Source: a virus
IMG/VR virus record: IMGVR_UViG_3300020473_000088
Span: 1 to 31,101 of that record
Reading direction: 5' to 3' (one strand)
Length of the DNA stretch: 31,101 bases
Positions within the stretch are counted from its first letter, which is position 1. The number at the start of each line of letters is the position of its first letter. Positions 1-31,101 of this stretch are shown one piece after another. A program made the translations under genes and the position numbers. Under the pieces are notes generated by a model. The model searched no databases. It saw only the letters and a program-made list of their open reading frames with translations, and was not told where the DNA came from.

Positions 1-2884
1 AGGGTTTCGCGACAGTCGGCTTTATAAAGACAATTGAGGCCGCGTGATATCCAAAAAAGTTACCACCACCCTTGTTGAGCATTGATATAAAACCTTCGCC
101 GACAGACTGGAGGTTCATGGCAAGAGGAGCAGGATTGTAAACTGAGTCTGGATCTCTCATGGATTTTGTCTGCAAGATAGTTATGGGATTAGCAAATCCG
201 TTTATTAGAAACTGTGAGCCTGCAGATCTGAGAATTCTTCCGCCCACTGTTCCTCCGTTTATCCACTGCAAGGGTGTTCCAATTGCAGCCTGAAAGATTG
301 TCATCATAATGTCTTCAAATACCTGGTAGCCTGCGCCTCTTGGCTGTGTAGGATCAGGCTTGTCAAGAAAGGGTGTAACATTTGTATCTTTCTCACCTAT
401 TCCAAACAGTCTTGCAAGGTGAAACTTAGAATAATTGCTCTTGATAACATCACCAATTCTCAACCTTAAAATGGGGGAAGAGCCAAGGATCTGGCTAAAG
501 GGCTGGACGAACTTTCCTTCCTTTTCTCCCTCTACGGCAGTTCCTTTTGTCCACTGGGGATAGGCAAGAGTAACAAGCTTGTTTATCTTAAACCACATTT
601 CATCAAAATCATCTTGTGATGTCGCAACAACATAAAAGTCAAACGAGATAGCCCGAGACGTACTGTTATAGGTCTGAACTTTATCAATTCTGCCGTAACC
701 TCCCGTCTCTGTGTGATTTACTGTATAGCCATCTGTAAGCGTGGATAGAAAAGCATGAAAAGAAACTATTTCATTTGTACGCAAATCATGAAAATAAAAC
801 GGAACATACTCTGCGTCTAGTGCATTCTCCATTCTCTCAACGATATCACCGGGAATTCTTGCGTTTGAGCCCTCCATATTACCGTCTATGTAGGTTTTAT
901 TTGCAAGACTAGACATCAGCATTCCGCGAGTTGGGCTGGTGCCCTGGACGTTTGTTCCCATTCTAATCTGTGTCCTGAGAATATTTTTAGGAATCATGTA
1001 AATTGCAGGGACTGAGCTTCCTCGCCAAGCGAGAGACATATTTGTGAAACCCTCGCCGTCTCTGCTCTTCATCACTCGTGTGGCAGGTGTATTAGGAAAC
1101 TTATCTATAGGGAATGGACCAGTTCCGTCGACAGCCCGATTAGGGCTTATGACATCAGCGTCAGAAGGCTTGGTAAAATCTCCTGTGTTTCTCATAAAAG
1201 CAACATTGCCAATTGTTGCAAGTGCATTTAGAATGCCTACGATCTTGGATTGCCCGATAGTATCAAGCAGTGTTCCTATTGAATCTCCGCTAAAGCTTAT
1301 GTTAGACGAATCGACGAACAATTTTTCGAGTGTTGCTGTTGATCTTAAAATAGCTCGAGCAATGGTGAGATAGTAACCTGCTGACTGTGAAATATTCGGA
1401 TATGTTTTTATCTTCTCAAAATCTGTTGCTGATCCAAAAACTAGCTCTACACCTAAAGTGACACATTTGTCATAAGGCATCTCCGTATTAACAAAAAGCA
1501 AATTTCTAAGCAATCGAGATCTAGCAAGCCTGACCTTGGCATTTTCACCTTTATAGTATGGGCCTCTTCCTAAAAATATATGGTGAGAAGCAGTTGCAGA
1601 GAGAAGTGATGCTGACAGTGTGCTAATTGCTTTTCCCATGAGAACTATTGCTGCTGCAGCTTGTGCATTTATCAAGCCCGCAGATCTCGGACCAGAAAAA
1701 GGTGTCTCAGGTGTGTTCATTGAGCCAAATGAGAAATTTTCACCAGAGCCTGGGCTTACAAACTCTCCCTGCCCTGTGAGGCCATGATCTGGATTTCGCA
1801 GCGGGTTAGCGGATTGAGCAGAAGGCTGCATAGAGCGATTATTTATTAATACACCTGTAGACTTATCTGCATGACCTTCTGGGAATTCACTCTCTATATT
1901 GTTCTCTGCAGCTTGCAAGATCTTGCTTCTAAAACCAGCAGCTTCATCACTTGGATCAGATGAGTTATAATTGTATCCTGCTGCTTGAATCAAGAGAGAG
2001 AGGCCTAGTTGTTTTAGATTTTCAAAACGAACTTGATCTGCATCTTTATCAAACTTACCAAAATCTTGCTGAGAGCTTAGGCCAACTGTGCTGTCGAGTG
2101 TGCTTGTAGTTACTCCAGAGTTTTTCTCTATAAAAGCACTAGCTCCCGATGGATTGTTTCCTATTCCTGGGTGAAACTTGTTTTCACCTCTTAGAATTTT
2201 TGTCGCTGCTTGCGGCATTGCTCTATCACCTAGCAGCTCAGGATCGGTGCCCGGAAAAGTCTCACCTGTAGTGTTTGCCTCTCTACCTTCTATGCTTGAC
2301 AAGAGAAGATTTCCATCCGGACCGTTTGGGATGACAGTGCCATCCTCTAGAACAATGTCGGGACCTCGGCCAGGTCGACCGAGCTTATCGACTATCTGAG
2401 AAAGCTTTTGAGAAGGATTTGCCTCATCAAACTTTCCACTGTTAGAGTACTGTGAGAGAGTTGCACCGATGGTCTCACTTGGGTTTGTTACTGTAACAAA
2501 GACTCTAGGGTCGCCTACTACACCCATAGGGCCGGGAGAGTCGAGCTTTTCAACACCCTGGTTTTCTGCATATACGAGCGGATCTCCTCTGTTACTTGGC
2601 GCCGCATACTCGCTACCGTCTGCAACTCTAAACTGCATGTTAGCATGCTTTTGCCAGAAAGCAGCGTAAGACCCAAGGATTGCCTCGGGACTATCAAGAA
2701 GCGGCTTTTTCTCTAAGCCGATACGTATGTCACCGAGGTCATCGCCTTGGTCAAAGGTCGGAGCACCGTGAGCATCGGTCGAGCCATTCGTATTATCAAG
2801 AATATACCTTAGGTCATCAGGCTTCGCCGCAGAATCAACTCGACTTCTAAGAAAATCGCCTAGTCTTTCTTTGTAATCGGCCAT
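1..2884 (-). CDS. Large tail/baseplate virion structural protein (partial, 3' end outside window)
   Basis: An open frame runs from an ATG at 2884 to the window edge without a stop in the parts I translated, giving at least 961 residues; the C-terminus is missing. It begins MADYKERLGDFL and overlaps the end of the preceding 92-residue gene by 25 bases. Roughly residues 680-800 hold a beta-rich segment (YVPFYFHDLRTNEIVSFHAF, then SRAISFDFYVVA, then WFKINKLVTLAYPQW, then SPILRLRIGDVI). From memory, this resembles a segment of large structural proteins of T4-like marine phages and of baseplate/hub proteins in contractile tails: a 'force/displacement' beta fold followed by a YPxW-type motif. Its place after the tape measure gene fits a hub, wedge or tail-tip role. 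The exact role is inference; 'virion structural protein' is the safe name. Confidence 0.72.
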   Translation of the reverse strand, partial: MADYKERLGDFLRSRVDSAAKPDDLRYILDNTNGSTDAHGAPTFDQGDDLGDIRIGLEKKPLLDSPEAILGSYAAFWQKHANMQFRVADGSEYAAPSNRGDPLVYAENQGVEKLDSPGPMGVVGDPRVFVTVTNPSETIGATLSQYSNSGKFDEANPSQKLSQIVDKLGRPGRGPDIVLEDGTVIPNGPDGNLLLSSIEGREANTTGETFPGTDPELLGDRAMPQAATKILRGENKFHPGIGNNPSGASAFIEKNSGVTTSTLDSTVGLSSQQDFGKFDKDADQVRFENLKQLGLSLLIQAAGYNYNSSDPSDEAAGFRSKILQAAENNIESEFPEGHADKSTGVLINNRSMQPSAQSANPLRNPDHGLTGQGEFVSPGSGENFSFGSMNTPETPFSGPRSAGLINAQAAAAIVLMGKAISTLSASLLSATASHHIFLGRGPYYKGENAKVRLARSRLLRNLLFVNTEMPYDKCVTLGVELVFGSATDFEKIKTYPNISQSAGYYLTIARAILRSTATLEKLFVDSSNISFSGDSIGTLLDTIGQSKIVGILNALATIGNVAFMRNTGDFTKPSDADVISPNRAVDGTGPFPIDKFPNTPATRVMKSRDGEGFTNMSLAWRGSSVPAIYMIPKNILRTQIRMGTNVQGTSPTRGMLMSSLANKTYIDGNMEGSNARIPGDIVERMENALDAEYVPFYFHDLRTNEIVSFHAFLSTLTDGYTVNHTETGGYGRIDKVQTYNSTSRAISFDFYVVATSQDDFDEMWFKINKLVTLAYPQWTKGTAVEGEKEGKFVQPFSQILGSSPILRLRIGDVIKSNYSKFHLARLFGIGEKDTNVTPFLDKPDPTQPRGAGYQVFEDIMMTIFQAAIGTPLQWINGGTVGGRILRSAGSQFLINGFANPITILQTKSMRDPDSVYNPAPLAMNLQSVGEGFISMLNKGGGNFFGYHAASIVFIKPTVAKP

Positions 2885-3138
2885 AATGCCCCCTCTGCGC
2901 CTATATTGCCTTTGAACGCTGATCTATTTATAGAGTCACCGAGCTCATTAATAAGTATCTCTAAGTTCTCAGGCGTAGAAACTATGTCTTCAAATTTTTT
3001 ACAGACTGTCTCCATTTGCCTCGCAATATTTTCAATATATAGGATAAATTCTTCTTTTTCATCTTCGGAAACTGACTCTAGTATTTGCTTGTAATACTCT
3101 TCTTTTGTTAGATCTAATAAAAGATTATGCTTGCTCAT
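2860..3138 (-). CDS. Small acidic helical protein of unknown function (92 aa)
   Basis: The ATG at 3138 follows an AGGA ribosome binding site and lies 12 bases after the tape measure stop. The product is acidic and looks mostly alpha-helical, with a likely helical pair in the region EEYYKQILESVSEDEKEEF and a second helix around QMETVCKKFEDIV. No signal peptide, membrane segment or recognisable catalytic motif is visible. Its last 25 bases overlap the start of the next structural gene, which suggests translational coupling. Small proteins in this position, between tape measure and baseplate genes, are often assembly factors, but I do not recognise the family and assign no function. Confidence 0.75.
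   Translation of the reverse strand: MSKHNLLLDLTKEEYYKQILESVSEDEKEEFILYIENIARQMETVCKKFEDIVSTPENLEILINELGDSINRSAFKGNIGAEGALWPITKKD
2925..2932 (-). promoter_or_regulatory. T4-late-promoter-like octamer TATAAATA (weak candidate)
   Basis: On the minus strand this reads TATAAATA, the T4 late promoter core, and lies about 41 bases upstream of the ATG at 2884. It sits inside the coding sequence of the 92-residue gene. An all-AT octamer is expected roughly twice per strand by chance in a window of this size and composition, so the position is suggestive but not significant alone. Confidence 0.2.
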
Positions 3139-3150
3139 GTAAAATCCTGC

Positions 3151-6063
3151 TTATTCAGGCATGGGTTTTTCATTGCCTGCTCCATCCTGTGCTACAATCT
3201 TTCCATCGAGCATTCGGACTTCCAGTAGTTTTTTTGCAAAAACTTCCATTTCTGTCTGTCCTAACTGCATCTTTGGAAGATGAATAACTATCTTCTGCTG
3301 CTGAGACTTAACTGACTTAAGATCTCTAACACTCTTGCTGAGTGCATCGATAGAATTTGACATTGTCTTGCTGATATCTACGGTTACAGCAGAGCCTGTC
3401 TTGCCTGATCTTGAAGTCTTGCTCTTTGCCTTCTTGGCAATCTGATCTGCTTCATTTGCTGCAGCCATTGCACCCACATAGAACTCACTTCTTTTCTCAG
3501 CAAGCATTCTGTCTAGAGTATCACCGCTTTGCAAGGCTGCCATAGCCGCAGCGCTTGAAGCAAACTGCCCTTGCTTGACTATTGCCTTAATACGAGCTTC
3601 GCCCTCTTTTCCTCCAAAGAATTCATCTGCTGTAAGACCGGATGCCGCAAATGCCTCCTGGGTTGCCTTGAGATCTTCAAACTGCTTGTTCATCCCCTCA
3701 AGTCGCGAGAGATCTTTAGGACTCAGCTTCATTAGATCCATTACATCTATCCCACCGATACGCATAAGAGGCTTAAGGGCGTCCTGTGTTTTCTCAGTAA
3801 GATTTTCAAAGTAGTAACCAGAGCTTTCAAGCTGATCCTTGAGAGGCTTAAGATGTTTTGCTATCTCAGAATAATTTGCAAGAACATCTTCTGAGGTTCG
3901 TATATCTTTGAAATATGTCTCTCTAATTTTGTCGCCACTTTCCGATAAGTAATTTTCTACTGCCGTACCGCCGCCCTTAATGGCTTCGGCTAAACCTTCA
4001 GTCAGTGACTGGCTTCTTTTTCTCACATCAGAAGAACTTATCTCTGGTGTCATGGATTCTTTCCATTTTTGAGACCAGGCGTATGTCTCTCTGTCAGATG
4101 CTTTAAGGAAGGCGTTAAGCTCCTTTGTACTCTTCAGGGTGCCATCTTTAATCATCTTGGGCATAAGCGTTCTTAGTTCAACAATAGATGATAGATTGCT
4201 AGGATTAAACTCTTCGTTTATTGTCTTTCCGGCTGCCGCTGCTGCATGCGCAAAACCTTCGTAAAAAAATTCCCTGGCAAGCGGGCTCATAGACCCAGCC
4301 TTTCCCTCTCTTAGAGCATGCTTGATGTCTTCTGCAATACCTTCGAAGACCTTTCTCATCTCTGGTCTGAGAGATTCAAAGCCCTTTAAGAATGCCTTAC
4401 CTATAGGGTCTGAAAGCGTTGTAATTGTTTCAACGAGAGGTTTTATGCTTTTCTCGATATCCCCCTTGCTTAGAGCAGTCATTAAGCTATCTAAAGATTT
4501 ACTAACTTTTGCTATTTCAGCTGCAGCATTTCCTAGCTCTATGTCTTTTATACCTTCTAGCTTGTCTACGGCATCAGACATCGTAGTAAATGCCTTAGCT
4601 GGAGCAGTATTTGCGAGCTTCGCCATTTGTATGCTAGCAGAGGCTGCAGCGGGTGCTAATTTAACAGCAAGTGCCGCTGCTAGCCGCTCAGTAACAACCT
4701 CAGTGAGATCTTCACTGTGCGTCACGACTCTCTCTATGTCCTCTGTTAATCCCTCAAGTGCAGATGATGCACCTTTTGAGCCCTCAGCTGTGGCAGCCTC
4801 TAGAGCAGCAACGTCATCAACTATTGTAGGATTAAACAGTTGCTCAACAGCTTCGATTGACTGGAGGCCAGTATTTAGCATTAAGACACGTTTGTATGCT
4901 GCTGACATACCTCTGACATCTTTTCCAGTTGCCAGAAATTGTCTTCTAAGATAGAGTAGCATCTCACCCTGATCTTCATTTGCAAGATGCATCATTTTCA
5001 TAACATCAAGCTGGACACCAAATGCAGTGGTCAAGTTAGCAACATTGTTTGCTGCTTGATCAAAGCCCTGGAATGTTGAAGCAATACTTCCCAAGTCTCT
5101 AAAATCTAGGCCAAGTTTGACAAGCGATGCTGATGCCTTGGCAGCCTGAGCCTCTGTTATGTTTGCAAAGTTTCTACTATCCAAAATCAAACCGGCCATT
5201 TGCTCTGATATAACTTTGGCACCGATTCCGGTTTCTCGCTCCATGGTTTTCGAGAAATGTGCCATATTCTCTAGCATGTCATTTGACGCTTCACCTTGCC
5301 TAGCTAAGGTACGCTGAAGAATAGCAGACACATCTCTTGCATTTAGATCCATGGCCTTCCCTAATAGAACACCTTGTTTGATCTGGTCGTTGGTCATGTC
5401 TCCGAGAAGTTTATGAACAACTGTTCCAGCTTCTGCTAAAGCAGAAACGTATCCGTAATATTCATCAGGTGTTGAAAACACACCTCTGAGCGTGGTATTA
5501 AGCTCTGGTATAATCTCCTCAGAGTAATAGTCACTTATGGTTCTACCGGCTAGCTCAACTAGCCTAACTGCTGTCTGGTTAGCTTGATTGACAGCACCAA
5601 TAGCATTTCCACCAACAGCTCTCTGTATCTCAGCCTGCGCATTAATAAAGTCTTTTCCCAAGTCCTTTAGTATTCGACCAGCAGCATTGGCGACGTCTTT
5701 CATGCCTACAAGCATTTCCTGTCCGCCCTGCGTTGTATCAAGCGCAGTTATCTTAAGCTGTTCATAGAGAGCAGCGATACCACTAACGGAGCCACCCTGG
5801 ATCTTTAAAAGACCATCTATGTTTTTTGTACTTTGTCTGACAGACCTTTCAAAGTCAGAATTAGACTTAGCTGTAGACACACCCGCTTTTGCCAGCTGCT
5901 CCTTAATTTTACTGCCGGTCGATGCAATTTCATCAACGTTATCTTTCAATACCTGATTAATTGCATTTGTTAAGATAACCTGATCTTGCAGCAGACTATT
6001 TTGTGCCTTTAGATTTGCTAGAGCCTGTGCACTAAGATCACTTTGATTGGGTCCATTAGCCAT
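3151..6063 (-). CDS. Probable tail tape measure protein (970 aa)
   Basis: A 970-residue, largely alpha-helical protein starts with ATG at 6063, with AAAAGG upstream. It is rich in Ala, Leu, Lys, Ser and Gln. A helical N-terminal third (residues about 1-130) is followed by long helical stretches, and there is an Ala-rich hydrophobic segment near the middle (VTERLAAALAVKLAPAAASA). Length, helicity and position support a tape measure: it directly follows the gp26-like gene and its frameshift extension, the usual place for lambda G/GT-like chaperones upstream of the tape measure, and it precedes baseplate genes. T4 gp29 (590 aa) is the functional counterpart, but I see no clear motif match. At about 1.5 angstroms per residue the tail would be near 145 nm, which is a rule-of-thumb inference. 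Alternative: another long internal tail or baseplate protein. Confidence 0.68.
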   Translation of the reverse strand: MANGPNQSDLSAQALANLKAQNSLLQDQVILTNAINQVLKDNVDEIASTGSKIKEQLAKAGVSTAKSNSDFERSVRQSTKNIDGLLKIQGGSVSGIAALYEQLKITALDTTQGGQEMLVGMKDVANAAGRILKDLGKDFINAQAEIQRAVGGNAIGAVNQANQTAVRLVELAGRTISDYYSEEIIPELNTTLRGVFSTPDEYYGYVSALAEAGTVVHKLLGDMTNDQIKQGVLLGKAMDLNARDVSAILQRTLARQGEASNDMLENMAHFSKTMERETGIGAKVISEQMAGLILDSRNFANITEAQAAKASASLVKLGLDFRDLGSIASTFQGFDQAANNVANLTTAFGVQLDVMKMMHLANEDQGEMLLYLRRQFLATGKDVRGMSAAYKRVLMLNTGLQSIEAVEQLFNPTIVDDVAALEAATAEGSKGASSALEGLTEDIERVVTHSEDLTEVVTERLAAALAVKLAPAAASASIQMAKLANTAPAKAFTTMSDAVDKLEGIKDIELGNAAAEIAKVSKSLDSLMTALSKGDIEKSIKPLVETITTLSDPIGKAFLKGFESLRPEMRKVFEGIAEDIKHALREGKAGSMSPLAREFFYEGFAHAAAAAGKTINEEFNPSNLSSIVELRTLMPKMIKDGTLKSTKELNAFLKASDRETYAWSQKWKESMTPEISSSDVRKRSQSLTEGLAEAIKGGGTAVENYLSESGDKIRETYFKDIRTSEDVLANYSEIAKHLKPLKDQLESSGYYFENLTEKTQDALKPLMRIGGIDVMDLMKLSPKDLSRLEGMNKQFEDLKATQEAFAASGLTADEFFGGKEGEARIKAIVKQGQFASSAAAMAALQSGDTLDRMLAEKRSEFYVGAMAAANEADQIAKKAKSKTSRSGKTGSAVTVDISKTMSNSIDALSKSVRDLKSVKSQQQKIVIHLPKMQLGQTEMEVFAKKLLEVRMLDGKIVAQDGAGNEKPMPE

Positions 6064-6108
6064 GATTAATCATACCTTTTACAGTATAAGTATTATGCAG
6101 CTTAGAGA

Positions 6109-6345
6109 TCACTTAAATCTTCTTGCCCTAGACGTAATGCTGCTACCAATATCTTTAATGGGTTCGTCTACTGAGTCAGCAGAGAAGGCAGATTTTTGCA
6201 TCTCTATTTCTTTAATTACTCTATCTATAAACCAGGTTCTATACTGCAGTGGTAAATTTTGACAGTCAGTATATGTCATCCCAAGATGATATTGTAAAAT
6301 AAACGCTTGTTCGAGAAAGTTTTCTCTTGCGCTAGTCCCTAGGCC
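6109..6345 (-). CDS. +1-frame extension downstream of the gp26-like gene (candidate frameshift product, tail assembly chaperone-like)
   Basis: This frame is open from 6372 to a TGA at 6109-6111 and contains no ATG, GTG or TTG before an internal ATG at 6279 that lacks a good ribosome binding site. Read from the T7 run at 6346-6352 it adds 78 residues (GLGTSARENFLEQAFILQYH, then an LPLQYRTWFIDRVIKEIE helix, ending RARRFK). The segment before the ATG looks like real protein: helical, with an LP..YR.WFI.R pattern that I associate from memory with chaperone-like proteins next to gp26 in T4-like phages. The most economical reading is that it is made as a fusion to the gp26-like protein, as in lambda G/GT. 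Alternatives are independent initiation at 6279 (56 aa) or a homopolymer sequencing error. Confidence 0.6.
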   Translation of the reverse strand, partial: GLGTSARENFLEQAFILQYHLGMTYTDCQNLPLQYRTWFIDRVIKEIEMQKSAFSADSVDEPIKDIGSSITSRARRFK

Positions 6346-7186
6346 AAAAAAATTCGGCTCCCATTGGAAGGCCTACCTCCGAAGACTCACCACACTGACT
6401 GCAGTGAAGCCAAACATCCATGTTTATTCCTGGCTCATTCTGATCAATGTACGCCCGAAGCTTTCTTGAGTCTTGTGCGGGCATTCTTTCAACAAATTGA
6501 TTAATTTTATTCTGATCCTCTATGCCGCCAACAGACACAATAGATCTGGCAAGGCGGGAAGTGACAAGGCTCTCAGTTGCCATGTCAGGAAGCATTTTCT
6601 TCTTTCTCTCGGCAATAAGATTAAGTTCCTCTTCGTCTACACCGGTTAGAAATTTAAAATGAACCTCTTTCTTAGTTATAGGTAGCAGAAAAGAGAATCT
6701 ATTTTCACCAGGTGTAACAGGATCGATATTTAACCTCTTGATACTAAGCTCACCTAGGTCAAAAGATTCTTTAAGCTGAGCAGAGCAAGCGGGACAAGAG
6801 ACATCTGCTGAATAGGCAGAGCCGTAGCCTGTAATTCTCACGGCAACCATAAGAGCATTTCTATCACCTACAAGCATCTCTTTGACGTTGACACCGCCTC
6901 CGACGACACAGGATTGTAGAAGGTGTGTAATAACTGTCCCTTTCTTTATCAGAGCACGAGAAGTTAGAATGTCTTCTTCTTTTGCTGTCATTGCCTTTAT
7001 ATCAATTGAGCTCATATTTGATAAAGGGCTGTTCGACGGATACACCTTTCCCTCAGAGGGTAAAGGTACAGTCTCTATGGGCACTTCCCATCCGAAATCC
7101 TCTTCCATAACATTTTTTGAAGGTATTGCACTTTGCTTCAAGGCATTCCCTTGAAACACTTCGTTAGATCTTCTTTCCTGAGACAC
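6332..7186 (-). CDS. gp26: T4 gp26-family baseplate hub / tail assembly protein with two CxxC pairs
   Basis: The product resembles the T4 gp26 base plate family: a proline-rich N-terminus, then IDIKAMTAKEEDILTSRALI, a hallmark block of that family, and a C-terminus ending in FFWPRD. Two Cys pairs, CPAC near residue 135 and CSQC near residue 265, probably bind one zinc ion as a split ribbon; that is inference. An in-frame TTG exists at 7204, but the GTG at 7186 is preceded by AGAGGAG at ideal spacing, so I start there (284 aa; T4 gp26 is 208 aa). Gp26 helps assemble the baseplate hub in T4. Here the gene directly precedes a +1-frame extension and the tape measure gene, so it may act as a tail assembly chaperone. 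It is first after a terminator and behind a sigma70-like promoter. Confidence 0.8.
   Translation of the reverse strand: MSQERRSNEVFQGNALKQSAIPSKNVMEEDFGWEVPIETVPLPSEGKVYPSNSPLSNMSSIDIKAMTAKEEDILTSRALIKKGTVITHLLQSCVVGGGVNVKEMLVGDRNALMVAVRITGYGSAYSADVSCPACSAQLKESFDLGELSIKRLNIDPVTPGENRFSFLLPITKKEVHFKFLTGVDEEELNLIAERKKKMLPDMATESLVTSRLARSIVSVGGIEDQNKINQFVERMPAQDSRKLRAYIDQNEPGINMDVWLHCSQCGESSEVGLPMGAEFFWPRD
6346..6352 (-). promoter_or_regulatory. Candidate programmed +1 ribosomal frameshift site (T7 run)
   Basis: On the minus strand the gp26-like frame reads GAA TTT TTT TGG. Both TTT codons can re-pair with TTT after a +1 slip, entering the frame GGC CTA GGG that stays open for 78 codons. The zero frame reaches its TAG only four codons later. 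No stable downstream stem was obvious by eye. The fusion would be 358 residues against 284 unshifted. Confidence 0.5.
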
Positions 7187-7207
7187 GTTTTCTCCTCTTA
7201 CCAAAAA

Positions 7208-7236
7208 ATTCTAATTACATATTAGTGTGCTGTAAA
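7208..7236 (-). promoter_or_regulatory. Candidate sigma70-type promoter for the gp26-like/tape measure operon
   Basis: Minus strand: TTTACA (7236-7231), a 17-base spacer, then TAGAAT (7213-7208), each hexamer five of six to consensus. It lies directly downstream of the tube-gene terminator and about 20 bases before the GTG at 7186, so the leader would be only about 15 bases and would just contain the AGAGGAG ribosome binding site. Placement after a terminator supports it; the region is AT-rich, so chance is possible. Confidence 0.4.
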
Positions 7237-7238
7237 AT

Positions 7239-7265
7239 AAAAAAACGCCTCTTGCAAGGCGTTTT
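7239..7265 (-). terminator. Rho-independent terminator after the tail tube gene
   Basis: Minus strand: AAAACGCCT, a six-base loop TGCAAG, AGGCGTTTT, then further T residues, giving a run of seven T. The nine-base-pair stem is perfect. It lies about 28 bases past the tube gene stop. Because the stem starts with A4 and ends with T4 it could also work on the plus strand, but no plus-strand gene needs it. Confidence 0.9.
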
Positions 7266-7293
7266 AAGTAATTATTTTAAATTAAAATAAATA

Positions 7294-7785
7294 TTAGAAT
7301 TGCAATACACAGTTGTCATAACGAATAGTCATTGCGATAGTCATAGGCGACGACTCATCTTCATATGTAAGAGATTGATAATCTACAGAAGTAAGCTGCG
7401 CACCCTTCATATCCCACAATTCAACAACTGTTCCTACAGGATCCAAAAGCTTTATTTGACAATCTCTCTTATAGAAATCTGCGTAGCCTGATCTTCCTGA
7501 TACTGTTTCTTGGTGTGTACGAATCCACTCCATGACCTGCTGAGCACCAGAAGGGGCTATTGGATCGTAAAGTGTTATGTCCATAGTGTTGAAAGTCAAT
7601 CTTCCTGCTACATATCTTTTCGCGTTAATGAACGGTATCTCAAGTTGCTCAACAGCCATTGACGGGCGAGCTGCTGTCTTCATGAGAAAAGAGTCTACAC
7701 CTTCGATGGCAAATATCCACCTAAATACTCTTTTTGGCTCAAATTTATTAGGTAGCATCTCCTGAACTGATAATGTCTCTGCCAT
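7294..7785 (-). CDS. gp19: Tail tube protein (T4 gp19 family)
   Basis: The 163-residue product has the same length as T4 gp19 and matches the family in layout: an N-terminal segment (FRWIFAIEGVDSFLMKTAAR) leading into a beta-barrel core with ITLYDPIAPSGAQQVMEWI and a terminal strand MTIAMTIRYDNC. Gp19 forms stacked hexameric rings around the tape measure, making the rigid inner tube that the sheath drives through the host envelope. The ATG at 7785 is preceded by AGGAGA. It directly follows the second sheath gene, the usual sheath-tube order of contractile phages, and a strong terminator closes the unit. Tube protein is needed in high copy number, which fits a terminator-defined end of a late message. 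Confidence 0.92.
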   Translation of the reverse strand: MAETLSVQEMLPNKFEPKRVFRWIFAIEGVDSFLMKTAARPSMAVEQLEIPFINAKRYVAGRLTFNTMDITLYDPIAPSGAQQVMEWIRTHQETVSGRSGYADFYKRDCQIKLLDPVGTVVELWDMKGAQLTSVDYQSLTYEDESSPMTIAMTIRYDNCVLQF

Positions 7786-7844
7786 TTAAAAATCTCCTGA
7801 TTCTTTACTAAGTATGCCTTAGTTGTAGTTCTATTCCTTAATTT

Positions 7845-10800
7845 TTAGATTGATCCGCCTGCATTTGTTACCTCGAAGTCAAGAGCAATAAACTCTACGC
7901 TTCTTGTAGGCTGCAAGAATATCTTTCCTCTAATTGTGTTATTTTCAATATCTGCCTGTGTGGTGGTAGTTGTATCTATAACTACCTTGTATCTATCAAC
8001 TCCGCTTTGCTCTTGTATAGCTTGTAATATTGGGTTTACTAGAGCACTAAACTTCTCGAGCGTTGACTGTCTGTTTGGTTCGAAAAGTATAAGATTTGCA
8101 ACAGACCGTACACTTCTTCTAATTTCCAAAAGAAGCCTTCTAACATTAACTCTATCAAGTGCTGATGATGCTGCAAGCAGTGTCTTCTGGCCGAAGACAA
8201 CCAGACCCGTACCTGGAAAGTCTGTTAGCGGATTTATATCTGCGTCGTAAAGATCGTCTAGGTTTTGCCTATTGACCTCAACTGCAGCACGCTGTGCATT
8301 TCTCAGCGCCCCTCGAGCGAAGCCTGCTGGAGCAAACCATGGGTGACCTACTGAATCATTCAATGCGAATGCACCGAGTGTGACAACTGATGGTGGGACC
8401 TGTACGTTAGTTAAGGTCATGGGGTCTTGAACGATAACATCTGGGAAGTAGGCTGCAGCAAATGATGTGTCAAGCGCTCTGTTTAAGAAGTCAGAAACTG
8501 TATTTGAAACACTTACGTTTTGTGCTGACCCAGTCACAACTGTGTTGAGTGTGTCTCTCTCTTCAATATCCATAATATACATGGTATCAAATCTATTCTC
8601 GACTGCTGTTATTGCAAAATCTGTGATACCTGTCTCTCTCATTCCGGGTATCGCTAGAAGTTTCATTGAGACGTCTGTGGTGTTGCCCATTATATCAATA
8701 GCTTTTCTAAATGATCCTACGGTAGAGCCTTTTACTCCACCTTGATTGGTCTCATCATCCATCTCTCTGGCTGCTGCAGTGTTGTTAAGCTTGGTCTTAT
8801 CTTTGTCAAATATGTTGACACCATCAAAGCCGCCCTGGAGGAAGAAACTAAACTTCGCATAATTTCTATTGGCACTGTGCTTAAGGTCGTCAACCTTAAA
8901 TGCCCGGGTCTTTCCAGTACTGCTATCATCTGGTGTAATGTTGCCTTTTCTTACGTAGGATGCTGAAGACCATTCAAGGACATCAGCAAGACCGTCGGAT
9001 CCAGTTCTAACCCTTACATTCTCAAGTGTGAATTTGTTATTATTAAACCTATCACAATCTAAAATTGTTCCACCAACATCAGCGACGCCAGCATTGTTTC
9101 CAACAGAAACGTCTTGTGATGAGCCTTCAAATCTCGGGAAATATTTAGCATAAGATTTAATCGTAGGCTCAGGAAGTGCAATCTTGTTAGGCTCAGTTGG
9201 ACTTTCTTTCCTGTCAAACTGAATCCCCCAGTAGAACATTGATTTTGCTCTTTTTGTCACGCCTGTCCCAAGCGTTATATTCTCTCTGAATGGAACTGGT
9301 GGCTCGTTTGTATTTTGTATCCAGTCACTTCCGGTTACCCAGGCATCAGACGCCATACGACCATCACCTGTTGAACCTAGCTGATGTCGGATTCCAACAA
9401 GCTGACCAGACCCTGATGTTACAAGGTGATACGGTCCGCGGAAACCCATTGGCAATGCTGTATCAGGCACCTCGCTAGACGCAAGTGCTTCTGACATTTC
9501 AATTCTTATGCGTGTAGATCTATTTGGATGATCACCTTCAACAACCAGCTTTTGGGATCCTGTATTTTGATCGAAGTCAAAGAATATTCTCTGATCACCT
9601 ATGACTCTAGCTACAAACCTCTCGGAATTAGGATCTAAGCTACACCCTCTAAATGCCTCGAGCACAACAGGCTGTTCATCACTATCTCCAAATTCCCTGA
9701 CTATGACATCAAAAGATCCAAACTTATCTACTGTCGAGCTTGATTTCTTGATATTCTCTATTGATATCTTGTACTCAGTTGTAGGGCCAGCACCGTCTGA
9801 CAACGTGAGAACTCTAAAGAGTTCATAAGGTACACCACCGAAATTTTGTGTGAAGACAAAGGGAGAAAATGCTGTTGCAAACCTATCTTGAAAGTTTTCG
9901 TAATTAGGCTTAGTTGCAGTTCCTGCGTTGTACCCGGCGGAGCCTGACGTTACAAATACTACATCTTCTGCATCTGCGTTCTCTGATGGTGGAATAACAC
10001 CCGATCCCGTTGCAACTGCAAGTGCTGGATGAATATCATAGTGTGTGTATAGAACATGACCTTCCTCTTCAATCTTAAGAGGGTCTGTATTGAATACATT
10101 TGCAAAGTAGTTTTGTGCTCTAGTGTCCATAGAAGCAGTAAGGACTCGCTTCGTTGAGCTAAGTCCTTTATGGCCGTTGAGATACATGATAAACTCTTGA
10201 TTTATCATCTTCATTGAGCCGGTTGTTCCACCCCTAATAGTGTTGCTATTTGGATTTCCTATGGTTGCAGCAGTAGGGGGAACAGAGCTAAACTTTCCTG
10301 ATGCTGGACATTTATTTCCAGAGAGTGTTAGGGCAACACCACTTGCTGCCATGACGATTCCTCGCAAGATTGGAACAGATGCCGTTCGGTCACCACCGGT
10401 AAAAGATACTGACCCGAGAGGCGTTCCCATATTTACGTCAGTTACGTTTATTGCATTTCCAGCAGTACCAGGTTCGGCTGCTGTTATGGTGACGCTCGTA
10501 GAAGGCGACCCAATCGCTGCACTAACTCCGGCTACGCCGTTAGCGGCTGTTCCTGCTGTGTCACTGCGATATCTTACTTTTGTTTCGTCTCCACCAGAGC
10601 CATTAATTGCCAAAATAAGATTTGAAGCTGAATCAGCATCAGATGATTCTTTTTTAATGTGAATTAAGTTTGTTGGAGATGCACCTGGGTCACTCATCGT
10701 GTCTACAAATCTTAAGGTGAGCGTTACTCCAGCGCCGCCAATCCCTGCGGGTACAGTTAATTGAAATTCGTCTAGATCACCTACGGAGGCACATTTAATA

Positions 10801-11309
10801 GCATTTGCTGCTGATGCTTTAACGTTGGGTCCAGGCGATTGTATTCCCGCTTCACTGAATATTGAGCTTCCATTTGACTCTGACATGAAACAGCCTAGAA
10901 CATACGTTCTTCCCTGGACACCTTCAGCATTAGCATTTGGATTAACACCCACAAACCCAGATGCCTGGACTTGCTTTGCACCAACAACAAACCCTGCATT
11001 TGTTACACGACCTGTATTAGAGTCTCTTTTTTTACCGTCTCCGCAGCCAAGCACCCTTAGGTATGTGCATGATCCTGCATTCTGGAGCCACTCGTTTACA
11101 GCAAGCGGTCCAAACTTTTCTCCATCAGAGCCACCAAAAGTTGCAACAAAGTCAGCAAAGCTTCCAATTGTTACCGGAACAAAAGCGGGTCCGTCGTTTG
11201 CTGTACCAATTATTCCCGCCGGGACACCAACGGGGGTGGATCCCCGAGGTCCAGACGTGTCTATCTCTCTGCTGCTTACTCCGGCGCTACGAAATGTAAG
11301 TTCAGGCAT
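7845..11309 (-). CDS. gp18: Tail sheath protein, copy 2 (T4 gp18 family, 1154 aa)
   Basis: The N-terminus (FRSAGVSSREIDTS, VGVPAGIIGTANDGPAFVPV) and the last 200 residues (SVGHPWFAPAGFARGAL, VVFGQKTL, RVNVRRLLLEIRRSV, TRSVEFIALDFEVT) are typical of contractile-tail sheaths. The C-terminal block holds the handshake strands that link subunits into the contractile lattice. At 1154 residues it is far longer than T4 gp18 (659 aa); the excess lies in the middle and N-terminal third, including a Ser/Thr/Gly-rich beta domain near residues 180-310 with the pattern AEPGTAGNAINVTD, likely surface-exposed. It starts with ATG at 11309 behind GGGAG, 38 bases after the first sheath gene. The two copies are clear paralogs at both ends but diverge in the middle. 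It may form part of a mixed sheath or a specialised section of it. Confidence 0.88.
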   Translation of the reverse strand: MPELTFRSAGVSSREIDTSGPRGSTPVGVPAGIIGTANDGPAFVPVTIGSFADFVATFGGSDGEKFGPLAVNEWLQNAGSCTYLRVLGCGDGKKRDSNTGRVTNAGFVVGAKQVQASGFVGVNPNANAEGVQGRTYVLGCFMSESNGSSIFSEAGIQSPGPNVKASAANAIKCASVGDLDEFQLTVPAGIGGAGVTLTLRFVDTMSDPGASPTNLIHIKKESSDADSASNLILAINGSGGDETKVRYRSDTAGTAANGVAGVSAAIGSPSTSVTITAAEPGTAGNAINVTDVNMGTPLGSVSFTGGDRTASVPILRGIVMAASGVALTLSGNKCPASGKFSSVPPTAATIGNPNSNTIRGGTTGSMKMINQEFIMYLNGHKGLSSTKRVLTASMDTRAQNYFANVFNTDPLKIEEEGHVLYTHYDIHPALAVATGSGVIPPSENADAEDVVFVTSGSAGYNAGTATKPNYENFQDRFATAFSPFVFTQNFGGVPYELFRVLTLSDGAGPTTEYKISIENIKKSSSTVDKFGSFDVIVREFGDSDEQPVVLEAFRGCSLDPNSERFVARVIGDQRIFFDFDQNTGSQKLVVEGDHPNRSTRIRIEMSEALASSEVPDTALPMGFRGPYHLVTSGSGQLVGIRHQLGSTGDGRMASDAWVTGSDWIQNTNEPPVPFRENITLGTGVTKRAKSMFYWGIQFDRKESPTEPNKIALPEPTIKSYAKYFPRFEGSSQDVSVGNNAGVADVGGTILDCDRFNNNKFTLENVRVRTGSDGLADVLEWSSASYVRKGNITPDDSSTGKTRAFKVDDLKHSANRNYAKFSFFLQGGFDGVNIFDKDKTKLNNTAAAREMDDETNQGGVKGSTVGSFRKAIDIMGNTTDVSMKLLAIPGMRETGITDFAITAVENRFDTMYIMDIEERDTLNTVVTGSAQNVSVSNTVSDFLNRALDTSFAAAYFPDVIVQDPMTLTNVQVPPSVVTLGAFALNDSVGHPWFAPAGFARGALRNAQRAAVEVNRQNLDDLYDADINPLTDFPGTGLVVFGQKTLLAASSALDRVNVRRLLLEIRRSVRSVANLILFEPNRQSTLEKFSALVNPILQAIQEQSGVDRYKVVIDTTTTTQADIENNTIRGKIFLQPTRSVEFIALDFEVTNAGGSI

Positions 11310-11347
11310 TATCTAAATCTCCCAAGTTCTTCTTTATTAAATATACT

Positions 11348-14300
11348 TTAGTCAAAGCTTACACCCGATGTTGTTATAATAAAGTCAATTGCTATAAATT
11401 CAACTGCTCTTGTGGGCACCAAGACTATTCGACCGTTTAGCCTATTAGACTCAACGTCTTCCTGTGTGTTATTGGTGTTATCCATGACGACACGGAATTG
11501 GTCAACACCCTGTTGATTCTGGATAAGAGCCAGCTGGGGTGTCACCTGAGATATGAATCTTGCTCTAGTTTGCGGTGTATTTTGCTCGAACAAGATTGTG
11601 TTAGCTATATCTCCAACTATTCTCTTTACCTCTAGTAACATTCGCCTAACATTCACTCTATCCAGTGAGCTTCTAGCTTGCTGAAGTGTCTTCTGGCCGA
11701 ATATTACAAATCCCGCACCTGGGAATGATGCTATAGGGTTAATCCTTGCATCGTATAAGTTGTCTCTATCACCGGCAGTAAGTCTTGACTGCGTGTTGAC
11801 AACATTTGCCAAAGAAGCTCTGTTAAATCCTGCAGGGGCGAACCACGGATATGAGACAGAGTCATTAAATCCAAGTGCTCCAAGTGCTGTTACTGATGCA
11901 GGGACTTTCACAGGATTTCCTGTTGAATCATCTATGATAGAAACATCTGGGAAGTATGTGGCAGCATAGTTTGTATTAAGTGCTCTGGACTCAAATTGTG
12001 ATATTGTCTTTGATACTGCGGGCTTCTTCTTACTATCAAGATATATTCTATTATTGTCTGAGTCATAGTTTGCTATGTCTAGCAGGTAGATGGCCTGGCC
12101 GAAGGCCTCTATTCGATCTATAACATAGTCAGTAACAAAGCTGTCTCTTATCCCCGGGATGGCAAAGATGTTAATCCTTGTTGTCATCTCATCTGTCATG
12201 ATCTCTGCAGCGGCTCTATATGAAGCTATAATATTATTGAACTTACCTGTCCCTATCTTCATATCTCCGCTGAGACCTATATCTAGTGCTGTGTTAGCAG
12301 CCGGGCTTTCAAGGCTAGCCTTTCCGCCCGTATCACTTGTGGACGATAGGTCATTCATCCTTGACATATCCAAGTCTAGAATATTTAGACCGTCAAATCC
12401 GCCGTAAAAGATATTTGTGAATTTAGCATAATCGGTAAACCTATTAAACTCAACAGAAGATGTTAAAGAAAGCAAGGAGCCGAAAGTCACTCTCTTGATT
12501 TGGTTAGCTGTTGGATCTGAAACAGTGTAGTCGTTAGGATCCCATGCTCTGTTTCTAAGATATGCTGTTTCCAATATGTGTTCTGCAGCAGTTCCTGTCA
12601 AGTGAGCATCAACTGTCTTTCCGAGAGAGCTCCCTGATTTTATTGTCATACCCAGCGCAACTCTACAGAGAGTAAACTTGTTATTGTTAAAATTGTCAGC
12701 TCCTGACCCAGTTGTGAAAAGATCGAGCTTTTGAATACCGAGCATTTTCGTATAAGTCGTTAACAATGGGTTAATCTCAGAAGAGGCATTTGCATTTAGA
12801 ATGGCGCCTGCCAGTGTTCCTGTCCTAGGAACTCTTGTCACCTTGATACCCCAATAGTATCTTCCATCTACAGTTTCACTACTACCGGGGGTACCGACCA
12901 TGGTAGCATCACTAAATGTGACATTACCTCTTGTCTGCTTGAAGAGGAAAGGAACAGGTGGGACTATTGAACCGGTGAGTGTACCCTTGTCAAGATAGCC
13001 TACATTAGGCCCTTCATCTACACCTCCAAGAGGTGCTGCTAGCCTGGCAGGTGTCATGCTACCAAGGCCGCGACCTCCCATAGAGGCGCTTAGAGGGGCA
13101 GCAGAGGCAGCCTTAGTAGCTGTTGTACTCCAGCTGATGGCCGAGTCGGTCAGCTTATCATTTGTCTTCAGGGAAGGCAAACCTCTAAATCCAAAAGGAA
13201 GCGCGTCTCCAGGAATGTCTCTATTCTCTACAGCTGGGTTCATAACAATTCGAACTCTCTGCGAAACGTTAGCGTATTTTCCAGATGAAACAAATCTTCT
13301 CTCTGAGGCGCTGGTTGCATCAAAGTTGAATGTTACCTTTAAATCTCCGATCTTCTTTGCAACATAGCCATCATCGCTAGGGTCAAGCGAGCATTGATGA
13401 TACTGCTCTAGTATTTCAGGATTAGTGTCAGAATCGTGAAAAGTTCTTACAAGAACCGTAAATGTTCCAAACGGATTAGACTTATCTGTAGATTTCCTTA
13501 TATTTGAGATTGATACCTTGTACTTAGCGCTTACGTTAGCTCCGTCTGATATAGTTTCAAAATGGAATAAATCATATTCACGGGAACCGTAAGGTTGAGA
13601 GATAAAAGGTGTTGTCTGAGCGTTGCTGTATCTTGTATCAAATCTACCATACGCATCTCTAAACGCTAGGGACGCAATACCTGCATTAGATGATGTTTTT
13701 GACGATCCTGAAAGAATAGCAATTGTACCTGACATGACTCCCGGGTGAGTTGTTGCAACTTCGTCCTCTACGGCAAAATCTGCGTAAAGAAGATGTTGCT
13801 CTCTTTCAAATAGTGCAGGATCTGTATTTAAGATCTTAGATATATAGTTGTCACTTGAAGGATCGAGTGAAGCAGTATAAATTCTAATACCTACGTGACC
13901 TTCATCATTAAAACTTTGCTTTCCTGCTGAGTTTGCGCTGGTTGAAAGAACAAGCTTAAACTCATTAAGATTAAGTGGTGCACCGCGCCTGCCTAGCGGA
14001 TAGGCACATATACTTCCCGTAGGTTGAATGAAGTTTGCTGTGGCATTGAGTGCCCCTTTGATATTGGGAACCAAGCCAAAGCAGGAGCCTGTAGGTGTGA
14101 AAAGCATAGCCCGAACTAGATTTAGATGCTTGCCGTTACTCCGGTTCCCATCTGTAAAGCTATTATTATCTGCAAATATGGGATAACCAGTTGCAGATCC
14201 TGTCCGTATTGTACCTGACATGTAGTGCTGAGCACATATAAACTGAACGGCTCCGTTGTGACCTATGCTATTTTTAACGTTGCTTGTAGTACCTTTAATA

Positions 14301-14635
14301 ATAAAACCAGCATTTTTGACAGTTCCCGCAGTCATCGTCACTGCTATGTCACCAGCTGTATCATTAGCACCAGCACCGAGCACTCTCAAGAATGTAACTG
14401 CTGTTCTATTTTTGAGAAACTCATTGACTGCGTAGGGACCCGCCATGGTTGGATCTAAATCACCAAACCTTGCTTTGAAATCTGAAAAAGACCCGAGGGT
14501 AACAGGAATAAACGCTGGACCCATTTCTGAAGTTCCAACTACTCCAGCAGGAACCCCTACGACTTCCTGCTCTCTTTGAGACAGATCAATCTCTCTCTCA
14601 AAAAACCCTGGCGATCTGAAAACCTGTTCGGCCAT
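11348..14635 (-). CDS. gp18: Tail sheath protein, copy 1 (T4 gp18 family, 1095 aa)
   Basis: It shares the sheath signature with its downstream neighbour: an N-terminal block with VGVPAGVVGTSEMGPAFIPV and GPYAVNEFLKN, and a C-terminal block with VSYPWFAPAGFNRASLAN, VIFGQKTLQQARSSLDRVNV and a final strand region TRAVEFIAIDFIIT. In the virion the family encloses the tube and shortens on contraction. An in-frame TTG at 14638 precedes ATG at 14635; I choose the ATG because AAGGAG lies at good spacing. The middle of the protein carries large variable beta-rich insertions, explaining a length well above the 659 residues of T4 gp18. It follows the tail-completion gene, so neck, completion, sheath and tube genes run in one block. 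Which copy forms the bulk of the sheath cannot be told from sequence. Confidence 0.9.
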   Translation of the reverse strand: MAEQVFRSPGFFEREIDLSQREQEVVGVPAGVVGTSEMGPAFIPVTLGSFSDFKARFGDLDPTMAGPYAVNEFLKNRTAVTFLRVLGAGANDTAGDIAVTMTAGTVKNAGFIIKGTTSNVKNSIGHNGAVQFICAQHYMSGTIRTGSATGYPIFADNNSFTDGNRSNGKHLNLVRAMLFTPTGSCFGLVPNIKGALNATANFIQPTGSICAYPLGRRGAPLNLNEFKLVLSTSANSAGKQSFNDEGHVGIRIYTASLDPSSDNYISKILNTDPALFEREQHLLYADFAVEDEVATTHPGVMSGTIAILSGSSKTSSNAGIASLAFRDAYGRFDTRYSNAQTTPFISQPYGSREYDLFHFETISDGANVSAKYKVSISNIRKSTDKSNPFGTFTVLVRTFHDSDTNPEILEQYHQCSLDPSDDGYVAKKIGDLKVTFNFDATSASERRFVSSGKYANVSQRVRIVMNPAVENRDIPGDALPFGFRGLPSLKTNDKLTDSAISWSTTATKAASAAPLSASMGGRGLGSMTPARLAAPLGGVDEGPNVGYLDKGTLTGSIVPPVPFLFKQTRGNVTFSDATMVGTPGSSETVDGRYYWGIKVTRVPRTGTLAGAILNANASSEINPLLTTYTKMLGIQKLDLFTTGSGADNFNNNKFTLCRVALGMTIKSGSSLGKTVDAHLTGTAAEHILETAYLRNRAWDPNDYTVSDPTANQIKRVTFGSLLSLTSSVEFNRFTDYAKFTNIFYGGFDGLNILDLDMSRMNDLSSTSDTGGKASLESPAANTALDIGLSGDMKIGTGKFNNIIASYRAAAEIMTDEMTTRINIFAIPGIRDSFVTDYVIDRIEAFGQAIYLLDIANYDSDNNRIYLDSKKKPAVSKTISQFESRALNTNYAATYFPDVSIIDDSTGNPVKVPASVTALGALGFNDSVSYPWFAPAGFNRASLANVVNTQSRLTAGDRDNLYDARINPIASFPGAGFVIFGQKTLQQARSSLDRVNVRRMLLEVKRIVGDIANTILFEQNTPQTRARFISQVTPQLALIQNQQGVDQFRVVMDNTNNTQEDVESNRLNGRIVLVPTRAVEFIAIDFIITTSGVSFD

Positions 14636-14695
14636 CAACCAATCTCCTTAAAATGCTTATTTTCACTTATAATTATCAACCAACTATCCAATTGT

Positions 14696-15925
14696 CTAAT
14701 CTTGTATGTCATCATTTTGTGTTTCTAAGTTTACAACTATATTTGCACTGGCTACAGTCTCACCAGAACGCTGCAATCTCGTCCTAACGCGCGAAAAAGA
14801 AGTACTTTTCTCTCCAGTAAAAGGATTTTCAATAACTGAAAATAGTTCTGTACCCGTCTGACCCCTGTGAAGAGGTTCGTTACCGTTTTTATTCATATCC
14901 TCGATGTCAGAAAGAATGAATCTTTTTGTCCTCTCTTCACCACCAATCTCTTCACCGGTCGCTTCAGATCGAGATGGACTACCGGCATGTGTAGATATCT
15001 GCTTTATTCCAAACTCGATATGCGGTGCTGTGTAGTATCTTCTGTAAGGTAAAGGCATACCTGGATTTCTTGGTGCAAGTATGAAACCCGGTACTTGAAC
15101 AGAAAATGAGTACCGTATAATTCTTTCATCTGAACTAAAATCGTTAAAGTTATTTTCAGGAGAAAACTCTCCTTTAAACATTGCCACAAACTCATATCCA
15201 GCATCTGTTTTTATGCTAAAACCTTTTTCCTGTCCGTCAAATTGAGAAACTAAAGATTCAAGAAGCTGATTCATATGAACCGTATACTGAGTCCAAAAAG
15301 TAACTTCATAATTAGCTAATATGAATTTAGGATATGGAACTTGAATTACTTCAAATATATTTTGTCCGATATCAGGACGAAGAAGCTTTCCACTTGGATC
15401 GTCTCTAAATGATAGATTATTACCGTTTCTTCTTGATGCTACAGTCCCGGGTAAGTTTCTATTTCCGGGAAAAATATCGCTAGCACTGAAGTTTTTTCTA
15501 TTTGCAACATTGTCCTGATTTTTTAGCCTCAATTTATTTACTAGATTCTGATAATTTCTATCTTTTTTGCTTAGTTTTCTTCTAATAATATAGCCGTCTT
15601 GATCTCTGTTTGCAATAGCTGATCCTACTCCCTGCAGAGCAGCATCAAAATTAATAGAATTTCTCTTAACTGCTATGATTGGCAAGATAAGCGCGTTGTT
15701 TCTATCTCTTATTGGGGGTTCACGCCTGTTTAGAGCAAACCTCTCTCCAGTTGAAAATACAACTGGCACCTTTTTAGGAACATTATTAACGTCAATAGAA
15801 AACGCTAGTCTTCGATCAAAGAGGTAGAAAAGAGCCCGGTCAATATCTTCAATTCCACATGGGGGAATATAAAAATCTTCGGGGATATTAGTACCTTCCC
15901 ATGGATTTGATACACCGCTTGACAT
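14696..15925 (-). CDS. Probable tail completion / sheath-stabiliser protein (gp15-like)
   Basis: The product is about 409 residues. I start at ATG 15925, which has AGGAG six bases upstream, rather than the in-frame GTG at 15940. An N-terminal domain (DIDRALFYLFDRRLAFSID, then PVVFSTGERFALNRR and ALILPIIAVKR) and a C-terminal beta-rich domain (QVPYPKFILANYEVTFWTQY, YSFSVQVPGFILAP) resemble, from memory, gp15/gp3-type tail terminator or sheath-stabiliser proteins of T4-like cyanophages. T4 gp15 forms a hexamer capping the sheath and tube and docking to the neck. The low-complexity linker between the two domains is basic and Asn-rich. Position between the gp14-like neck gene and sheath matches 13-14-15-sheath order. 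T4 gp15 is only 272 residues, so the extra domain is notable. Assignment is by position plus partial similarity. Confidence 0.6.
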   Translation of the reverse strand: MSSGVSNPWEGTNIPEDFYIPPCGIEDIDRALFYLFDRRLAFSIDVNNVPKKVPVVFSTGERFALNRREPPIRDRNNALILPIIAVKRNSINFDAALQGVGSAIANRDQDGYIIRRKLSKKDRNYQNLVNKLRLKNQDNVANRKNFSASDIFPGNRNLPGTVASRRNGNNLSFRDDPSGKLLRPDIGQNIFEVIQVPYPKFILANYEVTFWTQYTVHMNQLLESLVSQFDGQEKGFSIKTDAGYEFVAMFKGEFSPENNFNDFSSDERIIRYSFSVQVPGFILAPRNPGMPLPYRRYYTAPHIEFGIKQISTHAGSPSRSEATGEEIGGEERTKRFILSDIEDMNKNGNEPLHRGQTGTELFSVIENPFTGEKSTSFSRVRTRLQRSGETVASANIVVNLETQNDDIQD

Positions 15926-15933
15926 CTTAACTC

Positions 15934-16608
15934 CTAACACTCATCATAAAAAGCTGATTTACCGTGACCGAGCTGCGTAGACGCGCCCTTTGGCGAGACT
16001 TGTTTTGGGCCAGTAATTGGAGGAGAAAGTGTTCCGTTCTGACGCATAGAGCGAACATCTCCTGTAATACCTTCTTGATTCTCTGTAAAACCTCTCTGCT
16101 GAACAAACGTCTCTTGGACTGCTTGCGGATCACTGAAGTCCTCTCCATACGGTCCAAAGACCTTGGCAACAAATAAACCTTTTCTTGCCTGCCGGCCTAT
16201 TAGGGTAGTAAACCCTAGGTGCTCAATTTGGCCATATATTGTAGAGGTATCAGGAGCTTGAATTACCTCAAAGAATACCGTACCATAGCTAAAGAAATCT
16301 CCCTCTTGAACGTCAATTTGCTTGTCTAGCAAGTCTCTCTTTTGGACATACACCTCTATTGTGAAAAACTCTTCAAATCCAAACTGGTTTGCTCTGATTT
16401 CTTGAGGCTGATATTGGACAACTGCGTCTAGATTTATTGGATTCTCGAAAACTTTCTCAGGTGCTTCTTCGTAGATATCGTGAACTTTAGATTTAATATG
16501 AGAGATTGGAAAATAGTATACCTTTTGACCAATGACATCTTTGACAATCTCTTTGCCTATATCATTGATAAAGTTAATTTCTCTATTTGTGATAAATAGT
16601 CTTGCCAT
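15934..16608 (-). CDS. gp14: Neck protein (T4 gp14-like)
   Basis: This 224-residue product has an N-terminal helix (INFINDIGKEIVKDVIGQKV) followed by the head-tail connector-like pattern VYYFPISHIKSKVHDIYEEA, then a beta-rich core (FFTIEVYVQKRDLLDKQIDV, GDFFSYGTVFFEVIQA, TTLIGRQARKG). This pattern of a Y-x-P motif, an EEAPEKVF-type acidic stretch and a gp14-like 'EGDFFSYG' segment is typical of neck protein gp14 of T4-like phages as I recall it; T4 gp14 is 256 residues. Gp13 and gp14 form the neck that seals the packaged head and accepts the tail. The C-terminal 50 residues are Gln/Gly/Ser-rich and look disordered. The ATG at 16608 lies three bases after the upstream gene's stop, so coupling is likely; the ribosome binding site is weak. 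Confidence 0.68.
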   Translation of the reverse strand: MARLFITNREINFINDIGKEIVKDVIGQKVYYFPISHIKSKVHDIYEEAPEKVFENPINLDAVVQYQPQEIRANQFGFEEFFTIEVYVQKRDLLDKQIDVQEGDFFSYGTVFFEVIQAPDTSTIYGQIEHLGFTTLIGRQARKGLFVAKVFGPYGEDFSDPQAVQETFVQQRGFTENQEGITGDVRSMRQNGTLSPPITGPKQVSPKGASTQLGHGKSAFYDEC

Positions 16609-16611
16609 CTA

Positions 16612-17793
16612 TCAACCCATGAATATTGCCATGCCGTTAGGCATAGGAACAAATCTCAGCTGTTTATTTATAGACTCTGCCCTCTGAGCAGCTGACTCCA
16701 TAAGCTTGTCGTAAGTCATAGTTTCAAGCATATCTTTAAGCTGTGTAACTAGCACACTCTTGTCTTCTCTACCTTGTGTCACAAGGTCAGTTCCATTTAA
16801 AGTTAAGTCTGCACCTGGTATTGGAACAGTGGAAAATTTAGATCTAACAAGACCTAGCATCTCTTTGGAAAGTGCCAAAGAATACTGTCTTATCCACTGT
16901 CTACCTATGCTGTTGATTCTTGAATATATTAGATTTCCAAACGGAATATTAGAAAGATTAGAAACACCCTCTATAGTATCGTCTTTATATGCAGGATCAA
17001 GGGGGTTAGGGTGGTACATTACCCTTAGAAACAACTTTTTAGGATCATTTGATGTAGGTGTCGGGTATATTCTTATGTTTGTTCCTATCATCTTGTAAGA
17101 GTAATTTGATCGTCTGACCCTATTTGATAAATCAAGCTGGCCAGCTCTAAGGATATCTTCAAAGACTGGTAGTACGTAGAATATTGTCTCTGGTGTAAAA
17201 GATTCAAAGCTAAATTCATTATTTAGATAATTGATAGCTGATGTAGTGTCGAAAAATCTATATGCTGCTTGCGGAGAGAAGTGAAATACTTCGCTAATTT
17301 TTAACTTTGTCTTTCGGCCGGCAGTTGCATTACTCCCAGAAGTAAAAATCTTATCTCCTGCCCCGTTAGTAAGAGTGCTATATATGTCGTAATCTTGCTG
17401 CCCTGTCTTAAGGCTTATGGATCCGGATATCATATTATAAGATCCACCTACACCTGCTTCCATTGCATACGGCTCAGCAAATCTATTAAGATATTCTAGG
17501 TTTTCTCTAGGCAGTTTTTGCTCAGATCCCGAGAGGAAACTGCCTGTTGGCATTCCCATAAACTGGACCATTTGAGACTTGGCTTGGTATTGGTTAAGAA
17601 TAGACCCATATTCTAGGGCTGCCTCTTCAAGCGCACCCCAGATTTGTTTCTTTGTCAATTCAACACTAAGGATATCATCACCTAGCTTTCTTTTAACAAA
17701 TGTCACGATTCTATCTGCTTCAGTTTGAAACACAGAGTCGCTGTCAAAAAAACCAAACGGGGTGGGTTTTGTTGTATTAGCAAATGAAGCCAT
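16612..17793 (-). CDS. gp13: Neck protein (T4 gp13-like)
   Basis: The 393-residue product has an N-terminal block FVKRKLGDDILSVELTKKQI followed by an ALEEAALEYGS helix, a common start of connector/neck proteins. Its C-terminal block (LALSKEMLGLVRSKFSTVPI, GADLTLNGTDLVTQGREDK, then LRFVPMPNGMAIFMG) matches, from memory, gp13 of T4-like marine phages; T4 gp13 is 309 residues. The middle (residues about 100-260) is beta-rich and variable. In T4, gp13 joins gp14 to close the head after packaging. It starts with ATG at 17793 behind TAGGTGAG. It is the first gene after a 142-base gap following the tubulin-like gene and begins the neck-tail block; it ends four bases before the gp14-like ATG. Confidence 0.7.
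   Translation of the reverse strand: MASFANTTKPTPFGFFDSDSVFQTEADRIVTFVKRKLGDDILSVELTKKQIWGALEEAALEYGSILNQYQAKSQMVQFMGMPTGSFLSGSEQKLPRENLEYLNRFAEPYAMEAGVGGSYNMISGSISLKTGQQDYDIYSTLTNGAGDKIFTSGSNATAGRKTKLKISEVFHFSPQAAYRFFDTTSAINYLNNEFSFESFTPETIFYVLPVFEDILRAGQLDLSNRVRRSNYSYKMIGTNIRIYPTPTSNDPKKLFLRVMYHPNPLDPAYKDDTIEGVSNLSNIPFGNLIYSRINSIGRQWIRQYSLALSKEMLGLVRSKFSTVPIPGADLTLNGTDLVTQGREDKSVLVTQLKDMLETMTYDKLMESAAQRAESINKQLRFVPMPNGMAIFMG
16665..16672 (-). promoter_or_regulatory. T4-late-promoter-like octamer TATAAATA (weak candidate)
   Basis: Minus strand TATAAATA, about 57 bases upstream of the gp14-like ATG at 16608 and inside the end of the gp13-like gene. It matches the T4 late core, but such AT octamers occur by chance at about this frequency. 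Confidence 0.18.
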
Positions 17794-17935
17794 ATTTAAT
17801 TCTCACCTACAGACAGGGCTATCTAACTATTAATTATTAGACTGCCAGTGAGAGTTAAATAATCTTATAAATACAAATGTGACATGCAGAGAGGTATTTT
17901 TATCTATCCTACTCTGTTATGCAGAAATAAAAAAA

Positions 17936-19390
17936 TTAATTAATTCCTGTTAACATCGTAATTGCCACCAGACCGGGCAATTTTTCACGAACGTAGACGC
18001 CAGAAAACAGCGTATCAGACCTTCCTCCGACGTAAGAGATTGCTGCCTCTAGATGATTGCTTAGCTCAGGATCAGAAGCCATCTCAGATGTCACTACAAG
18101 CAACAAGACGCCAGAGTTGATTTTACCCCTGGGTTTTGGACACGGTGATCTCTGGAGACAATTTTGATATAGTAGAGAGCCTAAATCTGGCTCCTTCGGG
18201 TTGCGCATCACTGTTGTACCTAAAAATATCCTACCGTCAGAGTGTAAACATCTCTCGAGATCTTTTGAATCGAATGTCTGTATAGGAGATGATTCGCTTG
18301 AGAGCTTAAGAACCTGAGATAAAAGTTTTGCAAAAGTTCTATTAGCAGCAGGATACATCCCGAGCATTCCAACCTTGCCCCTAAGAAGCTGAAGCTGTCT
18401 CTCGTTATCAATAACAATGTGTGGATGTGACTGAACATCAGACAGGGCTGACTCGTAGTTTGTCTTAATTGTTGGGTTAAGAAGCTCTTGTGCAGAAGGT
18501 GATGTCACGATGTAAACGACTTTTCCACTAGCTTGAACTGATTTAAGGTACCTATTAAATGATTCATCAAGTGCGTGAGTTGCGCTTCCGGTTCCGCCTC
18601 CTCCGCCAAGAAGAACAAACAACCAGTCCACTCTCCCAACTCGTGTGCGAAGGCAATCCTCAACTAATGCACCATTATCCTTTAGAACACGCTTGCCGAG
18701 AGTGATATTCTTGCCGACGCCATCTGCACCAGGGAGTAAAAGAAAGTTATCATCATTTAAACCTGCTGGCCGGTCTTTTACTGTTGTGTTAACGACAAGC
18801 GTTCTATTAAACCCCTCGTCAATAAATGCCTTTGCTATTTTTCCTCCGCCGCCACCGACGCCTATAAAGCCAACAGATACAGATGAAACTGCTGTATTTT
18901 CAGGAAGAAGGCTTCCGCTACCGGTGTCAAATGTCTCATCATAATCTGAAACAAAATCAAAATCGTCAAAATCATTACTCATGTCTATACTTTCCGTTTG
19001 AATTCTTGGTTGTGGTTCTGGTGCCTGCTGTGCTATAGGCTGTGCTCTAACAGGCTCTCTGGCTGGGATGGCCTGGGTCATCACCGGAGGAGGCTCAACA
19101 TCAACGTGATCACTCGAAGCCTGAGGTTTTGGTGATAGTGTTTGTACCCTAGGTGTTGGGACAGTTATTTTTACCTTCTGACCTTCACCTTCTTCCGAAC
19201 TTGACTCATTATGCACTTCAGCTTGAGATTCAGGTGCAGCTGGATTTTGTTTTATAGGCTCACCATCCACAAGGCCTGATGCTATATCTTTAATATGCTG
19301 CATCTGTGCCTCTTTATAAAAATCATCATTTGGCATTTTCTTAGGCTCCTTCTTCGCCGGTCTCATACTTTTCTTAACTGTGCTAGGCAT
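17936..19390 (-). CDS. Tubulin/FtsZ-superfamily GTPase with long disordered N-terminal region (484 aa)
   Basis: Residues about 172-484 match the tubulin/FtsZ fold. The glycine-rich T1 loop GVGGGGGK (177-184) corresponds to GVGGGG of FtsZ. The T4 tubulin signature GGGGGTGSA is at 262-270. The T6-like segment IVIDNERQLQLL (325-336) parallels FtsZ IPNDRLL. The T7-like TFDSKD (372-377) keeps both acidic residues of FtsZ NLDFAD, so GTP hydrolysis at a filament interface is plausible. The last 60 residues (SGVLLLVVTSEMASD onward) look like the FtsZ C-terminal beta subdomain. Residues 1-170 are Pro/Gln/Glu-rich, apparently disordered, with an acidic aromatic patch at 141-155 (FDDFDFVSDYDETFD). No transmembrane segment is seen. 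The gene lies between the terminator-bounded 118-residue gene and the neck genes and has AAAAGG before its ATG. Phage tubulins (PhuZ, TubZ) position or segregate DNA; a head-assembly or virion role is equally possible here. The family is well supported; the role is inference. Confidence 0.85.
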   Translation of the reverse strand: MPSTVKKSMRPAKKEPKKMPNDDFYKEAQMQHIKDIASGLVDGEPIKQNPAAPESQAEVHNESSSEEGEGQKVKITVPTPRVQTLSPKPQASSDHVDVEPPPVMTQAIPAREPVRAQPIAQQAPEPQPRIQTESIDMSNDFDDFDFVSDYDETFDTGSGSLLPENTAVSSVSVGFIGVGGGGGKIAKAFIDEGFNRTLVVNTTVKDRPAGLNDDNFLLLPGADGVGKNITLGKRVLKDNGALVEDCLRTRVGRVDWLFVLLGGGGGTGSATHALDESFNRYLKSVQASGKVVYIVTSPSAQELLNPTIKTNYESALSDVQSHPHIVIDNERQLQLLRGKVGMLGMYPAANRTFAKLLSQVLKLSSESSPIQTFDSKDLERCLHSDGRIFLGTTVMRNPKEPDLGSLLYQNCLQRSPCPKPRGKINSGVLLLVVTSEMASDPELSNHLEAAISYVGGRSDTLFSGVYVREKLPGLVAITMLTGIN

Positions 19391-19458
19391 ATAATAACTA
19401 TCCTTTTACATGGTTGTAAACCTATCTTATAGGATACAGATGTTATTAAATATTATTT

Positions 19459-19493
19459 AAAAAATAAAAGGCACCCTATAAAAGGGTGCCTTT
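19459..19493 (-). terminator. Rho-independent terminator downstream of the 118-aa gene
   Basis: Minus strand: AAAGGCACCCT, loop TTTAT, AGGGTGCCTTT, followed by TATTTTTT. The 11-base-pair stem is perfect and GC-rich with a T tract. It lies just after the 118-residue gene stop and before the tubulin-like gene. Confidence 0.92.
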
Positions 19494-19515
19494 AAATCAT
19501 TGGTAGCTAACAATA

Positions 19516-19872
19516 TTAACTTGTCGACAGACCACAGATCCACTTTGTGCCATTATAGATACAAACTGCAAATTCTCCGTCTGCATTTAATGTAAGATCT
19601 CCACCAAGAGACGTATTGGTGGATTTTAATACAACATTGTCTGTATCATCAGTATCATGCATGATTAATTTAACTGCACCCGCTTCTGCTGAGGCAGGCA
19701 GTGTAAATTGGCTAACACCCGTTCCAACAGTTACAAAAGTAGAACCATCTAAATTTTCGGTTCCAGAAGTTGTATGAAATGAGTTAACGTGAAAACCTCC
19801 GTCACCTATGTGAACCCCAGTACCTGCGTTTTGCACAAGCCCCTTTAAAGCTGTATAAGCTACTTTTGGCAT
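19516..19872 (-). CDS. Small beta-rich, probably virion-associated protein (118 aa)
   Basis: The product starts MPKVAYTALKGLVQNAGTGV, then has a repeating beta-strand pattern with QFTLPASAEAGAVKLIMHD in the middle and EFAVCIYNGTKWICGL near the end. An 'FTLPA..GAVK.I' segment followed by a terminal 'YNGTKW' is a layout seen, from memory, in small phage structural or decoration proteins. It has a strong ribosome binding site (AAAAAGGAGA) and a 71-base leader with TATAAT upstream. Terminators lie on both sides, so it is probably transcribed on its own. It follows the capsid gene, so a capsid decoration or fibre-base role is likely, though unproven. No signal peptide, membrane segment or enzymatic motif is visible. 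Confidence 0.75.
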   Translation of the reverse strand: MPKVAYTALKGLVQNAGTGVHIGDGGFHVNSFHTTSGTENLDGSTFVTVGTGVSQFTLPASAEAGAVKLIMHDTDDTDNVVLKSTNTSLGGDLTLNADGEFAVCIYNGTKWICGLSTS

Positions 19873-19943
19873 AATCTTTTCTCCTTTTTAAATTAGTGAG
19901 GTTAATGCTCCCGATGCTTCCAATTCCCTGCGGGTGTCAGGTG

Positions 19944-19949
19944 ATTATA
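19944..19949 (-). promoter_or_regulatory. Candidate -10 element (TATAAT) for the 118-aa gene
   Basis: Minus strand TATAAT, exact to the sigma70 -10 consensus, 71 bases before the ATG at 19872 and about 60 bases past the capsid terminator. No good -35 hexamer lies at 16-18 bases; a TTGAAT sits 22 bases upstream. A phage-modified polymerase, as in T4, may not need a -35 element. Confidence 0.35.
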
Positions 19950-20000
19950 TGAATTGGACCTACTTCTAACTATTCAACTCGCTCTTAAATAGCGAAATGT

Positions 20001-20034
20001 GAATAAAAAAAGGCGGCCTATAAAGGCCGCCTTT
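20001..20034 (-). terminator. Rho-independent terminator after the major capsid gene
   Basis: Minus strand: AAAGGCGGCCT, loop TTAT, AGGCCGCCTTT, then a T run. The 11-base-pair stem is perfect and very GC-rich. Same architecture and similar loop as the terminator at 19459-19493, on the other side of the 118-residue gene. Confidence 0.93.
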
Positions 20035-20051
20035 AGTCAACATTATCTAAA

Positions 20052-21962
20052 CTAGATGACGTTGAGATCCTGAACGGTAACTGTACCGTAGAAGTCAGCA
20101 CGAACCATCTTCTTACCGTAGCGAGTCATCACGCCCTTACGAGGGGTGAAATCTTCTGGTTGGAAGATCGTAGGTGTAACGATCAGTGGTACATAAGGTG
20201 CGTATACGTAACCTGTCTCAAGGTAGCTTCCACCCTTATATCCAACAAGTACCTTGTTCCGTGGGAAGTAAGGATCCTTGTAGACTGTGAAGCGGTTGCT
20301 CAATGAGCCGATTGGCGTAGCACCAAGCTGCATTGGGTTACCGACCTGACCTTGGCCATCAAGCGTGAGGCTAGGCTTGTAGAGGACGGAAGCCTCAAAG
20401 ATTGTTGCAACATCAGGAGAAGTGACAATGAAGTTCGCAGAGCCACGGAGTGTCTTTCTGTGAATTTCGTTGGCAACATCAATGATGGTCTCAACAAGTG
20501 TCTCGTACCACTCACGAACTGTACCTGTGAACTGAGGTCCGGTTGCAAGTGTCGAAGAACGTGTTTGCTCAGTACCAAGCTTCTTGTTGACGAACTTACC
20601 AGGCATACGTGACCAGTAGTAGTTAGCACCGGCAGCCTCTGTAAGAAGGTCATTAAGAATCTCACGATCGATTTCCAGAGCGATCTGCTCGGAGAGGATC
20701 TGTGTAAGCTCAACCTCAGCATCCAAGCTGTGATAAGCGTTCAGGTCCTGAGCAAGTTCTGGAGACCAGCGAGCCCGCAACTTACGGGTAGCAGCTGTTA
20801 CAGCAATTGACTCGATCTTGATGTCAATCTCTGGTATTCTTACCGAAGGTGATGACTGGAAGTCAGACTCAAACGATGGAATGGTCAGAGTTGAACCAAC
20901 GCCAGACTCAACGTCAAGTGTTGGAGATACGGCGAAGGATGCTGTAAGGTTGTTTGTGTTGTTAGAGTCCTTGTGGGCTCCGGATACAACGCAAAGCAAT
21001 ACTGAGTTAGCATCTGTTCTTCCTACCATGGGCTTGGATGTGAATCCTGTATCTGCCTTGTAGGTACCAATTTGGTTAAGACGTCTAATGTTCAGTATGT
21101 TACCACCGCCTTGGAACTTTTCGCCAGGAGCAGAGAGACCAAGCGAGCTGACCGTATCTGCTGAGAATAGCGAGATGTCCTTAACGTTAGTAAGGTCTAC
21201 AGAACTTGGGAATACATCGAGATCGATGAATAGAAGCTGGAACTGACCGCTAGCTGCAGCAGTAGGATCTGCCTCAATTGCATCGAGAACTTGTGGATCG
21301 TACTGAAGCATCTTTCCGTCTGTACCGGTTGCAAAGCACTTTCCACCATCCTGAAGTAGACGCTTTCCTTTGAATGCACCCGATGCAACAAGAGCTGTCG
21401 GGTAAAGCATCGAAGAAGAGTGAACCTTAGAATAGGTCGCACCTGCTAGGTCATACATTCCACCTGCACCAAGTGAACCAGAGCGTACGCCCTTGCCAGC
21501 TGGGTTGTTGTAAATGGATTGTCCTGGCTGATAAGTTGCAGCAGCAGCGTCACCGGCAGCACCAGTTTGAACATTTGCATCTCCACCGACGCGTGTTCCG
21601 TAGGTGTAATCAAGATAGAAGAGCAGACCAGAAGGTAAGCTCATAGGCTGAATGGACACAAGCTCATTGGCAATGAGACCTCCGAAGACTCGACGAACGA
21701 TCGGGAATGCGATGTTCGTAAATCCGCGTAGATCACCAGAAGCCGATGGGTTGTTTCCACCTGTTCCGATTGAGTTTTGCTCACGGAGAAGTTGTGAGGC
21801 TTGGTTCTCAAGGAGCATTGACATGTTTTCACGGTTTACACCGTCAAGTCCGCGAAGAAGACCGGTACGAGACCATTTCTCGACGAGCCTTGCATTTGCT
21901 GCTCCAAGATGCCTTTGCCTTATACCTTCAGTAAGCTGATTTAAGGTAAATTTATTTGACAT
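20052..21962 (-). CDS. gp23: Major capsid protein (T4 gp23 family, 636 aa)
   Basis: The order of elements matches gp23. A helical N-terminal propeptide (residues about 1-65) is followed by a Gly/Asn-rich linker, the conserved FPIVRRVFGGLIANELVSIQ and PMSLPSGLLFYLDYTYG, and C-terminal blocks such as NFIVTSPDVATIFEAS, YKDPYFPRNKVLVGYKGG and a final VRADFYGTVTVQDLNV. The protein has the HK97 fold and forms the hexamers of the head. A gp21-type cleavage site (L/I-x-E) may lie at LLE (50-52) or LRE (59-61), which would remove the propeptide; the precise site is inference. At 636 residues it is longer than T4 gp23 (521 aa), so it carries an insertion, probably in residues 110-340. SD AAAGGAAG precedes its ATG. 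It follows scaffold gp22, as in T4, and ends at a strong terminator. No separate gp24 vertex gene is seen in this window. Confidence 0.95.
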   Translation of the reverse strand: MSNKFTLNQLTEGIRQRHLGAANARLVEKWSRTGLLRGLDGVNRENMSMLLENQASQLLREQNSIGTGGNNPSASGDLRGFTNIAFPIVRRVFGGLIANELVSIQPMSLPSGLLFYLDYTYGTRVGGDANVQTGAAGDAAAATYQPGQSIYNNPAGKGVRSGSLGAGGMYDLAGATYSKVHSSSMLYPTALVASGAFKGKRLLQDGGKCFATGTDGKMLQYDPQVLDAIEADPTAAASGQFQLLFIDLDVFPSSVDLTNVKDISLFSADTVSSLGLSAPGEKFQGGGNILNIRRLNQIGTYKADTGFTSKPMVGRTDANSVLLCVVSGAHKDSNNTNNLTASFAVSPTLDVESGVGSTLTIPSFESDFQSSPSVRIPEIDIKIESIAVTAATRKLRARWSPELAQDLNAYHSLDAEVELTQILSEQIALEIDREILNDLLTEAAGANYYWSRMPGKFVNKKLGTEQTRSSTLATGPQFTGTVREWYETLVETIIDVANEIHRKTLRGSANFIVTSPDVATIFEASVLYKPSLTLDGQGQVGNPMQLGATPIGSLSNRFTVYKDPYFPRNKVLVGYKGGSYLETGYVYAPYVPLIVTPTIFQPEDFTPRKGVMTRYGKKMVRADFYGTVTVQDLNVI

Positions 21963-21997
21963 TTTGTTATACTTCCTTTAAAAGCAGTTGATTAATG

Positions 21998-23455
21998 TTA
22001 GTTTTTTATTCCAGCAAGCTTCGCCCATCGACTTACCTCATCTGCATCACGAGATGCAGTCGAAGAAGAAGACTGAACTGTTCTTGAGGAAGATCCAAGG
22101 GTCCTACGAACTGACTCGGATATTTGTTTCTTTGACTTGGTGTCTTCAAGAGACTCAGTAAGACTCTTGTAAAGAAGCTTCACCTCTCTTAAGTTTCTAG
22201 CATCGTCTAGCGCCTCTATGATTGACTTGCGTTTCTGCGGCGAGACATTTTTATTTTGTAGAAGCTTATTAACGTAAAGCAACTTGGCATTAAACAGATT
22301 CATCTCTGTCAACTGCTCACGAAGTGTTTCAACTGCACTTCTGTATTCATTGAGCTTAGCCGTGAGAGCTCGATTTTTACGTCTCTCTTTTTTGGCAGAT
22401 TCAGAAAGCTTATTCAGAGTTACCTTAAGCGGGTCCCCTGACTCCTTTCCTCCTCCAAAACTGTCGCCGGATGTGCTTCCAGTGCCACCAAAAGCACCTT
22501 TTGTTCCGACATTGGCATCGCCCTGACCGCCGAAGTGGTGGGCCATGTCATTCTTAACTCCTTTCACCTTGACAAGCTCTTGAGCTTCGGCAAGAGTAAT
22601 CTTGCGGAGCTCATCTCTAAGCATATCCAGGTCAACCTCGAAGACTTCATCGAGATCTTCAGATACGACCTCCTGTTCTTCGTCTTCGATCTCTACCTCT
22701 TCATCATCATCCGGAGCTTCATCATCGACATCGATGTCCATCTCTATGTCAAGCTCATCATCTTCATCTTCAGGCTCAGACATGTCAGACATCATAACAT
22801 TGACATCAAGGCTATCAAGATCAAGATCTTCTGCGTCGTCAACCCCGAGAACTTCGAGGTCTTCCTCATCTACTACTATGTCTAGCTCATCTAGACCTTC
22901 ATCTAGCTCTCTGGCTAGCATCTCTGCAATCTCATCAAGATCGACTTCGTACAGAGTTTCATTATCTGACATTGTTGTGTTCTCCTCAATGTTTTCTTGT
23001 TCACAATTATCATTAGTGTTTATTTCGGCTTCAGACAAATTGTCAGCCTTGACTTTTAAATCTGCTGCTATACTTAGCAGCTTCTCTCTCTCTTCTTGCG
23101 TCATTTTATCTACAGACTCATTTAACGCATTAATTATTAAGCTTCTGCTTTGAACTGCTTGCATAGAGCTAGAAATATCGTCACCTCCAAGGAGGCTAAC
23201 CAGGCTTTCAAGAGCACTCTCATCAAGAATCACGCTATCATCGTCTGAAACTGTTGACTCCGAAATGTCTTCAACAATACTATCAAGAACTGAAGAAGAC
23301 TCATTGGAAACAGATTCATTTACGAGCTGGCTCTCTATGAATTCTCTAATTTTTGGCGTTACTGCTTCGATAATTGCGTTTTTAGCGTTCTGTTCAGCGA
23401 CATCACGAAGCTGCTTGGCTTCTGCGATGGCTTCACTATAAAGGGATTCAGACAT
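21998..23455 (-). CDS. gp22: Prohead core scaffolding protein (T4 gp22-like)
   Basis: The 485-residue product is very acidic in the middle (roughly residues 170-280, runs of Asp/Glu such as DDEAPDDDEEVEIEDEEQE). A C-terminal helical region has the gp22-like blocks FNAKLLYVNKLLQNKNVSPQ and IIEALDDARNLREVKLLYKS. It ends RWAKLAGIKN. Scaffolds of this family fill the prohead and are digested by gp21; L-x-E/I-x-E cleavage motifs occur repeatedly, for example at LSEAE and IAEML. The frame also has a TTG at 23470, but the ATG at 23455 follows AAAGGAAG at good spacing, so I start there. It is longer than T4 gp22 (269 aa), mainly through its acidic centre. It lies just upstream of the capsid gene, as in T4. 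Confidence 0.87.
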   Translation of the reverse strand: MSESLYSEAIAEAKQLRDVAEQNAKNAIIEAVTPKIREFIESQLVNESVSNESSSVLDSIVEDISESTVSDDDSVILDESALESLVSLLGGDDISSSMQAVQSRSLIINALNESVDKMTQEEREKLLSIAADLKVKADNLSEAEINTNDNCEQENIEENTTMSDNETLYEVDLDEIAEMLARELDEGLDELDIVVDEEDLEVLGVDDAEDLDLDSLDVNVMMSDMSEPEDEDDELDIEMDIDVDDEAPDDDEEVEIEDEEQEVVSEDLDEVFEVDLDMLRDELRKITLAEAQELVKVKGVKNDMAHHFGGQGDANVGTKGAFGGTGSTSGDSFGGGKESGDPLKVTLNKLSESAKKERRKNRALTAKLNEYRSAVETLREQLTEMNLFNAKLLYVNKLLQNKNVSPQKRKSIIEALDDARNLREVKLLYKSLTESLEDTKSKKQISESVRRTLGSSSRTVQSSSSTASRDADEVSRWAKLAGIKN

Positions 23456-23526
23456 AATTCTTCCTTTCAATTTAATTATGCAATAAAATTGTAAATTACC
23501 TGTGTTTAACGCCCATTTTTTCTAAT

Positions 23527-24207
23527 TTAGTCAGTTTCATTCGATTCTTGTGAGTCTTTAGCCTCACTATCTGCCTCTGATTCAATAACTTTTTCTTGCT
23601 TTCTCAGCTTGTATATTCTCATCTTATTTTTATCTAAAGCTCTTTCTGTATCATCAAATAAGTCTTTAAGTGTATAATGATGAATGTAATCTTCATCGCC
23701 TATATCATCAAAGAAAGATGCGCGAGACGTGCCATACTGAGTTCCTGTCCTTTTATACGGACCTGTAGTTCTAAATGCCTGGCCTGAACCTCCGGTTCCC
23801 AAAGGTGCGCCGTCAAATCCATTTGGATATAGTTTTCTGGCAGAAAACGGCACCATTCCTTTTGACGGAGTAGGCATCTTACCTGCTTCAAAAAGATTAT
23901 TTGAGCTAGCTAAGGACTTTCTATCAGCACGGCGTGAGATATCAAATCGAGGTCTCCACATGTTTATCTTAGCTACAAACTTATCAATATCATCTGGATC
24001 TCCAAAGGTATCATCTTCGAAATCTTCTTCCTCGTCGGGTGTGATATCGTAAGAGCTGGCCTGGGTGTATATGCCAGTCTCGTTTGAGCCCATGGGCCTC
24101 TCTGAGCCTAAACCGGTTCCAAAGCTAGGTATCTTTTGTGACTTACCGTAGCCGTGCCCTTGCCGACCATTATAGCCTGATGGGTTAAAGTAAAGCTTCT
24201 GTGTCAC
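23527..24207 (-). CDS. Unrecognised head-region protein (226 aa)
   Basis: GTG start at 24207, with AGGA upstream. The N-terminal 50 residues are Gly/Ser/Tyr-rich, and an acidic patch follows (DEEEDFEDDTFGDPDDIDKF). A region IDKFVAKINMWRPRFDISRR is then followed by a Gly-rich, Pro-rich stretch and a helical C-terminus (DDTERALDKNKMRIYKLRKQ) with an acidic Ser/Glu tail. I do not recognise the family. Mixed disordered and helical character and the position immediately upstream of the scaffold suggest a prohead core or minor head protein, but that is inference from context only. It lacks signal peptide and membrane segments. Confidence 0.7.
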   Translation of the reverse strand: MTQKLYFNPSGYNGRQGHGYGKSQKIPSFGTGLGSERPMGSNETGIYTQASSYDITPDEEEDFEDDTFGDPDDIDKFVAKINMWRPRFDISRRADRKSLASSNNLFEAGKMPTPSKGMVPFSARKLYPNGFDGAPLGTGGSGQAFRTTGPYKRTGTQYGTSRASFFDDIGDEDYIHHYTLKDLFDDTERALDKNKMRIYKLRKQEKVIESEADSEAKDSQESNETD

Positions 24208-24232
24208 CTGTTTTTCCTAGCTTATATAGGGT

Positions 24233-24757
24233 CTAGCTTGCACCACCGCCAGATCCCTGGTAAGATCTTCCACTGATATATGAACCTAGCGCATCTTGAT
24301 CAGCTATAGACTTTGAAGTATCAGCTGGGTTAGCTGTGGCGCCTAAGCCGCTTCCAAATTGAATATTTTGCTTAATAGGTTCGCCCGTGTAAGGGTCGAC
24401 TGTTGCTGGTGAGGTAGACCCCTTACCAGGTGAAGTTATGTTAGGGTAATACGGGTCTGCAGGTAATCCTTGTCCGCCAGTCTCAACTTTCGAAATATCA
24501 GGAGCGCTGCTGTATGTTAAGTCAAAAGTGCTAAACATATATCCTCCGTCGTTAACCTCGGTAGCTACTCCTGTAACTGGGCCTGTGGCTAGAACATCTC
24601 CTCTATCTTTTTTAGTTAAGACCTCTGCAGTTGTTTTATAAGTAGTGTAGACAGGTGATCCAGGAAAAGCTGCTTTGAGATTTGATTGATTTCTCTTGCC
24701 GATGCCGATACCTTCGCCGGTTGTGTTAACTGTTGGATAAGAATGTGTTGTTGGCAT
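24233..24757 (-). CDS. Unrecognised Gly/Ser/Thr-rich protein (174 aa)
   Basis: ATG at 24757 with AAGGAG upstream. The product is low in charged residues and rich in Gly, Ser, Thr and Pro, with a basic N-terminal stretch (GIGIGKRNQSNLKAAFPG) and a Gly-rich tail (SYQGSGGGAS). It looks like an extended or largely disordered structural protein. It shares no clear motif with its neighbours, though the small-gene cluster it belongs to lies between prohead protease and scaffold. Possible roles include a head-internal, core or completion protein; no function is assigned. Confidence 0.68.
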   Translation of the reverse strand: MPTTHSYPTVNTTGEGIGIGKRNQSNLKAAFPGSPVYTTYKTTAEVLTKKDRGDVLATGPVTGVATEVNDGGYMFSTFDLTYSSAPDISKVETGGQGLPADPYYPNITSPGKGSTSPATVDPYTGEPIKQNIQFGSGLGATANPADTSKSIADQDALGSYISGRSYQGSGGGAS

Positions 24758-24758
24758 T

Positions 24759-25001
24759 TTAAAGCTCCTTGATTATTATGTTTTTTATCTTTTGTCGCTT
24801 AGCAGCAATTTCTAGTAGTTTCTTTTTTAACTTAGCCTCTTCTATCTTGAGAGACTTAACATAGTCAATCTTGTTAACAAGAGAGCTTGCTAAGTCTTTT
24901 GCATCGACTTCTTCTGCATCTGAGGTTATTTTTAAACCCTTCTTTTCCTGTAGGACAAGCTGCCTTAGTATTTCTGGTGTTAATTTTTTAAACTTTGACA
25001 T
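24759..25001 (-). CDS. Small coiled-coil protein (80 aa)
   Basis: I start at ATG 25001, behind GGAG, rather than an in-frame TTG at 25025. The 80-residue product is Lys-rich and helical, with heptad-like leucine/isoleucine spacing over its last 45 residues (VKSLKIEEAKLKKKLLEIAA and onward), so a coiled coil is likely. T4 gp67, an 80-residue prohead core protein, sits in an equivalent area, but I see no sequence match and gp67 is acidic, so the length may be a coincidence. Its stop is one base before the next gene's ATG, implying coupling. Confidence 0.7.
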   Translation of the reverse strand: MSKFKKLTPEILRQLVLQEKKGLKITSDAEEVDAKDLASSLVNKIDYVKSLKIEEAKLKKKLLEIAAKRQKIKNIIIKEL

Positions 25002-25082
25002 TGAAATAGCTCCAAGCTTATTCAATAATACTTATTAAGCTGGCGAAAAATATCTAAGGTTTATTTAGACCCGGTTGTTCAA

Positions 25083-25559
25083 TTATTCAGAAAATGCAAG
25101 GGCTGCCCACTTATTAGCTGATTCGCTAAAAAGCTCAGTTGGATCAGCTGCAGCTGCAGCTCTTGATGCTGCATCACCCTGCCCAGCGGATGGACCTTGA
25201 GTCTCTGCTCGGTACTGATTTTGCAGTGTCGTTCGAGCTGTGTCTTCAAATATTGAAGACAGGACAGGGTCGCTGGTAAGGGATTGAGATGCTGCCTTAA
25301 TCTTACTTTCCTCTAGTTTGGGATGATTTTTTTCTGAAGAGTTATATGAAATATTATCTAGGCCTGTTCTTCTAGGTGCAGTGTGTTGAGTATTCTGCTG
25401 CTGGCTACGCAATCCGGCTCGATGCTCATTTAAAGCTGATATCTTATCTGAGTTAGAGCTGTAACCTACTGATTGATCAACCATAAGCCCTTCCTGTAAT
25501 ATTTCAACTAGGCAATCCTTGACTACGCTCTTTAGTGCCTTTTTACTAATTTTTGCCAT
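25083..25559 (-). CDS. Unrecognised protein with a C-terminal scaffold-like WAxLA motif (158 aa)
   Basis: The frame extends to an ATG at 25616, but the ATG at 25559 has GGAG upstream and begins one base after the preceding stop, so I use it. The N-terminal helix (ISKKALKSVVKDCLVEILQE) is followed by a Gln/Ser/Asn-rich, likely disordered centre, and the tail is Ala-rich, ending ANKWAALAFSE. The scaffold ends SRWAKLAGIKN, so both carry an R/K-W-A-x-L-A pattern within ten residues of the end. This suggests a shared binding tail, perhaps for the portal, capsid or protease. Function is unknown. Confidence 0.7.
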   Translation of the reverse strand: MAKISKKALKSVVKDCLVEILQEGLMVDQSVGYSSNSDKISALNEHRAGLRSQQQNTQHTAPRRTGLDNISYNSSEKNHPKLEESKIKAASQSLTSDPVLSSIFEDTARTTLQNQYRAETQGPSAGQGDAASRAAAAADPTELFSESANKWAALAFSE

Positions 25560-25560
25560 T

Positions 25561-26037
25561 TTATCCAACTCCTTCGAATTTTTTTCTTCCAATTCCATCT
25601 GCAAACGGTTTGCCATCTGTCCCTGAGAATACTAAAGTCCCAGTGAGAACAGGAAACTGATCTGCGCTTACAGCGGAGAGTCCTGCTATTATTGTGAAAC
25701 CTGTCGTTGCTGATGCTGACCTCACCCAGACCTGCTTGCATCTAATTTCAAGACGAGGTGACATCTTTCCTGCCGGTACTTCAAACCAGTTTTTGGTTGT
25801 GTTTCCAGGAATTGGACCTTTTGGAGACCCATCAACACCTTTCGCAGTAAATCCAACTCTAAGTGTATTTGCACCCGTGTTTGTAACACAGAAAAATCTT
25901 GTAACCTGCGGGAAGTTAATTACCTCTTCTACTACACCCAGGCCATTCACTGCCCCTGAGCCCGTGACATATGGAATACCAGAAACTTGATATGCAGGGA
26001 CGAAGTTTGGTCCCATACTTTTTGACCAGTTAGGCAT
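25561..26037 (-). CDS. Virion-like beta-sandwich protein, paralog B (158 aa)
   Basis: The product and its upstream neighbour both begin NWSKSMGPNFVPAYQVSGIP and share the core FF.VTNTGA.TLRVGF and NWFEVPAG.MSPRLEIRCK, then GFT..AGLSAV..DQFPVLTG. They are clear tandem paralogs. The VTNTGANTLRVGF pattern suggests a beta-sandwich in which a backbone-binding surface is formed, as in many phage capsid or tail decoration proteins. ATG at 26037, after a three-base gap from its paralog. A head-decoration or completion role is plausible from the position after the prohead protease, but no characterised family is recognised. Confidence 0.75.
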   Translation of the reverse strand: MPNWSKSMGPNFVPAYQVSGIPYVTGSGAVNGLGVVEEVINFPQVTRFFCVTNTGANTLRVGFTAKGVDGSPKGPIPGNTTKNWFEVPAGKMSPRLEIRCKQVWVRSASATTGFTIIAGLSAVSADQFPVLTGTLVFSGTDGKPFADGIGRKKFEGVG

Positions 26038-26040
26038 CTT

Positions 26041-26529
26041 TTAGCCAACTCCCTCAAATGTAGGTACACCAATTAACGGAAACTCAATCCCGTCAATTGA
26101 GCCAGACATAAGTGTTCCTGTAAGTACTGGAAATTGACTGGAGTCTACAGCAGAGAGGCCTGCAAGAACAGTAAATCCTGTTGGATTAGACCCATCTGTG
26201 GCTCTAAAAAATAACTCTTTACACCGAATCTCTAGCCTGGGAGACATTGTTCCGGCAGGTACTTCAAACCAGTTTTTTGTAGTAGGCTGATCGCCTACAC
26301 CTGGTCGGACTTGAGATGTTCCGTCAATACCGTGCTTTGTAAAACCCACCCTTAGCGTCTTTGCACCAGTATTGGTAACAGTAAAAAATCTTGTAACTGA
26401 TGGGAACTTAATAGACTCTGCAGTTGCCCCTACGCTAGAGACAGACACTGAGCCGGTAACGTAGGGTATTCCTGACACTTGGTATGCAGGGACGAAGTTT
26501 GGTCCCATGCTTTTTGACCAGTTAGCCAC
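26041..26529 (-). CDS. Virion-like beta-sandwich protein, paralog A (162 aa)
   Basis: Starts with GTG at 26529, which overlaps the TAG stop of the protease gene by one base (TAGTG), a classic coupled junction. It differs from paralog B mainly in two loops (a short RPGVGDQPTT insertion near residue 75 and DGSNPTGF near 115) and in its C-terminus (both end FEGVG). The start is GTG rather than the usual ATG, and coupling to the protease would set their ratio. The paralogs probably arose by tandem duplication; whether they form a hetero-oligomer is unknown. Same possible role as paralog B. Confidence 0.75.
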   Translation of the reverse strand: MANWSKSMGPNFVPAYQVSGIPYVTGSVSVSSVGATAESIKFPSVTRFFTVTNTGAKTLRVGFTKHGIDGTSQVRPGVGDQPTTKNWFEVPAGTMSPRLEIRCKELFFRATDGSNPTGFTVLAGLSAVDSSQFPVLTGTLMSGSIDGIEFPLIGVPTFEGVG

Positions 26530-27143
26530 TACTCATTCTCCCAGGTTAAAATCTCATTAAAAATTCTATCAATTCTATCTGTCTGAGTAAACGTTTTATT
26601 GAGATCATCCTGACTGACAACTTTTCCTTCATTCATCATAAAGGCGCCTGGGGTTGATGGCTCAGAAACCATATCAAAACAAATTAGCTGAAAGTCTTCT
26701 TGAACTACTTGGTTTCCACCCTCAGACCGGGTAGTCCCAACGCCCCTTGATGATATGCCCAGAGTTACTCCTGACTCGACCAGGCTTTGTAATATTTTAC
26801 CGCTTGGAGTGTTCAAAAGCTCTATGACACCATAGCAAACATCTCCATCCATGTGTGCCTCTCTAACGATATGAGATGCGTTTTTTAACTCAACAACGGA
26901 ACTGTCTGGATGATCACACTCACCAAGTGCTCTACTTTCTTGAATAAATTTTTGATAATTTCTTATCTCTCTTTCAAGTATTGCTCTCGGATATACTCTA
27001 CCATTTTGATTTAAAGTATCAGACTTTTGAAGTACGCCCTTTAGTAATACTTTTCCATCATTGTGCTCTCTTGACTCCTTGATCATCTCTGCTGTATAGG
27101 AGAGAGGTGTCCACTCTGTTAAGAGCTTAAGATTATTACTCAT
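26529..27143 (-). CDS. gp21: Prohead core protease (T4 gp21 family)
   Basis: The 204-residue product contains the family blocks KGVLQKSDTLNQNGRVYPRA, ECDHPDSS (putative catalytic His78) and GVTLGISSRGVG (putative nucleophile Ser131 or Ser132). The spacing of about 53 residues is like that between His85 and Ser140 in T4 gp21. Gp21 is a serine protease of the S77 family; it cleaves the scaffold and the capsid N-terminus after L/I-x-E motifs during head maturation. ATG at 27143 has AGGAGG upstream and overlaps the preceding gene by eight bases. It lies downstream of portal, as in T4, but separated by one gene. Confidence 0.92.
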   Translation of the reverse strand: MSNNLKLLTEWTPLSYTAEMIKESREHNDGKVLLKGVLQKSDTLNQNGRVYPRAILEREIRNYQKFIQESRALGECDHPDSSVVELKNASHIVREAHMDGDVCYGVIELLNTPSGKILQSLVESGVTLGISSRGVGTTRSEGGNQVVQEDFQLICFDMVSEPSTPGAFMMNEGKVVSQDDLNKTFTQTDRIDRIFNEILTWENE

Positions 27144-27990
27144 TTAAACCTCCTTCAATCTCAGATTTTAGACGTGATATAACTAGCATCTTTGATATAA
27201 CACTATCATCTATATTTTCTAAATTTTGTCTTGAAATAATTTTTCTTACAACATCGGCCTTTTCAAGAATGAATTTGTTATCTGTAGTGTCTAAGAATGT
27301 ATTCATTTCTGAGAGTGTATTTTCTCTCATAAGTGAAAGTTTATCTTTTATTGACTTTCCATTATCTTCTGCGATTGAAAAAACATAAGATCTGACTATG
27401 TCTTTTTGCTCATCATTAAGTCGACCTGTATACTTTTTATTAAACTTTTCTGACATTATTTTAACGACAAGTGCATCAACATCTGTATTTTGCTCAGCTG
27501 TTTCCCCTTCTTGCTTTTCTTTTAATAGCCACTCTACTGTCTTTGATTCGTATTCGACCATTTTTGCAAGATCAGATCTATCAACGCTTCGCCACTCATT
27601 AATCAGAGTTTGAATAGTTGCATACACCGTGTAATCAGGAACTCTCCTGTAGTAAAACTTATCATCATGCAGACTATGATTTATTTCTCTGATAAGCAGA
27701 GATTTTTCTCTGCTTAACTGGCTTGTATTGCACCTTCTAGACGCCTGCTTAGCCTCTGTCAGAATTGCTGCTGCAACTGAAGTGCTACTTACAGTAGACT
27801 TAGCGAGAGCATTAAATAACCTGAACTCTTTGTAAAGCTCAGTGTTTTTATTGAAATATTTTTCAATTAAGTTAAGCGCTTTTTGCGCACCCTTTTGATC
27901 ATCCTCAACAAGTCTATCAGATACGTGTCTAAGGAGAAGCTCGAATATTATCCCAACATTTCTCTTTTTATTATGAGATCTAGCTGTCAT
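27136..27990 (-). CDS. Conserved-looking helical protein between portal and protease (about 284 aa)
   Basis: The frame can start at GTG 27996 or ATG 27990; I prefer ATG because AGAGAG lies upstream at closer spacing. It overlaps the portal stop by 11 bases. The product is helical and basic, with KRNVGIIFELLLRHVSDRLV near the N-terminus and KKYTGRLNDEQKDIVRSYVF near the middle. From memory, similar proteins ('KRNVG..yE.L.r') occur near gp21 in other T4-like phages. In T4 this interval holds gp67 and gp68; this one is longer and not obviously related. A role in head assembly is inferred from position only. Confidence 0.75.
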   Translation of the reverse strand: MTARSHNKKRNVGIIFELLLRHVSDRLVEDDQKGAQKALNLIEKYFNKNTELYKEFRLFNALAKSTVSSTSVAAAILTEAKQASRRCNTSQLSREKSLLIREINHSLHDDKFYYRRVPDYTVYATIQTLINEWRSVDRSDLAKMVEYESKTVEWLLKEKQEGETAEQNTDVDALVVKIMSEKFNKKYTGRLNDEQKDIVRSYVFSIAEDNGKSIKDKLSLMRENTLSEMNTFLDTTDNKFILEKADVVRKIISRQNLENIDDSVISKMLVISRLKSEIEGGLNE

Positions 27991-30043
27991 TGTCACTCTC
28001 TTTTAAAATACCCCTTCTTGGAATATTTATTCTCTTCTCAAGGGATTTCAACGTAGATCTCATCTCTGACGTCATTTTAGCATTCTGGGTGATCTTTTGA
28101 TCTAAAAAGCTATCTAGAAAATTATCTTCTGTAAGCTTTAGACCTTTTAGCGGATTTACTAAATCTTGCTTATGGCCGAACGGATGTGCTATTGAATCAC
28201 TCTGGTCTTTTCTTGAATGTGTCGTCATTGCGAGATGATCTGTGTTAAGCTGATTTCTTCTTCTTCTAGATCGATTATATTTTGCTCTATCACCCAGGGT
28301 CTCTTTTTTTTCATCTTCCTCATCTTCTTCAGTGTCTTCGTCACCTTTAGATTCGTCCTCTACTAGGTGATCTGAGATATCAGACTCTGAAATAAGTGAT
28401 ATTTTATCAACTTTATTTTGGGCACGAATGGGAGAACTTTCGTCATTCATAGATAGAGAGACTACTTTTTCCACATCTAAATCTGTCTCGTCTCCGACCA
28501 TTAACCCTAAGTTACTTTGATTTCTATTATCTCCGGCAAGTTCAACTTCTGGTTCATCTGCAGCAGGAGATTCATCCTCCGGAGATGGTGGCGACATATC
28601 TATGTCGTCCTGAGCGCTTTCTGTATCGTCCCCTTCTTCGCTGGGTAATGTTACAGCTTCAATCTCCAGGTCTATCTTTCTATCTTCAAATTTTCCTTCC
28701 TCTAGACCCTCGATCTCTTTATCTGTTAGGTTTAGAATGTTCTTTCTTAAAAAGTTTCTATCAACAAGGCCTTCAGGCGGCGTAGCAGCGATTTCAAATC
28801 TAGTCCTAAAAAGCTCAAGCTTTTGCTGCTGTGCCACAGTTGAAGGATTTGAAAGTTGTAGGTCAAAATCCAGGAGATCTTCACCGTCATATCCGTGAGA
28901 ATATAGGTGAATAATGGCAACCTTGTTAAGCTCGGAAAGTATAGTTCTTTGAATTCTATTGATAGTCCTAGAGAATCTTATATCCTCTTGTGAGAGTGTT
29001 GCCTTGGCGCCAAGACCTTCATCATAACCTAGATAAGCCTTGGGGATCTTTAGAGCAGCAAACAATTTTTTCTGGATATACTCAACATCTTCGACTGCCG
29101 TTGTATTCTGACCACCGGCAAGAGTGTCTATCCTAGTTCCAGATTCAGCACCTCTAACTGGAAGATAATAATCTTCATCAACAGAGAGTGGGTTGTATCT
29201 TAGGTCAACTCTTCCCGATTCCTTATTAACGACCTGGCTTCGCTTGAGAGAGGTTTGAACTTGCTCCATATAGTTTCCAATCTCTTCTGGCGGTACGTTT
29301 CCAACATCGATATAGAAAACTCTTCTCTCAGGAGACCTGACTACTCTGTAAACAAGCATAGCGTCTTCAGCAAGGATTAGTTGCCTCCAAATTCTTCTTG
29401 CCGGCTCTAAGACAGAGGAGCCGTAGGGTAGAAAAGCATCGTTGCCGAGTAATCGAAAATGAGATACTTGCCAGTTCTCTAGAACCTGGTTACCCTCTGT
29501 AACCCAGCGAAATCTTACAGCCAGTGGGTCATTTGGGTCATACCCCTCCTCTCTTTCTACTTCATTTACAGGCATTGGGTAGACGTTTATTACACCGTGA
29601 TCCGGGCTCACATCGTTAAACAGAAAGAAATCTCCGTACTTACAAAGATTTCTAGCCCAGGCTGTTAGGTTAAACTCTACGTTAAGAGTGTCAAAAAATA
29701 GATCTTCGAGAATCTTTTTTATCTTAGGGTTTTCAGAAAATATGTGTAAAACCGCACCTCTCTCGTCTGATGCGACAGTTTCTTCAGCATAGATATCAAG
29801 AGCAGAACTTATCTCAGGTGTATATTCCATTTCACTAAAATCAGAATATCTTGCCATTCTATCGTAAGTCCCGTATGCAGACATAGCTGTAGAATACACG
29901 TGACTCTGAGTCTTTCTAAATATCTCAAATGCTGAAGATGTGTTTGCGCCCTGATAGGGTTTCACTCTTCTCTTTATGACGGGACCGCTTCTAAAGAGCT
30001 GGGTCAGTCTTCTAAACAGGCTTTCTTGTGATGAATCGGCCAT
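27980..30043 (-). CDS. gp20: Portal vertex protein (T4 gp20 family, 687 aa) with long acidic C-terminal extension
   Basis: The family pattern is clear: EYTPEISSALDIYAEETVAS (residues 73-92), ARNLCKYGDFFLF near 130-142, and WQVSHFRLLGNDAFLPYGSS, then RRIWRQLILAEDAMLVYRVVR; further on, SQEDIRFSRTINRIQRTILS. Portal forms the dodecameric ring at the unique vertex that starts head assembly and docks the terminase. T4 gp20 has 524 residues; this one has 687. Residues from about 465 onward are Asp/Glu/Ser/Pro-rich, followed by a basic stretch (SRRRRNQ) and a helical end (LEKRINIPRRGILKESDNDS), so the added tail is probably flexible. ATG at 30043 has CGGAG upstream, 45 bases after the terminase stop. 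Confidence 0.93.
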   Translation of the reverse strand: MADSSQESLFRRLTQLFRSGPVIKRRVKPYQGANTSSAFEIFRKTQSHVYSTAMSAYGTYDRMARYSDFSEMEYTPEISSALDIYAEETVASDERGAVLHIFSENPKIKKILEDLFFDTLNVEFNLTAWARNLCKYGDFFLFNDVSPDHGVINVYPMPVNEVEREEGYDPNDPLAVRFRWVTEGNQVLENWQVSHFRLLGNDAFLPYGSSVLEPARRIWRQLILAEDAMLVYRVVRSPERRVFYIDVGNVPPEEIGNYMEQVQTSLKRSQVVNKESGRVDLRYNPLSVDEDYYLPVRGAESGTRIDTLAGGQNTTAVEDVEYIQKKLFAALKIPKAYLGYDEGLGAKATLSQEDIRFSRTINRIQRTILSELNKVAIIHLYSHGYDGEDLLDFDLQLSNPSTVAQQQKLELFRTRFEIAATPPEGLVDRNFLRKNILNLTDKEIEGLEEGKFEDRKIDLEIEAVTLPSEEGDDTESAQDDIDMSPPSPEDESPAADEPEVELAGDNRNQSNLGLMVGDETDLDVEKVVSLSMNDESSPIRAQNKVDKISLISESDISDHLVEDESKGDEDTEEDEEDEKKETLGDRAKYNRSRRRRNQLNTDHLAMTTHSRKDQSDSIAHPFGHKQDLVNPLKGLKLTEDNFLDSFLDQKITQNAKMTSEMRSTLKSLEKRINIPRRGILKESDNDS

Positions 30044-30088
30044 TATCTACTCCGTCCTAATTTTATCACTACTTTTTGAAACATAAAA

Positions 30089-31101
30089 TTACTTATACAC
30101 CCATTCTAAATCAGGGTCAATTATATTTCTTGATCCCCATTTAGATGCGCCTGGAACCGGTTTTCCGTCTATTGTCACGGGAGTCTGTGCAGACGGATTG
30201 TTGTGTTGCCTATTTTCTGTAATTGCAGAAGGTAATCTGTCAGACTTATTAACTTTTACTGACATTGCATCAAGCATTGCCTTATTTAAGTCTCCTGAGC
30301 TTCTACCGTGATCTGCTGAGATATCATATAGCCACGTCCCTATTGCAAGGCTCATCACTAAGTCATCATTGTAGCCGCGCATCGCCTGGGCTTTATTTCC
30401 TTTCCAGATAAACGTTTTCATCTCTTCATAAAGTCTTGTGGAGTATGATATAATCTGCTTATTTCTTATCATCTCTTCAAGCTTTGTAAGAATGACGTTT
30501 CTTGTTTTTCCACTTGTTGTAAAACCAGCTATATCTGCCTCGCCCGGTGGAACATATCCTCCGATGTATACAGCTTTTCTTCTCCTGTAGTACAGTGAAG
30601 GGTAGTTTAAATCTTTTAGCTTAATAATGGTTGCATACCCATAGCTGTTATTTTCAGGACATACGAGCGCTTTACAGTACATTAAGCCAAATTTATTAAT
30701 TAAATCACCAAAGTCATCCGGAGGGATTTTACCTCTATATTCGGCAACTATCTCTCCCTCTGAAACATCTATTATGTGAAAAGTAGAGTAATCTTTTGAA
30801 TCTCCTCTTGCCACATCGGCAGAAAGGACATACTTGTGATCTGTAAGCGGGTATTTCCATATCCACACATTTCTATCTACGCCTTCTCTAGCTATAGGAG
30901 GCTTCGTATTATTTCTTAGGTACTTGATGTCATTATCAGATAAAAATGTTTCTCCGGAGCTTGCAAAGTCACACAAATACTCTTGTGCAATTTTTCTTTG
31001 AGAAAAGTTTCTAGTTTCTTTGTGAAACCATTCTTCGTCTCTCTCTGGGTGAACATCCCAAGGTAGCTTTATAGCTTTAAACTCATTAAGACCTGACTCA
31101 G
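30089..31101 (-). CDS. gp17: Terminase large subunit, C-terminal part with nuclease domain (T4 gp17 family, 5' end outside window)
   Basis: The frame is open from the window end to TAA at 30089, so the ATPase half is missing. Visible at the start is LPWDVHPERDEEWFHKETRN and then QEYLCDFASSGETF, typical of the gp17 linker. The RNase H-like nuclease follows: SADVARGDSKDYSTFHIID carries the first metal-binding Asp (like Asp401 of T4 gp17), VCPENNSYG the second acidic residue (like Glu458), and RGYNDDLVMSLAIG the third (like Asp542). All three are present, so the nuclease is likely active. Gp17 pumps DNA into the head through the portal and cuts the concatemer. A GTG inside the frame (30976) is not its start. 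The tail after residue about 240 of this part is variable. Confidence 0.94.
   Translation of the reverse strand, partial: ESGLNEFKAIKLPWDVHPERDEEWFHKETRNFSQRKIAQEYLCDFASSGETFLSDNDIKYLRNNTKPPIAREGVDRNVWIWKYPLTDHKYVLSADVARGDSKDYSTFHIIDVSEGEIVAEYRGKIPPDDFGDLINKFGLMYCKALVCPENNSYGYATIIKLKDLNYPSLYYRRRKAVYIGGYVPPGEADIAGFTTSGKTRNVILTKLEEMIRNKQIISYSTRLYEEMKTFIWKGNKAQAMRGYNDDLVMSLAIGTWLYDISADHGRSSGDLNKAMLDAMSVKVNKSDRLPSAITENRQHNNPSAQTPVTIDGKPVPGASKWGSRNIIDPDLEWVYK

Follow-up and report, generated by a model that had tools for sequence, protein, structure and literature searches.

A further clade of tubulin/FtsZ-like GTPases encoded by large uncultured, mostly T4-like phages

Results

A tubulin/FtsZ-like gene lies between capsid and neck genes

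The window analysed here is a 31,101-nucleotide stretch of viral DNA (IMG/VR record IMGVR_UViG_3300020473_000088), in which a minus-strand open reading frame at 19390-17936 (17936..19390) encodes a phage tubulin/FtsZ-like GTPase of 484 amino acids plus stop, hereafter TUB. Its upstream neighbour on the same strand, which we place outside the system, is the gp23 major capsid protein gene (20052..21962; Pfam Gp23, E=4.5e-78), and its downstream neighbour, also on the minus strand, encodes a gp13-like head-tail adaptor (16612..17793; PHROG 211 'head-tail adaptor Ad2', E=8.8e-12). An earlier sequence-only reading of the window had placed a tubulin between capsid and neck genes, and these two matches confirm that placement. 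Terminator-like hairpins were found on the minus strand both after gp23 (20009..20034) and 5' of TUB (19467..19493; 11 pairs with a T-rich tail), and these make it probable that TUB heads a transcription unit of its own. The 118-aa protein encoded upstream of TUB gave only weak beta-sandwich Pfam matches and no DNA-binding domain, and no tubC-type iteron-like array was present within positions 17700-20060. Elsewhere in the window, two tandem tail-sheath-like paralogues of 1154 and 1096 aa (7845-11309 and 11348-14638) are kept in many relatives.

All four nucleotide and catalytic motifs of a tubulin/FtsZ GTPase occur on the minus strand at the residues given by the sequence-only reading: the T1 loop GVGGGGGK (residues 177-184; 18839..18862), the T4 tubulin signature GGGGGTGSA (residues 262-270; 18581..18607), the T6 loop IVIDNERQLQLL (residues 325-336; 18383..18418) and the T7 loop TFDSKD (residues 372-377; 18260..18277), in which both aspartates are invariant in the family. 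Residues 174-333 matched the Pfam tubulin model PF00091 (E=4.2e-6), though at 27.6 bits the match falls under the curated cut-off of 33 bits. Searches of the PDB returned S. aureus FtsZ by phmmer (E=5e-7), and CetZ (3zid, 7e-8, the best PDB profile match) and FtsZ (~1e-7) by profile; no solved relative exceeded ~20% identity to TUB among the matches listed. An AlphaFold2 model built with 24 relatives as input was confident over residues 161-484 (pLDDT mostly >90) and fell below 50 over residues 43-158. Foldseek and the model together delineated a complete core (residues 161-484; 17939..18910, minus strand) comprising the GTPase domain, H7 and a C-terminal subdomain to the last strand, the full fold that had been anticipated for this region. 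The best fold match was FtsZ (4dxd; E=6e-19, TM 0.78 by target length), with TubZ (4ei7) and CetZ at E ~1e-18. An arm-less family member of 344 aa (L012) was modelled with a mean pLDDT of 93 and a pTM of 0.90, and TUB ends at the last core strand both in sequence and in the two models. We regard the tubulin/FtsZ fold of TUB as practically certain, and its loops and predicted structure indicate that the family very probably binds GTP.

A variable N-terminal arm carries one conserved patch

Preceding the core is an N-terminal arm (residues 1-160; 18911..19390, minus strand) that is variable, not conserved and mostly predicted to be disordered. The sole conserved part outside the core is an acidic-aromatic patch, DFDDFDFVSDYDETFD (residues 140-155; 18926..18973, minus strand), with conservation in the arm limited to D-F-x-F-(V/I)-x-x-Y and low confidence in both models. 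The sequence-only reading had picked out both elements; the patch is indeed conserved in the family, and the long disordered arm is present in the window without being a family trait. With 176 residues before T1, the window arm is the longest among 92 members (median ~77); in the shortest complete members the arm measures 36 residues, and these proteins start straight at MSDFDFIDHYG. In TUB, an in-frame AAGGAG (19346..19351, minus strand) lies 5' of an internal ATG (Met19, 19336-19334) and forms a candidate second start. A Shine-Dalgarno-like site and an ATG, both in frame, also lie ~19-30 codons into the ORFs of many other long-arm members, so the arm may be partly optional. We also observed that 26 of 97 tubulin ORFs begin with a MAS(S/T)(V/T)K-like sequence, a start nearly unique to the tubulin gene in these phages, and that in many tubulin ORFs it is followed by an internal in-frame ribosome-binding site and ATG.

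TUB belongs to a conserved family of uncultured phages

IMG/VR yielded 25 relatives with a single-protein query and at least 283 with profile queries; with other patterns, at least 418 contigs of uncultured phages, up to 293 kb long, were found to encode TUB relatives. Each of 15 large records (110-293 kb) carried exactly one tubulin copy. No TUB relative was found among the PLSDB plasmids or, by tblastn with the window protein and a divergent member (L010), among the 50,697 named phage records of INPHARED, and the five nearest named capsid relatives, which include Flavobacterium phage immuto and two huge uncultured phages, do not have a tubulin of the TUB type.

All aligned members (76/76), which were at least 55% identical to the reference member, share the T4 GGGTGS, the T6 DNE and the two T7 aspartates without exception, along with many further invariant residues. 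T1 reads G.GGGGGK in nearly all members and GGAGGK or GGAGNK in divergent ones, and thus the loops whose loss in relatives had been named as counter-evidence are retained, with only minor variants of T1. At the first T7 position the TUB family has T, S or A in place of the Asn of FtsZ. Alignments and models show the core, with its nucleotide loops and catalytic T7 aspartates, to be under strong purifying selection (dN/dS of 0.02-0.06 in the family, where dS was estimable). In a tree of 33 sequences, in which the PhuZ branches are long, the TUB family, FtsZ and PhuZ formed three separate groups, and in profile-profile comparison the family lay at about the same distance from FtsZ, aligned over 215 columns, as from PhuZ, aligned over 102. 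TUB is thus a member of a further phage tubulin/FtsZ GTPase clade in large uncultured, mostly T4-like phages, as its divergence outside the loops had led the sequence-only reading to suspect.

The head-neck position is one of several

Across 148 distinct contigs, near copies included, the tubulin gene lay in or near the virion block in ~90 (~60-61%) and downstream of a phage tmRNA, at most 2.5 kb away, in 25 (17%), with neither head genes nor tmRNA in the fetched flanks of the remaining 33 (~22%). At least four virion-block slots were used: gp23-gp13, gp21-gp22, before gp21, and ~5-7 kb upstream of the large terminase. On a tree of 82 members these contexts required 16 changes; for the gp23-gp13 slot, well-supported branches force at least five changes. 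The gp23-gp13 gap ranged from 154 to 6538 bp and held the tubulin in 9 of 49 loci spanning the interval. In five large genomes whose gp23 is 66-68% identical to that of the window, the tubulin was ~80-155 kb from gp23, and among 12 further records with a close gp23, all of them fragments, it was present in three and absent from nine.

The gp23-gp13 interval (window 17793-20052; L125-L202) can also host other accessory genes, PhoH occupying it in Flavobacterium phage immuto and Microcystis phage Mel-JY01. The interval is prone to insertions and in this resembles the hyperplastic regions known from T4-like phages, where they separate structural modules (PMC2984593). The head-neck position of TUB is real but not fixed, and on its own is no proof of a head function; a virion or head-maturation role, which the sequence-only reading had drawn from the position, is not established, given a variable slot, a distant gene in five genomes and, in the window, a terminator-like hairpin that sets TUB apart from the gp23 side. 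Repeated use of virion-block slots fits late expression. The A/T-rich motifs AATAATTA and TAATTAT were enriched 5' of TUB in head-block loci and are at most candidates for a late promoter.

In the 25 tmRNA-associated contigs (L002, L036, L046, L056, L059, L060, L063, L073, L078, L079, L084, L085, L093, L258 and others), the tmRNA gene (with tags such as ANDNVEYDYALAA) shares the strand of the tubulin match and ends 51-1544 nt 5' of it, with differing outer neighbours. A tmRNA was present in 15 of 23 large records. We considered and rejected a functional coupling of tubulin and tmRNA: because in several large records the tmRNA is far off, or lies on the opposite strand at a distance of 2-3 kb, we read the adjacency as a place rather than a partnership.

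Host and setting of the phages

Phage-like contigs with the tubulin were binned in two Flavobacteriales-related MAGs. Shine-Dalgarno sites preceded 17 of 23 window genes (background 0.28) versus 4 of 24 in a Flavobacterium phage, and owing to this frequency we did not accept a Bacteroidota host despite the binning. The phages are probably marine, to judge by the IMG sample numbers and by the hydrothermal-type MAGs. Many unrelated small proteins of these phages (in L066, L069, L074, L057, L042 and L010) have an N-terminal peptide like MKLLREYIRELLTE, and a 177-aa protein of the window (25083-25616) has a similar stretch. The peptide is reminiscent of the T4 capsid-targeting sequence, and its carriers may be packaged, injected proteins.

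Discussion

Given the conserved loops and the T7 acidic residues, a GTP-driven filament is the simplest reading of TUB. TUB subunits would stack head to tail, with each GTPase site completed by the T7 loop of the adjoining subunit, and GTP hydrolysis would drive a dynamic filament. TUB has no C-terminal tail or knuckle and its patch is conserved, from which we infer that the N-terminal acidic-aromatic patch might do a job comparable to that of the C-terminal acidic tail of PhuZ and TubZ, gripping the neighbouring subunit or docking cargo. In the late phase, replicated phage DNA, proheads or filled heads could be positioned or moved by the filament. TUB would then perform a task like that of PhuZ, but with no phage nucleus and without being a PhuZ. 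For PhuZ, the literature describes both positioning of the phage nucleus and travel of capsids along the filaments (PMC13282480 and a reference therein). A phiKZ chimallin query detected the phiKZ control and found no chimallin in 12 large genomes, with the proviso that a very divergent one could escape a single-sequence query. With the conserved loops and the PhuZ precedent, this makes a late, PhuZ-like filament without a nucleus our best guess. We also infer that the sites beside gp23 or tmRNA are strongly expressed, which would suit the quantities that a filament protein requires.

These parts do not carry equal weight. That TUB forms a filament is likely on its sequence and predicted structure; that it positions or traffics phage DNA or capsids is a claim we would put a little short of even. 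The explanation as a whole, a GTP-driven filament that is PhuZ-like without being PhuZ and has phage DNA or capsids to position or move, has in our judgement about an even chance of being right. Several observations count against a filament with a positioning role: the patch is of low confidence in both models, the T7 Asn is replaced by T, S or A, ~22% of the 148 contigs have no head genes or tmRNA in their flanks, and many related phages may lack the gene, to go by nine of the 12 close-gp23 records, which are fragments.

Three other roles have to be weighed, and we rank a block of host division above partition in a carrier state, and that above a virion role. TUB could keep the cell undivided by co-assembling with, capping or titrating host FtsZ or its partners; its core is FtsZ-like, and small phage inhibitors of FtsZ are known, namely lambda Kil and T7 gp0.4. 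Set against this are an identity to FtsZ of ~20%, the missing C-terminal FtsZ tail and an intact T7 catalytic loop that is invariant in the family and would be superfluous in a mere poison; we consider a division block unlikely. A TubZ-like partition filament segregating phage genomes in a carrier or pseudolysogenic state would suit the standing of TubZ among the best fold matches, and a phage-encoded TubZ partition system is known (as cited in PMC7824862). In the window, however, no iteron-like repeats surround the gene and no TubR-type neighbour was recognised, no plasmid homologue was found, and TUB lacks the TubZ C-terminal tail, all of which renders partition quite improbable.

The virion block itself, within or near which ~61% of contigs carry the gene, and the gp23-gp13 location in the window would suit a role in the virion or in head assembly, with the acidic-aromatic patch docking TUB to capsid or neck. 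That role is the least probable of the three: the position is unfixed, with at least four virion-block slots, the tmRNA site, other places and 16 context changes on the tree, close relatives lack the gene at the slot or altogether, and in the window TUB probably has a transcription unit of its own.

Tubulin is treated as a hallmark of the phiKZ-like or Chimalliviridae group in two surveys (PMC9123017; PMC11835377), and a huge-phage study mentions PhuZ (PMC7162821). The literature searched held no description of the TUB clade, which is no proof of absence. One earlier survey used its own profiles and a 30-bit threshold, and most tested TUB-family members scored below 30 bits against the Pfam tubulin model, which may explain how such proteins escaped notice. 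The family extends the tubulin superfamily by a well-conserved branch, clearly apart from PhuZ and carried by phages in which, across the 12 large genomes, no phage nucleus protein was found, and it makes cytomotive filaments in phages without a nucleus a testable proposition. Only tentatively do we suggest that large T4-like marine phages have their own tubulin cytoskeleton in the open cytoplasm, nucleus-free and with an N-terminal acidic tail instead of a C-terminal one, by which phage DNA or capsids are moved or centred. If true, ocean phages would commonly place infection under cytoskeletal control, which would then be no speciality of the Chimalliviridae.

Comparison with known tubulins

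Among viral proteins, the best structural match was A0A6J5RW92 of an uncultured Caudovirales phage ('FtsZ Cell division GTPase'; Foldseek E=1.4e-24), which is similar in length to TUB. Because its identity is only 20%, against at least 55% to the reference member for aligned members of the TUB family, we do not assign it to this family. CetZ (3zid) was the top PDB profile match (7e-8) and, like TubZ (4ei7), a fold match at E ~1e-18, whereas no TubR/centromere setting was recognised around TUB in the window and TUB lacks a C-terminal tail. FtsZ shares the same core, with a profile alignment over 215 columns that runs through T7, but is ~20% identical and groups apart in the tree. TUB ends T1 in K rather than N, has IDNE in T6 where FtsZ has IPND, replaces the Asn of the T7 NxDxxD by T, S or A while keeping both Asp, and has no C-terminal linker or conserved tail peptide.

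PhuZ, like TUB, is a tubulin/FtsZ GTPase encoded in large phage genomes (hhalign E=5e-8, 102 columns). The phuZ gene of phiKZ also lies near virion genes, ~9.5 kb from the tail sheath gene, so the earlier statement that phage tubulins do not sit beside virion genes was too strong. The C-terminal acidic knuckle of PhuZ is required for polymerisation (PMC3678025), whereas both models of the TUB family lack helix H11 and the acidic knuckle and tail, and the conserved patch of TUB is N-terminal. Most TUB records carry T4-like capsid genes, and in the tree the TUB family forms a clade separate from the phiKZ-type PhuZ of the Chimalliviridae.
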